Positions 1 through 64,000 of a stretch of 64,000 nucleotides of DNA are shown here, in pieces (the first letter of the stretch is position 1; every line of letters starts with the position of its first letter). This DNA is from Rhizobium etli CFN 42. GTDB lineage: Bacteria; Pseudomonadota; Alphaproteobacteria; Rhizobiales; Rhizobiaceae. The notes under the pieces were generated by a model. That model was not told the origin of the DNA and ran no database searches. It saw nothing but the letters and a program-made list of their open reading frames with translations. The stretch spans positions 809,001-873,000 of the forward strand of contig NC_007761.1 in the NCBI RefSeq assembly GCF_000092045.1, in the 5' to 3' direction. The translations under genes and the position numbers were made by a program.

Positions 1-1147
1 TCTCCCGACTTATCAGTCATTTCATAATGCTTTGCTTACGGAATCTCTAACATCTTCTCTTTTTTTATTGTCTTTCTCGGCCTGTTTACGTATCGCGTTC
101 GAGTATAATGTTCGAAAGCTCGATATTTTTACTTCGTTATTGGCAATTTTTCTAATAACGCAGTTCCGAAGCTACTGGGGTGTCACGATTTCGTTAATGT
201 TATTTTGTACCCTGCTGAGGCGAAAACTAATTTTATCCCTATGGACGCCACTGCTGCTTCTTGTTGCAGTGGGTGCGGCGACAGCTTTTCCTGTTTATCG
301 CTTCATTCAAACTGGGCAGTTTTTTCTTCCGCAAGGCGGCATGAACTCTTTCATCACTGGATTGCAGGTCAATCCAAATCCTTCAAATGGAGTGCGTGAG
401 GCATTTGACGGAATTGAGTTTCCCCCCGCGCTGCCTGCGTCGGCAATTTTGTCCAACGGACTCAATCTGCGGCTTGCGTTGGATATAGGCCTTTTTTGGC
501 GCAATGCAGGGCTTAGTGACGAGGCGATTAATGAACGTGCGGAGAAATTAGGAAAAGCGCTTACAAATGATGGACCTGAAATTCAAATCAGGCGCGTGAT
601 CTATGGCATCACTTCCCTTGGCTCTACAATGGTTTATAGCCTTGGCGATTCTCGTCGCGAGATCTTTAGAGGAATGACCATGGCGGCGATGTTGGATCAT
701 CAGAATTATTATTATCGCTGGTTTGGATGGATATCCGGAGAGAATTATCACCGTTATCTCGATTCTTTCTTCGGGCCGACGTCTGACCTTCCACCTTTCC
801 CTTTTGACAGTCTAGCGGCGGCGCAAATAAAGAGAGCTTGGCAACCGTATCTCTCCTCAATTCCGTCCTCCTATCTTCGCGATCCGGTCAGCCTCGGTTC
901 CCTACCGCCGGATGTCTGGCTGGCTTCCGGTTTGGTCGCATTTTTAATTTTGATCGTACGGTTGCCATTTGTTGCTATGCTTTTTTTCCTTGCGGTGGCA
1001 GTTGCTTTTGGCGCGGCGTTTTCGTTTCCTGTCGGAGACACTCGGTATGCAAACGCCCTAATTCCTTTCTACTTGGTTGCATTCTCAATTGCAGTAGGTG
1101 TATTAATCCGACGCCAAGAGCCGAAAATGATAGATACAGTTGCCTGA
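1..1147 (+). CDS. Integral membrane protein, 5' end beyond window; possible polysaccharide/glycosyltransferase-type protein
   Basis: The frame is open from position 2, so the gene very likely begins before the window. A TTG at 32 is only the first possible internal start. At least 371 residues are visible. There are hydrophobic segments near residues 5-25 and 33-60, a pair around 65-95, and a strong pair at the C-terminus (about residues 290-360). A long polar loop lies between about 95 and 285. This layout resembles the C-terminal part of polytopic sugar-polymer or mannosyltransferase-like (GT-C) proteins, but I see no diagnostic motif. The base composition is AT-richer than the core genes further right, which suggests transfer. 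The desaturase and methyltransferase genes downstream fit a surface-polysaccharide or lipid-modification locus. Function is inference only. Confidence 0.6.
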   Translation, partial: LPTYQSFHNALLTESLTSSLFLLSFSACLRIAFEYNVRKLDIFTSLLAIFLITQFRSYWGVTISLMLFCTLLRRKLILSLWTPLLLLVAVGAATAFPVYRFIQTGQFFLPQGGMNSFITGLQVNPNPSNGVREAFDGIEFPPALPASAILSNGLNLRLALDIGLFWRNAGLSDEAINERAEKLGKALTNDGPEIQIRRVIYGITSLGSTMVYSLGDSRREIFRGMTMAAMLDHQNYYYRWFGWISGENYHRYLDSFFGPTSDLPPFPFDSLAAAQIKRAWQPYLSSIPSSYLRDPVSLGSLPPDVWLASGLVAFLILIVRLPFVAMLFFLAVAVAFGAAFSFPVGDTRYANALIPFYLVAFSIAVGVLIRRQEPKMIDTVA

Positions 1148-1272
1148 CGGCGGTATCGGCGAAGCATGTTCGCTGTACCGGTTTGGTCGTGCTAATCAGG
1201 CTCAGATATCGATTGTTGGGCTGGCGCTTGCAAATGCGTTCAACTCTTCAAGTTGTGAGAATTGGTCACTGA

Positions 1273-2280
1273 ATGGATGCGCAGTTCAATGAATGCATGA
1301 AGCTAGCAAGGAAGCTTGTCGACCACAGCTTCCTTGAGTCATTGAAGCGGCCTCAATCGCGCGCGATTGTCGTGGCGACTGCGATGATTTGGCTTCAGAT
1401 AATCATCTCTTGGACGATCGCGCTCCTCGGCCCTTGGTGGGTCCTATGGTTGCCATTCCTGATCAATTGCGCGGTGACGCAGGGCATGTTGCTTTGGGTT
1501 CATGAAGCATCGCATTTCCATCTTTACCCCGACCGCCGAAAGAACGATATCTGGTGCGATGTGTTCTTTGCGGCGCCTGTCGGAATGTCCGTCGCCGCAT
1601 ATCGACTGCGTCACATGAGCCACCATGCACATCTGGGCACGGAGCAGGATGCGGATGGTTATCCCTATCGCGAGCCGATCAAGGGGTTCCGGGCGCTCGC
1701 CTGGGTCATGATGAAGGCGTTGAGCGGGGGTATTGGAGTGTGGCTGGCGGCGGACAAATATGGTGGTTCCGCCCGAAAGGCGGCATCGGGAAGCTCCCTG
1801 TCGCCTTCCTGGTTTGCCCCGACGGCGACTATCATGTTCAATGGCTTGCTATTTGTGCTCTGCATTGTCACAGGTCGCTGGTATCTCTACATTCTCCTAT
1901 GGGGCTACCCCATCGCAGCCGTAGCAATTGCGCTGAATATCGTGCGAACCATTGCGGAGCATCAGCCTGAGGACTACCCACTCTACAAGGACGCTCGGGA
2001 GCAAACCATGATACCGCTTGCCCGAACGACGGTGCCCAATTGGTTTGAGAAATGGCTGATGTACCAGGCAAATTTCAACTATCACATCGAACATCACCTT
2101 TTCCCTGCCATTCCACAGCACAATCTTGCAAAACTTCATAAACACCTCTTCGAGAGAGGGTTCTATGAGCATTTTCCCGGGTGCCTACAGCGTAGCGGTT
2201 TCGCGAAATTCATCCAGTTGTCGAGGAATCGCAGGAACGATGATTTCTCCGATTCGGTTCAAGATGCGTTGGCTCTCTGA
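1273..2280 (+). CDS. Fatty acid desaturase family protein
   Basis: A 335-residue membrane di-iron desaturase/hydroxylase. Three histidine clusters of the family are visible: HEASH near residue 77, RHMSHHAH near residue 113, and NYHIEHH near residue 263. Hydrophobic segments surround them (about residues 35-75 and 180-220). These histidines bind the two irons that activate oxygen to desaturate or hydroxylate an acyl or carotenoid-like chain in the inner membrane. The substrate cannot be read from the sequence. ATG at 1273 is the natural start. The stop at 2278-2280 is one base before the ATG of the methyltransferase, so the two genes are probably co-transcribed and may modify the same lipid or glycan. 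Confidence 0.85.
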   Translation: MDAQFNECMKLARKLVDHSFLESLKRPQSRAIVVATAMIWLQIIISWTIALLGPWWVLWLPFLINCAVTQGMLLWVHEASHFHLYPDRRKNDIWCDVFFAAPVGMSVAAYRLRHMSHHAHLGTEQDADGYPYREPIKGFRALAWVMMKALSGGIGVWLAADKYGGSARKAASGSSLSPSWFAPTATIMFNGLLFVLCIVTGRWYLYILLWGYPIAAVAIALNIVRTIAEHQPEDYPLYKDAREQTMIPLARTTVPNWFEKWLMYQANFNYHIEHHLFPAIPQHNLAKLHKHLFERGFYEHFPGCLQRSGFAKFIQLSRNRRNDDFSDSVQDALAL

Positions 2281-2281
2281 G

Positions 2282-3262
2282 ATGCCGCACGCGAAAAAAA
2301 TGAGTTCTCGGGTGACAAGCCAGATAAGATCAACGTCAGCGACATGCTCCGGTTGTGGCGGTGAGAGTTTCTCCGTCGTGGCGACCGGACGGGACTACAT
2401 ATATCACGGCACTGAAGACACTTTCAGATATGTCCGATGCGGTTCCTGCGGCCATTTTTATCTCAATCCGAGGCCCGACATCAGTCAATTGTCTCTGATG
2501 TATCCGGCCAACTATGGTACCTTCTCCAACAGATTTCAGGGCCGGGCAAATATTCTCGGTCGAATCAAGACCATCGTCAATCGAAAGCGCCTGAAGGGCG
2601 TTGTCGCGCGTCTCCCTCTGCGGGGAAGGGTGCTCGATGTGGGATGTGGCAACGGCGAGCTTTTGATTGCTCTTCGTCAAGCGCGTCCCGATCTTGAACT
2701 CTTCGGTCTGGATTGGCATTTTCCGGCCGAAACGCGTAGTGCTCTGGAAACGCAGGGAATAACGATGATCGAAGCCCCGCTTGAAGCGGCGGAATTACCG
2801 GTACAGCCTTTTGACCTCATAATTATGCTCCAGCTTATAGAGCACCTTTGGGAGCCAGAAGAAAGCTTGCGACGCCTCGTCCGCGGCTTGGCGAAGGATG
2901 GTCGTATTTTAATCGAAACGCCCAATACAGACGGCTGGGATAGGCGGCTCTTTGCGGACGGCGCATGGGGCGGATATTATTTCCCGCGGCATTTGAACCT
3001 CTATAATTTCGAACGACTGGCCGAGCTCCTGCGCAGGGTAGGGTTAGCCGTCGAATCTCAACGCAATCTTCCCGCGCCTTTGATTTGGGTTTATTCCCTC
3101 CAAGGAGTTGTGCAGGCGAGTTTCGGCTGGAAGAGCTTCTTGACGACGCTTTTCGGCGTTAAAAACTTACCCTTGGTTGCGGCCTTCGCTTTGTTGGATA
3201 GCGCCGCTATCGCAATGGGGTTTATGACGTCAAACCAGCAAACAATATCGAAGAAGGCATAG
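2282..3262 (+). CDS. Class I SAM-dependent methyltransferase with N-terminal zinc ribbon
   Basis: The start chosen is ATG 2282, one base after the desaturase stop; ATG 2300 is an alternative. An upstream in-frame ATG at 2126 lies inside the desaturase and is unlikely. The product is 326 residues. An N-terminal zinc ribbon (two CxxC pairs, CSGC and CGSC, within about residues 22-52) precedes a Rossmann-fold methyltransferase with motif I VLDVGCGNGELL near residue 118 and an EHLW segment near residue 198. This architecture is common in methyltransferases of sugar-nucleotide and polysaccharide clusters. The last codons run up to an old IS66 remnant on the other strand, so the C-terminus may be slightly altered. 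The substrate is unknown. Confidence 0.8.
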   Translation: MPHAKKMSSRVTSQIRSTSATCSGCGGESFSVVATGRDYIYHGTEDTFRYVRCGSCGHFYLNPRPDISQLSLMYPANYGTFSNRFQGRANILGRIKTIVNRKRLKGVVARLPLRGRVLDVGCGNGELLIALRQARPDLELFGLDWHFPAETRSALETQGITMIEAPLEAAELPVQPFDLIIMLQLIEHLWEPEESLRRLVRGLAKDGRILIETPNTDGWDRRLFADGAWGGYYFPRHLNLYNFERLAELLRRVGLAVESQRNLPAPLIWVYSLQGVVQASFGWKSFLTTLFGVKNLPLVAAFALLDSAAIAMGFMTSNQQTISKKA

Positions 3263-3299
3263 CCGGTGAGATTGTATCACCACATGTGGATGCAAAACA

Positions 3300-3902
3300 C
3301 AGGATCATCGCCAGCAGGTTCGGCCCGGCAAAACCGCGCGGCGTCACGTGGAAAGGTGCGGGCGGCTGACTGATCTTCTCGCATTCGCGGCAGGAGAACT
3401 TCTCCCGCACAGTCTGGATGACTTTCCACTGGCGCGGGGTCACCTCCAGCGTCTCGGTGATGTCCTCGCCGAGCTTCGACAGCCTGGCGGAACCGCAGCA
3501 GCGGCAATTCGTCGGGGCTGCGATGACGACGCGCTCGCGCGGCAGGTGTTCGGGAAACGGCTTACGTGATGGACGCTTTCGCTCGAACGCCCGGACTGTA
3601 GAGGCATTGGCAGCAATCTCCGCCGCCAGTTCGTCTTCACCAGCGTCGGCTTCGAGTTCCTCGAGTTGCAGCTCCATCTGCTCGAGAAGTCGCGCCGTGC
3701 GCTCGGACCGGCTGCCATAAAGTTCACGGCGAACCTTCTCGGTCTCCAGCTTCAACCGCGCGATCAGCGCTTCTGAATGTGACACGAGCGCCTTGGCACT
3801 GGCGGCTTCCGCCTCGGCTTTCATACGCCGGGCACGCTCTTGCGCCAGCAGTGCAAGCGCACTGGCAAGATCGTCAGGAAGCTGTTCGGCCGCATCGTTC
3901 AT
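3300..3902 (-). pseudogene. tnpC: Truncated IS66-family transposase TnpC (older element)
   Basis: The first ~201 residues match IS66 TnpC. There is a coiled-coil N-terminus, the RRELYGSRSER segment, a zinc-finger region with CRCCGSARL and CREC, and the conserved run ending GPNLLAMIL. Similarity then stops at about 3300 and the frame runs into unrelated sequence to a stop at 3222, overlapping the methyltransferase 3' end on the other strand. The whole catalytic DDE half is missing, so the protein cannot transpose. It differs in sequence from the TnpC of the two intact IS66 copies nearby, so it belongs to a separate, older IS66 element. Confidence 0.85.
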
Positions 3903-3947
3903 GGTAGGATGGAATCATATTCGACCCCGCCATTCCAGTGCTTTTGC

Positions 3948-4295
3948 TCATCCTGCCGACGTCGGTCGCCAGGTTTTTTGCGGCATCCGCCAGTCTATAC
4001 CTTCCAGCAGATAACCGAGCTGCGCCGGTGTGATCACCACCGATCCATCTGTCGCCGACGGCCAGACGAAGCGTCCGCGTTCAAGCTTCTTCGTAAACAG
4101 GCAGGCTCCCTGGCCGTCATGCCAGATGACCTTGATCAGGCCACCACCGCGACCGCGGAATACGAACAGGTGTCCGCACATCGGATCGCGCTTCAGCGTC
4201 TCCTGCACCATCAGCGATAGACCGGGGAAGCCTTTGCGCATGTCCGTATGGCCTGTCGCCAGCCAGACCTTCACACCACTTGCAACCGGGATCAT
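3948..4295 (-). CDS. tnpB: IS66-family accessory protein TnpB (older element)
   Basis: A 115-residue protein with the typical TnpB pattern: an N-terminal MIPVASGVKVWLATGHTDMR, the MCGHLFVFRGR segment, VIWHDGQGACLFTKKLERG, and a C-terminal LGYLLEGIDWR. The frame appears intact. Its ATG overlaps the stop of the tnpA remnant (4292-4295), the normal IS66 coupling. With tnpC truncated and tnpA broken, it is an orphan with no likely activity. Confidence 0.85.
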   Translation of the reverse strand: MIPVASGVKVWLATGHTDMRKGFPGLSLMVQETLKRDPMCGHLFVFRGRGGGLIKVIWHDGQGACLFTKKLERGRFVWPSATDGSVVITPAQLGYLLEGIDWRMPQKTWRPTSAG

Positions 4296-4368
4296 CTCCG
4301 TTCCAGCACGACATCAAGAATGCGGCCCAGCGCCTCGACATCGATGTCGCTGTCCACGCGGATACGAC
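4292..4368 (-). pseudogene. tnpA: 3' fragment of IS66 tnpA, cut by insertion of the left IS66 copy
   Basis: The last ~24 codons of an IS66 TnpA are visible (RIRVDSDIDVEALGRIL and a final ERR before the stop at 4292-4294). The frame is broken at 4369, where the newer IS66 element begins. The 8-bp target duplication (4361-4368) lies inside this fragment. Its continuation is not on the far side of the left copy but at 7259-7292 in reverse orientation, one line of evidence for the inversion described in the findings. Confidence 0.8.
4361..4368. repeat. Target-site duplication of the first IS66 insertion, left half (GATACGAC)
   Basis: GATACGAC directly precedes the left IS66 copy. Its partner is not at the right end of the same copy. 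It is found reverse-complemented (GTCGTATC, 7285-7292) at the inner end of the right IS66 copy. Eight-bp duplications are characteristic of the IS66 family. Confidence 0.9.
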
Positions 4369-4452
4369 GTAAGCGACAAGCAGACCCCATCTGGCGAAGC
4401 AGCTTAGCGGTCGGCTATCGGTAGCGGACACGATGAACTGCTGTGAGCTTCT

Positions 4453-4836
4453 ATGTCTGCGCCTAGCTCTGGAACTAGAACTTTTCATATGATCGAGGCT
4501 GTTGCGGACCGATTTGAGGGCGCGCCTCGGCAGCTTCGGCGGCGCTGGTCGGACGATTTTAAAGCGCGTGCAGTTGCAGAGGCACTCGAGCCTGGCTCGA
4601 GCGTGTCAGCGATCGCACGTCGGCTTGATATCCATCCGTCACAACTGTTTGGCTGGCGTCGCGCCGCCCTGGGCTCTCACAAGGAGAACATAGCGCCGAT
4701 CGGTCATAAGGCAGTCACGCCATCTGCCGACGGCGCGATAATCGAAGTTCTGATTGGCGATGTCGTCGTGCGCGCTCCCGCCGATGTGGACGAAGCTCAT
4801 CTGCAGCGTGTCATCCGGGCAGTTCGCTCAGCATGA
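4453..4836 (+). CDS. tnpA: IS66-family TnpA (left copy)
   Basis: A 127-residue protein with an N-terminal helix-turn-helix of the transposase_8/IS66 Orf1 type (RRRWSDDFKARAVAEAL, then SVSAIARRLDIHPSQLFGWR, about residues 28-68). The C-terminal part (IIEVLIGDVVVRAPADVDEA) is the usual IS66 TnpA end. Proteins of this type are needed for IS66 transposition and are thought to bind DNA. ATG 4489 is an alternative start. The stop overlaps the tnpB start (ATGA, 4833-4836). Confidence 0.9.
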   Translation: MSAPSSGTRTFHMIEAVADRFEGAPRQLRRRWSDDFKARAVAEALEPGSSVSAIARRLDIHPSQLFGWRRAALGSHKENIAPIGHKAVTPSADGAIIEVLIGDVVVRAPADVDEAHLQRVIRAVRSA

Positions 4837-5177
4837 TCCCCGCAGGTGTAAAGGTCTTCCTCGCCAGTCACCCCATCGACTTTCGTAAAGGGCCGGACAG
4901 TTTGCTGTCGCTGGTGCGCGACGCCGGCAGTGATCCGTTCAATGGCTCGCTTTATGTCTTCCGGGCGAAGCGGGCGGACCGGGTCAAGATCGTCTGGTGG
5001 GATGGATCAGGGGTCTGCCTCTATTCCAAGCGGTTGGAGAAGGCGCAGTTCTGCTGGCCGCGGATCGGCCACAACCGGGTGCAGCTCAATCACGCTCAGC
5101 TCATGGCGCTCGTTGACGGCATGGACTGGAAACGGGTGCGCTCAGTGGCGGTGAAGCCGCCGGAGATTGTTGGGTAA
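4833..5177 (+). CDS. tnpB: IS66-family TnpB (left copy)
   Basis: A 114-residue accessory protein with the standard TnpB blocks: MIPAGVKVFLASHPIDFRKG, SLYVFRAKRADRVKIVWWDG, and a C-terminal LMALVDGMDWKRV. It is translationally coupled to tnpA by an ATGA overlap. Its biochemical role is not established, although members of the family are required for IS66 movement. It is identical in protein sequence to the copy at 8981-9325. Confidence 0.92.
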   Translation: MIPAGVKVFLASHPIDFRKGPDSLLSLVRDAGSDPFNGSLYVFRAKRADRVKIVWWDGSGVCLYSKRLEKAQFCWPRIGHNRVQLNHAQLMALVDGMDWKRVRSVAVKPPEIVG

Positions 5178-5250
5178 AGGGCTGCGGCGAAGTGAATCAA
5201 CCGCCTGAAAAGGCAGGAAAACCGGAGCAAATTGTGCTCTGGTAGGCCTC

Positions 5251-6843
5251 ATGACGCCGCCCGATCTACAGCTCCCGGATGATGTAGAGACCCTGAAAGC
5301 CATGGTCCTTGCCATGGCCGAGAAGGCAGCGCGCACCGATGCTCTCGAGAGCGAGGTCGCAGACCTGAAAGCCAGAAACGCCGATGCCGACGAACGCATC
5401 GAGCGACTGACCCAGATCCTGAAAGCCTTCGATCGCGCCCGCTTCGGCCGGCAATCGGAAAAGCTCGGCTCTCCGGGCATCGATGATGAGCAGCAGGCTT
5501 TTGTCTTCGAGGAAATCGAGACCGGTATCTCGGCAATCCGAGCCAAGGTAAACAAGGGTGCCGCTGATCCCGATGCGAAACGTGCACCCCGGCCGCGCAA
5601 GGGCTTTGCACCTCATCTGGAACGAGTCGAAGTGGTGATCGAGCCGGATGAACTGCACGAACACATCGGCAAACAGAAGGTGCTGATCGGAGAAGACGTC
5701 TCGGAGCGACTGGACGTCGTGCCGGCGAAGTTCCGCGTCATCGTCACCCGGCGGCCGAAGTATGCCTTCAAGAACGAAGACGGCGTCATCCAGGCAGCCG
5801 CGCCCGCGCACATCATCGAGGGTGGCATTCCAACGGAAGCGCTTCTCGCCCAGATCGCTGTCTCGAAGTATGCAGATGGCCTTCCGCTCTATCGACAGGA
5901 GGCAATCTATGCACGCGACAAGGTTGAGCTTGACCGGAAGCTGATGGCCCAATGGATGGGCAAGCTCGGCTACGAGCTCGATATCCTGGCCGACTACATC
6001 CTCGCCGAGATCAAGAAGGCTGAGCGCATCTTTGCGGACGAGACGACATTGCCAACGCTCGCGCCCGGATCCGGATCGGCAAAGACAGCCTGGCTATGGG
6101 CTTATGCGAGGGATGATAGACCCTTTGGCGGTAGTGGCCCGCCGATGGTCGCCTATCGCTTCGAAGATAGCCGCGCTGGCGATCGCGTCGCCCGGCATCT
6201 GAATGGCTATCGCGGTATCCTTCAGGTGGACGGGCATGGTGCCTACAACAAGCTTGCCCGATCTGACGGCGGCAATGACGGCGTGATGCTGGCCGGCTGC
6301 TGGTCCCATAGCAGGCGCAAGTTCTACGAACTCCACGCCTCGGACAGCTCCAAGATAGCCAGCGAGACGGTGGAATTGATGGCAAAGCTCTGGGAGGTGG
6401 AAGCGGCGGCCCGGGGGCAGAGCCCTGACGCGCGTGTCGCGGCACGTCAGGCGACATCTGCTGCAGTTGTCACTGAGCTCTTCGCCCTGTGGCAAAAGAC
6501 CCTGCCGCGGATCTCCGGCAAGTCGAAGCTCGCAGAAGCGATCCGCTATGCCACCTCGCGTCGCTCCATCTTCGAACGCTTCCTTACCGACGGCCGCATC
6601 GAGCTCGACAGCAACATCGTTGAGCGTGCCATCAGGCCCCAGACGATCACGAGAAAGAACAGTCTCTTCGCCGGCAGCGATGGCGGTGGAAGGACCTGGG
6701 CGACTATCGCCACGCTCCTTCAGACGGCGAAGATGAACAACGTGGACCCGCAGGCTTGGCTCACCCAAACACTTGAGCGGATCGCCAACGGCTGGCCGAG
6801 CAGCGATCTCGATGCACTCATGCCGTGGAATTACGCGCGCTGA
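5251..6843 (+). CDS. tnpC: IS66-family transposase TnpC (left copy)
   Basis: A full-length 530-residue DDE transposase. It has an N-terminal leucine-rich coiled coil (about residues 8-60), the RARFGRQSEKLG segment, a zinc-finger-like region before residue 150, and the catalytic core with FADETTLPTL (first Asp near residue 263), LQVDGHGAYNK (second Asp near residue 328) and RAIRP downstream of the last acidic residue (LDSNIVERAIRP). The C-terminal IS66 domain ends WNYAR. There is a 73-base gap after tnpB. Everything needed for transposition appears present. Confidence 0.95.
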   Translation: MTPPDLQLPDDVETLKAMVLAMAEKAARTDALESEVADLKARNADADERIERLTQILKAFDRARFGRQSEKLGSPGIDDEQQAFVFEEIETGISAIRAKVNKGAADPDAKRAPRPRKGFAPHLERVEVVIEPDELHEHIGKQKVLIGEDVSERLDVVPAKFRVIVTRRPKYAFKNEDGVIQAAAPAHIIEGGIPTEALLAQIAVSKYADGLPLYRQEAIYARDKVELDRKLMAQWMGKLGYELDILADYILAEIKKAERIFADETTLPTLAPGSGSAKTAWLWAYARDDRPFGGSGPPMVAYRFEDSRAGDRVARHLNGYRGILQVDGHGAYNKLARSDGGNDGVMLAGCWSHSRRKFYELHASDSSKIASETVELMAKLWEVEAAARGQSPDARVAARQATSAAVVTELFALWQKTLPRISGKSKLAEAIRYATSRRSIFERFLTDGRIELDSNIVERAIRPQTITRKNSLFAGSDGGGRTWATIATLLQTAKMNNVDPQAWLTQTLERIANGWPSSDLDALMPWNYAR

Positions 6844-6865
6844 ACGGTCTCAGCTTGCCGTTTAC

Positions 6866-6873
6866 GCTCATGA
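6866..6873. repeat. Target-site duplication of the second IS66 insertion, inner half (GCTCATGA)
   Basis: GCTCATGA abuts the right end of the left IS66 copy. It is the reverse complement of TCATGAGC at 9790-9797, which abuts the outer end of the right copy. A normal insertion would carry both halves, in direct orientation, around one element. Confidence 0.9.
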
Positions 6874-7195
6874 TGCAGAACACGGCGACGAGGTTTGCCA
6901 GTCGATCGGCCGTTCGTAGTCTTGCTTCTTCAGCCCGGCAACCGGACTTGAGGATCTTATGAAAGACCTCAATCTTCCAATGCATTGCATACCATCTGAT
7001 TTTTTCGACTGCCTCTTCGCAGCTATTCACCTCAAGGTCGGTCAGCAACTTCCACTCGATGCGCTAGCGGCCGGCCGGAGGGTTGGGCTCCACCGCATGA
7101 ATGACGGTAAGATCCAATGCAGGGTATCGCTTCTGCTTGCCGATGGGCGGGAGCACCGTAAGCGCCCGGTGAGGGCCGTCTTGCAAGGTTGAGAC
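6866..7195 (-). pseudogene. IS4-family transposase, central fragment, with internal stop
   Basis: On the minus strand this reads as an IS4/Tn5-like transposase core. The segments ALTVLPPIGKQKRYPALD and LTVIHAVEP are followed by an in-frame TAG, then RIEWKLLTDLEV, a KIRWYAMHWKIEVFHKILKS motif (with the WxIE glutamate typical of the IS4 YREK region) and a final AVFCIMS. The start of the gene is missing (similarity begins about 7195). The C-terminal part has been separated and now lies at 9790-10091. The gene was already dead because of the TAG. Confidence 0.85.
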
Positions 7196-7258
7196 GAACA
7201 TCGGAAGTCCTAGTGCAAACACTAGGAGTAGTCCTATGACGAAGCATCCGATTGAAGT

Positions 7259-7292
7259 GATGTGACGATTGAGTTGGGTCGGCCGTCGTATC
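7259..7292 (+). pseudogene. tnpA: Fragment of the older IS66 tnpA, inverted relative to its other half
   Basis: The frame GAT GTG ACG ATT GAG TTG reads DVTIEL, the block that precedes the final (R)RIRVD segment in IS66 TnpA. After one extra G it would continue into the RIRVDSD run now at 4292-4368 if the spacer were re-inverted. Only about 11 codons remain. The upstream part of tnpA is lost. The fragment is short and its identification rests mainly on the reconstruction. Confidence 0.55.
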
Positions 7293-7314
7293 GTAAACGG
7301 CAAGCTGAGACCGT

Positions 7315-8907
7315 TCAGCGCGCGTAATTCCACGGCATGAGTGCATCGAGATCGCTGCTCGGCCAGCCGTTGGCGATCCGCTCAAGTGTTTGGGTGAGCC
7401 AAGCCTGCGGGTCCACGTTGTTCATCTTCGCCGTCTGAAGGAGCGTGGCGATAGTCGCCCAGGTCCTTCCACCGCCATCGCTGCCGGCGAAGAGACTGTT
7501 CTTTCTCGTGATCGTCTGGGGCCTGATGGCACGCTCAACGATGTTGCTGTCGAGCTCGATGCGGCCGTCGGTAAGGAAGCGTTCGAAGATGGAGCGACGC
7601 GAGGTGGCATAGCGGATCGCTTCTGCGAGCTTCGACTTGCCGGAGATCCGCGGCAGGGTCTTTTGCCACAGGGCGAAGAGCTCAGTGACAACTGCAGCAG
7701 ATGTCGCCTGACGTGCCGCGACACGCGCGTCAGGGCTCTGCCCCCGGGCCGCCGCTTCCACCTCCCAGAGCTTTGCCATCAATTCCACCGTCTCGCTGGC
7801 TATCTTGGAGCTGTCCGAGGCGTGGAGTTCGTAGAACTTGCGCCTGCTATGGGACCAGCAGCCGGCCAGCATCACGCCGTCATTGCCGCCGTCAGATCGG
7901 GCAAGCTTGTTGTAGGCACCATGCCCGTCCACCTGAAGGATACCGCGATAGCCATTCAGATGCCGGGCGACGCGATCGCCAGCGCGGCTATCTTCGAAGC
8001 GATAGGCGACCATCGGCGGGCCACTACCGCCAAAGGGTCTATCATCCCTCGCATAAGCCCATAGCCAGGCTGTCTTTGCCGATCCGGATCCGGGCGCGAG
8101 CGTTGGCAATGTCGTCTCGTCCGCAAAGATGCGCTCAGCCTTCTTGATCTCGGCGAGGATGTAGTCGGCCAGGATATCGAGCTCGTAGCCGAGCTTGCCC
8201 ATCCATTGGGCCATCAGCTTCCGGTCAAGCTCAACCTTGTCGCGTGCATAGATTGCCTCCTGTCGATAGAGCGGAAGGCCATCTGCATACTTCGAGACAG
8301 CGATCTGGGCGAGAAGCGCTTCCGTTGGAATGCCACCCTCGATGATGTGCGCGGGCGCGGCTGCCTGGATGACGCCGTCTTCGTTCTTGAAGGCATACTT
8401 CGGCCGCCGGGTGACGATGACGCGGAACTTCGCCGGCACGACGTCCAGTCGCTCCGAGACGTCTTCTCCGATCAGCACCTTCTGTTTGCCGATGTGTTCG
8501 TGCAGTTCATCCGGCTCGATCACCACTTCGACTCGTTCCAGATGAGGTGCAAAGCCCTTGCGCGGCCGGGGTGCACGTTTCGCATCGGGATCAGCGGCAC
8601 CCTTGTTTACCTTGGCTCGGATTGCCGAGATACCGGTCTCGATTTCCTCGAAGACAAAAGCCTGCTGCTCATCATCGATGCCCGGAGAGCCGAGCTTTTC
8701 CGATTGCCGGCCGAAGCGGGCGCGATCGAAGGCTTTCAGGATCTGGGTCAGTCGCTCGATGCGTTCGTCGGCATCGGCGTTTCTGGCTTTCAGGTCTGCG
8801 ACCTCGCTCTCGAGAGCATCGGTGCGCGCTGCCTTCTCGGCCATGGCGAGGACCATGGCTTTCAGGGTCTCTACATCATCCGGGAGCTGTAGATCGGGCG
8901 GCGTCAT
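7315..8907 (-). CDS. tnpC: IS66-family transposase TnpC (right copy)
   Basis: A 530-residue protein, identical in amino acid sequence to the left-copy TnpC: N-terminal coiled coil, zinc-finger region, DDE core (FADETTLPTL and LQVDGHGAYNK) and C-terminal WNYAR. The frame is intact. Because both copies are complete, either could supply transposition functions in trans to the other. Confidence 0.95.
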   Translation of the reverse strand: MTPPDLQLPDDVETLKAMVLAMAEKAARTDALESEVADLKARNADADERIERLTQILKAFDRARFGRQSEKLGSPGIDDEQQAFVFEEIETGISAIRAKVNKGAADPDAKRAPRPRKGFAPHLERVEVVIEPDELHEHIGKQKVLIGEDVSERLDVVPAKFRVIVTRRPKYAFKNEDGVIQAAAPAHIIEGGIPTEALLAQIAVSKYADGLPLYRQEAIYARDKVELDRKLMAQWMGKLGYELDILADYILAEIKKAERIFADETTLPTLAPGSGSAKTAWLWAYARDDRPFGGSGPPMVAYRFEDSRAGDRVARHLNGYRGILQVDGHGAYNKLARSDGGNDGVMLAGCWSHSRRKFYELHASDSSKIASETVELMAKLWEVEAAARGQSPDARVAARQATSAAVVTELFALWQKTLPRISGKSKLAEAIRYATSRRSIFERFLTDGRIELDSNIVERAIRPQTITRKNSLFAGSDGGGRTWATIATLLQTAKMNNVDPQAWLTQTLERIANGWPSSDLDALMPWNYAR

Positions 8908-8980
8908 GAGGCCTACCAGAGCACAATTTGCTCCGGTTTTCCTGCCTTTTCAGGCGGTTGATTCACTTCGCCGCAGCCCT

Positions 8981-9325
8981 TTACCCAACAATCTCCGGCG
9001 GCTTCACCGCCACTGAGCGCACCCGTTTCCAGTCCATGCCGTCAACGAGCGCCATGAGCTGAGCGTGATTGAGCTGCACCCGGTTGTGGCCGATCCGCGG
9101 CCAGCAGAACTGCGCCTTCTCCAACCGCTTGGAATAGAGGCAGACCCCTGATCCATCCCACCAGACGATCTTGACCCGGTCCGCCCGCTTCGCCCGGAAG
9201 ACATAAAGCGAGCCATTGAACGGATCACTGCCGGCGTCGCGCACCAGCGACAGCAAACTGTCCGGCCCTTTACGAAAGTCGATGGGGTGACTGGCGAGGA
9301 AGACCTTTACACCTGCGGGGATCAT
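8981..9325 (-). CDS. tnpB: IS66-family TnpB (right copy)
   Basis: A 114-residue protein identical to the left-copy TnpB (MIPAGVKVFLASHPIDFRKG at the N-terminus, LMALVDGMDWKRV near the end). It overlaps the upstream tnpA by ATGA at 9322-9325 and is followed after 73 bases by tnpC. Confidence 0.92.
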   Translation of the reverse strand: MIPAGVKVFLASHPIDFRKGPDSLLSLVRDAGSDPFNGSLYVFRAKRADRVKIVWWDGSGVCLYSKRLEKAQFCWPRIGHNRVQLNHAQLMALVDGMDWKRVRSVAVKPPEIVG

Positions 9326-9705
9326 GCTGAGCGAACTGCCCGGATGACACGCTGCAGATGAGCTTCGTCCACATCGGCGGGAGCGCGCACGACGACATCG
9401 CCAATCAGAACTTCGATTATCGCGCCGTCGGCAGATGGCGTGACTGCCTTATGACCGATCGGCGCTATGTTCTCCTTGTGAGAGCCCAGGGCGGCGCGAC
9501 GCCAGCCAAACAGTTGTGACGGATGGATATCAAGCCGACGTGCGATCGCTGACACGCTCGAGCCAGGCTCGAGTGCCTCTGCAACTGCACGCGCTTTAAA
9601 ATCGTCCGACCAGCGCCGCCGAAGCTGCCGAGGCGCGCCCTCAAATCGGTCCGCAACAGCCTCGATCATATGAAAAGTTCTAGTTCCAGAGCTAGGCGCA
9701 GACAT
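9322..9705 (-). CDS. tnpA: IS66-family TnpA (right copy)
   Basis: A 127-residue protein identical to the left-copy TnpA, with the helix-turn-helix near residues 28-68 (SVSAIARRLDIHPSQLFGWR). It is the first gene of the right copy. The 84 bases between its start and the element end (9789) presumably hold the promoter. Confidence 0.9.
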   Translation of the reverse strand: MSAPSSGTRTFHMIEAVADRFEGAPRQLRRRWSDDFKARAVAEALEPGSSVSAIARRLDIHPSQLFGWRRAALGSHKENIAPIGHKAVTPSADGAIIEVLIGDVVVRAPADVDEAHLQRVIRAVRSA

Positions 9706-9789
9706 AGAAGCTCACAGCAGTTCATCGTGTCCGCTACCGATAGCCGACCGCTAAGCTGCTTCGCCAGATGGGGTCTGCTTGTCGCTTAC

Positions 9790-9797
9790 TCATGAGC
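9790..9797. repeat. Target-site duplication of the second IS66 insertion, outer half (TCATGAGC)
   Basis: This octamer flanks the outer end of the right IS66 copy. Its duplicate sits at 6866-6873 in reverse complement, at the inner end of the left copy. Together with the 4361-4368/7285-7292 pair it records an exchange between the two elements. Confidence 0.9.
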
Positions 9798-10091
9798 TGG
9801 AGAGTGCTCTGGTTGACAATGCTCGCGCGCACCGCACCCGAAACACCGCCAACTGCGGCTCTCACCGAACAGGAAATTGAAATCCTCGATCAAATGGTCA
9901 GCAATGTAGGCAACCGGCAGACGACGCCGGGATCGCTAGTCTTCTATCTCACCAAACTCGCTCGTTTAGGCGGTTACCTTGCAAGAACATCAGATCCACC
10001 ACCGGGAAATACGGTCGTCTGGCGCGGCCTCAGCCGGTTGACAGATATTCGCCTCGGAACCGAAATAGCAGCGACGCCCAGATGTGGGTAA
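9790..10091 (+). pseudogene. IS4-family transposase, C-terminal fragment
   Basis: Reading from the IS66 border, the frame encodes MSWRVLWLTMLARTAPETPP, then ALTEQEIEILDQM and a stop at 10089-10091. This is the C-terminal end of an IS4/Tn5-like transposase. It continues the fragment at 6866-7195 exactly: the shared TCATGAGC codes for the (I)MS where the two halves meet. The apparent ATG at 9768 lies in the IS66 terminus and is not a real start. Confidence 0.85.
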
Positions 10092-10136
10092 TCGCAAGCC
10101 GGTGAAGGCCGTGTCAATTACTGGGGCAGGTCAGGT

Positions 10137-11219
10137 CTATAAATGGGCGGGCGATGTCTTTATCCAATATTGATTGGGGCCAAGAGAAAATGTTCCTTCC
10201 GAAAAGGTCCCTGTTGCTTCAATTCCAAGTTTTGTACGGATTTTCTCAAGATCCAATCCGAGTTGTGGAGAAAAATCTGACAAATTTTGTAATCCAGTTG
10301 GGGTCTGTGGGGCAAAGAAACTGGCAGTCTCAGTCAATGTGCGCGGAACCAGCCCAGTACCGCGCCATGATCCGACCAGCTGTGCGAATTGATCGGTGAA
10401 TGTAGACCGCCATGCATTTTTTCTGGACGCAGGAATCACCTCGTTCAGATAATCTGCTGTGATGGGATTGGGTGAAAACGCCACATCAGAAGGCGGGGCG
10501 TAAAAGCGAAAATAGATCGGCAGATCGACGTCTTCTCCCACCTCAAATAAGCGCTTGCGATCATCCGGAGAAGCGCTGGATAGTATCGTCAGAATGTCTG
10601 AATCCACGTCGCGCCAGTGGCGAAATACGTTTGTGTTCGCGTCCAGGAGGTAGGCCGTTTGCCCAGTTTCATCATAAGCACTGACGATGACATGACCAGG
10701 CAATGCGTTAGTAAAGATCGTGATGATCGCGCTTCGGATGCCTACCGCTTCAAGCAGGATAGATAGCCGGATCGAAACGTCGTAACAATTTCCGTCAATA
10801 GCCGTAAGCATGTCTGGAAACGTGAGCAATGGAAGAGCGCGGGTCTTATAGACAGGCATGCTGCCGTTCGCGCGAAGCACGAGGAAGAGGATGAACTTTT
10901 CGCTATCGGTCAGATGCGGGAATCGCTGGTCGATTGATGAACGCTCTCCTTGAAAATCTTTGGTCATTTGATCGCGTAGGAGCGATCGCAATTCGGGGAT
11001 AGTAACATCCGAATCAATTATCGGACGACGGAAAGATTGAAGGAAATTGAGATCCTCTTTCGATATCCCAGCTTCTAGCTTCACCTCGCGAGGGCCGTTG
11101 GGGCTTTCGACGAACGCAATTGTCTTCTCGCGGGGAAATGCAATCGCTACGCCGGCAATTGCAATCATTGCCGCAGCTGCTCCGCTTAACCAATAATTTC
11201 CGATCTGCTTGAAAATCAT
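10137..11219 (-). CDS. Transglutaminase-like domain protein, membrane-anchored or exported
   Basis: A 360-residue protein. It starts with a single hydrophobic segment (about residues 8-28, GAAAAMIAIAGVAIAFP) that could be a signal anchor. The middle holds a transglutaminase-like triad: DGNCYDVSIRLSILLEAVG (Cys near residue 144), GHVIVSAYDE (His near residue 175) and LLDANTN (Asp near residue 193). In bacteria this fold is usually a protease, amidase or transpeptidase-like enzyme rather than a true transglutaminase. The C-terminal half shows no domain I recognise. It stands alone between mobile elements, next to a polysaccharide locus, so it may have been part of the same accessory cluster. 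The substrate is unknown. Confidence 0.7.
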   Translation of the reverse strand: MIFKQIGNYWLSGAAAAMIAIAGVAIAFPREKTIAFVESPNGPREVKLEAGISKEDLNFLQSFRRPIIDSDVTIPELRSLLRDQMTKDFQGERSSIDQRFPHLTDSEKFILFLVLRANGSMPVYKTRALPLLTFPDMLTAIDGNCYDVSIRLSILLEAVGIRSAIITIFTNALPGHVIVSAYDETGQTAYLLDANTNVFRHWRDVDSDILTILSSASPDDRKRLFEVGEDVDLPIYFRFYAPPSDVAFSPNPITADYLNEVIPASRKNAWRSTFTDQFAQLVGSWRGTGLVPRTLTETASFFAPQTPTGLQNLSDFSPQLGLDLEKIRTKLGIEATGTFSEGTFSLGPNQYWIKTSPAHL

Positions 11220-11372
11220 GCTTTAGACCTTTGACTAGCCGAACTCACGAGTAATTGCCCGAAGAGCGAAGTGTCAAGCGCTGCTGAGGCGGTAGGGCTT
11301 CATCGATGTCAGTCCGCGACGGTGGAGTACACGATGCACGAGCGCTGGCGGGGGCACGGTGACCTGATGTGG

Positions 11373-12704
11373 TGGACGGCCTCCGCACCCGGCATCGCAA
11401 TGTGCCAAAGTGTGGCTGTCGAAAGTCACATAAGGGAGAGCCGTCCATGGAGAAGATTACCACAATTGGTCTGGATATCGCCAAGCATGTATTTCAGGTT
11501 CACGGGATCAATGGTGCCGGCGCGACGGTGAACCGCCGCAAGCTGCGCCGCGACGATGTCGTTGGATTCTTCAAGGCATTGCCGCCATGCCTGATCGGAA
11601 TCGAGGCATGCGCGACTGGACACCACTGGGCTCGGGTTCTTATGGCGCTGGGTCACGAGGTTCGGCTGATGCCGGCGTCTTACGTCAAGCCATATGTGAA
11701 GCGGCAGAAGAATGACGCGACGGATGCCGAGGCGATTTGCGAGGCGGTGACGCGGCCGACGATGCGCTTCGTTCCAGTGAAAAGCGAGGAGCAACAGGGT
11801 GTGCTGATGCGGCATCGGGTCCGCGAGCTTTTGATCCGGCAGCGGACAATGCTGGTGAACGCCTTGCGCGGCCACTTGGCGGAGTTCGGCATCGTAACGC
11901 GACAGGGCATTGCCGGCGTCGGAATGCTGATCGCGTTGGTCGACGACGATGATCACGATCTAATCCCGCCGCTTGCGCGGTCCGCGCTTCTTCCCCTAAT
12001 CGGGCAGTTGCGGGAGGTGCACGAGAAGGTCAGAGAGCTGGATCGCCAAATTCATGCTTGGCATCGCTCGAACGAACTGAGCCGCCGCCTTGAGACGATC
12101 CCTGGAATTGGCCCGATCACTGCCAGCGCAATTGCCGCGACGGTGACCGACGCGTCGTTCTTCAAATCCGGCCGACAATTGGCGGCATGGATAGGCCTGG
12201 TGCCGCGGCAGAACTCATCGGGTGGCAAGGACCGCCTCGGAAGGATCAGCAAACAAGGCGATCCCTATCTCCGCCGGCTTCTTGTTGTGGGCGCGCATGC
12301 GGTGCTTCGTTTCAGCGGCAAGGCTAAAGTTGCACCGACGCGTTGGGCCGCCGAACTTCTGCCGCACAACTTCGTCGCTGTTGCTTTGGCCAACAAGATG
12401 GTGCGGATCGTCTGGGCGTTGATGACGACGGGCAGGCGCTTTGAGGCGACCGCTGCCCTTTGAATGCTCACAGAGGATGCAGAAATTGGTGAGGTGCTGA
12501 TGGCGTGATGGCGAACGGTCGAGCCGGGATCGGACAAACCCGATCAGTGGGTGCCGCTTGAAAGCATTGACCTGTCTGGGATCCGATCAGCGGACTACAT
12601 CAGGGCCAGCGGCATGAACGCGCCGCAATCAAAGGCCGTATACATGCCTGCACCCGACCAATCTGCCAGAAACACTAACTGCCCCTTGCCACGGAGGCCG
12701 TCCA
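11373..12704 (+). mobile_element. IS110-family element, IS1111-type
   Basis: One intact transposase gene (11447-12463) is bracketed by a 13-bp inverted repeat, TGGACGGCCTCCG at 11373-11385 and its reverse complement at 12692-12704. Subterminal inverted repeats of this kind distinguish the IS1111 group from other IS110 elements. The true ends lie a few bases outside these repeats and cannot be set without an empty site. The long non-coding stretch after the gene (12464-12691) belongs to the element. Confidence 0.75.
11447..12463 (+). CDS. IS110-family (IS1111 group) transposase
   Basis: A 338-residue protein from ATG 11447, preceded by AAGGGAGAG as ribosome-binding site. The frame is open from further upstream, but that extension has no family features. 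The N-terminal DEDD (RuvC-like) domain starts with TTIGLDIAKHVFQVHG (Asp near residue 10) and includes the conserved KNDATDAEAI block (about residues 86-95). The C-terminal Tnp_20 domain has ETIPGIGPITASAI (about residue 216) and GLVPRQNSSGGKDRLGRISK. It appears complete and probably active. Confidence 0.92.
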   Translation: MEKITTIGLDIAKHVFQVHGINGAGATVNRRKLRRDDVVGFFKALPPCLIGIEACATGHHWARVLMALGHEVRLMPASYVKPYVKRQKNDATDAEAICEAVTRPTMRFVPVKSEEQQGVLMRHRVRELLIRQRTMLVNALRGHLAEFGIVTRQGIAGVGMLIALVDDDDHDLIPPLARSALLPLIGQLREVHEKVRELDRQIHAWHRSNELSRRLETIPGIGPITASAIAATVTDASFFKSGRQLAAWIGLVPRQNSSGGKDRLGRISKQGDPYLRRLLVVGAHAVLRFSGKAKVAPTRWAAELLPHNFVAVALANKMVRIVWALMTTGRRFEATAAL

Positions 12705-12806
12705 TACATGCCACTGAACTTTCATCCAGCGGCGACTAGAGCCTCGGCGGTTTTTGAACCGCTCCCAAACGTTGGACCACCGGATGCTAGAGTTTTCCGG
12801 CTTTAT
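12464..12806. other. Non-coding 3' part of the IS110 element and junction sequence
   Basis: Positions 12464-12704 are the non-coding tail of the IS1111-type element, including its right subterminal repeat. From 12705 to 12806 I see no gene or repeat. Short open frames here have no recognisable features. Confidence 0.5.
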
Positions 12807-12905
12807 TCAGGGAGGCGGGCTGGTTGCGCACCCTGAATTCACCAACGAGATCGGCACCTTGTTGCCGATCGCACCATGAGGTCTTTCCTCATTGTACAAC
12901 ACGAC
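12807..12905 (-). pseudogene. IS3-family transposase (OrfB), C-terminal remnant
   Basis: The minus strand encodes [20 protein letters not shown] and then about a dozen residues to a stop. The YNExRPH.AIGN block is the well-known C-terminal end of IS3-family OrfB integrases. Nothing of the catalytic DDE part remains upstream. This scrap overlaps the 5' end of the next gene on the other strand, showing that an IS3-type element once inserted there. Confidence 0.75.
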
Positions 12906-13429
12906 GACAGAACACCCACGGGACCGAGGTTCGCGAGCTTTTGTATCCGTGGCATCCCTGGTCCGGACGGCTCGTTCACGTGCATGAGTCTGTGTCCAAA
13001 GGGACGCATATTTTCCGCTGCAGCCTTTCTGGTTCTTCTTCTGGTCGACTTCTTGAGGTCCCGTCGTGGATGTTCGACCGATCAGTGAGTGGTTGTTGGC
13101 GCAGCCTGCCGATTCCGCACGTCGATCTCGCAAGCCTGCATATTTTGGCAAGATTGCTGAAGGACGCTGATGCCTCATCGCAATCTTCGGTAATGGGCGC
13201 AGCATTGGTCTCTCACGAAACGAGTCGGAGAGATGTTCATGCCTCGCCAGCCCATGACATGCCAGTTCGATCTGTTCTCGGCCCCGCAGCGGGGGAAGAC
13301 GGCAGGGACGCCGCAATGGCCGGAGTTGCCGGAGGAGACCCGCCACGCGTTGACGGTGCTCATCGTGCGGCTGTTCGTCGATCACGCAAAGTGCGGACAT
13401 GCCTCCCAACAGAAGGAGGCCGGTCATGA
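12824..13429 (+). CDS. DUF5372-like protein of the recombinase module, 5' end replaced by IS3 remnant
   Basis: The recognisable part starts near 12914 ([20 protein letters not shown]) and continues with [20 protein letters not shown] and [14 protein letters not shown] know this pattern from small proteins encoded upstream of a serine recombinase in rhizobia (DUF5372 by memory). The first ~30 codons (12824-12913) are antisense to the IS3 scrap, so the native start is probably lost and the gene may be inactive. The frame runs past the domain to 13429, overlapping the next two genes. Function is unknown. Confidence 0.5.
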
Positions 13430-13436
13430 TGCATGA
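13233..13436 (+). CDS. Small conserved protein preceding serine recombinase
   Basis: A 67-residue protein (65 if ATG 13239 is used). It has a short N-terminal CQFDLFSAP segment and a C-terminal [20 protein letters not shown] helix-like region. I recognise this as the small partner gene that sits between the DUF5372-like gene and the recombinase in rhizobial mobile modules. It overlaps the recombinase start by 11 bases, which suggests coupled translation. Its role is unknown. Confidence 0.55.
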
Positions 13437-15488
13437 GAAGATCGGGCCGCATCATCTGGAGCGGAAGGCCATCCTCTATGTTCGGCAGTCCTCGGCTCAC
13501 CAGGTTCTGCACAATCGAGAGAGCAGCGCCCTCCAATACGCCATGCGCGACCGTCTGGCAGCGCTTGGATGGTCACATATAGAAACGGTGGACGACGACC
13601 TTGGTCGTTCGGCCGCCGGCGGCGTGACCCGCGCTGGACTTGATCGGATGGTGGCGGAAGTCTGCCTTGGCAAGGTCGGCGCCGTGGCCGCGCGTGAGGT
13701 ATCGCGCTTCGCCCGGAACAGCCGCGATTGGCAGCAACTCATCGAGATGTGCCGCGTTGTCGATACCGTCCTGGTCGATCAGGAAGCAGTTTATGCGCCC
13801 CGCCAGGGCAACGACCGCCTGCTCTTGGGTTTGAAGGGCAGCCTCAACGAATATGAACTCGATCTCTTGCGTCAGCGTTCCCTTTCCGCCCGCTATGAGA
13901 AGGCTCGCCGCGGTGAGCTCGTCGTCACTGTTCCGGCCGGCTTCGTAAAGGCCGGTGATAGGATCGAGAAGGATCCCGACCGACGCATCCAGGAAGCCAT
14001 CGCACTCGTCTTCAACAAGGTCACCGAACTCGGGAGTGCCCGGCAGGCCTTGCTATGGTTCCTTGAGCAGGGATTGGACCTGCCCGTCAGGTGCGCCAAC
14101 GGTGACGTCATCTGGCGCAGGCCAAATTATGCCACCATCCACCGGATGATTGCGAACCCGATCTACGGCGGCGCTTACGCGTATGGTAAGAGTCGCTCCG
14201 TGCCCCGATACGATGACCGGTCTGGAATTCGCCGCAAGGCGCGTGATGAATGGCTGGCGCTGATCCCGGATGCGCACGAAGGTTACATCAGTTGGGACGG
14301 GCGGAGGAGATCCGCAAGATGGTCAGCGACAATGTACCGGCCAGTCGCCATCATGGAGCGCCGAAGCATGGCGACGCTCTGCTTGCCGGCCTTTTCCGCT
14401 GCAAAAGGTGCGGCCGGAAGCTGACGGTTCGTTACACAGGCGCCAACCATAACATCCCACGCTATTCCTGTTGGCGCGGTCTACTCGATAATGGCGAACC
14501 ACGTTGCATCGCCTTCGGCGGTCTGCGGGTCGATGATGCGATCGAGGAGGCGCTGCTCGGCGTGGTCGAACCAGGAGCCATTGCCGCCGCCATCGAGGCG
14601 GAACGCAATATGGCCAGCCAACGCGATCAGGTTCAGGATGTCCTGCTTCGCGACCTCGAGGCAGCACGCTATGGAGCCGACCGGGCATTCCGGCAATATG
14701 ACGCGGCCGATCCGGAGAACAGACTTGTAACGTCTGAGCTCGAAGCGCGCTGGAATAAGACACTCGCACGCGTCGGCGAGATCGAGGCCAGGATTGCCAA
14801 ACATCGGACAGTTACGCCGCAGCCGTTCCCCATGTCCGCATCACAGGTAACCGCACTTGCGGGAAACCTTCGCACCGTCTGGACGGCGCCGACAACCGAT
14901 GCAAGGCTGAAGAAGCGCATCGTGCGCACGCTCATCAATGAAGTGGTCGCCGATCTCGATGATGGAACCTCTGAGATCGTCCTCGTCATTCATTGGGTTG
15001 GAGGCGTCCACACCGAGCTGCGCCTGCCGAAGCGACGCCGTGGCCAAAGAAACGCGACCCCTGACGACATTGTCGACGCTGTCAGACAGGTCGTCTTGAT
15101 CGCCAATGATGATGTGATTGCCGGTGTCCTCAATCGCAACGGACTGACGACCGGCAATGGCAATCGCTGGACACGGGAGCGGGTCACCGCGCTGAGGTCA
15201 TATCGCAAGATTCCGGTCTTCCGTCCCCAGATCGACGGGGTCGAGCCGTGGCTTAATCTGGGCGGTGCGGCGAAGTTGCTCGGGATAACGCCAAAGACGC
15301 TGCGTCTGGCGGCCGAGGCGGGCGATATTGAGGGGGTTCATCCGCTACCCGATGGCCCATGGATCTTCAGCCGTTCCAAACTCGCGACCCCACAAGCACG
15401 TCAGATCCTCAATCATGCCCGGAAGAACCCTCGCCACCCCGCGGGATCGCCTCCAGATCAGGAAAACCTATTCCCTTCAATGACATAG
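13426..15488 (+). pseudogene. Large serine recombinase, frameshifted by one base near 14299
   Basis: The start at ATG 13426 has a good AGGAGG site (13414-13419). The N-terminal resolvase domain has the nucleophile region [13 protein letters not shown] (Ser near residue 24) and [15 protein letters not shown] with catalytic arginines. The recombinase domain follows, then a zinc ribbon (CKRCGRK, then later CW and C) and a coiled coil, with the C-terminus at 15488. Near 14299 the frame slips: TGG GA- CGG GCG GAG lacks one base, and the protein continues in the frame starting 14250. Repairing it gives about 687 residues. The break sits between the recombinase domain and the zinc ribbon, so the product is probably inactive. 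Confidence 0.85.
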
Positions 15489-15596
15489 AAAGATGGGTGT
15501 TATGAAACAGGATTGTAGTCTCTGCGCCAATCCTCCATCTTTTCGCGGTGCTCTAACGCGGTTATAATCTTCGCGCGACATGGCGGAGATGGGGGC

Positions 15597-15875
15597 ATGC
15601 GTCCGCGTTATCGCAATCAGCAGAAGAAATCGGTGCTGCTCAGGGCGCCGGGTTGAGTCATCGGCGCGGTCGCGTTTGGTGCGGCCGGCGGCTGGACTGC
15701 TAGCGAGATGCTGGCCTCATGGAGCGCTTCAGGCGCCGCCGGGCAATCGTGCACGGTCAAGGGCAATATCAGCATGAATACCGGCGAGCGCATCTTCCAC
15801 GTGCCGGGGCAGCGATAGTATGCACAGACGAAGATCAGCCCCCAGTATGGAGAACGTTGGCCGGGATCGAAAAGA
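15597..15875 (+). pseudogene. Sunset-domain protein (ExoI-like C-terminal type), two internal stops
   Basis: From ATG 15597, after a GGAG-rich stretch, the frame reads MRPRYRNQQKKSVLLRAPG, then TGA (15654-15656), then VIGAVAFGAAGGWTASEM (a hydrophobic anchor), SCTVKGNISMNTGERIFHVP, TAG (15816-15818), and YAQTKISPQYGERW. The last blocks are the sunset domain found in rhizobial proteins annotated as succinoglycan biosynthesis ExoI-like. The second stop replaces the expected Tyr after GQR. Similarity fades after about 15865. The gene is clearly dead. Its decay next to the tRNA fits an eroding island edge. Confidence 0.75.
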
Positions 15876-16146
15876 AGCTCGCCAAAGAGGGCGGCCCTAC
15901 GCCGCCATTTCCTTCCGCCGCTACTATGCCCGCGAGCCGCGCTGTCGGGCTCCGCGGGCGCAAACGGGGGCTAGGTAGCGGGTTGGTTTAGGTGCGAATA
16001 TGTAACTTGCATGTCGCACGGAACTGCCCGGGAGCGTATGACAATCGTTGGAAATAAAGGAAGTCTTGCACCATATGCAACATCAAATCACGTGGGTGAT
16101 GACGCGCGCCCACCAGGAAGGGATTGTTTTTTATTGAGGAAATGTT
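15876..16146. other. Intergenic region between sunset pseudogene and tRNA-Gln
   Basis: I see no gene, terminator or repeat here. It is the junction between the accessory region and the core genome, downstream (3') of the tRNA. Confidence 0.4.
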
Positions 16147-16220
16147 TGGCTGGGGAACCTGGATTCGAACCAAGATCGACGGAGTCAGAGTCCGCTGTTC
16201 TACCATTGAACTATTCCCCA
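16147..16220 (-). tRNA. tRNA-Gln (anticodon CTG)
   Basis: The minus strand reads TGGGGAATAGTTCAATGG at the 5' end. The anticodon loop is CTCTGAC (anticodon CTG), the T-arm contains GGTTCGAATCC, and the acceptor stem closes with TTCCCCA, discriminator G and an encoded CCA. The seven-base acceptor stem TGGGGAA/TTCCCCA pairs fully. The 3' end faces the mobile-element region on the left, the usual side for island integration. Confidence 0.95.
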
Positions 16221-16464
16221 GCAGGCAAACCGGCGGGCGGTTCGGCTGGTGTGCGGCGCTTATAAACAAAAGCCCGAAGATTGCAAATACCTGTTTTGAA
16301 AAAAATCCGGTGCTGTGTGGCCCCCGGTCAACTATCCGCAAATCCCTTGTCCAAAAAAGAATTTGGCGATTTCGGCGGGCGCTGATATCTTTGCGGCAAC
16401 GCAAAAATCGAATGAGCGCCTGCTGCATACCTTTGGGACTTGCGCGGCGCGATGGAAAACGAAC

Positions 16465-18024
16465 GTGGAAGACCCCGAAGGCGGCGCCAAGCCGCAATTT
16501 GACGGGGCGTCGGCGGCAGGGCGCAGGGACGGCAAGAAGTCCAGGCGCCGCAAGGGCAAGCGTGGCGGGCAATCCCGCAGCGCGGCTCATCCCGCTTCGC
16601 ATGAGCTTTCCGGCAATGCCGGACAGTCTGCGCGCCCGATAGAGGATGCAGCCGGGAGTCCGGCCCGCAAGCGAAAGCGCCGCCGTCGTGGCGGTCAAGG
16701 TGCTGCGCAGGACGGTTCACTTCACCCCCATGCCATGGAACAGGCGGCAGCGGCCGGTCACTCCGGCCGGGCCGATGGCGATTCGGCGCCGAGCCGGCGC
16801 AACCGCCGCAAGCATCGCGGCAAGCGCGGCCTGCAGGGCCGGCCGCTGGCGCCGGCAAAGCCTTCGCTGCAGCGTGAAAGCCAGGTGGAGCAGACGACGC
16901 GCAGTGTCGAGCCGCGCGAAACGCCGAATGGCGCGGGCGCGATCCGCAGGGGCCGTCCGGACGGTGATGCTCGTCCCGGTCGCGACGGCGATCGCCAGGC
17001 CGGCGAGCACGCGTGGCCGGAAGAGCTCTACGCCGCGCTCGATCTTGGCACGAACAATTGCCGTCTCCTCATCGCTCAGCCGACCCGCCCGGGGCAGTTC
17101 CGCGTCGTCGACGCTTTCTCGCGTATCGTCCGTCTCGGTGAAGGCCTTGCGGCGAGCGGCCGCCTGTCGGACGACGCGATGGACCGGGCGATCGAAGCCT
17201 TGAGGATCTGCGCCTCCAAGCTGAGGAACCGGGAAATCCGGCGCATGCGGCTGATCGCGACCGAAGCCTGCCGTCAGGCGATCAATGGCGAGGAATTTCT
17301 CCGCCGGGTCGTCGCCGAAACCGGTCTTGCGCTCGAAATCATCGATCGCGAAACGGAAGCGCGGCTTGCCGTCTCCGGCTGCTCGTCGCTCGTCGGACGG
17401 GAGACACGCTCCGTCGTGCTGTTCGATATCGGCGGCGGTTCGTCGGAAATCGCCGTCATCCGCATCGGCGACAATCGCTTCAGCCGGCTGGCCAATCACA
17501 TCACCCACTGGACTTCGCTGCCAGTCGGCGTCGTGACGCTGTCGGAGCGCCACGGCGGACGCGACGTGACGCCGGAGCTCTTCGAAGGCATGGTGCGCGA
17601 GGTCGAAGGCATGCTCGGGCGTTTCGATTGCCCGGAGATCGAGATCGCCCAGACCGGCGACTTCCACCTGATCGGCACGTCGGGCACGGTGACGACGCTT
17701 GCGGGCGTCCATCTCGACCTGCCGCGTTACGACCGGCGCAAGGTCGACGGCATCTGGCTGTCCGATGGCGAGGTCTCAGCCATGCAGGCAAAACTGCTCT
17801 CCTGGGATTTCGAAAGCCGCGCCGCCAATCCCTGCATCGGGCCCGATCGCGCCGACCTCGTGCTTGCCGGCTGCGCCATCCTCGAGGCGATCCGCCGTCG
17901 CTGGCCGAGCCCGCGCATGCGCGTTGCCGATCGCGGCTTGAGGGAAGGCCTGCTGACCGACATGATGGCCGATGACGGTGTGTGGCGCCGCAATCGCAAT
18001 CGCCGCGGCCAGCGGGCTAGATAG
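16465..18024 (+). CDS. ppx: Ppx/GppA family phosphatase (exopolyphosphatase or pppGpp phosphohydrolase)
   Basis: The start is uncertain. GTG 16465 fits best, because the open frame further upstream to 16315 lies against the tRNA and reads as non-protein-like sequence. The product is then 519 residues. The first ~170 residues are very basic and low in complexity ([13 protein letters not shown] and similar runs), followed by the Ppx-GppA domain: [16 protein letters not shown] (phosphate-binding loop 1, near residue 190), [27 protein letters not shown] (loop 2) and [12 protein letters not shown]. The enzyme hydrolyses polyphosphate or pppGpp in the cytoplasm. The basic tail is unusual and could bind polyphosphate or RNA. 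rlmE follows 8 bases later. Confidence 0.85.
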
Positions 18025-18032
18025 GGGAAGGC

Positions 18033-18752
18033 ATGACCAAGGCACCGATCGCGGGAAACCGCACCGGCCGCAAGCTCGGCCAGCGCGTCAAGAACAAGAA
18101 GATGAAGGCGTCCTCTCGCCAGTGGCTGCAGCGCCACATCAACGATCCCTATGTGCAGCGCGCCCAGCTTGAAGGCTATCGCGCCCGTGCCGCCTTCAAG
18201 CTGCTGGAGATCGACGAGAAATACCATATCCTGCGCGGCGCCAAGCGCATCATCGATCTAGGGGCTGCTCCCGGCAGCTGGTCGCAGATCGCCGCCAAAG
18301 TCACCGGCTCGACGGATGAGGATATCCGGGTGGCCGCGATCGACTTCCTCGAAATGGCCCAGTTGCCGGGTGTGTGGATCCTGCAGCTCGATTTCCTTGA
18401 TCCGAGTGCACCGGGAAAGCTGATGGAGGCCGTCGGCGGCACGCCCGATCTCGTCATCTCGGACATGGCGGCACCCACCACCGGCCACCACCGCACCGAC
18501 CATCTGCGCACCATGCACCTCTGCGAGGTGGCGGCCCATTTCGCCATCGAAGTGCTGGGGGAAGGCGGGCATTTCCTGACCAAGACTTTCCAGGGCGGCA
18601 CCGAGCGCGATCTGCTCGCCATGCTGAAGCAGAATTTCCGCCAGGTCGTCCATGTCAAGCCGAACTCATCGCGGGCCGAATCGGTCGAGATGTTCCTGCT
18701 GGCTAAGGGGTTCAAGGGGCGCAAAGCTGAGGGCGACGCTGAAGAAGCTTGA
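18033..18752 (+). CDS. rlmE: 23S rRNA (uridine-2'-O)-methyltransferase RlmE
   Basis: A 239-residue FtsJ/RrmJ-type enzyme that methylates the ribose of U2552 (E. coli numbering) in 23S rRNA during late 50S assembly. A basic N-terminus ([20 protein letters not shown]) precedes [13 protein letters not shown] (catalytic Lys region), the SAM motif [33 protein letters not shown] (catalytic Asp), FLTKTFQGG (Lys) and [15 protein letters not shown] (Glu), so the K-D-K-E tetrad is complete. It lies 8 bases after ppx, probably in one operon. A diverged copy of its last ten codons recurs at 20431-20463 (see findings). Confidence 0.95.
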
Positions 18753-19115
18753 TCTCGGGCCGTTCCTTACGGACTATTTTAGGCAGAGCCATAGTCTGAT
18801 AGGACATCGGCCTGCCTACCCAGGGTATTGCTTTATAGGCTGACATAGGTTCCAAGGAGCAACTGCTGAAGAACAATTCGGCTGCGGAGCCTATCGCTCG
18901 ATCCTTGGCTCAAGCCCGCACCCTAGGCGTGTTTTTCTGCCCATTGGGCCCATCGTTGCATCGCTTCGCCGATCATTATTGAACAGAACTGTATCGATTA
19001 GGAAAGCTCGTTGCCGGAATGCCACTTCGAATAAAGCCATACATTTCCGCCGACTTGACAGCCGTGATCACGACCCTTAGCTAGGCAGCATCGACACGGT
19101 CAGGGGCCGGCAAAT
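18753..19115. other. Intergenic stretch upstream of the O-antigen ligase gene
   Basis: No gene is evident. The first bases (to 18766) are one member of a direct repeat, matched at 20463-20476. Base composition is lower in GC than the neighbours. Any promoter for the ligase gene must lie here, but I cannot identify one. Confidence 0.4.
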
Positions 19116-20390
19116 TTGAATTATTTAACACAACTCAAGATAGCGATTCTGGATTCTGGGACCGGAGCGGGAGGTGCGCGTGACCGAAATAACCGAATTG
19201 CGGTCTTTGCCTTTGCAATCCTTCCGGGTCTTTCCCCAAATTTTAACTCCTTCATCCTCTACGTGTCGGTGGTCTGGGCCGCCTACTGTCTGGTCACGGG
19301 CCGCTTTCCTCTGAACCTGTGGAAGTCGGACCGAGCAGTTGCCATTTGCATGACGATCTACCCGCTGGTGATGATCGCCAGCATCTTCATCAATCCGCCT
19401 TACTCCGAAGTGGGAGATTGGATATTCCGGCTCCTGCCCTTCTTTTCGATCTGGCTGATATTGCCACGAATGCGCCAATCTCCCGATGGCCGCCTTGTGC
19501 CGCTGTTTATCCTCGGTGCCGGGATCGGCATGATCGTTACCTTTCTCATGAGCCTGCTGCAGATCATCTTTCTGATGGAGAGAGCAGAGGCTGGGACGTC
19601 GAATGCTGCACTACTCGGAATCATAGGCCTGCTTTTCGGGGGCGTTGCGCTTCTCAACGTTCAATCTCCCAAAAGCGTGGAGCAAAGAATTGCGATCTTG
19701 GGATATGCCGCCGGCCTCGGCTGCGTGCTGCTTTCCGGAACGCGTTCGGCCTGGCTGGCCATTCCCGTCCATCTCGTCATTCTTCTCTGGTATTTCCGCA
19801 AACACAGCTTCCATCTCAGTTTGCGCAGTCTCGCCATTACCGGCTCTTTGCTGTTCGCCGGACTTATCGCGCTGGGCAGCGGCCAAATCATCCATCGCAT
19901 CCACGCGCTGCAGGAAAATATGGCATCGCTTGAACGCAGTCAGGACGAGATTACCTCACTCAGCGCACGCGTCGCCTTATACAAAGGCGCGCTGGCAGCC
20001 ATCAGCAAGGATCCATTGACCGGTTATGGCCCGCAGAACAGGATGCCCTCGGTCTTGGCGGAGCTACCCGAAAACATCAGGCCACAACTGCCCTATTCGC
20101 ATGTCCATAACGGCTTTCTGACGGCGGGGATCGACGCCGGCGTTGTCGGCATCGCAGCGCTTTCGCTGCTGCTCCTGACGCCCTTGATAGCCGCGTGGAA
20201 AAAGGAACCCGGCCCCGGCAAGGACCTGTCCATGGCGATCGCTCTCCTACTCGTCAGCAGCTACGTCATTACCGGCAGCTTCGGCATCATGTTCAACCAA
20301 AAGGCATTGGATCCTATCTTCGCCTATATGGTCGCCCTTATTTGTGCGGACCGAGGTAGCACACGATTTGCGCCCGTCGTTCATAGCTGA
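19116..20390 (+). CDS. O-antigen ligase / polymerase family membrane protein
   Basis: A 424-residue polytopic membrane protein, with TTG 19116 the likely start (no good ATG nearby). About ten to twelve hydrophobic segments are separated by one large periplasmic loop (about residues 255-335). This loop holds GYGPQNRM and YSHVHNGFLTAGIDAGVVG; the H-x-H-N-G-F/Y-L block with GYG upstream is the Wzy_C/WaaL signature. Such proteins attach O-antigen to lipid A-core or polymerise O-units at the periplasmic face of the inner membrane. The gene is isolated between rlmE and a scar of the rlmE 3' end, so it looks acquired. Confidence 0.8.
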   Translation: MNYLTQLKIAILDSGTGAGGARDRNNRIAVFAFAILPGLSPNFNSFILYVSVVWAAYCLVTGRFPLNLWKSDRAVAICMTIYPLVMIASIFINPPYSEVGDWIFRLLPFFSIWLILPRMRQSPDGRLVPLFILGAGIGMIVTFLMSLLQIIFLMERAEAGTSNAALLGIIGLLFGGVALLNVQSPKSVEQRIAILGYAAGLGCVLLSGTRSAWLAIPVHLVILLWYFRKHSFHLSLRSLAITGSLLFAGLIALGSGQIIHRIHALQENMASLERSQDEITSLSARVALYKGALAAISKDPLTGYGPQNRMPSVLAELPENIRPQLPYSHVHNGFLTAGIDAGVVGIAALSLLLLTPLIAAWKKEPGPGKDLSMAIALLLVSSYVITGSFGIMFNQKALDPIFAYMVALICADRGSTRFAPVVHS

Positions 20391-20430
20391 CCACCGGCGC
20401 GTAACCGCCCGTTGAAGCGCATCAAAAGAA

Positions 20431-20476
20431 GCAAGGCGGAAGGTCAAGCAGAGGAAGCTTGATCTTGGGCCGTTCC
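20431..20476 (+). pseudogene. Vestigial 3' end of a second rlmE allele
   Basis: AAG GCG GAA GGT CAA GCA GAG GAA GCT TGA encodes KAEGQAEEA and a stop. The real rlmE ends KAEGDAEEA. Six of the codons differ synonymously and one changes Asp to Gln. The 23 bases spanning the stop (20454-20476) match 18744-18766 with one mismatch. There is no promoter or start, so this is a fragment left by recombination. Confidence 0.8.
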
Positions 20477-20496
20477 CGGCCGATGATGACGGTCCC

Positions 20497-20880
20497 ATGC
20501 TTCTTTACGTCACGCTCGGAACCAACGACCTTGATCGCGCAGGGCATTTTTACGATGCCGTTCTGCCCGTGCTCGGCTATCGCCGCCAGCATTATTCGCA
20601 GGAGGAGATCGGTTATTCGGCCGGGGGCGATACGCGCTGCCGTTTCTGGGTGGTGACGCCGTTCAATCGCCGCCGGGCGACTGCGGGCAATGGCGCCATG
20701 GTCGCGTTCTCAGCCGATACGCGGGCGGCCGTCGATGCCTTCCATGCGGCGGCAATCGCGGCAGGTGCCGCCGATGAAGGCGGGCCGGGTCTGCGCTCCT
20801 ACCATGCCCATTTTTATGCCGCCTATGTCCGCGATCTCGACGGCAACAAGCTCTCCGCCGTCTGCGAGAGCCCCGAATAG
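20497..20880 (+). CDS. VOC-family (glyoxalase/bleomycin resistance-like) protein
   Basis: A 127-residue protein with the two beta-alpha-beta-beta-beta units of the vicinal oxygen chelate fold. It starts MLLYVTLGTNDLDRAGHFYD and ends with HFYAAYVRDLDGNKLSAVCE, which contains the DLDGN...E metal-ligand region. Members bind a divalent metal and act on small molecules or electrophiles; the substrate cannot be told. It is convergent with the MFS gene, with stops only five bases apart. It may belong to the ancestral gene order after rlmE. Confidence 0.8.
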   Translation: MLLYVTLGTNDLDRAGHFYDAVLPVLGYRRQHYSQEEIGYSAGGDTRCRFWVVTPFNRRRATAGNGAMVAFSADTRAAVDAFHAAAIAAGAADEGGPGLRSYHAHFYAAYVRDLDGNKLSAVCESPE

Positions 20881-20885
20881 AAAGC

Positions 20886-22307
20886 TTACTTCGCGGCTTG
20901 TTGCTCGGCCTCGATCGGTCCCGCCAGGCGCCTTGAGCGGTGGCCGGAAACCAGCGCGCCGGCGTTACGATCCATCCTGATGAAGGGGATGGTCGCAATC
21001 ACGGTCAATCCTGAGATGATGTAGAAGGCAAGGTGGAAATCGGCCACATCAAGTGCCTCGCCCCTGATATAGATCGAGCTTTCCAGGATCGCGGCCGCGA
21101 CCGCGACGCCGAGCGCCAGGCTGATCTGCTGCATCACCGAACTCATCGAGGTCGCCTGGCTCGCCTGCGCATCGTCGATATCGGCAAAGGCGAGCGCATT
21201 GACCCCGGTGAACATGAAGGAGCGGGAGAAGCCGCCGATGAGCAGCACGCCGATGATGACGAGATGCGGCGTTGCCGGCGTGAACAGGCCGGTGATGACG
21301 GTGACGGCAGTCGTCACCATGGCGGCGCCGAGCAGCGTCGTGCGGAAGCCGATGGCGGCGAAGACGCGCTTTGCCATGAATTTGGTGGTGATCGCGCCGA
21401 TCGCGCCGGCAAAGGTTATCAGGCCGGATTGGAACGGCGTCAGCCCGAAGCCGAGCTGCAGCATCAGCGGCGTCAGGAACGGCATGGCGCCGACGCAGAT
21501 GCGAAACAGCGTGCCGCCCACGGTCGAGGCGCGGAATGTCGGGTTCTTGAACAGGTTCAGGTTGAGGATCGGCGCCGGGTGGCGCTTCGCGTGGCTGACA
21601 TAGAGGACGCCGCAGGCAAGTCCGACCAACGTTGCGGCGACGCCGATGATCGGCGGCAAGGCCGGCAGGCTGACCACCGACAGGCCGAAGACGACCCCCG
21701 CGGCCGAAAGGGAGGTGAGCACGAAACCGGTGAAATCGAGCTTCGGCGGGGCTGTCGCCTCCACCTCCGGCAGGAAGATCGTCGCCAGCCAGATGCCGAT
21801 GATGCCGACAGGCACGTTGATCAGGAAGATCCAGTGCCAGCTGAAATACGTGGTGATGAAGCCGCCGAGCGGCGGGCCGGTGAGCGGGCCGACCAGGGCC
21901 GGGATGGTGAGCAGCGCCATGGCCGAGACCAGATCGCTGCGCTTGGTCGTGCGCACCAGCACGAGACGGCCGACCGGCGTCATCATCGCACCGCCCATGC
22001 CCTGCAGGAATCGGGCAAAGACGAACTCGACAAGGCTGGAGGAGATGGCGCAGAAGATCGAGCCGATGACGAAGACTGATATGGCGAGCCGAAAGATTTT
22101 CTTGGCGCCGAACCTGTCGGCCATCCAGCCGCTGACGGGAATGAATACCGCAAGCGCCACCATATAGGAGGTCAGCGCCAGTTTCAGGGTGATCGGCCCG
22201 ACATGGAGGTCTGCGGCGATCGCCGGCAGCGCCGTCGAGATCACGGTGGAATCCATCTGTTCCATGAAGAGAGCGACGGCGAGGATCAGCGGGACGATGC
22301 GGTTCAT
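20886..22307 (-). CDS. MFS drug/solute exporter, DHA2-type
   Basis: A 473-residue permease with about 14 membrane segments. Motifs include the DHA2-like MEQMDSTVISTALPAIA near the N-terminus (motif D1), GWMADRFGAKKIF (motif A, between TM2 and TM3), and LGWxx-type motif C glycines around residue 150 (ALVGPLTGPPLGGFI). It exports small toxic compounds by proton antiport in the inner membrane. The substrate is unknown. No adjacent regulator is seen. Confidence 0.88.
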   Translation of the reverse strand: MNRIVPLILAVALFMEQMDSTVISTALPAIAADLHVGPITLKLALTSYMVALAVFIPVSGWMADRFGAKKIFRLAISVFVIGSIFCAISSSLVEFVFARFLQGMGGAMMTPVGRLVLVRTTKRSDLVSAMALLTIPALVGPLTGPPLGGFITTYFSWHWIFLINVPVGIIGIWLATIFLPEVEATAPPKLDFTGFVLTSLSAAGVVFGLSVVSLPALPPIIGVAATLVGLACGVLYVSHAKRHPAPILNLNLFKNPTFRASTVGGTLFRICVGAMPFLTPLMLQLGFGLTPFQSGLITFAGAIGAITTKFMAKRVFAAIGFRTTLLGAAMVTTAVTVITGLFTPATPHLVIIGVLLIGGFSRSFMFTGVNALAFADIDDAQASQATSMSSVMQQISLALGVAVAAAILESSIYIRGEALDVADFHLAFYIISGLTVIATIPFIRMDRNAGALVSGHRSRRLAGPIEAEQQAAK

Positions 22308-22550
22308 AGGCGGGAGCCTTGATGGGCGCGGATGGAAGCTGGAAGGCCCGTGCTGTTTAGTCCCAGTTTAGGGAGCTGCCAATGCTCTAATCCGCTTCGA
22401 TGCGATGTTTGCTTCACGTCTGCGTGAGACGGCTTGTCCGACAAGCTCCGCTATCAAGATTGACATATGTTTACGCCGCCGTGGCAAGAAATCCGGCGGG
22501 GTGTCATCGGCCGCGCAGCGACAAAGCACGCGTCAGGGGGGGATGGATAT

Positions 22551-23543
22551 ATGGCAATTTCGACGCGAATGACACGGCGCACGCTTTTTGCCGCAAGCCT
22601 CGGCCTGCTGGCGGCGCCGGCAATTTTGAAAGAGAAGGCCGAAGCGGCCGTCACTGGAGCAAGCAGACGTATGGATATAACGCCTTTACCCGAAATCAAT
22701 CAGTTCAAGCTCGGTTCCTATAGGTTCACCGTCGTCAGGGACGGGATCAATATCTCCGAAAAACCTTATGAGACCTACGGCACCAATCAGGATCCCGAAG
22801 CCGTCCAGGCGTTGCTGACCGCAAACTTCCTGCCGGCCGACAAGTTCCTGAACGGCTATGCGCCTGTTCTCATCGACACCGGCTCCGATCTCATTCTCGT
22901 CGACACCGGTTTTGGCGCGGCCGGCCGCGCCCGCGGGCTCGGAAAGCTCGCCGAAGGCCTGAAGGTGGCGGGATATTCGCCCGAGGACGTGACTTTGGTG
23001 GCTCTGACCCATCTGCACGGCGATCACATCGGCGGGCTGATGGAAGACGGCGCGCCCGCCTTCCGCAACGCCCGCTATGTCATCGGTGCGGCCGAATATG
23101 ATTTCTGGTCGAACGCTGCGCGCGAGGGCACGCCGGCCGAGGCCGGGCACAAGGCGGTGCTCGCCAATGTGGCGCCGCTTGCCGAAAAGGCCACCTTCAT
23201 CAAAGATGGCGCCGGCGTCGCGCCCGGCGTCACCGCAATGCTGGCGGCCGGCCACTCGCCAGGTCACATCGTGTTCCATGTCGAATCCGACGGCAAACGC
23301 CTCGTTGTGACCGGCGATACGGCCAACCACTATATCCTGTCGCTCTTGCGTCCGGACTGGGAGGTGCGTTTCGACATGGACAAGGCGCAGGCGGCCGCCA
23401 CCCGCCGCAAGGTTTTTGATATGATCGCGGCCGACAAGATCGCATTTCTCGGCTACCACATGCCGTTCCCGGCGGTTGGCTTCGTCGAGCGACAGGATGG
23501 CGGCTATCGCTTCGTGCCGAAAACCTATCAGTTCGATATTTGA
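22551..23543 (+). CDS. Tat-exported MBL-fold metallo-hydrolase
   Basis: The start is ATG 22551, with a GGGGGGA purine run just upstream. An upstream in-frame ATG (22467) would bury the signal peptide. The 330-residue product begins with a twin-arginine signal (TRMTRRTLFAASLGLLAAP, about residues 5-24), predicting export of the folded, metal-loaded protein. The metallo-beta-lactamase core contains ALTHLHGDHIGGL (HxHxDH), AAGHSPGHIVFHV and VVTGDTANH, giving both zinc sites. Family members hydrolyse lactones, esters or thioesters; the substrate is unknown. Confidence 0.88.
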   Translation: MAISTRMTRRTLFAASLGLLAAPAILKEKAEAAVTGASRRMDITPLPEINQFKLGSYRFTVVRDGINISEKPYETYGTNQDPEAVQALLTANFLPADKFLNGYAPVLIDTGSDLILVDTGFGAAGRARGLGKLAEGLKVAGYSPEDVTLVALTHLHGDHIGGLMEDGAPAFRNARYVIGAAEYDFWSNAAREGTPAEAGHKAVLANVAPLAEKATFIKDGAGVAPGVTAMLAAGHSPGHIVFHVESDGKRLVVTGDTANHYILSLLRPDWEVRFDMDKAQAAATRRKVFDMIAADKIAFLGYHMPFPAVGFVERQDGGYRFVPKTYQFDI

Positions 23544-23597
23544 TCGAAAGCGGCTCTGATTTCCCGGAATTGCTTTACGTGCATGGCACCCATGACG

Positions 23598-23624
23598 AGC
23601 CCGGCGCACAGGCCGGGCTTTTTC
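23598..23624 (+). terminator. Rho-independent terminator after the MBL-fold gene
   Basis: AGCCCGGC-GCACAG-GCCGGGCT forms an 8-bp stem followed by a run of T (TTTTTCC). It lies about 55 bases after the MBL gene stop and before guaB. Confidence 0.85.
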
Positions 23625-23737
23625 CTATTTCCTTCCTCTCATAGACGTGTTACCAGCCCTCGCCAACTTCCAAGCAACTCATGCACACCGCCGGGGCGGA
23701 CGATTCGTTTCCGGGGCAGGTTGCATTTTCTATATGA

Positions 23738-25234
<1,497 letters not shown>

Positions 25235-25236
25235 CC

Positions 25237-25791
25237 ATGAAGGCGGGCAGCGGGATTCCGCTCTGGATCATCACGCTGCTCGCCGCCCTTTGCCTTGCTG
25301 TGCTCGCCTGGACGACCTTCGGCTTCGTCGTTCCCTTCAAGCACGAAACCGGCCAGGCGGTGCTCGACACCTATTTTGCCGGCTACGACGAATCCGCCGT
25401 CTTCCACATGCAGAAGCTGCTTGATGGAAACGAGACGGCGGCGAGACTGCTGAGCGCCATGTATTTCGGGCCGGAGCTGATCTTTCCGGCCTTGCTGACG
25501 GCGCTGCTGTTCCTCGCCTTCCTCAGGCTCGGGCCTGTCGACGCCTGGTTTGGACGATCGCTGCACCCGCTCGTCGGTCGCGCGGTCTATCTGCTGCCCT
25601 TCGTCTACGGTATCGCCGACTATGGCGAGAACATCGCGAGCCTGATCGCCTTCAGCGACAGTCCTTCCGCGGGCCTCGCCGCGCAGCTGCTGCCATGGAT
25701 GACGCGGCTGAAATTCTTAGGCCTCGCCATCTCGTTCATCGTCCTTGTCAGGCTCGCCATCGCCCGTTGGCTGTCGCCGGGCCGAGATTGA
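25237..25791 (+). CDS. Hypothetical integral membrane protein
   Basis: A 184-residue protein with about four membrane segments: near residues 7-30 (LWIITLLAALCLAVLAWTTF), 72-92, 105-125 and 150-172. I recognise no motif beyond this layout. Starting two bases after the guaB stop, it is probably co-transcribed with guaB, but nothing ties it functionally to purine synthesis. Confidence 0.75.
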   Translation: MKAGSGIPLWIITLLAALCLAVLAWTTFGFVVPFKHETGQAVLDTYFAGYDESAVFHMQKLLDGNETAARLLSAMYFGPELIFPALLTALLFLAFLRLGPVDAWFGRSLHPLVGRAVYLLPFVYGIADYGENIASLIAFSDSPSAGLAAQLLPWMTRLKFLGLAISFIVLVRLAIARWLSPGRD

Positions 25792-25799
25792 AGCAGCTA

Positions 25800-26717
25800 T
25801 CAGCTCCTCCTCCGCCAAACCGGATTTGACAGTCTCGCCATCATGAAATCGGAAAGGACCTCGACCTTCGCTGGCCGGCTCCGAGCCGAAGGTGTGACGA
25901 AATACAGTGCGCCGGTCGGCAGCGTCCAGTCGGGAAGGATTGGCGTCAGCTGGCCGTCGACGAGATGGTCATGTGCGAGAAATTCGGGCAGTTCGATGAC
26001 CCCGAGGCCCCGTAGCGCCATAGGCACCAACGCTTGCGAGTTGGTGGCCCTGAGAGAGCCGCTTGGCACGATGACCTCCTCCTTGCCTTCACCGTTGCGC
26101 AGGCGCCAGACGTCCTGTCGCGCCCTGTAGGCGTATCCGAGGCAATGGTGAGCCGCCAGCTCGCGGGGATGTTCCGGCACGCCGTAGCGATCGAGGTATG
26201 CGGGTGCAGCGAGAATGAAGCGATCCACCGGCGTCAGCCTGCGCGCGACCAATGACGAATCCGGCAGGACCGCGATTCTGAGTGCCGCATCGAAGCCGTC
26301 TCCCACGATATCGACGACGGCGTCGCTCATGTGCAGGTCGATGGAAATCTCCGGAAAGAGCTCGAAAAAGTCAGGCAGGATCGGGGCCAGCCAGCGTGTA
26401 CCGAAGTCCATCGGCGCGGCAAGCCTGATGAGCCCCTTCGGGCGGGTCGCAAGCTCCCGGGCGGCGTCCTCTGCCATCTCTGCCTCAGCATAGATCCGGG
26501 CGGCGCTGTCGACCAGTCGCAGGCCGAAATCGGTCAAAGCGAGCTGCCGAGAGGTGCGGTTGAAGAGCCTTGCGCCCAGCCTTTGCTCAAGACGGCTTAC
26601 GGCTCGCGAAACGGTCGGCACCGACACGCCGAGCGTCTGCGCAGCCCGCACGAAAGACCGCTCCTCGGCGACCTTCGCGAACATCGCCAGTCCCTCGAAA
26701 TCTGGAAATTTCGTCAT
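25800..26717 (-). CDS. LysR-family transcriptional regulator
   Basis: The start is ATG 26717 (MTKFPDFEGLAMFAKVAEER); an extension to 26816 would overlap the SDR gene and is rejected. The 305-residue product has the LysR helix-turn-helix at residues 8-65 (SFVRAAQTLGVSVPTVSRAV and RLEQRLGARLFNRTSR) and a periplasmic-binding-like effector domain after. It is divergent from the SDR gene with only ~90 bases between, so it very likely controls that gene and itself. The pair resembles LysR/short-chain dehydrogenase pairs that respond to small organic substrates; the ligand is unknown. Confidence 0.9.
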   Translation of the reverse strand: MTKFPDFEGLAMFAKVAEERSFVRAAQTLGVSVPTVSRAVSRLEQRLGARLFNRTSRQLALTDFGLRLVDSAARIYAEAEMAEDAARELATRPKGLIRLAAPMDFGTRWLAPILPDFFELFPEISIDLHMSDAVVDIVGDGFDAALRIAVLPDSSLVARRLTPVDRFILAAPAYLDRYGVPEHPRELAAHHCLGYAYRARQDVWRLRNGEGKEEVIVPSGSLRATNSQALVPMALRGLGVIELPEFLAHDHLVDGQLTPILPDWTLPTGALYFVTPSARSRPAKVEVLSDFMMARLSNPVWRRRS

Positions 26718-26809
26718 TTCATTCCTGAAACAATGGCTTTCAATTCTTTCTATTCCGAAACGATGCCCCCGTCCATATCTCAACTTCAGTCGAACCAAAG
26801 GAGACGACA

Positions 26810-27565
26810 ATGACACAACGATTGAATGCGAAGATTGCGGTTATCACGGGCGCCACTTCCGGCATCGGCCTTGCCGCCGCCAAGCGCTTCGTGGCTGAGG
26901 GCGCGCGCGTTTTTATCACGGGCCGTCGCAAGGATGTTCTCGATGCAGCAATCGCTGAGATCGGCGGCGGAGCCGTGGGAATTCAGGCGGATTCGGCCAA
27001 TCTTGCCGAGCTCGATCGCCTCTATGAAAAGGTGAAGGCTGAGGCTGGAAGAATCGACGTGCTCTTCGTCAATGCAGGTGGCGGCTCCATGTTGCCGCTC
27101 GGCGAAGTCACGGAAGAGCAGTATGACGACACGTTCGATCGAAATGTGAAGGGCGTTCTCTTTACGGTGCAGAAGGCCTTGCCACTGCTTGCACGGGGAT
27201 CATCGGTCGTCTTGACCGGATCGACAGCAGGCTCGACCGGCACGCCCGCCTTCAGCGTTTACGCTGCCTCCAAAGCCGCCTTGCGCAGCTTTGCGCGCAA
27301 CTGGATCCTCGACTTGAAGGATCGCGGCATTCGGATCAATACGCTTAGTCCTGGTCCGACGGAAACGACTGGACTGGTCGAACTGGCCGGTAAGGACCCG
27401 GTCCAACAGCAGGGCTTGCTCAATGCGCTGGCGGCCCAGGTGCCAATGGGCAGGGTCGGTCGTGCCGAGGAAGTTGCCGCAGCCGCACTCTTCCTCGCCT
27501 CGGATGATTCCAGCTTCGTTACCGGTGCCGAACTCTTCGTCGATGGCGGCAGCGCTCAGGTGTGA
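26810..27565 (+). CDS. Short-chain dehydrogenase/reductase (SDR) family oxidoreductase
   Basis: A classical 251-residue SDR. It has the cofactor motif TGATSGIGLAAAKRF at residues 14-28, VNAGGG near residue 89 (usual NNAG with V for the first N), catalytic Ser in VVLTGSTAGSTG, and the YAASK motif (Tyr155/Lys159 approximately). The acidic or basic residue after strand 2 (ITGRRKDVL) suggests NADP preference. AAAGGAGA precedes the ATG as a strong ribosome-binding site. It is transcribed away from the LysR gene at 25800 and probably regulated by it. The substrate is unknown. Confidence 0.92.
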   Translation: MTQRLNAKIAVITGATSGIGLAAAKRFVAEGARVFITGRRKDVLDAAIAEIGGGAVGIQADSANLAELDRLYEKVKAEAGRIDVLFVNAGGGSMLPLGEVTEEQYDDTFDRNVKGVLFTVQKALPLLARGSSVVLTGSTAGSTGTPAFSVYAASKAALRSFARNWILDLKDRGIRINTLSPGPTETTGLVELAGKDPVQQQGLLNALAAQVPMGRVGRAEEVAAAALFLASDDSSFVTGAELFVDGGSAQV

Positions 27566-27668
27566 ACACAATAGCGGTTTGCGGATGCCAGGGCGAGCCG
27601 CTGGCATCCGCTTATCCTTTCCGCTAATGCTGCCAACGACATGTGAAGCGGAAAGGAATCGGCGATAG

Positions 27669-28085
27669 ATGACCGGCTATGAAATCTTCTGGCCACTCCT
27701 CGCCCATGTAGCGCTGGTCTACGGCCTTTATGCCCTTCTCGGGATGCGGCGCGCAAAGATGGTCCGCGCCGGCAAGATAGCGAAATCGGATTATCGCGAA
27801 AATCGTGATGAGCCGGCCGAAAGCCTCGCCGTCAAGAACAGCCTCGCCAATCAGTTCGAACTGCCCGTGCTTTTCTACGCCTGCTGCGTTCTGCTCTACG
27901 TGACCGAGGCCGACAACCTTCCAGCCGTCGGCCTTGCTTGGCTTTTCGTCGCGCTGCGCTACGCCCACGCCGCCGTCCATGTCACCAGCAACGACCTCAG
28001 CTACCGCAGCCCGCTTTTCGCCGCCGGCTATCTCACGCTCGCCGCCATGTGGATCTGGCTCGCCGCCTGGATGGCAATGGGATAA
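27669..28085 (+). CDS. MAPEG-family membrane protein
   Basis: A 138-residue protein with four membrane segments: residues 7-25, 62-80, 86-103 and 116-136. The pattern RRAKMVRAGKI, then SLAVKNSLANQFELPVLFYA and LRYAHAAVHV matches the MAPEG superfamily (Glu/Asn-rich ends of TM2, arginine-containing TM3). Human members are glutathione-dependent enzymes; the role of bacterial members is mostly unknown. The E-x-R region typical of catalytic MAPEGs is not obvious here. A separate transcript is likely. Confidence 0.8.
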   Translation: MTGYEIFWPLLAHVALVYGLYALLGMRRAKMVRAGKIAKSDYRENRDEPAESLAVKNSLANQFELPVLFYACCVLLYVTEADNLPAVGLAWLFVALRYAHAAVHVTSNDLSYRSPLFAAGYLTLAAMWIWLAAWMAMG

Positions 28086-28502
28086 GACCTTGCGGCTGCG
28101 GGCGTGCCGCTGGCGGCGAACGCTTTCGTCCTCGACGTCACCCCGAATGAAGGTGCTGGGCTCGGGATCGCCTATTCCGGTCAAATCGCGGAAGACGCAC
28201 AGCAGCATCGGGTTAAGGCGACGCTGTCTGTGAGGTTCTAAAACTTCTGGACGGCCATTCCCTCGCAACGAAGAGTCGCAACATCAGCGGTTTCCCCTCG
28301 AAGAGAATTTCGCAACTATTTCAAGGGTTCTCTCGCCTGGCGCAACCGGGGGGAATGGCTGAACTCCCGATTTTCAGACGCGTTTGCCGGTCGTTAAAAT
28401 GTGAGCTTTTCCATTTACCGCTGATGAAGGCCTGCATGTCATATCCGCTCGACGCGGTGGTGGCAGATAGCTCCGCCGCGGAACAATAAGAACGGGAACG
28501 AC
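28086..28502. other. Intergenic region upstream of the TetR gene
   Basis: I see no convincing gene, RNA or terminator. The composition differs between halves: 28086-28200 is GC-rich like coding DNA, but all its frames are short. The TetR promoter probably lies in the last 100 bases. Confidence 0.4.
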
Positions 28503-29144
28503 ATGGGCGCGGAAAGCATGGATCGCATCGGTTTGCGCAGGAAGCCGAAGCAGGAGCGTAGCATCCAGAGGCTGGATCTTATCCTTGCTGCCGCCGCTAA
28601 AATAATCGCCCAAAAAGGCGTCAGCGCCATGCGGATGACGGAACTCGCTGTCGCCGCCAAGGTGCCGATCGGCTCGGTTTACCAGTATTTCCCGGAGAAG
28701 GCGGCGATCGTCAAAGCCCTGTTCGACCAGCACGCTTCGGCGATCCAGGCGAAGACGGCAGCGATGTTCCGCGATGTGCAGTCACTCGACCAGGCCCTCG
28801 ATCTCGTCTGCGCCACCATCGACTGGTACTACGAATCCTATCGCGACGATCCCGTTTATCGCGGCGTGTGGATGGGAACCGAGACCGATCAGGATCTGCT
28901 TCGGCTGAATATCGAGCATAGCGGTCGCGTCGCCGATATCTTCGATGACGCTGTACGCAGGTTGGCTCCCGACCTTTGCGACGAAGAAATGTTCGCGCGC
29001 ACTTACCTTTTCAGCCACCTGATCGGCGCCGTCATCCGGCTTGCCGCCGTCAGCGAAGAGACTATAGCGCGGCGCATGCTCGGCGAGTGGAAACGCGTCA
29101 TCCGCGCCTCTCTTTTTGCCGCGAGCGGGTCGAGCGCCGCGTAG
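28503..29144 (+). CDS. TetR-family transcriptional regulator
   Basis: A 213-residue protein. The TetR helix-turn-helix covers about residues 18-64 (ILAAAAKIIAQKGVSAMRMT, KVPIGSVYQYFPEKAAIVKA). The C-terminal domain is all-helical and resembles the TetR_C ligand domain found with aminotransferase or efflux genes. ATG 28503 and ATG 28518 are both possible starts. It is convergent with the LysR gene at 29153, with no adjacent target gene on its own strand, so the regulon cannot be guessed. Confidence 0.88.
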   Translation: MGAESMDRIGLRRKPKQERSIQRLDLILAAAAKIIAQKGVSAMRMTELAVAAKVPIGSVYQYFPEKAAIVKALFDQHASAIQAKTAAMFRDVQSLDQALDLVCATIDWYYESYRDDPVYRGVWMGTETDQDLLRLNIEHSGRVADIFDDAVRRLAPDLCDEEMFARTYLFSHLIGAVIRLAAVSEETIARRMLGEWKRVIRASLFAASGSSAA

Positions 29145-29152
29145 AGCCTTTC

Positions 29153-30109
29153 CTACCAGCTCGGCACCATATTCGCAGCCTTCAGCCGCGGATAAAGGCG
29201 CGCCTGGGCGGATTTGACATCCGCGTCCAGCCCGTCGTCGACGACAGCGGGCGTGATGTTATCGAGGCAGGCGGTGATATGCGCCGTGATTGCGTTCATC
29301 AGCGACAGCGAGACGCCCGGCCGCTTCATGATGCCGATCTGCACCGGCGGCAGCGCCGGGAAACCGTCGGCCTGGCTCAGCACCTTCATGCCCGTGCGCA
29401 GCGCCGATTCCGGCATCACCGAGACCGCCATGCCTGCAAGCACGGCCGCAGCGACGACGGTGCAGGACCAGCTGGTGAACAGAATCTGGTGCTCGCGGCC
29501 GACGGCATCGAGCGCCGAGCAGGCAAGCTGGCGCCACTGGCAGTCGCGGCGGCCAACGGCTAGCGGTACCGGCGCGTCGTCGCGGATCGGATGATTGGCC
29601 GAGCCGACCCAGCAGAGCGGCTCGGTTCTCACCACATCGGACATGCGCTCGCGCGGATTGTGGGTGACAAGGGCGATATCGAGCTCGCCCTTGTGCATGC
29701 GCTCGGCAAGGTCCACCGAGGGTTCGCAGACGATGTAGAGCTCGACATTCGGATGCGTCTTGGCAAAACGGCCGATGATTTCAGGCATGTAGCGATCGGC
29801 GTAATCGTCCGGCGTGCCGATGCGCAGCGTCCCCTCCAACCTGTTGTCGTCAAAGGCGGCGATCGCCTCATTGTTGAGGCGGATGATGCGCCGGGCGTAA
29901 TTGAGCAGTTTTTCACCCTCGACCGTCAGCCGGTTGCCGCGGCCGTCCTTGATGAACAGCTGCTTGCCGATGCGCTCTTCGAGACGGCGCATCTGCATGG
30001 AAACGGCGGATTGGGTCTTGTAGACCCGGTCGGCGGCCTTGGTGAAGCTGCCGGAATCGACGATGGCGATGAAAGTCTGCAACTGGTCGAGATCAAGAGG
30101 CGCGGACAT
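29153..30109 (-). CDS. LysR-family transcriptional regulator
   Basis: A 318-residue protein with the LysR helix-turn-helix at about residues 8-65 (DSGSFTKAADRVYKTQSAVS, MRRLEERIGKQLFIKDGRG) and a full LysR_substrate domain (RIGTPDDYADRYMPEIIGRF onward). The effector half resembles regulators of the same group as IciA/PecT-like activators, but the ligand is not clear. It is divergent from the DUF1127 gene, with a 205-base shared intergenic region that probably carries both promoters and a LysR site. Confidence 0.9.
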   Translation of the reverse strand: MSAPLDLDQLQTFIAIVDSGSFTKAADRVYKTQSAVSMQMRRLEERIGKQLFIKDGRGNRLTVEGEKLLNYARRIIRLNNEAIAAFDDNRLEGTLRIGTPDDYADRYMPEIIGRFAKTHPNVELYIVCEPSVDLAERMHKGELDIALVTHNPRERMSDVVRTEPLCWVGSANHPIRDDAPVPLAVGRRDCQWRQLACSALDAVGREHQILFTSWSCTVVAAAVLAGMAVSVMPESALRTGMKVLSQADGFPALPPVQIGIMKRPGVSLSLMNAITAHITACLDNITPAVVDDGLDADVKSAQARLYPRLKAANMVPSW

Positions 30110-30314
30110 GGTTTCACCTATAAAGATAGCTGATGATAATCATTAGAAACATTCGTTGGACTGATCAATAGGTCTTTGGCATCTTCGGGATGCAAATCAA
30201 GCAAAGTGAAGGACAGACACCCCTGCCTGTCCGAGCCGAATTCAGCCTGCTCCCTTCCGCACGACCTCGCGGCAGGGGTGGGTTGTTGCGTGCCCCGAAA
30301 GAAAGGAGAGTTCG

Positions 30315-30614
30315 ATGCACACGACAGACCGGACACTAGAACTCGACTGCGGTAAGCTGACCCCGACGTTTTTCCAGCGTCTGGCGGCAGGCCTCGCCCC
30401 GTTGACCTCCCTCTTTCGCGTGTTCCGCAATCGCATGGAGATCAACGGGCTGCATGATCTGAACGACACGCAGCTGAGGGACATCGGCCTCACCAGGGCC
30501 GATCTGACCTCGGCGTTCCTGGCCTCGACTTTTTTCGAGGACCCGTCGGAACATCTGACGCGCTCGGCGCGTAATCGTTGGCGCCTGCAGTTCTTCCGCT
30601 CCTGCGACGAGTAG
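30315..30614 (+). CDS. DUF1127-family small protein
   Basis: A 99-residue protein. The DUF1127 core is at residues 45-65 (INGLHDLNDTQLRDIGLTRA), preceded by a basic segment (FRVFRNRMEI). Alphaproteobacterial DUF1127 proteins include small arginine-rich RNA-associated and phosphate/stress-regulated proteins. This one is longer than the ~47-residue minimal type. AAAGGAGAG lies just before the ATG. It is followed by a strong terminator, so it is monocistronic. Confidence 0.85.
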   Translation: MHTTDRTLELDCGKLTPTFFQRLAAGLAPLTSLFRVFRNRMEINGLHDLNDTQLRDIGLTRADLTSAFLASTFFEDPSEHLTRSARNRWRLQFFRSCDE

Positions 30615-30660
30615 GAGCGCGAGTTTCCCCGCAGGGTGATAGCCAATAGCCCTGCCGCTT

Positions 30661-30701
30661 GACCCGGTGATCGGCTTTCCCAGCCATCGCCGGGTCTTTT
30701 T
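30661..30701 (+). terminator. Rho-independent terminator after the DUF1127 gene
   Basis: GACCCGGTGAT pairs with (G)ATCGCCGGGTC across a loop, followed by TTTTT (30697-30701). It lies 46 bases after the stop and touches the 3' end of the convergent gene at 30700. Confidence 0.85.
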
Positions 30702-31566
30702 ATGTCTTGGTGTCAGGAGAGGGCTTCGGCCGGTAGGTTTCGAAAATCGCCTCCAGGTTCCTCTGGTAGCTCTTCTGCACCTCAAGTCCGCTGTCGAACA
30801 TGGCGTTCAGCATTTCGGCATAGCTGTCGCCATTGACCTTTGGCTCTTCCTCCGGCGCGGCCTGCGTCTTTGCTGCGGGCTTTTGGGCGGCCGGCTGCTG
30901 GCCGAGGCCGGCCATCATCTCCTGGAAAGCCTTGGCGAAGGGATTGTCGAGGAAGGGATTGGGTTGAGGCGCCGGTTCCGGCTTCGCTGCCGAAAACATC
31001 AGCTGCATCGCCTGTGTGAACGGATTGTCGAAGATGCTGGCTTCCGGAGCCTTTTGCTTCGGTGCGAAGCCCGTGCTTTCCAACCATTTCTGGATGGTTT
31101 CGCCCATTGCGGTGTTGACGAAAGGATTGACCGGCGCGGCCATCTGGCCGGTCGTCTGCTTAAAGAGCCCGCCCATAAGCGTGTCGGCCAGCACCGGCAG
31201 CATCTGTTTGTAGATATCCTGTCCGATCCCGGTCATCTGGGCGGCCTGGGCTGCAATCGCCCGCGAAACCTCTTTGGAGCCGAAGAGCTGGGCCAGGATA
31301 TTGTTGCCGTCGGAAATGCCCTCCGGCGTGAAGGCTCGGCTCATATCCTCGAAATATCGAGCGTAGTTGCCGGAGGCGACGGCCTGCATCAGCCCGACAA
31401 AATCGTAAGGATTGCCGGTGCTGCGCTTCAGGCCGGCGGAAAAGGCCGGCATCAGCGCCGCCATGGCCTTCGTCGCCTGTTCCTGCGCTAGGTTGAACTG
31501 CCGCGCGACCGCTTCCATCGCCGCACCGTTCTGCGCCTGCATCATCATGTCGAAGAGTGGCAGCAT
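30700..31566 (-). CDS. DUF937 domain-containing protein
   Basis: The start is ATG 31566 (MLPLFDMMMQAQNGAAME); GAGG follows upstream at the right distance. The 288-residue product has an N-terminal helical DUF937 region (QFNLAQEQATKAMAALMPAF; about residues 1-150) and a C-terminal half rich in Pro/Ala (EPAPQPNPF, QPAAQKPAAKTQAAP), likely disordered, with repeated NPF motifs. Family members (YidB-like) have no established biochemical function. It is soluble, with no signal peptide. It is probably transcribed alone. Confidence 0.75.
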   Translation of the reverse strand: MLPLFDMMMQAQNGAAMEAVARQFNLAQEQATKAMAALMPAFSAGLKRSTGNPYDFVGLMQAVASGNYARYFEDMSRAFTPEGISDGNNILAQLFGSKEVSRAIAAQAAQMTGIGQDIYKQMLPVLADTLMGGLFKQTTGQMAAPVNPFVNTAMGETIQKWLESTGFAPKQKAPEASIFDNPFTQAMQLMFSAAKPEPAPQPNPFLDNPFAKAFQEMMAGLGQQPAAQKPAAKTQAAPEEEPKVNGDSYAEMLNAMFDSGLEVQKSYQRNLEAIFETYRPKPSPDTKT

Positions 31567-31664
31567 GGAGGTCCCTTTCCCCGAGTCGTGACGCGTTTTG
31601 ACGTCACTATATCCGGAAATGGTAATGTGCAAACGGCTTTTTGCCAGAGGCGCTTAGGACGATC

Positions 31665-33038
31665 TCAGTACTGATAGTCCTCGAAGACCGGTTCGACGGA
31701 ACCCTGCCAGCGGCCGTGATAGAGCGAAAGCAGATCCTCGGCGAGCGTCGCCTTCTTGGCAAGTACCTCGTCGAGCGGCGCAAGGAAGATGCTCTCGTCC
31801 TGGCCTTCGCCATTGAGCTTGCCGCGCGATTTGAGGCCGGCCTTCGATATGCCGACCACCTCGCGGGCCATCTCGAGAAGCGAGTGCCCGCGGAACTCAG
31901 CCTGCAACCCTTCGGCCGGAACGGCGTTGCGCAGGGCGCTGACCTCGGCAAAGCTCCAATCCTTGGTCAGCTCGTCGGCTGCCTCGAGGGCTGCATCTTC
32001 ATAGAGCAGGCCGACCCAGAAGGCCGGCAAGGCGCAGATGCGCCGCCAGGGGCCGCCATCGGCACCACGCATTTCGAGGAAACGCTTCAGCCGCACGTCG
32101 GGGAAGAGCGTCGAAAGATGGTTCGTCCAGTCGCCCATCGTCGGCGCCGGATCGACGACCTCGCCCTTCAAGGCGCCGTTCATGAACTGGCGGAAGGTGA
32201 CGTGCGTACAGTCGTGATAGCGCCCGTCACGGACGATGAAATACATCGGCACGTCGAGCGCCCATTCGGCATAGTCGCGGAAGCCGAAATCGTCGCGGAA
32301 GGTGAAGTCGAGCAGGCCGGAGCGCCGATTGTCAGTGTCACGCCAGATATCGCCGCGCCAGGAGAGCAAACCGTTCGGCTTGCCCTCGGTGAAGGGCGAG
32401 GATGCAAAGAGCGCGGTCGCCAGCGATTGCAGCTTCATCGAGACACGCATCTTCTTGCGCATGTCGGCTTCCGAGGAGAAATCGAGATTCACCTGGATCG
32501 TGCAGGTGCGGTACATCATGTCGAGGCCCTTGGTGCCGACCTTCGGCATATAGCGGGTCATGATCTCGTAGCGCGATTTCGGCATTTGCGGCGTTTCAGC
32601 ATAGGTCCATTTCGGACTGCCGCCGATCCCGAGGAAACGGATGCCCATGGGTTCGGCGATCTCGCGCAACGTCGCCAGGTGCTGATTCGATTCCCGGCAG
32701 GTCTGGTGGATCGTCTCCAGCGGCGCGCCTGATAATTCGAACTGGCCGCCGGGTTCGATCGAGATCGCGCCCATGCCGTTCTGTTCGGCAAGGCCGATGA
32801 TGTTGCCGCCGTCCAGGATCGGCTCCCAGCCGCTCTTTTTCTGCAGGCCGGTAAGCAGGGCGGAGATGCTGGCATCGCCGAAATAGGGAACCGGGCTGTT
32901 GTCGGCGCGGAAGAAAGCGAACTTCTCATGTTCGGTGCCGATCCGGAAGCGCTCCGGCGGCTTGTTGCCCGCGGCGATGTAATCGGTCAATTCCTGGACC
33001 GAAGAGAGCGGCGTCTGGTCGGTGGTGTCGCGGGCCAT
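31665..33038 (-). CDS. gshA: Glutamate-cysteine ligase
   Basis: A 457-residue enzyme from ATG 33038 that joins glutamate and cysteine to gamma-glutamylcysteine, the first step of glutathione synthesis in the cytosol. It is of the plant/alphaproteobacterial GCS2 type: RIGTEHEKFAFFR near residue 38 (metal-binding Glu), GAISIEPGGQFELSG (second acidic cluster), RTCTIQVNLDFSSE and SSPFTEGKPNGLLSWRGDIW. The length and motif order are complete. The upstream extension to 33107 is ignored because the ATG at 33038 begins the conserved N-terminus. rsmE and the phosphate transporter gene lie upstream on the same strand. Confidence 0.95.
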   Translation of the reverse strand: MARDTTDQTPLSSVQELTDYIAAGNKPPERFRIGTEHEKFAFFRADNSPVPYFGDASISALLTGLQKKSGWEPILDGGNIIGLAEQNGMGAISIEPGGQFELSGAPLETIHQTCRESNQHLATLREIAEPMGIRFLGIGGSPKWTYAETPQMPKSRYEIMTRYMPKVGTKGLDMMYRTCTIQVNLDFSSEADMRKKMRVSMKLQSLATALFASSPFTEGKPNGLLSWRGDIWRDTDNRRSGLLDFTFRDDFGFRDYAEWALDVPMYFIVRDGRYHDCTHVTFRQFMNGALKGEVVDPAPTMGDWTNHLSTLFPDVRLKRFLEMRGADGGPWRRICALPAFWVGLLYEDAALEAADELTKDWSFAEVSALRNAVPAEGLQAEFRGHSLLEMAREVVGISKAGLKSRGKLNGEGQDESIFLAPLDEVLAKKATLAEDLLSLYHGRWQGSVEPVFEDYQY

Positions 33039-33183
33039 GCGGGGTACCTGTATTCGAAAGGCGCCCAGGGGGCCGGGCAATTGGAAGGTGATTAGGACCC
33101 AAGCCACGTATGTTGCAAGTGAAATTCTTTCAACGACGCATCAAAAAAACAGCAGCGATTTCCGCGTCAACCCGTTTTCGCAG

Positions 33184-33921
33184 TCACGTCCAGTCGCCGA
33201 TCGCCGCCTGGACCACCGCCAGCGCCGCAACGGCCGCCGTATCTGCCCTGAGGATGCGCGGCCCGAGCGGAATGGCGGTGACGAAATCGAGGCTTCGAAG
33301 CCGCGCCCGCTCTTCTTCCGAAAAGCCGCCTTCCGGTCCGACGAGCAGAGCGAGATGCCTTTCCTGGATGGCTGCCAGCACCGGCAGCGGGTTTTGCCCG
33401 GCATCGCCCTCGTCGCAGTAGATGATGCGGCGCTCGCTCGGCCAACGATCGAGCAGGTCGGAGAGTTTCACCGGCTCGGCCACCTCGGGAATGGCGAGAA
33501 CGCCACACTGCTCGGCCGCCTCGACGACATTGGCGCGAAGCTTGTCGAGATTGGTGATCTTGCCCTGCACATGCTGGGTCATGACCGGCTGCAGCCGGCC
33601 GGCGCCCATCTCCACCGCCTTCTGCACGAGGTAATCCAGGCGCCCGACCTTGAGCGGGGCAAAGAGATAATGCAGGTCGCAAGGCGCCGGCTGCGGCCGT
33701 GTCGCTTCGATTGCCGTCAGCAGGATGCGTTTGCGCGTGGGGAAGCTGAGGGTGGCTTTCCACTCACCGTCACGGCCGTTGAAGAGCAGGATCTCCGCGC
33801 CATCCTCCATTCTGAGCACGTTGGCGAGATAGTTGAACTGATCGGCATTCGCCTCGACGGCGGCGCCGGCAGAAAGCGGCGCATAGACGAAAAGCCGTTG
33901 CATGCGGAAATTGGCGCGCAT
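33184..33921 (-). CDS. rsmE: 16S rRNA (uracil(1498)-N(3))-methyltransferase
   Basis: A 245-residue SPOUT-class enzyme that methylates N3 of U1498 (E. coli numbering) in 16S rRNA. The N-terminal PUA-like part ([20 protein letters not shown]) is followed by the knotted domain with [20 protein letters not shown] and [18 protein letters not shown], the SAM-binding knot. The conserved E-x-x-x-Q-C/S-G block ([16 protein letters not shown]) is present. It is transcribed toward gshA (146-base gap), a gene order common in rhizobia. Confidence 0.95.
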
Positions 33922-33937
33922 TCAAAAACCCGAGGTG

Positions 33938-35449
33938 TCAGACAAAGAGCGCGAACATAACCCAATAAATCATCGCCGCAAGCGCTCCCGAAACCGGTAC
34001 AGTGATGATCCAGGCCGCGATGATCGTCATGAAATGCGAGCGACGCACGAGATAGCGCCGCCGCCTTTCATGAATGTTCGGCTCCTCCGGTTCATCCAGT
34101 TCCCAGCTGTCGGCCTTGCGCCTGATATAGGCGATGCGGCGCTTGGAACGGCGGGTGTACCATTCGCGGAAGAAGCCGACGCCGAAGACGGCGCCGACGG
34201 CGATATGCGTGGTGCTGACCGGCAGGCCGAGCCAGGAGGCGACGATGACGGTGAAAGCGGTCGACAGTGCGACGCAGTAGGCGCGCATCGGGTTGAGCTT
34301 GGTGATCTCCTCGCCGACCAGACGGATGAGGCGCGGCCCGAAGAGCAGCAGGCCGACGGAGATGCCGAGGGCGCCGATCAGCATTACCCAGAGGGGCGGA
34401 TGGCCCACGCCGCCGTCGCTGCCGATGCCGGCCGAATGGACGATCGCCGAAAGCGGCCCGACCGCGTTCGAGACGTCGTTAGCGCCATGCGCGAAGGACA
34501 GCAGCGCCGCAGAGCCGATGAGCGGCAGCCGGAACAACACCCGCAGGGAGCTGTTGCGGTTTTCGAGACCCTGCGCCTGGGCGAGAACGAGTGGCCGAGC
34601 CGCAAGCCAGCTGACCAGCCCGATCCCGATACCGATCAGAATGACGGTGAAGGGCGGGAACCGGCCCGGAGGCGAGAGCTGCAGCACCATATAGGCCATA
34701 AAGGCGCCGGCCATCGCCGCGACCAGCACCGGCACCCAGAGTCGTGCCGCCGCGATCTTGTCGTCGCGATAGATGATGAGCGTCTTGACGAGATAAAGCA
34801 GGCCGGCGGCAATCAATCCACCGATCAACGGCGAAGTGATCCAGCTCGAGGTGATCTCCAGCATGACCCGCCAGTTCACCGGCTCCGTCCCGACGGCCGA
34901 GATGCCGGCGCCGATCACTGCACCCACGATCGCATGGGTGGTCGAAACCGGCGCGTTCATCCAGGTGGCGAGATTGATCCAGAGGGCCGCCGCCATCAGC
35001 GCCGCCATCATGATCCAGCCGAGCGCAACCTGCGGCACCTGGACGGCGTCGACGATGTTGGAGGAAATCGTCTTGACGACCTCGCCGCCGGCGATCGTGG
35101 CGCCGAGGACTTCGAAAATCGCGGCGATGACGAGCGCCTGGCCCATCGTCATGGCGCGCGCACCGACGGCGGCGCCGACATTGTTGGTGACGTCATTGGC
35201 GCCGATATTCATCGCCATGTAGCCGGCAAGGGCCGCCGCCGCCACGACGAGCATGGCTCCTGGGCGGTCGAACACATAGACACCGGCAAAGAGCATGGTC
35301 AGGCCGACGAAGATCAGCCCAAGCCCGGGCGCCACCAGTCGTCGCAACACATGCTTGGCCACGTCCTCGACATGAGTGATCTTGTCGAGGTCCTTGTCGA
35401 GCGTGCGTTTCGTGAGGACGGCAGGGCGTGGTGGCATTCTTTTTCCCAA
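33938..35449 (-). CDS. pit: Low-affinity inorganic phosphate transporter (Pit family)
   Basis: A 503-residue transporter of the PHO4/Pit family that moves metal-phosphate with protons across the inner membrane. The two inverted signature repeats are visible: GANDVTNNVGAAVGARAMT in the first half and FAHGANDVSNAVGPLSAIV in the second, each at the start of a membrane domain. A long basic-acidic loop lies between, and about ten membrane segments are predicted. The N-terminal ~45 residues are polar and acidic-basic, longer than in E. coli PitA. It sits 16 bases before rsmE on the same strand. Confidence 0.9.
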   Translation of the reverse strand: MGKRMPPRPAVLTKRTLDKDLDKITHVEDVAKHVLRRLVAPGLGLIFVGLTMLFAGVYVFDRPGAMLVVAAAALAGYMAMNIGANDVTNNVGAAVGARAMTMGQALVIAAIFEVLGATIAGGEVVKTISSNIVDAVQVPQVALGWIMMAALMAAALWINLATWMNAPVSTTHAIVGAVIGAGISAVGTEPVNWRVMLEITSSWITSPLIGGLIAAGLLYLVKTLIIYRDDKIAAARLWVPVLVAAMAGAFMAYMVLQLSPPGRFPPFTVILIGIGIGLVSWLAARPLVLAQAQGLENRNSSLRVLFRLPLIGSAALLSFAHGANDVSNAVGPLSAIVHSAGIGSDGGVGHPPLWVMLIGALGISVGLLLFGPRLIRLVGEEITKLNPMRAYCVALSTAFTVIVASWLGLPVSTTHIAVGAVFGVGFFREWYTRRSKRRIAYIRRKADSWELDEPEEPNIHERRRRYLVRRSHFMTIIAAWIITVPVSGALAAMIYWVMFALFV

Positions 35450-35499
35450 GGATGAATCTGCTTCTACGCTGCCTTTCTAGCAGTGCAAGATGGCAGGAT

Positions 35500-36021
35500 T
35501 CATTCCGCCGGGATTTGTTTCGACGCTTTGACCGAAAGCCTGTCGGTCAGCTTTCGCTTGAAGGCGAGGAACAGGTGGCGCAGCTCCGGTTCGCGCACGC
35601 GTCCGGCTGCTTCGTCGAACGAAACCCATTCGATGGTGCGTTCACCCTTTTCCTTGAAATTTTTCGCGATGCCGGTGACTTCAAGCGGATAGACTTGCAC
35701 CTTGCAAGATACACGCACCCCATCCCGGAGCACCTTGGGATAGGTGTAGGCGCCAAGCGTTTCCATTTCGACTGAACCCTTGACGCCGGCTTCTTCCATG
35801 GCCTCCTGTGCGGCGACTTCGTGCGCACATTTGCCGTTCATCGGCCAGCCCTTGGGAATGACCCAGCGGCCGGTATCGCGGCTCGTCATCAGGAGAACCT
35901 CGAGCTTATCACCGTCCCCCACCCGATAGCAGAGCGCACCATATTGCTGTCGCGGTGGGCGCCGGAACATCAGTTGCACATCGGATGCCAGTCGGGCGAG
36001 AAGGGTCAATTGTCGGCTCAC
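35500..36021 (-). CDS. NUDIX hydrolase (DIPP-like), with changed Nudix box
   Basis: A 173-residue protein with the Nudix fold: GRWVIPKGWPMNGK leads into HEVAAQEAMEEAGVKGSV. The standard box needs G-x5-E-x7-R-E-U-x-E-E-x-G-U. Here the E and R are K and Q, while the E-E-x-G-V core that binds metal is kept. The family hydrolyses nucleoside diphosphates linked to another group; diphosphoinositol-polyphosphate hydrolases use a similar KGW context. Activity with the changed residues is uncertain. The start may be the first ATG or slightly inside. Confidence 0.8.
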   Translation of the reverse strand: MSRQLTLLARLASDVQLMFRRPPRQQYGALCYRVGDGDKLEVLLMTSRDTGRWVIPKGWPMNGKCAHEVAAQEAMEEAGVKGSVEMETLGAYTYPKVLRDGVRVSCKVQVYPLEVTGIAKNFKEKGERTIEWVSFDEAAGRVREPELRHLFLAFKRKLTDRLSVKASKQIPAE

Positions 36022-36366
36022 CTTTGTCGTTGATGTTAGGAATCGCTCATATACCTTGTATCACGGAAAGCTTGCGCAAGCCAAAATTTGCCGCACGATC
36101 CGAACGCGATTTGTTTTTGCGTGTTTCATAAGGAAATCGAGCTGGGGCAGGCTCGAAAAAACCGTCACCTCCTGTCTCGAACGCGTCGCGTTGCACAGGT
36201 GTACAATATGATCCCGCCGTGGCTTCAAATCAATGGCGGGGCCGTTTGGTCCACCGGGATTTCAGATTTGTAGAACCGTGCCTCCCCTTGGCGCCGGTGG
36301 CATGGCCGACATCGACCCAACGTGCAAATCGCCCGTCTCGGTCCTTCGCGTTGACGTGAGGTGCTA
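36022..36366. other. Intergenic region between NUDIX and LysR genes
   Basis: No gene, terminator or repeat is convincing here. The two genes on either side are on the same strand, so the NUDIX promoter is expected near 36030-36120. Confidence 0.4.
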
Positions 36367-37263
36367 TCAGCGCTCCCAATAGGGAACCGGCCCGTAAAGC
36401 TCGGTGAGATAATCGATGAACAGCCGCACCTTGGCCGGCAGGAACTGTCGGCTGGGATAGACGGCCGAAAGCGTGACATTGTGCGAGCCCTCATAGGCGG
36501 GAAGCACCTGCACCAAGCGGCCGCTCTTAAGCTCATTGCCGATATCCCAGGTGGAGCGCAGCGCGATCCCGAGGCCTGATATGACAGCCTCACGGATCAC
36601 CTCGCTGGAATTGGTGATCAGCATGCCGTCCGGCCGCAGGCTTAGGGGGCCATCCGGTCCGTTCAGCCGCCAGGTATCGCCATTGTGCGCCGGCAGGCAG
36701 CGATGATGTTTGAGCTCGTCGATATCCCGGGGCTCGCCATGTGCCGCTAGGTAATCCGCCGAGGCACAGAGCAGCCGGCGCACCGGCGCCAGCCGCCGGG
36801 CGACGAGGCTGGAATCGGTCAGTTCGGCGATCCGGATCGCCAGATCGAAGCCGCCGCCGATGATGTCGCTGAATTCGTCGGTCAGCACAAGGTTGATCGC
36901 AAGCTCCGGATGGGCCTGCATGAAGGCCGTCAGATGCGGCGCGATATGCATGCGGCCGAACGAGGTCGGCGCCGAGATCTTCAGGGTGCCGTGCATCTGC
37001 GCCGAGCGGCCGGAAATGTAGAATTCGGCCTCCTCCAACCCGGCGAGAATGCCGAGAACGCGGTCGTAAAAACCCTGTCCGGCTTCTGTCAGCGAGATCT
37101 GCCGCGTCGTGCGCTGCAGAAGCCGGGTGCCGAGCCGGTCCTCCAGCCGCTTGATCCGCTTGGAGACGACGGCGGGGGAAAAGCCGAGCGCCCGGCCAGC
37201 GAGCGACATGCTTCCCGTTGCGACGACCTTGGCAAAGATTTCGAGATCACCCAGATTGGTCAT
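36367..37263 (-). CDS. LysR-family regulator, divergent from glcDEF
   Basis: The start is ATG 37263 (MTNLGDLEIFAKVVATGSMS). The 298-residue product has a helix-turn-helix at about residues 15-62 (SMSLAGRALGFSPAVVSKRI, RLEDRLGTRLLQRTTRQ) and a LysR_substrate domain. It is divergently placed 140 bases from glcD, so control of the glycolate oxidase operon is likely. The usual regulator of glc in E. coli is a GntR protein (GlcC), so this would be a different arrangement. The ligand could be glycolate or a related hydroxy acid (inference). Confidence 0.9.
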   Translation of the reverse strand: MTNLGDLEIFAKVVATGSMSLAGRALGFSPAVVSKRIKRLEDRLGTRLLQRTTRQISLTEAGQGFYDRVLGILAGLEEAEFYISGRSAQMHGTLKISAPTSFGRMHIAPHLTAFMQAHPELAINLVLTDEFSDIIGGGFDLAIRIAELTDSSLVARRLAPVRRLLCASADYLAAHGEPRDIDELKHHRCLPAHNGDTWRLNGPDGPLSLRPDGMLITNSSEVIREAVISGLGIALRSTWDIGNELKSGRLVQVLPAYEGSHNVTLSAVYPSRQFLPAKVRLFIDYLTELYGPVPYWER

Positions 37264-37403
37264 AAACTTTGTGTCTTTTTCCCCTTTTGACATAAGTGCT
37301 TAGCATTTGCGCCACTATTGGGAAAGTGCTAAGCCGATCGCATGGCGGCAAGGGGTTCGAGGCCTGTTCCCGCCGTCGTCTTCCGGGAGCCAGGGAGAAG
37401 GCC

Positions 37404-38843
37404 ATGTCCGACGCCATTCCGTTTCTTGCCCCCCGTGCCGACGTGCTGGCGCGCCGCGCCGCGATCGTCGCCGATCTGACCGATCTCCTGCCGCCGGAAT
37501 GCCTGATCCATCAGGCGCGCGAGCTGGTGCCCTTCGAAACCGACGCTTTCGTTTCCTATCGCCGCCTGCCGCTCGCCGTCGCCCTGCCGCGCACCACGGC
37601 CGAGGTTTCGGCCGTCATGCGTTATTGTCACCGCTACGGCATTCCCGTCGTACCGCGCGGCGCCGGCACCTCGCTTTCGGGCGGCGCCATTCCGCAGGAG
37701 GATGCGGTCGTGCTCGGCCTGTCGAAGATGAACAGCATCCTCGAAATCGACCTGGTGAACCGTGTCGCCGTTGTTCAGGCGGGCGTCACCAATCTCAATA
37801 TTTCGGAATCCGTCTCCGCCGACGGCTTCTTCTACGCGCCTGATCCGAGTTCGCAGCTCGCCTGCACGATCGGCGGCAATATCGGCATGAATTCCGGTGG
37901 CGCCCACTGCCTGAAATATGGCGTCACCACCAACAATCTGCTCGGCGTCCGAATGGTGCTGGTCGACGGCACGGTGATCGAGCTCGGCGGCAAGGCGCTG
38001 GATGCGGCGGGTTACGATCTGCTCGGTCTCGTCTGCGGCCATGAAGGCCAGCTCGGCATCGTCACCGAGGCGACCGTGCGCCTGATCGCCAAGCCCGAAG
38101 GTGCGCGCCCGGTGCTCTTCGGCTTCGAAAGCTCGGAAGAGGCGGGCGCCTGCGTCGCCGATGTCATCGCCGCCGGCATCATCCCCGTTGCGATCGAATT
38201 CATGGACAAGCCGGCGATCGAGATCTGCGAGGCCTTTGCCCATGCCGGCTACCCCCTCGATGTCGGCGCACTCCTGATCGTCGAGGTCGAAGGATCGGAA
38301 GCGGAGATGGACGCCACGCTGAAGGACGTCGTCGAGATCGCCCGCCGCCACGGCGTCAAGACCGTGCGCGAATGCCAGTCGGCGACCGAAGCGGCGCTGA
38401 TCTGGAAGGGCCGCAAATCCGCCTTCGGCGCCACCGGCCGCATCGCCGACTACATCTGCATGGACGGCACGGTGCCGCTCAGCCAGCTGTCGCACGTGCT
38501 GAAGAGAACCGCCGAGATCGTCGATCACTACGGGCTACGCGTCGCCAACGTCTTCCACGCCGGCGACGGCAACATGCATCCGCTGATCCTCTTCAACGCC
38601 AATGATCCGCAGGATGCTGCCCGCGCCGAGGCCGCCGGCAACGATATCCTGAAGCTGTGTGTCGACGCCGGCGGCTGCCTCACCGGCGAGCACGGTGTCG
38701 GCATCGAAAAGCGTGACCTGATGCGGCACCAGTATTCAGAGGCCGATCTCGCCCAGCAGATGGCGGTGCGCGCCGCCTTTGATCCCGGCTGGCTGCTCAA
38801 TCCGTCGAAGGTCTTTCCGCTGGAAGGGCGCCCCGCCGCATGA
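37404..38843 (+). CDS. glcD: Glycolate oxidase subunit GlcD (FAD-linked)
   Basis: The start is ATG 37404 after AGGGAGAAGG. The 479-residue flavoprotein oxidises glycolate (or a related 2-hydroxy acid) to glyoxylate. The PCMH-type FAD domain has VPRGAGTSLSGGAIP and IGGNIGMNSGGAHCLKYG, and the C-terminal FAD-oxidase domain has VFHAGDGNMHPLILF and ends with GCLTGEHGVGIEKRDLM. The stop overlaps the glcE ATG. GlcD, GlcE and GlcF form one membrane-associated complex. Confidence 0.95.
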   Translation: MSDAIPFLAPRADVLARRAAIVADLTDLLPPECLIHQARELVPFETDAFVSYRRLPLAVALPRTTAEVSAVMRYCHRYGIPVVPRGAGTSLSGGAIPQEDAVVLGLSKMNSILEIDLVNRVAVVQAGVTNLNISESVSADGFFYAPDPSSQLACTIGGNIGMNSGGAHCLKYGVTTNNLLGVRMVLVDGTVIELGGKALDAAGYDLLGLVCGHEGQLGIVTEATVRLIAKPEGARPVLFGFESSEEAGACVADVIAAGIIPVAIEFMDKPAIEICEAFAHAGYPLDVGALLIVEVEGSEAEMDATLKDVVEIARRHGVKTVRECQSATEAALIWKGRKSAFGATGRIADYICMDGTVPLSQLSHVLKRTAEIVDHYGLRVANVFHAGDGNMHPLILFNANDPQDAARAEAAGNDILKLCVDAGGCLTGEHGVGIEKRDLMRHQYSEADLAQQMAVRAAFDPGWLLNPSKVFPLEGRPAA

Positions 38844-40039
38844 TCGATCTGATGCCGACGAGCGAGGAACAGGCGGCGGCGATCGTTCGCGCCCATGCGC
38901 AGATGAACCGGCCACTCGCGATCTGCGGCGGCGATACGCGCTCGGGTTTCGGCAATGCCGTCGCCGCCGAAGACCGGCTGCGATCGATCAGGCTTTCCGG
39001 CATCATCGCCTACAATCCCGGCGAGATGGTCATGACAGCCCGTTCGGGTACGCCGCTTGCCGAGGTCGAGGCGGCGCTGTCCGAAAATGGCCAGATGCTT
39101 GCCTTCGAGCCGATGGATCATCGCCCCATTATGGCCAGGTCCGGCGAGCCGACCATCGGCGGCGTCTTTGCCGCCAATGTCTCTGGCCCGCGCCGCCTGA
39201 TTGCGGGCGCTGCCCGCGACAGCTTGCTCGGCGTGCGCTTCGTCAACGGCAGCGGCGAGATCATCAAGGCCGGCGGTCGGGTGATGAAGAATGTCACCGG
39301 CCTCGATCTCGTCAAGCTGATCGCCGGTTCGCACGGCACGCTGGGTTTTCTGACCGAAGTCACCTTCCGCGTGCCGCCGCGCCCTAAGACGGAACGGACG
39401 GTGGTCCTATCGGGCCTCAACGATGCCGAAGCGGCCAGCGCCATGGCGACGGCGATGGCGCTGCCGGTCGAAGTCTCGGGTGCGGCCCATCTGCCTTTGA
39501 CGGTGACGTGGAAATTCCTCAGCGGCAAATTGCCCGAGGGCGAGGCGACAGTTCTGCGCATCGAGGGCTCGGCTGGCTCTGTCGAGGTGCGCGTCGAAAA
39601 GCTTGCGGCGGCAATGTCCGCTTTCGCCACGGTCACGCAGCTGGATGAGAGGGAAAGCCGCAGGCTCTGGCGGGAAATCCGCGATGTGCTGCCTTATGCC
39701 GACGGCACGGGACGGCCGGTCTGGCGCGTCTCGGTCGCCCCCAGCACCGGCCATCAGCTGGTTGCGGCGCTGCGTCTCGAGGCCGGTGTCGACGCCTTCT
39801 ACGACTGGCAGGGCGGTCTTGTCTGGATGCGTATGGAGGCGGAGCCGGAGGCCGAACTGATCCGCCGCTTCGTCAAAGGGCTCGGCGGTGGTCATGCGAC
39901 GCTGATCCGCGCCTCCGTTGCGGCAAGGGCAGCGACCGCCGCCTTTCACCCGGAGTCCGAGGCGGTGGCGATGCTGTCGCGGCGGGTGAAGGAGAAGTTC
40001 GATCCGGCGGGGATATTCAATCCGGGGAAGATGGGGTGA
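38840..40039 (+). CDS. glcE: Glycolate oxidase subunit GlcE
   Basis: A 399-residue FAD-binding subunit. The N-terminal FAD-binding_4 domain includes RPLAICGGDTRSGFGN, ARSGEPTIGGVFAANVSGPR and GRVMKNVTGLDLVKL. The C-terminus has IFNPGKMG. ATG overlaps the glcD stop (ATGA at 38840-38843), so translation is coupled. It is somewhat longer than E. coli GlcE. A RIME-like palindrome lies between this gene and glcF. Confidence 0.93.
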   Translation: MIDLMPTSEEQAAAIVRAHAQMNRPLAICGGDTRSGFGNAVAAEDRLRSIRLSGIIAYNPGEMVMTARSGTPLAEVEAALSENGQMLAFEPMDHRPIMARSGEPTIGGVFAANVSGPRRLIAGAARDSLLGVRFVNGSGEIIKAGGRVMKNVTGLDLVKLIAGSHGTLGFLTEVTFRVPPRPKTERTVVLSGLNDAEAASAMATAMALPVEVSGAAHLPLTVTWKFLSGKLPEGEATVLRIEGSAGSVEVRVEKLAAAMSAFATVTQLDERESRRLWREIRDVLPYADGTGRPVWRVSVAPSTGHQLVAALRLEAGVDAFYDWQGGLVWMRMEAEPEAELIRRFVKGLGGGHATLIRASVAARAATAAFHPESEAVAMLSRRVKEKFDPAGIFNPGKMG

Positions 40040-40065
40040 GAGGTAAGATGGCTTTGCGCGCGGCT

Positions 40066-40243
40066 CACCCCCCTCTGTCCTGCCGGACATCTCCCCCACA
40101 AGGGGGGAGATCGCCAAAGGGTTGGACCATCGCTCCCTACCTGGCGCGTAGCAGTCACAGAACGTTCGTTGGTTGGGGAAGCCATCAATTCTATCCGATC
40201 TCCCCCCTTGTGGGGGAGATGTCCGGCAGGACAGAGGGGGGTG
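40066..40243. repeat. RIME-like palindromic element inside the glc operon
   Basis: A 48-bp arm at 40066-40113 (CACCCCCCTCTGTCCTGCCG then CATCTCCCCCACAAGG onward) is matched perfectly in inverse by 40196-40243, with an 82-bp loop between. The arms carry the CTCCCCCACAAGGGG core known from Rhizobium-specific intergenic mosaic elements. It fills most of the glcE-glcF gap (40040-40290). A similar element lies at 52852-53037. Confidence 0.9.
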
Positions 40244-40290
40244 CCCCAGGCGAAGCGCTTGAGATCTTCCCAAAGCGGAGGCCCCGCTAG

Positions 40291-41601
40291 ATGCAAACCA
40301 ACTTCACCCCCGCCCAGCTCGCCGACCCTGATGTCGCCGAATCGGAAAAAATTCTGCGCAAATGCGTCCACTGCGGCTTCTGCACCGCCACCTGTCCCAC
40401 CTATGTGACGCTCGGCAACGAGCTCGACAGTCCGCGCGGCCGCATCTATCTGATCAAGGACATGCTGGAAAACGGTCGGCCCGCTGATGCCGAAGTCGTC
40501 ACTCATATCGACCGCTGCCTCTCCTGCCTTGCCTGCGTCACCACCTGTCCCTCGGGTGTCGACTATATGCATCTGGTCGATCACGCCCGCGCCCATATCG
40601 AAAAGACCTACAAGCGTCCGTTGGTGAACCGGCTGACGCGCGCGCTCCTGGCGGCCGTGCTGCCCTATCCCGGCCGGTTCCGCCTGGCGCTCCATCTCGC
40701 CCGCCTCGGCCGCCCTTTCGCCGGCCTGATGCGCGGGGCGGCGCTCAAACCCTTCGCCGCCATGCTGGCGCTTGCACCACGGCGCCTTCCGGCCGCCTCG
40801 GATCTTTCAAAACCCGGCACCTACCGGGCGGAGGCGGATCGGCGTGGCCGGGTGGCGATCCTTGCCGGCTGCGCCCAGCCGGTGCTTGATCCCGGCATCA
40901 ACGCGGCGGCGATCCGGCTCTTGACGCGGCTCGGTATCGAGGTTGTGGCGCCGAAGGGCGAGGTCTGCTGCGGTTCGCTCGTCCATCACATGGGCCGCGC
41001 CGAACAGGCGCTCGAAAGCGCGCGGGCCAATGTCGATGTCTGGACGCGCGAGATCGAAGGCCAGGGCCTCGACGCGATCATCATCACCGCTTCGGGCTGC
41101 GGCACGACGATCAAGGATTACGGCCACATGCTGCGGCTCGACCCCGCCTATGCGGCAAAGGCCGCCAGGGTCTCGGCGCTGGCAAAGGACATCACCGAAT
41201 ATCTGGCGACCCTCGACCTGCCGGCCCATATGCCGAGGGGCATCACGGTCGCCTATCACTCTGCCTGTTCGATGCAGCACGGCCAGCGCATCACCCTGGC
41301 GCCGAAATCCTTGCTGAATGCGGCGGGTTTTACGGTGCGCGATCCGGCCGAAGGCCATCTCTGTTGCGGCTCGGCCGGCACTTACAACATCATGCAGCCA
41401 GAGATTTCGGCGGCGCTGAAGGCGCGCAAGGTCAAAAACATCGAGGCCACCAAGGCCGATATCATCGCCACCGGCAACATCGGCTGCATCACCCAGATCG
41501 CCACCGGCACCGCGATCCCGATCCTGCATACGGTCGAGCTGCTCGATTGGGCCTATGGCGGCGCTATGCCGGAAAAATTAACAGGTTTGCCATTAGGCTG
41601 A
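40291..41601 (+). CDS. glcF: Glycolate oxidase iron-sulfur subunit GlcF
   Basis: A 436-residue protein with two 4Fe-4S clusters near the N-terminus: CVHCGFCTATCP (about residues 26-37) and CLSCLACVTTCP (about residues 76-87). Two CCG domains follow (EVCCGSLVHHMG and GHLCCGSAGTYN), which bind further cofactors. It passes electrons from the flavin subunits toward the quinone pool. The start ATG 40291 follows GGAGG at 40279-40283. The RIME-like palindrome upstream could weaken its expression relative to glcDE. Confidence 0.95.
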   Translation: MQTNFTPAQLADPDVAESEKILRKCVHCGFCTATCPTYVTLGNELDSPRGRIYLIKDMLENGRPADAEVVTHIDRCLSCLACVTTCPSGVDYMHLVDHARAHIEKTYKRPLVNRLTRALLAAVLPYPGRFRLALHLARLGRPFAGLMRGAALKPFAAMLALAPRRLPAASDLSKPGTYRAEADRRGRVAILAGCAQPVLDPGINAAAIRLLTRLGIEVVAPKGEVCCGSLVHHMGRAEQALESARANVDVWTREIEGQGLDAIIITASGCGTTIKDYGHMLRLDPAYAAKAARVSALAKDITEYLATLDLPAHMPRGITVAYHSACSMQHGQRITLAPKSLLNAAGFTVRDPAEGHLCCGSAGTYNIMQPEISAALKARKVKNIEATKADIIATGNIGCITQIATGTAIPILHTVELLDWAYGGAMPEKLTGLPLG

Positions 41602-41647
41602 AGAGAATGCAGCGGGCCGATCCGGGCCGCTACCGGGAGGTTGGGCG

Positions 41648-42088
41648 ATGCGGCTGGGAATGATTGTATTTGTGGGACTGCTTGCTGGGGCAGGCGCAGC
41701 CCATGCCGACAGCCGTCTATTTTGTTCCGCCGATGATGCGCAAGCGCGCTTCACGCTCGAAAGCGGGTTTGCAAGCGACGCCGGTCACCGGCTCAACCAT
41801 TTCCGCGGCGCGCTTATTGTCAAGGATCCCGCCCAAGCCCCGACCTTTGCGAAACGTGTGTTCGAATCCCAGCACCTGAGCAATCACTGGTCGCGCGATG
41901 GCGAGCTGCTGCTGGAAGTCTTCGATGACGGCGGTGACGATACCGAAGGGGCAACGCTGGATCTGGTGGTGGTCGCCGGCGTGCGCGGCAAGCCGGCAGC
42001 GAATTTCCGCGGCACCTATTCCCTGACGATCGAGGGCGGCAGCAAACCTTACGCTGCCGAGGGCAAGGTCAGTTGCGGCTCGAAATAG
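41648..42088 (+). CDS. Hypothetical periplasmic protein
   Basis: A 146-residue protein. It starts with a signal peptide (MRLGMIVFVGLLAGAGAAHA, likely cut after AHA). The mature part is a small beta-rich domain with two cysteines (CSADD near residue 26 and SCGSK at the end) that may form a disulfide. I recognise no family. ATG follows GGGAGG by about 6 bases. It lies 46 bases after glcF, so it could share the glc transcript, but no functional link is visible. Confidence 0.7.
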   Translation: MRLGMIVFVGLLAGAGAAHADSRLFCSADDAQARFTLESGFASDAGHRLNHFRGALIVKDPAQAPTFAKRVFESQHLSNHWSRDGELLLEVFDDGGDDTEGATLDLVVVAGVRGKPAANFRGTYSLTIEGGSKPYAAEGKVSCGSK

Positions 42089-42146
42089 AGCAATTTCAGG
42101 AAAGGTGTGAGCGGTTTTCCGTCCAAAGTTTCGCCCAGACAAAAAG

Positions 42147-42188
42147 TTAGAGCGGTCCTGCTTTCATCAAAAGCAGGACCGCTCTAAC
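42147..42188. repeat. Perfect 18-bp inverted repeat between convergent genes
   Basis: TTAGAGCGGTCCTGCTTT is mirrored by AAAGCAGGACCGCTCTAA with a six-base loop (CATCAA). It lies between the 41648 gene and the convergent outer-membrane gene, so it may act as a two-way terminator, but there is no T-run of note. It also fits the class of dispersed rhizobial hairpins starting AGAGC. Confidence 0.75.
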
Positions 42189-42210
42189 GCTGCAGCCGAA
42201 ATTCAATTCA

Positions 42211-42885
42211 TTACCAGTGGAACGAGACGCCGACATTGACGGCGTTGGTGAAGATGTTGGTCTTCAGTCGGTCGCCGCTGTCGATCGGAACGTCGACGCG
42301 CGAATAAGTGCCCTTGTATTCGACGAAGGTCGACCAGCGGTCGGTCACCTTGAAGTCGACGCCGGCCTGGGCCTGCAGCGTCACGCCGCCGAATTCATAA
42401 GCCCATGTCTTGCCCTCGGGGCGAATCACTTCGACATGCGGAATGTTCACACCGATGCCAGCGCCGAGATAGGGCGTCCAGCGGCGGGTCGGATCCTGGA
42501 AGCGATAGAGACCGTTCACGGTGAGCAGGTTCAGGCCGTCGGTGAATTCGAAATGCGACCAGCCGGCCTTGGCGAGCGTGTCGTCGTCGGCATAGACCTT
42601 GTCATGGGTATAATCGAGCGAGATACCCCAGTTCGGCTTGTTGAAATTCTCAAGCCACCAGGTGACGCGGCCCCCGTAATAGGGCGGGCTGCCGAAGGAT
42701 TTGCCTTCCCAGCCGGCTGTGAAATGCGTGCCGTCCGAGACGTCGACGCCGCTGTGCGGTGCGGTCTGATAACCGCCGTAGATGGAGAATTCCAGGTCTT
42801 CCGCCGAGGCGGAGGCTGCTGAACAGATGGTGAAAAGCGCGATGCCCGCAAGCAGGGAGGCGGAAGAACGCAGCGCATATGTCAT
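42211..42885 (-). CDS. Outer-membrane beta-barrel protein, LpxQ-like (lipid A oxidase) candidate
   Basis: The start is ATG 42885 (MTYALRSSASLLAGIALFTI). A signal peptide ends near SASA (about residue 22). The mature ~200 residues alternate as beta strands (YGGYQTAPHSGVDVSDG, WGISLDYTHDKVYADDD, YLGAGIGVNIPHVEV, VEYKGTYSRVDVPI) and end with an aromatic FHW, the usual outer-membrane insertion signal. The pattern matches rhizobial proteins annotated as lipid A oxidase (LpxQ), which convert the proximal glucosamine of lipid A to 2-aminogluconate. That identity is from memory and needs checking; OmpW-like barrels are the alternative. Confidence 0.6.
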   Translation of the reverse strand: MTYALRSSASLLAGIALFTICSAASASAEDLEFSIYGGYQTAPHSGVDVSDGTHFTAGWEGKSFGSPPYYGGRVTWWLENFNKPNWGISLDYTHDKVYADDDTLAKAGWSHFEFTDGLNLLTVNGLYRFQDPTRRWTPYLGAGIGVNIPHVEVIRPEGKTWAYEFGGVTLQAQAGVDFKVTDRWSTFVEYKGTYSRVDVPIDSGDRLKTNIFTNAVNVGVSFHW

Positions 42886-42954
42886 TGAATAGCCCCGATA
42901 TTGCAAATATGTCGACTCTTAGGCACCAGTGCCAGCTTTCCGCCGTAAAGTCTA

Positions 42955-42986
42955 AGGAAAAGAAAAGGCGCCTCGAACTGCGCCTT
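42955..42986 (-). terminator. Terminator of the first L,D-transpeptidase gene
   Basis: On the minus strand AAGGCGC-AGTTCGAG-GCGCCTT is followed by TTCTTTTCCTT. It starts 22 bases after the stop of the gene at 43008-43700. Confidence 0.7.
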
Positions 42987-43007
42987 TCGTTTTTTCGCAA
43001 GTGTTGC

Positions 43008-43700
43008 TCAGCCGCCGAACATCGTGCGCAACACGTCGATGCCCCTGTCCTCGAACGCCACCTTGCCCTGCTTGTTGCCGGGACCGATGACGATCACCTT
43101 GGTGCCGACGGGGGCGCGATCATAAAGATGCATCACGTCCTCATTCATCATGCGGATGCAGCCGGAAGACATGTTAAGGCCGATCGTCCAGGGCTGGTTG
43201 GTGCCATGGATGCGGAAGATGGTGTCGCGGCCGCCCTGATAGAGATACATGGCGCGGGCGCCGAGCGGATTGTCCTCGCCGCCTTCCTGGTAGGCGGGGA
43301 TGATGTGGCCTTTGGCGGCTTCGCGGCGGCGCATTTCGGCCGGCGGCGTCCATGCCGGCCATTCGGCCTTGCGGCCGATCTTGACGATACCAGACCAGCC
43401 GAAGCCGTCGCGGCCGACGCCGATACCGTAGCGGGTGGCGCGGTTGTTGCCTTCGACAAGGTAGAGATACTTGTTGTTGGTATCGATGATGACGGTGCCG
43501 GCCACTTCCGTCGTCACCAGGCGCACTTTCTTGCGCTTGAACTGCGGCTTCACATATTTCGGCATCTGCGCCACGCGCACGATCTGCGCCGGCTGCCGTG
43601 CATTGTCGGAAGCCGAGCCCGCAGGCGCGGCAAAGGCTGACGTGGATATCAAGGACAGGACAAGTCCGGCCGCGGCCAGTCCCGGCGTCAATTTGATCAT
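43008..43700 (-). CDS. L,D-transpeptidase (YkuD domain), exported
   Basis: A 230-residue protein with a signal peptide (MIKLTPGLAAAGLVLSLIST, cut near AFAA). The YkuD domain covers about residues 65-205: a beta strand region GTVIIDTNNKYLYLVEG, then FRIHGTNQPW and MSSGCIRMMNEDV, giving the catalytic His and Cys (about residue 181) with the SxGCIR box. It forms 3-3 peptidoglycan cross-links or links proteins such as lipoproteins or outer-membrane beta-barrels to peptidoglycan. A second, different copy lies upstream at 43938-44687. Confidence 0.92.
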   Translation of the reverse strand: MIKLTPGLAAAGLVLSLISTSAFAAPAGSASDNARQPAQIVRVAQMPKYVKPQFKRKKVRLVTTEVAGTVIIDTNNKYLYLVEGNNRATRYGIGVGRDGFGWSGIVKIGRKAEWPAWTPPAEMRRREAAKGHIIPAYQEGGEDNPLGARAMYLYQGGRDTIFRIHGTNQPWTIGLNMSSGCIRMMNEDVMHLYDRAPVGTKVIVIGPGNKQGKVAFEDRGIDVLRTMFGG

Positions 43701-43822
43701 GATTGGTTCCCCTCAAGCAAATCCGCCCGAAGCTACATGATCTTCTGCCCGATTCAAGATCGGTATGGCCGGATAAAGCAATTTTAGCGGGTGGAGCCGC
43801 CTGTTCTTGCGGCTTCATAGAG

Positions 43823-43853
43823 CATTTCCGTATTTCTCCCAAACACGGAAATG
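43823..43853. repeat. Inverted repeat between the two transpeptidase genes
   Basis: CATTTCCGT at 43823-43831 pairs with ACGGAAATG at 43845-43853 around a 13-base loop. The flanking AGAG and CCCT do not pair. It resembles small dispersed rhizobial hairpins and sits between the two L,D-transpeptidase genes. Confidence 0.5.
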
Positions 43854-43937
43854 CCCTACCTCTTTGTTTTTACACAGGTCCAAACGCAAAATCGCTGCAC
43901 AGTTTTGCTGGAATTGCTCTGGCTATTGCATGCGCCG

Positions 43938-44687
43938 TTACATGACGATGACGCGGGTTCCGACGCTGACGCGGTCGTAGAGATCGACGACGTCTTCGTT
44001 CCGCAGCCGGATGCAGCCGGAAGAAACGGCGCTGCCGATCGACCAGGGCGCATTGGTGCCATGGATGCGGTAGAGCGTCGAACCGAGATACATGGCGCGC
44101 GCGCCGAGCGGATTTTCCGGGCCGCCATCCATGCGCGCCGGCAGATAATGGCCCTTGGCGGCCTCCCGGCTGATCATCTCGGAGGGCGGCGTCCAGTCCG
44201 GCCATTCCTGCTTGCGGGTGATCTTGTGGGCGCCGGCCCATTCGAAGCCGGGCTTGCCGACGCCAACACCATAGCGCCGCGCCTTGCCGCCTTCCATCAC
44301 CAGGTAGAGAAAGCGGTTGTTGGTGTCGATGACGATCGTGCCGGGCTTTTCCATTGTGTCGTAATCGACCATCTGCGGCAGGTATTGCGGTTCGATCGGA
44401 TGGCGGATCGCCGGTATGCCGGGATTGATCGCTGAGACGGTCTGCGGTGCCGGCTGCGGCGCATGACGGATGACGCGGCGCTGGAAAAGCCCACGCTGCT
44501 GCGGCTGGACGACCGGCCGCTGGTAGACAACGGGGCGGACCGTGCCGCCGCCGAGCTGGTTGATCCATGGCGCGGTGAGGTCGGGGCTGAGGACGACGGG
44601 TGGTCGGGTGGCGTAGCGGTCCTCGGCAATGGCGGCGGTGGAGCATACGCCGAAGAGCGCGGCGGCAAGAACAAGCTGTTTCATCAT
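43938..44687 (-). CDS. L,D-transpeptidase (YkuD domain), exported
   Basis: A 249-residue protein with signal peptide MMKQLVLAAALFGVCSTAAI (cut near AIAE). A proline/arginine-rich linker (about residues 25-100, with QRRVIRHAPQPAPQ) precedes the YkuD domain with IHGTNAPWSIGSAVSSGCIR (catalytic His and Cys; Cys near residue 225). The C-terminal end is short, just after the Cys loop. The domain is only moderately like that of the neighbour at 43008; the linker is unrelated, so this is an old paralogue rather than a recent duplicate. Confidence 0.92.
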   Translation of the reverse strand: MMKQLVLAAALFGVCSTAAIAEDRYATRPPVVLSPDLTAPWINQLGGGTVRPVVYQRPVVQPQQRGLFQRRVIRHAPQPAPQTVSAINPGIPAIRHPIEPQYLPQMVDYDTMEKPGTIVIDTNNRFLYLVMEGGKARRYGVGVGKPGFEWAGAHKITRKQEWPDWTPPSEMISREAAKGHYLPARMDGGPENPLGARAMYLGSTLYRIHGTNAPWSIGSAVSSGCIRLRNEDVVDLYDRVSVGTRVIVM

Positions 44688-44916
44688 CGGACGGACTCTC
44701 TACAAATGGCCGAAAATGCAATGGCGGGACTGTCCGCCTGGGCGGAGATGTTCCGCCCGGGAAAGACGCTGCCACCTGATCCGCCAGCGAATGGTAAAGA
44801 TCGATTCATGAAAGGCCGACCGACCGAATAAACTTTTCGTCAGGGTTACCGTCCGGTTTGGAAAGACGGTTTGCAAATGGTAAAGCGACAAGCGTGACCG
44901 GAGAACGAAGCGGAAT

Positions 44917-45546
44917 ATGAGCGACACAGGGATCATCATCGGCGCAGACGGCAGGAGCCGCTGCCACTGGCACGCCAACCTGCCGGACTATCTCAAGTAT
45001 CACGACGAGGAATGGGGCCGCCCTGTCACCAACGACACCCGCCTCTTCGAGAAGATCTGCCTCGAAGGGTTCCAATCCGGCCTTTCCTGGCTGACCATCC
45101 TGCGCAAGCGGGAGAATTTCCGCGCCGCCTTCGCCGGCTTCGATTTTGAGAAGGTGGCGCTATTCGGCGAAGCGGATGTCGATCGCTGCCTTGCCGATGC
45201 CGGCATTATCCGCCATCGCGGCAAGATCGTCTCGACCATCAACAATGCCAGGCGCGCCATCGCGCTGCGGGACGAATTCGGCTCGCTCGCGCATTATTTC
45301 TGGCGTTACGAACCCGGCCACAACGAGCGGCCGGACGTGGTCGATCGCGACCACGTCGTCGCCAATCCTACGACACCGACATCGGTGGTCATTTCGAAGG
45401 ATCTGAAGAAACGCGGCTGGACCTTTGTCGGCCCGACCACAGTTTATGCCTTCATGCAGGCGATGGGCCTCGTCAACGATCATCTGGAGGGCTGCTTCTG
45501 CCGGCCCGAGGTGGAGGCGATGCGCGCTGTTCTGGTTCGACCATGA
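44917..45546 (+). CDS. tag: DNA-3-methyladenine glycosylase I
   Basis: A 209-residue protein that removes 3-methyladenine from alkylated DNA as the first step of base excision repair. It has the family hallmark segments RCHWHANLPDYLKYHDEEWG at the N-terminus (zinc-snap Cys/His), FEKICLEGFQSGLSWLTIL, and CFCRPEVE near the C-terminus with HLEGCFC supplying the remaining metal ligands. Length and motif order are typical of Tag. Its stop overlaps the next gene's ATG. Confidence 0.95.
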   Translation: MSDTGIIIGADGRSRCHWHANLPDYLKYHDEEWGRPVTNDTRLFEKICLEGFQSGLSWLTILRKRENFRAAFAGFDFEKVALFGEADVDRCLADAGIIRHRGKIVSTINNARRAIALRDEFGSLAHYFWRYEPGHNERPDVVDRDHVVANPTTPTSVVISKDLKKRGWTFVGPTTVYAFMQAMGLVNDHLEGCFCRPEVEAMRAVLVRP

Positions 45547-46043
45547 AAGACCTCTCCGTGAAAATATCGATCGCTGCCCTTGCCCTGTTGTTCTTTCCGG
45601 CTTTTGCCATGGCGCAGACGCCGCAGCTCGATCCCGGCGAGAAGCTGGAGAAGCTGCAGTTTCCGGCCGTCACCATGCAACTCAAGGGATGGACGAAATT
45701 CGGCAACGGCCATGTCTACACGCTGCCGGTGCGCGCTGGTCAGCATGTGAAGATCGATTTTTCCACCAGGAGCAAATTCGCCTTCCTGGCGATCTTCGAC
45801 CTGTCGAAACCCGATGACGAGGCTTTTTTCGGCACCGATGAGGACGGCATGAGCTTTCAGACGACGGTGAAGGAAAACACCACCTGGCTGCTGCGTCCCT
45901 ACTACTCCAAAGTCTCGCCGCGCCGGGGTCTCGGCGCTCCTTTCAGCATCCTGATCGAGCCGTTGGCGGCCGCCCCGCAGCAGCCGCCGGCTGAGCCGGA
46001 CTCTCCCTCACTGTTTCCGAAGGCGCCCCCCAAGGCGAAGTGA
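45543..46043 (+). CDS. Hypothetical exported protein
   Basis: A 166-residue protein with a signal peptide (MKDLSVKISIAALALLFFPA, cut near AMAQ). The mature domain (about residues 35-140) is beta-rich, with YTLPVRAGQHVKIDFSTRSK and DEDGMSFQTTVKENTTWLLR. This layout resembles pre-peptidase C-terminal or lysozyme-inhibitor (PliG-like) beta sandwiches, but the similarity is only of style and I would not name it. ATG overlaps the tag stop (ATGA), so the two are co-translated. The end is proline-rich. Confidence 0.7.
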   Translation: MKDLSVKISIAALALLFFPAFAMAQTPQLDPGEKLEKLQFPAVTMQLKGWTKFGNGHVYTLPVRAGQHVKIDFSTRSKFAFLAIFDLSKPDDEAFFGTDEDGMSFQTTVKENTTWLLRPYYSKVSPRRGLGAPFSILIEPLAAAPQQPPAEPDSPSLFPKAPPKAK

Positions 46044-46054
46044 GGCACGGCCCG

Positions 46055-46759
46055 CTATGCGAGCCCTTCGATCAGCTCGCGCAATTCGCCGAGATGGCCG
46101 ATCTTGCGGAAACGCGGCGCCTCCGTCGGCTCGTCCACATGTTCCAGCACCCAGGTGAGTTCGTGCGGCACGAAGACGCCGTAGCTGCCGGCGGCGATCG
46201 CCGGCACGATATCCGATTTCAGCGAATTGCCGACCATCATCGCTCGCTCCGGCCCGTCCCCGACCTTGGCGAAGATGCGGCGATAGGTGACGGCCGTCTT
46301 GTCGGAGACGATCTCGACCGCATCGAAGAAGTCGCCGAGCCCGGATTGGGCAAGTTTGCGCTCCTGGTCGAAGAGATCGCCCTTGGTGATCACGACAAGC
46401 AGATATTTGCCGGCAAGCGCCTCCAGCGTCTCGCGCGCATGCGGCATGATCTCGACCGGATGGCTGAGGAGGTCGCGGCCGGTATCGAGGATCTTGGCGA
46501 TGACACTGGCCGGCACCTTGCCCTCGGTGATCTCGATCGCCGTCTCGATCATCGACAGCGTGAAGCCCTTGATGCCGAAGCCGTAATGGCGAAGGTTGCG
46601 TTTCTCCGCTTCCAGCAGCCGCTCGGAAATCTTCGGGCCTTCGGCGAAATCGGCAAGAAGCTCGGTAAAATGGGCTTCGGTCAGCCGGTAATGTTGTTCG
46701 TTCTGCCAAAGCGTGTCGTCGGCATCGAAGCCGATCGTCGTCAGTGCTCGCGTCGTCAC
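46055..46759 (-). CDS. HAD-superfamily hydrolase
   Basis: The start is probably GTG 46759, preceded by AGAGG. An ATG in the same frame far upstream (46837) would add residues that look non-coding. The 234-residue protein begins TIGFDADDTLWQNEQHYRLT (motif I DxDxT), with a helical cap, TKGDLFDQERKLAQSG (motif II/III region) and MMVGNSLKSDIVPAIAAG (motif IV). It is a phosphatase-like hydrolase of unknown substrate. It is convergent with the exported-protein gene, 11 bases apart. Confidence 0.88.
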   Translation of the reverse strand: MTTRALTTIGFDADDTLWQNEQHYRLTEAHFTELLADFAEGPKISERLLEAEKRNLRHYGFGIKGFTLSMIETAIEITEGKVPASVIAKILDTGRDLLSHPVEIMPHARETLEALAGKYLLVVITKGDLFDQERKLAQSGLGDFFDAVEIVSDKTAVTYRRIFAKVGDGPERAMMVGNSLKSDIVPAIAAGSYGVFVPHELTWVLEHVDEPTEAPRFRKIGHLGELRELIEGLA

Positions 46760-46996
46760 ATGCGCACCTCTTGAACTATGGCCGCAATCTATCGGCCGCC
46801 TGTGTCGAGACAAGGGCGTCCGCCTCCGATGCGACAAGGCCTGGCGTTGAAAAGCGTCGCCGCCGCGCTACATCGAATTGGCCTCACCCAGCAGCCAGCC
46901 ACGGCTGTGCCTGTCGCGCGCAGGCCAATAATCAAAAGATGAAGTTCTTCCGTTCGCAAGTCCCTCTTGCGACAGACACAAAGGATTTTTTCGACC

Positions 46997-48046
46997 ATGC
47001 GTTACAATCAACTCGGAAATACGGGACTTTTCGTCTCGGAAATCTGCCTGGGCACGATGACCTTCGGCGAAGCCAAAGGAGGCAGCATCTGGGGCGCCAT
47101 CGCCGATGTCGACCAGAATGCCGCCGACCGGATTGTCGAGCGCTCGCTTGCAGCAGGCGTCAATTTCATCGATACGGCTGACGTCTATTCATCCGGCGAA
47201 TCCGAAAGGCTGCTCGGCCAGGCGCTGAAGAACCTCGACGTGCCGCGCAAGGACGTCGTCATCGCCACCAAGGTCTATGGCGTCATGAGCGACAAGCCGA
47301 ACGACCGCGGCGCCTCGCGCGGCCATATTATGGATTCGGTCGAGGCGAGTCTCAAGCGCCTGCAGACCGATCATATCGACCTCTATCAGATCCACGCGAC
47401 CGATACGGTGACGCCGATCGAGGAAACGCTGCGCGCCTTCGACGATCTCGTTTCCCGCGGCCTCGTGCGTTATATCGGCGTTTCCAACTGGCAGGCCTGG
47501 CGTATTTCCAAGGCGCTCGGTCTCTCCGAGCGCCGCGGCTTTGCCCGGTTCGAGACGGTGCAGGCCTATTATTCCATCGCCGGCCGTGATCTCGAACGTG
47601 ACATCGTGCCGATGATGCAGGAGGAAAAGCTCGGCCTGATGGTCTGGTCGCCGCTCGCCGGCGGTCTCTTGTCCGGCAAATATGGTCCCGGCGCCCCCGG
47701 CAATGGCGAGGGCCGCCGCGCCAGTTTCGATTTCCCGCCGGTCGACACGGACAGGGCCTGGGCCTGCGTCGCCGTCATGCGCGAGATCGCTGAAAAGCAC
47801 GGCGCCAGCGTCGCCACCGTCGCGCTCGCCTATATCCTCGCCAAACCTTTCGTCACCTCGGTCATCATCGGCGCCAAGCGGGTCGATCAGCTCGACCAGA
47901 ATCTCGCCGCCGTCAGGCTGAAGCTCGACGAAGACGATATGCAGAGGCTCGACGAGGTGAGCGCCCTTGCTCCGGAATATCCGGGCTGGATGCTGGCGCG
48001 GCAGGGCGCCGGTCGCCGCCCGGCGGATTTCGAGCCGAAGGACTGA
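46997..48046 (+). CDS. Aldo/keto reductase
   Basis: The start is ATG 46997 (MRYNQLGNTGLFVSEICLGT). The 349-residue TIM-barrel enzyme uses NADPH to reduce aldehydes or ketones. It has FIDTADVYSSGESE with the catalytic Asp and Tyr, then VVIATKVYG (catalytic Lys) and DLYQIHATDTVTPIEETL (His). The C-terminus has SVIIGAKRVDQLDQNL (NADPH-binding). It is close to the YakC/AKR11-14-type bacterial group. The substrate is unknown. Confidence 0.92.
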   Translation: MRYNQLGNTGLFVSEICLGTMTFGEAKGGSIWGAIADVDQNAADRIVERSLAAGVNFIDTADVYSSGESERLLGQALKNLDVPRKDVVIATKVYGVMSDKPNDRGASRGHIMDSVEASLKRLQTDHIDLYQIHATDTVTPIEETLRAFDDLVSRGLVRYIGVSNWQAWRISKALGLSERRGFARFETVQAYYSIAGRDLERDIVPMMQEEKLGLMVWSPLAGGLLSGKYGPGAPGNGEGRRASFDFPPVDTDRAWACVAVMREIAEKHGASVATVALAYILAKPFVTSVIIGAKRVDQLDQNLAAVRLKLDEDDMQRLDEVSALAPEYPGWMLARQGAGRRPADFEPKD

Positions 48047-48147
48047 CCTCGCCAGCGGTAACCACGGCTGCCCGGTTCGCGCGAATGGCTGCCCCTCTCC
48101 CTGCTGCTTGCAAGGTGTCGGCAGACGCATGAAGGGGCAGCCGCAGT

Positions 48148-49980
48148 TTACTGAGGCTTTTTCAGCGGCTTTTCCTTGGCAAACACATTCCCATCCTGGG
48201 TGGCACTCTCGATCCAATGTTTTTTCGGATCTTCGAAGAACATGCGGCGCTTGTGCGACTTGGCGAGCTTGGCGTCGTAATAGGGCTGCCACCACTTGTC
48301 GGTGGGATCGAGTTTGCCGACGTTCACCGGGCCGCCCTTCTTTGCGATGTCGTTGATGACGTCGCGGGAATAGAAGTGGCGGAAGACCCGGTCGTATTCG
48401 GTGAGATAAATATCGGCAACACGCGTGTCGCCGCGAATCAGCAGCATATTCTCGTCGTTTGAGGTTAGCGACGCGCCGGAGAAATTGGCCGATCCGGTGC
48501 ACACCAGGGGATCGTCGGAGAAGGGATCGACCAGCAGGAATTTGGTGTGGACGTAAAAGACGAAGCCGTCGCCGGACTGGCGTTCTAGCTCTTCCTTCAG
48601 AAACCACTTCTCGATCTTGAAGTTCGGGATCGGAACGATCTTCGTCACCTTCTTGCCCGTCGCATCACGGCCGGTTCGCTCCTCCGTGAGCATCTTGGTC
48701 TTTCCAAGGATCGCCCCGTAGGACAGTTCGAGGTCGGCCGGATTGGCCCTCCTGGCAGCCTGGACTTCCGCGCTCGGCGGCTGTTCGAGAAGAATGAAGC
48801 GCATCGACGTGTCGGTATCGGCGAGCGCGCTGAGGATTCGTTCGTCTACCTTGAAGGCTGCCGTGAACATCACCGCATTGACCGCATCGGCGGCGCGATG
48901 ACCGTACCAGTCGAGCATCTTAGGGCTTGGCCGCGGGGAAAAAACCAGCGTCGTTCCGGTACCGACGACATTTGCCGGATTGGGCGTCAATGCCATAGCC
49001 GCCTGCGTCGCGTCGAAATCATCAGGGTCGGCCTTCAGCCCCTCCCAGAGCTGCAGATAGATTTTCGCAATGTCGCCGTCGGTGACCTTGTGGCCGACAT
49101 TCGTCTGCCCGAGAAAACCCGAGGGCGTGAAATTGGTGGAACCGGTCCAGACGGAGACCGGCGTCTTTCCCTTCTTGAGCCTGACGATGAACTTGTTGTG
49201 CGGCGTCTGAGGTCGGGTCCGCTTGAAAAGGATCTGCACGCCTTTCGAGTTCTCCGGCAATTTCGCATCAGCAATCGCCTTCTCGTTCGCCGTGGTGGCG
49301 TGATAGACGATCCTGACGTCGACCCCGCGCTCCAACGCCGCCTTCAGCTCCAGCAATATGCGCTTAAAGGTGAACTCGTAGGCGACGATGCGCAGTGCAT
49401 CGCCTGCAGGCGTTTCCCTGATGAATTCGATGCAGGCTTCCAGCAGGCCGCGCGATAGAAACGCGACCTCCTCGTTATCGGGATCGTTGTAATCCGCATC
49501 CGACAGCGGCTTGTTGCCGAATTTTTCGGCAAAGGCCTGGCTGGCGATGGCGCCGAGATTGAACCAGATGCCGTGCTTGCCGTCGTCCTCTTGCTCGGTG
49601 GTGATGGCAAGCGTGGCCGCGTAATACGCCTCCAGCTTGGCGATCGGGCCGAACATGGCCGAGATCTCGAATTCATATTTCGTCCCTGGTGAGGCGCGGT
49701 AATCGCTCCACAAAAAGCTCTGGATCGGATGTTCGTTGGTGGGAAAGCGCCCGACCTTGCCTTTCTTGATGACGGGACCGCCCTCCGGAAACACGTCCAC
49801 GAACACCTTGAGGCCGGTCAGCCATTCCCACTGCCCATTCGCGACGCGGCGGCGAAAGGCAAAGCCGTGAAAGCCCTGCAGAAGGCTGTCATCCATATTC
49901 ATCGCCAACAGGATTGCCTTCGTTCCGGCGATGGCAAAAACCTGCAGCTTATTGTCAGGAGAAGACGCATGGACACGCAT
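48148..49980 (-). CDS. PLD-like domain protein, one HKD box incomplete
   Basis: The start is ATG 49980 (MRVHASSPDNKLQVFAIAGT); AGGAG lies upstream. The 610-residue protein has two phospholipase D-type motifs: HNKFIVRLKKGK with WTGSTNFTPSG about mid-protein, and HTKFLLVDPFSDDP with CTGSANFSGAS in the last third. The second is a full HxKx4D, but the first has Leu where the Asp should be, while keeping the GSxNF. Such proteins act as phospholipases, nucleases or phosphotransferases; no signal peptide is seen. Unlinked to neighbouring genes. Confidence 0.85.
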   Translation of the reverse strand: MRVHASSPDNKLQVFAIAGTKAILLAMNMDDSLLQGFHGFAFRRRVANGQWEWLTGLKVFVDVFPEGGPVIKKGKVGRFPTNEHPIQSFLWSDYRASPGTKYEFEISAMFGPIAKLEAYYAATLAITTEQEDDGKHGIWFNLGAIASQAFAEKFGNKPLSDADYNDPDNEEVAFLSRGLLEACIEFIRETPAGDALRIVAYEFTFKRILLELKAALERGVDVRIVYHATTANEKAIADAKLPENSKGVQILFKRTRPQTPHNKFIVRLKKGKTPVSVWTGSTNFTPSGFLGQTNVGHKVTDGDIAKIYLQLWEGLKADPDDFDATQAAMALTPNPANVVGTGTTLVFSPRPSPKMLDWYGHRAADAVNAVMFTAAFKVDERILSALADTDTSMRFILLEQPPSAEVQAARRANPADLELSYGAILGKTKMLTEERTGRDATGKKVTKIVPIPNFKIEKWFLKEELERQSGDGFVFYVHTKFLLVDPFSDDPLVCTGSANFSGASLTSNDENMLLIRGDTRVADIYLTEYDRVFRHFYSRDVINDIAKKGGPVNVGKLDPTDKWWQPYYDAKLAKSHKRRMFFEDPKKHWIESATQDGNVFAKEKPLKKPQ

Positions 49981-50436
49981 TGTGAGCAGCCTCCGTTGGG
50001 ATTCGAGAATGCAACAGGCGAGATATGCGGTGAATGAAATATGCAGAAAATGGTGCGGATGCGGGCTGGGAACTATCCTTGGGTGCAACTTTAAATGTCA
50101 AAAACTATTAGTCAATTGCCGACTTTATCAGCCGACTGGGAACGCCTGACAGGTCTGGCGTTCCCCTTCTCACGTAAGATCGACTACTTGCCGTGGGCCT
50201 TGAGCCAGGCTTTCATGTCGGCAATCGGCGAGAACAGGCTTTGCGCTGTCGACGACCGCAATGGCCGGCGGCGCTGCAAAGCGGCATATGCGCGGCGTTG
50301 CCGGTAGAGCAGGGGTCTTTCAAGCGCTCGGCCGTGCCCGCCGCATCAGGCATATGCGTGACGGCCATCTGAAGGTGCGCATGTCGTTTCATATGGGAAG
50401 GCCGGCGGCGATTCTTGTCAGTCGCGGTCTGGTGTC
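49981..50436. other. Intergenic region with possible gene remnant
   Basis: On the minus strand, a short frame ending at the TAG 50184-50186 encodes SLFSPIADMKAWLKAHGK, which looks like the C-terminus of some protein, but no start or body is recognisable upstream. The rest shows nothing I can identify. Confidence 0.4.
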
Positions 50437-51186
50437 TCACCCGGCCGCCATGACCTTATGCTCGATCCGGTAATTCCGGCTCTCCTCGCCGAGCGGCGCG
50501 ACCGGCCATGTCCAGGTGGCTTTTGCCGGTGGCGGCGAAACGCCGTGCAGCAGGTCGGCCTCCTCATGCGTCTTGCCGTTGCGGTCGATGACGGCATAGG
50601 CGATATCGGTCACCAGGCAATGACGGCAGGCAAGACCCGAAAGCCCGGCCAGATGCGCCGCGATCAGCCTTTCCACCGTATCGGCAGGCATTCCGGCGGC
50701 CTCGGCTTCGTAGCGCCGTTTCACGCCGCGGCCGATCTGCGACAGGAGATTGGCCGAAACCACGAAATCGAGATAGGGCACGGTACGCAGGAAGCCGAGC
50801 GGTTCCGGCTCTCTGCCGGCCGCGAGCTCGTCATAGCCGGAAAGATCGCGCTCGATCAGCCGGATATTCCGATAGCGCTTGGCCGATAGCCGCACCGAGG
50901 CGAGATGAACGAGGTCGATGAGCACGACGGTGTCGAAATCGCGCGCCAGCTCTTCGATCGGCACGTCGCGCAGCAGGCCGGAACCGAGCACGACGGCGGT
51001 CCGCTTCTGCCTGAGATCGGCCGTCGCAGCACGGATCGCTTTGCGGCTCATCTCTTCATGGTCGGCCCAGTCGCGAGCGCAACGCCCGGCCCGCGACCAG
51101 AGATTGACGGAATAGCGGATGAACTTTCGATGCGGCTTGCCGGTCAGCGGCCATGTCGCGGCATAGAGAAGCGCTTCAGCCATCAT
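50437..51186 (-). CDS. Uncharacterised protein with Rossmann-like methyltransferase features
   Basis: The start is ATG 51186 or 51183. The 249-residue product has a basic N-terminal region (about residues 1-60, [18 protein letters not shown]) and then a Rossmann-like core: [20 protein letters not shown] (residues ~63-82, Gly-rich loop), [20 protein letters not shown] (acidic end of strand 2), and [14 protein letters not shown]. This resembles SAM-dependent methyltransferase topology, but no target is known. It is a single gene, divergent from hisS with about 135 bases between. Confidence 0.7.
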
Positions 51187-51322
51187 GATGCATATCCCGG
51201 GTTTCGGATGGATATCCTCGTTCAATCGATTCTGGCAGCGACATCAAGACCCTTCACCCTTGCCGCTCCCCGCCCAATCCGCTAGGACACCGCCACTGTC
51301 ACAGTCAGCGGAATTCCCGGAA

Positions 51323-52846
51323 ATGAACGACAAGCAGAAGAAACCGCAAAAGCTCAAGGCCCGCCTGCCGCGCGGCTTCGTCGACCGGGCTGCCGGCGAT
51401 ATCCGTGCCGTCAACGAGATGACGGCGAAGATCCGGGAAGTCTATGAGCATTATGGTTTCGATCCCGTGGAAACGCCGCTGTTCGAATATACCGATGCGC
51501 TCGGCAAGTTCCTGCCCGACAGCGACCGGCCGAACGAGGGCGTCTTCTCGCTGCAGGACGACGACGAGCAATGGATGTCGCTGCGTTACGACCTGACGGC
51601 GCCGCTCGCCCGCCATGTCGCCGAGAATTTCAACGAGATCCATCTCCCCTATCGCACCTACCGCGCCGGCTACGTCTTCCGCAACGAGAAGCCGGGCCCC
51701 GGCCGTTTCCGTCAATTCATGCAGTTCGATGCCGATACGGTCGGGGCGCCCGGCGTTCAGGCCGACGCCGAAATGTGCATGATGATGGCCGATACGCTTG
51801 AAGCCCTCGGCATCAAGCGCGGCGACTATGTCATCCGCGTCAACAACCGCAAGGTCCTGGACGGCGTGCTGGAGGCGATCGGCCTCGGTGGCGACGACAA
51901 GGCGGGCCAGCGGCTCAACGTGCTACGCGCCATCGACAAGCTCGACAAGTTCGGCCCGGAAGGCGTGGCCCTGCTGCTCGGTCCCGGCCGCAAGGATGAA
52001 TCCGGCGACTTCACCAAGGGCGCCGGCCTCAACCAGGAACAGATCGACAAGGTTCTGTTCTTCGTCGGCATCAAGGATTACGCCGAAAGCGCCGGCCGCC
52101 TCGCCGAACTCGTCGCCGGCGCGTCGAAAGGCGCCGAAGGCGTCGAGGAGCTGAATTTCATTGGTGCGCTGGTTGCGAGTGCCGGTTATGGTTCCGACCG
52201 CATCAAGATCGATCCGTCGGTCGTGCGCGGCCTCGAATATTATACCGGCCCGGTCTATGAGGCGGAGCTTCTTTTCGACGTCACCAACGAGAAGGGCGAG
52301 AAGGTCGTCTTCGGCTCGGTCGGCGGCGGCGGCCGTTATGACGGCCTGGTCTCGCGCTTCATGGGCCAGCCGGTGCCGGCGACCGGCTTTTCGATCGGCG
52401 TCTCAAGACTGATGACGGCGCTCAAGAACCTCGGCAAGCTCGGGGCGAGCGAAGTGATCGAGCCGGTGCTGGTGACCGTCATGGATGGCGACGTCGAGGC
52501 GATGGGCCGCTATCAGAAGATGACCCAGGATCTGCGAGCCGCCGGCATCCGCGCCGAGATGTTCCAGGGCAACTGGAAGAAGTTCGGCAACCAGCTGAAA
52601 TACGCCGATCGCCGCGGCTGCCCCGTCGCTATCATCCAGGGCGGCGACGAGCGCGCTGAGGGCGTCGTGCAGATCAAGGACCTGATCGAGGGCAAGCGGC
52701 TTGCCGGCGAGATCGAGGACAATGCCAGCTGGCGCGAAGCCCGCGTGGCGCAGGAAACCGTGCCGGAAGCCGACCTCGTCGCCAAGGTGAGGGAGATCCT
52801 TGCCGCGCACGCGGGCGATCGGAAGAGGGCGGGCGGCGATGTCTGA
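51323..52846 (+). CDS. hisS: Histidyl-tRNA synthetase
   Basis: A 507-residue class II synthetase from ATG 51323 ([20 protein letters not shown]). Motif 2 is [20 protein letters not shown]. The histidine-specific motif is [18 protein letters not shown], and motif 3 is [15 protein letters not shown]. The C-terminal anticodon-binding domain ([20 protein letters not shown] onward) is present. It charges tRNA-His in the cytoplasm. The gene order hisS-hisZ-hisG is typical of alphaproteobacteria. The start further upstream (51185) is not needed, as family N-termini begin near this Met. Confidence 0.95.
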
Positions 52847-52851
52847 GGCAT

Positions 52852-53037
52852 ACCCCCCTCTGCCCTGCCGGGCATCTCCCCCACAAGGGGGGAGATCGGA
52901 TAGCAGCGGGCTCTTGCCCTCATCAAACCTCTTAAGTGGCCGAAGCCGCTTGGCCAATGCTCAGTATTTCGGAAAGCAGGCGCGTCTTGCCGATCTCCCC
53001 CCTTGTGGGGGAGATGCCCGGCAGGGCAGAGGGGTGT
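52852..53037. repeat. RIME-like palindromic element between hisS and hisZ
   Basis: The arms 52852-52899 (ACCCCCCTCTGCCCTGCCGG then GCATCTCCCCCACAAGG onward) and 52990-53037 are inverted copies with one indel near the outer end. About 90 bases lie between. It is the same family as the element at 40066-40243 (GCCGGGCATC here against GCCGGACATC there). It separates two genes otherwise likely to be one transcript. Confidence 0.88.
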
Positions 53038-53077
53038 ACGTTGCGACAAGCTCTTCGCCTACCGTTTGGAGTGCGGC

Positions 53078-54199
53078 ATGCCCCTGATCAACCTCCCCGA
53101 ATTTGCTACTGAGCTGCTTTCCGAATTCGACGCCCGCAACGCCGAGCGCATCGATACGCCTGTCATTCAGCCGGCCGAGCCCTTCCTCGATATTGCCGGC
53201 GAGGATCTGCGTCGGCGTATCTTCATGACCGAGAGCGAAACCGGGGCCAGCCTCTGCCTGCGTCCCGAATTCACCATCCCCGTCTGTCTGCGCCACATCG
53301 AAACCGCGACCGGCACGCCCAAGCGTTACGCCTATCTCGGCGAGGTCTTCCGCCAGCGCCGCGACGGGGCCAATGAATTTTATCAGGCCGGCATCGAGGA
53401 TCTCGGCGATATCAACATACCAAGCGCCGACGCCCGCGCAATCGGCGATGCCACCGGCATTCTCGCCCGCCTGCTGCCGGGCCGGCGCCTGTCGGTGACG
53501 TTGGGCGACCAGGCGGTGTTCGAGGCGGTCGTCCAGGCGCTCGGCCTGCCGCTCGGCTGGCAGAAGCGGCTGATCCATGCCTTCGGCAATATGACGCAGC
53601 TGGAAGCGCTGCTGGCCGGTCTCGTCAGTCCGCAATTCGTCACCGGGCTGGATGACGATATCGCCAGGCTTATCGCATCAGGCGACGAACAGGCGCTGAT
53701 CGCCCATATCGAGCAGGAAATGCAGGCGACCGGCTATTCGACCAATGCCAGCCGCTCGCCGCTGGAGATCGCCCGGCGGCTCAAGGAAAAGCTCATCCTG
53801 TCCGAAACGCGTCTCGACGATGCGGCCTTCCATGTACTGGAAGAGTTCCTGTCGCTGCACGTGCCGCTCGTCAATGCGTCGGCGGCGCTCGCCGGTTTTG
53901 CCGATGCTGCCGGCTTGAAGCTCGGCAATGCGCTGTCGCGTTTCAATGGTCGCGTCGGCGCCCTCGCCGATGCCGGCGTCGATCTGTCCTGCCTTGATTA
54001 TCGCGCCGCTTTCGGGCGTCCGCTCGATTATTACACCGGCCTCGTCTTCGAGGTGACGGTGGAAGGCTCGAGCGCGGTTCTGGCCGGCGGCGGCCGCTTC
54101 GACCGGCTGTTGACCTTCCTTGGCGCCATGGACCGCATTCCGGCTGTCGGCTTCTCCTTCTGGCTCGACCGCATCGAAACCGAAAGGGCAGCCGCATGA
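53078..54199 (+). CDS. hisZ: ATP phosphoribosyltransferase regulatory subunit HisZ
   Basis: A 373-residue HisS-like protein from ATG 53078 ([20 protein letters not shown]); the upstream frame lies in the RIME-like element and is excluded. It has [19 protein letters not shown] and [19 protein letters not shown] (motif 2-like), and [19 protein letters not shown]. It lacks an anticodon domain and the catalytic residues of HisS. With the short HisG it forms the hetero-octameric first enzyme of histidine synthesis. Its stop overlaps the hisG start. Confidence 0.95.
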
Positions 54200-54891
54200 C
54201 CATCACCATTGCGCTTCCCTCCAAGGGCCGGATGAAGGATGACGCTTCGGCGATCTTCGAGCGGGCGGGCATGACGATAACGGCCGTCGGCAACGACCGC
54301 TCCTATCGCGGCCGCGTCGAAGGCTGGGACGATGTCGAGGTGGCCTTCCTTTCGGCCTCCGAAATCTCCCGTGAACTCGGCAACGGCACCGTCGATTTCG
54401 GCGTCACCGGCGAGGATCTGATGCGGGAAGGCTTTGCCGAGGTCGACAAGCGCGTCGAATTCTGTGCCCGTCTCGGCTTCGGCCATGCCGATGTCGTCGT
54501 CGCGGTGCCCGAGATCTGGCTCGATGTCGACACCATGGCCGATCTCGGCGATGTCGCCGCCGATTTCCGCGCCCGCCACTCCAGGCGCTTAGCCATCGCC
54601 ACCAAATATTGGCGCCTGACCCAGCAGTTCTTTTCGAGCCAGCACGGCATCCAGCTTTATCGCATTGTCGAAAGCCTCGGTGCCACCGAGGGCGCGCCGG
54701 CCGCCGGCTCGGCCGATATCATTGTTGATATCACCTCTACCGGCTCGACGCTGCGCGCCAACCATCTGAAGGTGCTTCAGGACGGCGTCATCCTGCATTC
54801 GCAGGCCTGCCTTGTGCGCGCCCGCAAGGAAAGCCATGCCGATGAACCCGTCGTGCAGGCGATTATCGACGCGGTGCGCGCCGCTCTCTGA
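54196..54891 (+). CDS. hisG: ATP phosphoribosyltransferase catalytic subunit (short form)
   Basis: A 231-residue short-form HisG, which lacks the regulatory C-terminal domain and so needs HisZ. It starts [20 protein letters not shown], with [13 protein letters not shown] in the middle and [20 protein letters not shown] as the PRPP-binding loop. It condenses ATP and PRPP to start histidine biosynthesis. ATGA overlap with hisZ indicates coupled translation. A strong terminator follows. Confidence 0.96.
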
Positions 54892-54912
54892 TTTCGGCCA
54901 TCAGGCCACAAG

Positions 54913-54944
54913 CAAAACCCGCCGTCGGATGACGGCGGGTTTTG
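54913..54944. terminator. Bidirectional terminator between hisG and the DoxX gene
   Basis: CAAAACCCGCCGTC and GACGGCGGGTTTTG form a perfect 14-bp stem with a GGAT loop. The T and A runs lie in the arms, so it serves both hisG (plus strand) and the convergent DoxX gene. Confidence 0.93.
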
Positions 54945-54969
54945 TATGTTTGGGAGGATGTCTGTTCTA

Positions 54970-55407
54970 TCAGGCGGCAGCGTAGGCACCACGGCGGGCG
55001 TCGAGCGAGTAGGCGCCTGCGCCAATGGTGGCGAGCATGATATAGGCGCCGGCCAGCGTGATGTTTTTCAGGAAGTTGACGAAGTTCAGGCCGCTGAGCC
55101 AGGCGTTGGCGGCAGCCGGGAAATCCGGAACGTTGATCGCCGAGAAGTGGAAGACGAAGCCGGTGAAGACGCAGAAGACGGCAAGCAGCCAGCCGACGAT
55201 GCGCACCTGGAAGCCGACGAGAACGGCAAGGCCGGCTGCAAGTTCGAAGAGGCCGGCAAGATAGGTGAGCGCGGTAGCGGCCGGAAGGCCGGCGCCGGCG
55301 ATCATGCCGGCGGTGGAAGCCGGATCGGTGATCTTGCCGAAGCCGGCGAAGATAAACATGAAGGAAAGCAGGACGCGGGCAATCAGGATGAGGACGTTGT
55401 TCGACAT
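54970..55407 (-). CDS. DoxX-family membrane protein
   Basis: A 145-residue protein with four membrane segments: residues 5-25, 43-65, 70-92 and 105-130. It has the DoxX family features LLIARVLLSFMFIFAGFGKI near the N-terminus and LTYLAGLFELAAGLAVLVGF. DoxX proteins act with thiosulfate:quinone oxidoreductase in archaea; most bacterial members have unknown roles, some linked to redox stress. A separate transcript, convergent with hisG. Confidence 0.88.
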   Translation of the reverse strand: MSNNVLILIARVLLSFMFIFAGFGKITDPASTAGMIAGAGLPAATALTYLAGLFELAAGLAVLVGFQVRIVGWLLAVFCVFTGFVFHFSAINVPDFPAAANAWLSGLNFVNFLKNITLAGAYIMLATIGAGAYSLDARRGAYAAA

Positions 55408-55619
55408 GGACGTTGTCTCCGTTTAAATGGCTGTGGAGATCTTGGTGCCCCGGCACCGTTTGGACCTCGGTGTCGTCTATGTCGCCTTTTTCTTTACTTA
55501 TGAAAAGATAAACGGAGGGGGACACTTCGTTCAACAATGTTGAACAATGTCCTTGGCTGCCGCCGCTTGCCTTTGCCGATCCCCGTCTTTTATGGTCGGC
55601 GCTTAACATGGAGACTCCG

Positions 55620-56330
55620 ATGGCAGATCTTTCCGCTTTCCCGATCACGAAGCGCTGGCCGGCGAAAAATCCCGACATCATCCAACTCTATTCGCTGCAG
55701 ACGCCGAACGGGGTCAAGGTATCCGTCGCCCTCGAAGAGCTCGGACTCGCCTATGAGCCGCATTATATTTCCTTCGCCGCCAACGAACAGAAGTCGCCGG
55801 AATTCGAATCCCTCAATCCGAACGGCCGTATTCCGGCGATCATTGATCCGAACGGGCCGGATGGTAAACCGATCGGCCTGTTCGAATCCGGCGCCATCCT
55901 GCTCTATCTCGCGGAAAAGATCGGGAGGCTCATCCCCGCCGATGCCGCCGGCCGCTATGAATGCATTCAATGGGTGTTTTTCCAGATGGCGGGCATCGGC
56001 CCGATGCTCGGTCAGTTCGGCCATTTCTACAAATCCGCCGCCGACAAGGTTGCCAACAATTCCTATCCGGTGGAGCGCTACCGCGACGAATCCAAACGGC
56101 TGCTCGGCGTGCTCGAAGGCCGCCTGAAGGGTCGTCAATGGATCATGGGCGATCAATATACGATCGCCGACATCACCACTTTCACCTGGGTTCGCGGCGC
56201 CGACATCTTCTATGGCGGCCGTGAGATTCTCGAATATGCGAAATTCCCCGCCGTCTCCGATTGGCTGGAGCGCTGCATCACCCGTCCGGCCAGCGCCAGG
56301 GGGCTCAATATTCCGGTCAAGCCGGAATAG
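55620..56330 (+). CDS. Glutathione S-transferase family protein (YfcG/YghU-like)
   Basis: The start is ATG 55620; ATG 55608 is possible, but GGAG at 55610-55613 lies just before 55620. The 236-residue product has a thioredoxin-like N-terminal domain with YSLQTPNGVKVSVALEELGL (the TPNG motif that replaces the Tyr/Ser of ordinary GSTs) and FESGAILLYLAEKIGRLIP (the glutathione-binding ESxAI), followed by the all-helical C-terminal domain. The E. coli homologues act as disulfide-bond reductases with glutathione. Confidence 0.92.
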   Translation: MADLSAFPITKRWPAKNPDIIQLYSLQTPNGVKVSVALEELGLAYEPHYISFAANEQKSPEFESLNPNGRIPAIIDPNGPDGKPIGLFESGAILLYLAEKIGRLIPADAAGRYECIQWVFFQMAGIGPMLGQFGHFYKSAADKVANNSYPVERYRDESKRLLGVLEGRLKGRQWIMGDQYTIADITTFTWVRGADIFYGGREILEYAKFPAVSDWLERCITRPASARGLNIPVKPE

Positions 56331-56404
56331 CCGACGGCGAGAGATCGCCTGCCTCATCCGCCTGCCGGAACCCAACCGGGGTCGAGCCAGGTCTCGACCC
56401 GTCC

Positions 56405-56522
56405 TTCGGACCCCCGCCTGCGGGGAGAAGGGGATGTGCCGCGACCTCTCTGTCCCCCACAGGCCTCTCGGGTGGCACGTCCCCTCTCCCCGTCAAAACG
56501 GGGAGAGGGTTAGGGTGAGGGG
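56405..56522. repeat. Dispersed intergenic repeat with CTCCCCG core
   Basis: CGGGGAGAAGGGGATGTGCC (56418-56437) is mirrored with two mismatches by 56475-56494 (GGCACGTCCCCTCTCCCCG), followed by a nested hairpin CTCTCCCCGT-CAAA-ACGGGGAGAG and GGTTAGGGTGAGGGGC. These phrases are familiar from repeats scattered in rhizobial intergenic regions. It lies between the GST gene and the convergent PAS-like gene and may help terminate transcription. Confidence 0.7.
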
Positions 56523-56608
56523 CGTTGGGTGAAGGAGGATCGAGGGGCTCCCGGAGTAACTACGGCGATGGGCGGCGCAGTAGGCGTTTTCCCGCCCTGC
56601 TGCCTATA

Positions 56609-57103
56609 CTATTGCCGGTTGGCGATCTGCCTTGCACCTTCCAGCTTGAAGCGCGGAAAGACGAAGACGCCGGCCATGCTGCCGCTGTATTTCTCCTCAA
56701 GCCCGTTCGACTCGCCCATGCAGAAGAGTGGCTGGCGCAAGCCGTTCGGCATGATGATCGTCGTCGAGAAGCAGAAGGAAGAGCAGTGCGTCGCCGCCTG
56801 CTCGAACAGTTCCAGCACATGGCTGCGATCTTTGGTGTTGTAGCAGCGTATCAGGTTCAGCAGCCCACATTCTTCGGCCGAGAGGCCGTGCAGCATCGCG
56901 CTCCATTTACCGAGCCGGAGCACGCCGCTCGACAGATCTCCAGTCCAGCTCTCGGAAACGGAAAACTGCGCCAGCATCTCGCGGTGATTATTGTCGTTCA
57001 TCGAGCCGGGCATGAATGGTACGGCTGCATTGGCTTTGGCAATCTTGAACACGGACGTTCCCTCGTACGCATGCGGCTCCTCCGCCACATGCTCGGCAAA
57101 CAC
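56609..57103 (-). CDS. Hypothetical protein, possible PAS-like fold
   Basis: A 164-residue protein on the minus strand; the overlapping plus-strand frame (56525-57283) looks like a shadow because it is Arg/His-rich. Residues 46-120 (SVSESWTGDLSSGVLRLGKW, LHGLSAEECGLLNLIRCYNT, then HCSSFCFSTTIIMPNG) recall PAS sensor modules in length and pattern, without output domain. The gene has no clear ribosome-binding site and no obvious partner. Real coding is likely from residue composition, but the function is unknown. Confidence 0.6.
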   Translation of the reverse strand: MFAEHVAEEPHAYEGTSVFKIAKANAAVPFMPGSMNDNNHREMLAQFSVSESWTGDLSSGVLRLGKWSAMLHGLSAEECGLLNLIRCYNTKDRSHVLELFEQAATHCSSFCFSTTIIMPNGLRQPLFCMGESNGLEEKYSGSMAGVFVFPRFKLEGARQIANRQ

Positions 57104-57590
57104 AAGAAACAGGCTTATGCGGCGGCGGGCCTAATGCCCGCGCCCATGCCGGCGATCATTGCCGCGGCCACCCCGGTCTCCGAACAGGAGCCCTTCGAAA
57201 CCGACTATTCTGGCATCGCCTTCCGCGCTCGTCTGACAGCGAAATCATCGCCGGCGCGCTTCAATTGCAGTGCGGATTTATAGGAACTTTTCCGCAAACG
57301 GCAACGGCTTTTTAAGGGGTGTTCGGATCGAGATCCGTTTGGGAAATGTCGGCATCCCCGCGCTGCATGGCGAGAATGGAGGCCGGGAGCTCAATTTTCG
57401 CCGCTTTTCCTCCGTTTCATCCCACTTGGCGCGAGATACATCCGCCGCAAGACGACGATCTCCCGCATGTTGCGTCAGAGAAAAACGAGCGGGGGCGCAA
57501 GCCTCGGGAAAGCTTGGTCCGCCGACAAATGCGATGCCCGGCACAAAATCGAGCGCAACGGATCGAATCATTTCGAGCGAAGCCGACGGC
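57104..57590. other. Intergenic region upstream of the PAS-like gene and downstream of groEL
   Basis: I see no gene, RNA or repeat. The plus-strand frames here are short and carry no family features. The promoter of the PAS-like gene should lie at about 57110-57300. Confidence 0.4.
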
Positions 57591-57621
57591 AAAGAAAAAG
57601 GGCGACCCGAGGGCCGCCCTT
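57591..57621 (-). terminator. Terminator of the groESL operon
   Basis: On the minus strand, AAGGGCG-GCCCTCGGGT-CGCCCTT is followed by TTTCTTT. It is 140 bases after the groEL stop, beyond a duplicated segment of the groEL end. Confidence 0.85.
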
Positions 57622-57654
57622 CCTGTTCCGGATGCCGGAAGGAGTGCAGGCTTC

Positions 57655-59443
<1,789 letters not shown>

Positions 59444-59468
59444 TCATTTCGGGAAAGCGGATCGGCAA

Positions 59469-59765
59469 TCAGCCGATGATGCCCATGATGTCGGCTTCCT
59501 TCATGATCAGAAGGTCTTCGCCGTTGATCTTGACTTCGGTGCCGGACCACTTGCCGAACAGAACGCGGTCGCCAGCCTTGACGTCGAGTGCGACGACCTT
59601 GCCGGACTCGTCACGCGCGCCGGAACCGACGGCGACGATTTCGCCTTCCTGCGGCTTTTCCTTAGCGGTGTCGGGAATGATGATCCCGCCCTTGGTCTTC
59701 TCTTCGGACTCGACGCGACGAACGACGACGCGGTCGTGAAGCGGACGGAAATTGGTGCTTGCCAT
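59469..59765 (-). CDS. groES: Co-chaperonin GroES (10 kDa)
   Basis: A 98-residue protein that caps the GroEL ring. It starts [20 protein letters not shown], carries the mobile loop ([20 protein letters not shown], with the GGIIIP that touches GroEL), then [15 protein letters not shown] and a C-terminal [10 protein letters not shown]. The length is normal. It is the first gene of the operon, with the CIRCE operator 59 bases upstream of the start. Confidence 0.98.
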
Positions 59766-59823
59766 TGTCTAATCCCTCGATCGAATGACATTCGCGGGCC
59801 GGGGCGGCCCACATGGATGAGTG

Positions 59824-59850
59824 TTAGCACTCCCTTGCGGTGAGTGCTAG
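59824..59850. promoter_or_regulatory. CIRCE element upstream of groESL
   Basis: TTAGCACTC-N9-GAGTGCTAG, one base off the consensus TTAGCACTC-N9-GAGTGCTAA. It is the operator of the HrcA repressor, controlling heat induction of groESL. The position, just upstream of the groES start on the minus strand, is as expected. Confidence 0.95.
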
Positions 59851-60087
59851 CGACGTGCATTTAGGGATGGCTCCGAAAGGAGTCAATGAGAGCAGTCACG
59901 AATTTTTGTGCCCGAATTGTGAAGAGGGCGAAGATTTGTCGGAAAATCGACCAACCATCCCGCCGCCCGCTTTGACGATCCGCGCTCTCCTGATGTCGGT
60001 GCAGGATTGGCGTCGGCGAAGAAAATGCCTTGCCATCGCCCTGCGCCTTTGCAATGTCACCGGGACTGAAGCAATCGGGAAATCGGA

Positions 60088-60936
60088 ATGGCCAAGCGGA
60101 TAGAAAAGTTCTCGCAGATAACAGATCGTTACGATGTGGTGCTCTGCGATGTCTGGGGCGTCGTTCACAACGGCGTCGATCCGTTTCCGAAGGCGGCTGC
60201 CGCCCTTCAGGCGGCGCGCGAGAGCGGTCTTGCCGTCGTGCTGATCACCAATTCGCCGCGCCTTTCCTGGCAGGTGGTGGAGCAACTACGCCATATCGGC
60301 GTTCCCGACGGCGCCTATGACAGGATCGTCACCTCGGGCGACGTCACCCGCGGGCTGATTTCCGAAGGACCGAAGACGGTCTTCCTGCTCGGCCCCGAGC
60401 GCGACAAGGCGCTCCTCGAAGGCATCGGCGTTGAGCGCCGGCCGGCCGGCGAGGCGCAGTCGCTCGTCTGCACCGGCTTTTTCGACGACGAAACCGAGAA
60501 GCCCGAGGACTACACCGACATGCTTCTGGATTTCCAGGCACGCGACGTGCCGATGATCTGCGCCAATCCCGACCTCGTCGTCGAGCGCGGCCATCGCATC
60601 ATCCCCTGCGCCGGCGCCATGGCCGCCTATTACGAGCAGCTCGGCGGCAAGACCCGCATCGCCGGCAAGCCGCACAGGCCGATCTACGAGGCGACGCTGG
60701 CGGCTGCCCGAGAGCTTCGCGGCGATGTCCCCACCGAGCGCGTGCTGGCGATCGGCGATGGCATGCCGACCGATGTGCGTGGCGCCTTGAATTTCGGCCT
60801 CGACCTCCTCTACATCAGCGGTGGCATCCACGCCAAGGAATATACCCTCAACGGCGAGACCGACGAGGCGATCCTCAATGCCTATCTCGAACGGGAAAAG
60901 GCGGCGCCGAAGTGGTGGATGCCGCGCCTTGCATGA
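60088..60936 (+). CDS. TIGR01459-family HAD hydrolase
   Basis: A 282-residue HAD-superfamily protein of the NagD-like (class IIA) type. Motif I is VVLCDVWGVVHNGVDPFPKA (D-x-W-G-V), motif II VVLITNSPRLSWQVVEQL, then IAGKPHRPIYEATLAAAREL (motif III Lys) and VLAIGDGMPTDVRGALNFGL (motif IV). The first motif lacks the second Asp in usual spacing but keeps DxWG as in this subfamily. The substrate is unknown. The stop overlaps or touches the ribF start, so they form an operon; this gene pair is conserved in rhizobia by recollection. Confidence 0.9.
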   Translation: MAKRIEKFSQITDRYDVVLCDVWGVVHNGVDPFPKAAAALQAARESGLAVVLITNSPRLSWQVVEQLRHIGVPDGAYDRIVTSGDVTRGLISEGPKTVFLLGPERDKALLEGIGVERRPAGEAQSLVCTGFFDDETEKPEDYTDMLLDFQARDVPMICANPDLVVERGHRIIPCAGAMAAYYEQLGGKTRIAGKPHRPIYEATLAAARELRGDVPTERVLAIGDGMPTDVRGALNFGLDLLYISGGIHAKEYTLNGETDEAILNAYLEREKAAPKWWMPRLA

Positions 60937-60950
60937 AAAGAAGCCAGCCG

Positions 60951-61934
60951 ATGACCGTCTTCCACCGCAATGAAACCCGAGATCCCTTGCCCGCCCATCT
61001 CAGAGGCGGGGTGATCGCCATCGGCAATTTCGACGGTGTGCATCGCGGCCATCGATCGGTACTGAACCGAGCGCTTGAGATCGCAAGGGCGCGCAGCATT
61101 CCCGCTCTCGTGCTGACCTTCGAGCCGCATCCGCGCACAGTCTTCCGACCGCAGACGCCGGTGTTTCGCCTCACACCCGCGCCGCTCAAGGCCCGCATCC
61201 TGGAAACGCTGGGATTCAACGCCGTCATCGAATATCCCTTCGACTATGAATTCTCGCAGCGCTCCGCCGATGATTTCATTCATTCGATCCTGAAGGACTG
61301 GCTCGGCGCCTCCGAAGTCGTCACCGGTTTCGATTTTCATTTCGGCCGCAACCGCGAAGGCGGCCCCGCCTTCCTGATGAATGCCGGCCAGACCTACGGC
61401 TTCGGCGTCACCCTGATCGATGCGTTCCGCGACGAAAACGCCGACGTCGTCTCGTCGAGCCATATCCGCGCGTTGCTGAAGGAGGGTGAGGTCAGCGAAG
61501 TCGCCGGCATGCTCGGTTACCACTATACGGTCGAGGCCGAGGTAATCGACGGCGAAAAACTCGGCCGGCAGCTTGGCTTCCCCACCGCCAACATGCGCCT
61601 GCCGCCGGAGGCCGAGCTTGCGGCCGGCATCTACGCCGTCCGCTTCCGCCGCCAGGACGGAACGCTCCACGATGCGGTCGCAAGCTACGGCCGCCGCCCG
61701 ACGGTGACGGAAAACGGCGCGCCGCTGCTCGAAACCTTTCTGTTCGATTTCAGCGGCGATCTCTACGGCCAGCTCTGCGCCGTCTCCTTCTTCGGTTTTC
61801 TCCGACCCGAACTGAAATTCGATGGTCTGGATCCGCTCGTCGCCCAGATCAGACGCGACGAGGAAGAGGCGAGGGCGCTGCTGGCGGGTGTCAAGCCGCT
61901 CGGCGAACTCGACCGGAAGCTTTGCTTTTCCTGA
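60951..61934 (+). CDS. ribF: Bifunctional riboflavin kinase / FAD synthetase
   Basis: A 327-residue enzyme from ATG 60951 (MTVFHRNETRDPLPAHLRGG); ATG 60933 overlaps the upstream stop and is an alternative. The N-terminal FAD synthetase domain has GVIAIGNFDGVHRGHRSVL (G-x-F-D-G-x-H-x-G-H), LTFEPHPRTVFRP and SSSHIRALLKEGEVSEVAGM. The C-terminal riboflavin kinase domain has GRQLGFPTANMRLPPEAELA, GIYAVRF and FLFDFSGDLYGQ. It phosphorylates riboflavin to FMN and adenylates FMN to FAD. The C-terminus after LGELDRKLCFS is normal. Confidence 0.95.
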   Translation: MTVFHRNETRDPLPAHLRGGVIAIGNFDGVHRGHRSVLNRALEIARARSIPALVLTFEPHPRTVFRPQTPVFRLTPAPLKARILETLGFNAVIEYPFDYEFSQRSADDFIHSILKDWLGASEVVTGFDFHFGRNREGGPAFLMNAGQTYGFGVTLIDAFRDENADVVSSSHIRALLKEGEVSEVAGMLGYHYTVEAEVIDGEKLGRQLGFPTANMRLPPEAELAAGIYAVRFRRQDGTLHDAVASYGRRPTVTENGAPLLETFLFDFSGDLYGQLCAVSFFGFLRPELKFDGLDPLVAQIRRDEEEARALLAGVKPLGELDRKLCFS

Positions 61935-62217
61935 GCCATGGTCAGCGCGGCCTCTTTCGAGCGCAAAAACCGCGGGCGCCGGGGGATCGCATCGCACAGA
62001 ATTCTTCTCTTCCTTTTCCCGGCAAAAACGCCTATGAACCGGCCCGATGAGAAAATTTCGGCTGGCGATCACGATACGAATTATCGGCCCGGCCTTCCGC
62101 GCGCGCTAAGCGGCCGGGAGGTCCGGGTTTTCGGCGCTTGGATACGAGCGCTTCCGTCACCAGCTTTTTCACGCCGTTGCGCCCCTTTCCCGGGCCGCCA
62201 GAAACGATTGTCCCGAT
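61935..62217. other. Intergenic region between ribF and ileS
   Basis: Nothing specific is visible. There is no T-box or other leader I can support, and no strong terminator. The ileS promoter must lie here if the genes are transcribed separately. Confidence 0.4.
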
Positions 62218-64000
62218 ATGACCGACACAGCCGAAAAGATCGATTACTCGAAGACCCTCTATTTGCCCGAAACCGATTTCCCCATGCGCGCCGGCCTGCC
62301 GCAGAAGGAGCCGGAGCTCGTCAAGCGCTGGCAGGAGATGGATCTCTACAAGAAGCTGCGGGCCTCTGCCGCCGGCCGCGAAAAATTCGTCCTGCACGAC
62401 GGGCCGCCCTATGCCAACGGCAACATCCATATCGGCCATGCGTTGAACAAGATCCTCAAGGACGTCATCAACCGTTCGTTCCAGATGCGCGGGTACGACG
62501 CCAACTACGTTCCCGGCTGGGATTGCCACGGCCTGCCGATCGAATGGAAGATCGAGGAGGAGAACTATCGCGCCAAGGGCAAGGCCAAGCCTGATCTCAA
62601 GGAGCCGGCGGCGATGATCGAGTTCCGCCGCGAGTGCCGCGCCTATGCCGAAAAATGGATCAAGGTCCAGGGCGACGAGTTCCAGCGCCTCGGCATCGTC
62701 GGCGATTTCGACAACCCGTATCTGACGATGAATTTCCACGCGGAAAGCCGCATCGCCGGCGAGCTCTTGAAGATCGCCGCAAGCGGCCAGCTCTATCGCG
62801 GCTCCAAGCCGATCATGTGGTCGGTGGTCGAGCGCACCGCGCTGGCCGAAGCCGAAGTCGAATATCACGACTATGAGAGCGATACGATCTGGGTAAAATT
62901 CCCTGTCGGGAAAGGTCCCGATGGCGTGAAGGATGCCTTCGTCGTCATCTGGACGACGACGCCCTGGACGATCCCCGGCAACCGGGCGATCGCCTATTCC
63001 TCGCGCGTTGCCTACGGCCTCTATGAAGTCACGGCTGCCGAGAATGATTTCGGGCCCCGTCCGGGCGAGAAGCTGATCTTTGCCGATAAGCTGGCCGAGG
63101 AGTCCTTCGTCAAGGCGAAGCTGCAGTACAAGCGTCTTGCCGATGTTACGGCTGCCGATCTTGCTGCCATCAGCTGCGCCCATCCGCTGAAGGGGCTCGG
63201 CGACGGTTATGAATTCGCCGTGCCGCTGCTCGAGGGCGACCATGTCACCGACGATGCCGGCACGGGCTTTGTTCACACCGCGCCAAGCCACGGCCGCGAG
63301 GACTTCGACGTCTGGACCGCGCATGCCCGCGAGATCGAGGCGCGCGGCATCGAGACCAAGATCCCGTTCCCGGTCGACGACGGCGGCTTCTACACATCGG
63401 ATGCGCCGGGCCTCGAAGGCGGACGTGTCATCGACGACAACGGCAGGAAGGGCGATGCCAATGATCGCGTCATCAAGGCGCTGATCGAGCGTAATGCGCT
63501 CTTTGCCCGCGGCCGTCTGAAGCACCAGTATCCTCATTCCTGGCGCTCGAAGAAGCCGGTGATCTTCCGCAACACGCCGCAGTGGTTCGTCTATATGGAC
63601 AAGACGCTAACTGACGGCACGACGCTGCGCACCCGTGCGCTCAGCGCGATCGACGACACGCGTTTTGTGCCGGCTGCCGGCCAGAACCGTCTGCGCGCCA
63701 TGATCGAACAGCGCCCGGACTGGGTCCTTTCTCGTCAAAGGGCATGGGGCGTGCCGATCTGCGTCTTCGTGGATGAGCACGGCGAAGTCCTGAAGGATGA
63801 TGCCGTCAACCAGCGCATCTTGAATGCCTTCGACGCCGAGGGCGCCGATGCCTGGTTTGCCGAGGGCGCCAAGGAGCGGTTCCTCGGCAACGAGCATGAC
63901 CCGGCCAAGTGGACGCAGGTCATGGATATTCTCGACGTCTGGTTCGACTCGGGCTCGACCCACACCTTCACGCTGGAAGATCGTCCCGACTTGAAATGGC
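62218..64000 (+). CDS. ileS: Isoleucyl-tRNA synthetase, 3' end beyond window
   Basis: The start is ATG 62218 ([20 protein letters not shown]). The frame is open to the window edge, giving about 594 residues of an enzyme usually near 930-970. HIGH is at about residues 71-74 ([20 protein letters not shown]) and [13 protein letters not shown] follows. The editing domain with [20 protein letters not shown] and [20 protein letters not shown] is complete. The KMSKS motif and zinc-binding tail are still to come. It charges tRNA-Ile in the cytoplasm and edits misacylated valine. Confidence 0.97.

Follow-up and report, generated by a model that had tools for sequence, protein, structure and literature searches.

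We describe a 64,000-nucleotide stretch of Rhizobium etli CFN 42 DNA (the window; 809001–873000 of contig C2, in a genome of 6,530,228 bp and 7 contigs) in which two oppositely oriented copies of an IS66-family element carry exchanged 8-bp flanks. As assembled, the short spacer between them is well supported, by comparison with related sequences, as being inverted relative to its original orientation. We postulate that two independent IS66 insertions were followed by a homologous crossover that inverted the spacer, a history to which we give somewhat better than even chances. The features on which the argument rests are collected in Table 1.

Table 1. Features at and around the inverted spacer (window coordinates)
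Feature	Position	Strand	Remarks
Older truncated IS66 element (start of tnpC, tnpB, end of tnpA)	3299-4368	-	interrupted at site X
GATACGAC, outer octamer of site X	4361-4368	+	left of copy 1
IS66-family copy 1	4369-6865	+	2,497 bp; ends GTAAGCG...CGTTTAC
Genes of copy 1	within 4369-6865	+	tnpA 4453-4836, tnpB 4833-5177, tnpC 5251-6843
GCTCATGA, inner octamer of site Y	6866-6873	-	pairs with TCATGAGC
IS4-family transposase remnant	6866-7157	-	inverted relative to its other part
5' end of older IS66 element	7158-7292	+	left end GTAAGCGCC at 7158; inverted with respect to the remainder of the element
GTCGTATC, inner octamer of site X	7285-7292	-	pairs with GATACGAC
IS66-family copy 2	7293-9789	-	2,497 bp; matches copy 1 except at IS position 942
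TCATGAGC, outer octamer of site Y	9790-9797	+	right of copy 2
Rest of IS4-family transposase remnant	9790-10099	+	site Y

A previous sequence-only reading of this DNA had placed two IS66 copies of equal length face to face, and their coordinates, length and opposite strands are borne out. Assignment to the IS66 family is supported by tnpA, tnpB and a DDE-type tnpC (Pfam HTH_Tnp_1, TnpB_IS66 and DDE_Tnp_IS66), with the C-terminal, leucine-zipper and zinc-finger parts of the IS66 transposase also recognised by Pfam, as well as by terminal inverted repeats and an 8-bp target duplication that is perfect in all four other full copies. A relative in R. leguminosarum BT01 is 99.7–99.8% identical and annotated as ISRel15 family. 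The presence of six near-identical copies in the genome suggests that the element has transposed recently. A single substitution separates the two copies in the window: IS position 942 is T in copy 1 and C in copy 2. None of the other five full copies in the genome shares this C, so that the difference cannot decide whether the two had separate origins, and it fits either of the histories discussed below. The window also contains a serine recombinase gene, at 13399–14424.

Neither copy in the pair has matching flanks of its own. Read on the plus strand, copy 1 lies between GATACGAC and GCTCATGA, and copy 2 between GTCGTATC and TCATGAGC, such that the outer-left octamer equals the inner-right one, and the inner-left the outer-right one, as the reverse complement. 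Given the window's base composition, both 8-mer matches would arise by chance at these fixed positions with a probability of about 5e-10. Of the six full copies in the genome, the other four are each bounded by a perfect 8-bp repeat. The target duplications are thus swapped between the copies exactly as the sequence-only reading had it.

The spacer (6866–7292, both inner octamers included) is made up of pieces of two older mobile elements, which become continuous across sites X and Y once it is flipped and both copies are removed. The proposal that such a flip rejoins an IS4 transposase frame holds, the IS4-family remnant then being open for 163 codons across site Y. Site X lies within an older truncated IS66 element (3299–4368 plus 7158–7292), a feature absent from the earlier reading; this element lacks about 280 bp internally compared with BT01. 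We placed its boundary at 7158, and estimated how much is missing, by eye.

Outside the window, both interrupted elements have copies that run unbroken across their respective sites, which establishes how the spacer was originally oriented without recourse to the octamers. Site X is continuous in the flipped orientation in the older IS66 element of R. leguminosarum BT01 and in L026, L097 and L117, as well as, at lower identity, in L002 and L088. Site Y is likewise continuous in L128–L131 and L134–L136, and in the IS4 element of R. etli Mim1, on which the two parts of the remnant in the window align with an overlap of precisely the 8-bp octamer. All of these comparisons are with further copies of the interrupted mobile elements, located elsewhere than the chromosomal locus itself. 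The sequence-only reading had named IS-free relatives in the window's own orientation as the finding that would speak against it; what we saw is the opposite, unflipped orientation, in element copies located elsewhere. The same chromosomal locus without insertions was not found among the 40 relatives searched. The frame at 10137–11219 matched only its own genome (1 of the 41 searched), while the genes at 1273–3262 matched in four of 41, own included. Among the latter, similarity on the G002 chromosome breaks off at window position 3265 and does not resume in the remainder of the 19.9 kb retrieved; in G055 the contig runs out about 300 bp beyond the match; and in G017 the match is confined to the final 309 bases of the query.

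In the history that we favour, two copies of one IS66-family element would have inserted independently and in opposite orientations, one into the older IS66 remnant with duplication of the 8 bp GATACGAC, the other into the IS4-family remnant with duplication of TCATGAGC, with 411 bp separating the two octamers. The 2.5-kb near-identical inverted copies would later have undergone a crossover that turned the 427 bp round and swapped the inner duplications. Both the exchange of duplications between inverted copies and the inversion of the segment, judged against copies of the interrupted elements elsewhere, are consistent with inversion by recombination. We infer the involvement of host homologous recombination, as well as the date and any recurrence of the crossover; the site might flip repeatedly, given its 2.5-kb near-identical inverted repeat. 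The sequence-only reading took the swapped duplications as a clear record of homologous exchange. The inversion stands, but homologous exchange does not follow from the swap by itself, because intramolecular replicative transposition leaves the same pattern. Homologous recombination is the likelier, though unproven, of the two mechanisms, and it does require three events (two insertions and a crossover), as against one insertion and one further event if the inversion was duplicative.

In that second scheme, which we consider rather unlikely, a single IS66 copy at X or Y transposes replicatively, acting in trans on the second site within the same molecule; the element is predicted to be copied in inverted orientation, the DNA between to be inverted, and both duplications to be split. 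Split duplications and an inverted second copy are what the window shows, and the identical octamer arrangement is reached in fewer events. The single private base between copies 1 and 2 also agrees with such an origin, and events of this kind are published for IS26-type elements (PMC5328509, PMC12502706, PMC7986276). In addition, a Paracoccus study reads high copy numbers, that of the IS66 element ISPpa7 among them, as most probably a sign that some of its elements transpose replicatively (PMC3281130), a conclusion drawn from copy number. Lastly, same-element copies lie less than 7 kb apart, start to start, in 3 of 174 pairs (drawn from 87 copies, some of them truncated), compared to 0.3 expected under uniform placement, and all three close pairs are inverted. 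Since the window pair is itself among them, two are independent of our reason for looking. The clustering could be explained by regions rich in mobile elements, and loss of direct pairs by recombination may have contributed to the excess of inverted ones. Against duplicative inversion, no paper describing IS66 transposition chemistry was found in a limited search of the open-access literature, and the adjacent deletions that the process should also produce would yield copies whose flanks are unrelated, which are not common (3 of 90 full-length copies, an argument from rates and not an exclusion). An origin of the pair in one step, which would make IS66 elements capable of inverting DNA as they copy themselves, seems to us improbable.

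The count of flanks comes from 15 Rhizobium genomes in 4–8 contigs each, namely the window's own and 14 relatives. Matching flanks were present in 85 of the 90 full-length IS66-family copies; three copies were unmatched and the other two are the window pair. The 85 comprise 82 exact 8/8 matches, one of 7/8 (L212), one 7-bp repeat (L168) and one 8/8 match that required a 2-bp shift of the end (L181). The flanks of L168 and L181 were scored by eye, the list of 90 was assembled by hand, and end positions were chosen partly by flank match, so that matches are slightly favoured. With 85 of 90 keeping matching flanks, intramolecular replicative transposition seems to have left few of its expected products in the IS66 family, and the survey leans towards two insertions and subsequent recombination. 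For two of the three unmatched copies, L200 and L207, no partner octamer was present among the 17 and 11 fetched copies compared (one G036 group by eye); the third, L149, had no other copy for comparison.

Some features of the sample bear on these figures. The element matched in 59 of 148 genomes, own included, and 15 of the 58 matching relatives were taken into the survey; G087 had no full-length copy resolved among the loci fetched. Low-contig matches left out were G027, G028, G033, G035, G085, G111, G116 and G140, while truncated or unresolved copies (L185, L201, L203, L217, L224 and further partial matches) were excluded prior to counting. Single-copy elements are under-represented, because mainly multi-copy elements were fetched from among the matches listed. 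The surveyed copies are also not all independent, since matched copies share an octamer in three pairs (L035/L147 of G001, L171/L182 of G002 and L187/L193 of G036), which may be duplicated segments. A wider set rich in draft genomes gave 8/8 matches in 84 of 96 rows and not in 12, some loci being counted twice, with 60 further rows lacking resolvable ends.

Further evidence is provided by three other close inverted IS66 pairs, which resemble the window pair in family, in inverted arrangement and in a spacer of 0.3–1.4 kb, but differ in that each copy retains its own duplication, and the spacer is therefore in the orientation in which the copies inserted. The first, on an R. leguminosarum BT01 plasmid (L001), has a 526-bp spacer and was found by a search with the window itself; its spacer matches in 297 records. 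The second, on an R. binae plasmid (L157), has a 295-bp spacer, and the third, on contig C2 of G036 (L197/L198), one of 1,422 bp. For the R. binae pair, an R. bangladeshense plasmid contains the locus without insertions, 100% identical over the 695 bp compared, where each octamer occurs once and the spacer has the same, unflipped orientation as in R. binae. The R. binae spacer is present in 13 records, of which the one examined in detail is insertion-free, and the region of the pair is covered to at least 80% in one of 171 matching plasmid records, that of R. binae itself. The precursor state required by recombination after two insertions is thus seen three times. These unswapped pairs weigh against duplicative inversion, although they are compatible with it too, because one further flip unswaps a swapped pair.

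We also considered an error of assembly, an explanation that we think unlikely. The real chromosome would then be unflipped with ordinary duplications, the 427-bp stretch having been misoriented between its 2.5-kb near-identical arms, and a wrongly placed spacer would produce exactly the picture observed. The R. etli CFN 42 genome was presumably finished in the Sanger era, and the orientation of the spacer would have depended on clone pairs, because the 2.5-kb arms exceed a Sanger read. The assembly into 7 contigs, and the fact that it records the base separating the two copies, argue against such an error, albeit not strongly.

A short invertible segment bounded by inverted repeats might suggest that the IS pair operates a functional inversion switch (phase variation); this we reject as highly improbable, since the spacer contains IS4 and IS66 remnants only, with no gene, and a consensus scan of 6800–7360 for sites of the sigma-70 type found no promoter-like sequence. 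With nothing but element remnants in the spacer, there is no sign of a functional switch and no phenotype is expected.

The locus is a new instance of a well-known kind of IS rearrangement trace, and a clean example of how the history of a rearrangement can be read from target duplications. It also cautions that duplications swapped in this way are left by recombination and by replicative transposition alike. The close inverted arrangement of IS66 copies recurs, with four pairs seen and three of them unswapped, and offers a small natural sample in which to study the movement of IS66. If the one-step origin were true, it would mean that IS66 elements copy themselves with inversion, of which a limited open-access search returned no direct description in the family.

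Among known systems, the closest are inversions caused by IS26/IS15-type elements, for which a review sets out the general scheme of intramolecular replicative transposition in trans (PMC7986276). In Klebsiella, split duplications trace a 24-kb inversion (PMC5328509), and in Salmonella a 1,220-kb inversion is accompanied by reverse-complement octamers (PMC12502706). As in the window, these accounts describe inverted copies, split 8-bp duplications and an inverted segment, with the flanks giving the history. They differ in that the elements belong to the IS6 family and the segments extend from 24 kb to 1.2 Mb, as opposed to IS66 and 427 bp here; in addition, a replicative mechanism is described for them, unlike for IS66, where our limited search of the open-access literature found no such description. 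Recombination between IS copies, the process that we favour for the window pair, has its own parallel in E. coli and Pseudomonas laboratory lines, in a study where missing duplications are put down to recombination between identical IS copies and to adjacent deletions (PMC11708052). The elements in that account are IS150, IS5 and IS481 rather than IS66, and the likeness to our pair lies in the loss of duplications through recombination between IS copies.

One of the two insertion sites of the inverted IS66-family pair falls in an older IS66 element that, compared with R. leguminosarum BT01, has lost its far end and ~280 bp internally. Because this element sits beside or inside an IS4-family remnant, the mobile elements here read as nested in three layers. 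The surrounding region is rich in mobile elements, since transposase and recombinase genes come after the pair (see table). A nearby 360-codon frame gave no Pfam match at E 0.001 and no match in a DNA search of 40 relatives; by eye, it holds a putative transglutaminase-like stretch.

Features in the window and IS66 copies sharing an octamer (8-bp target duplication)
Feature	Location	Strand	Remark
Older IS66 element	3299-4368 and 7158-7292		beside or inside IS4-family remnant
360-codon frame	10137-11219	-	
IS110-family transposase gene + serine recombinase gene	11369-14424		after the pair
Octamer-sharing copies	G001 C2		L035, L147
Octamer-sharing copies	G002 C2		L171, L182
Octamer-sharing copies	G036		L187, L193

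In three cases, two copies within one genome carried the same octamer at both ends; this identity suggests that a segment was duplicated and not that the element inserted twice.

Among 174 same-element IS66 pairs, none in direct orientation lay <7 kb apart (start to start), and one direct pair was 8.4 kb apart. Near-identical IS66 elements were seen again as close inverted pairs in other Rhizobium replicons, namely an R. binae plasmid (L157), contig C2 of genome G036 (L197/L198) and a BT01 plasmid (L001).
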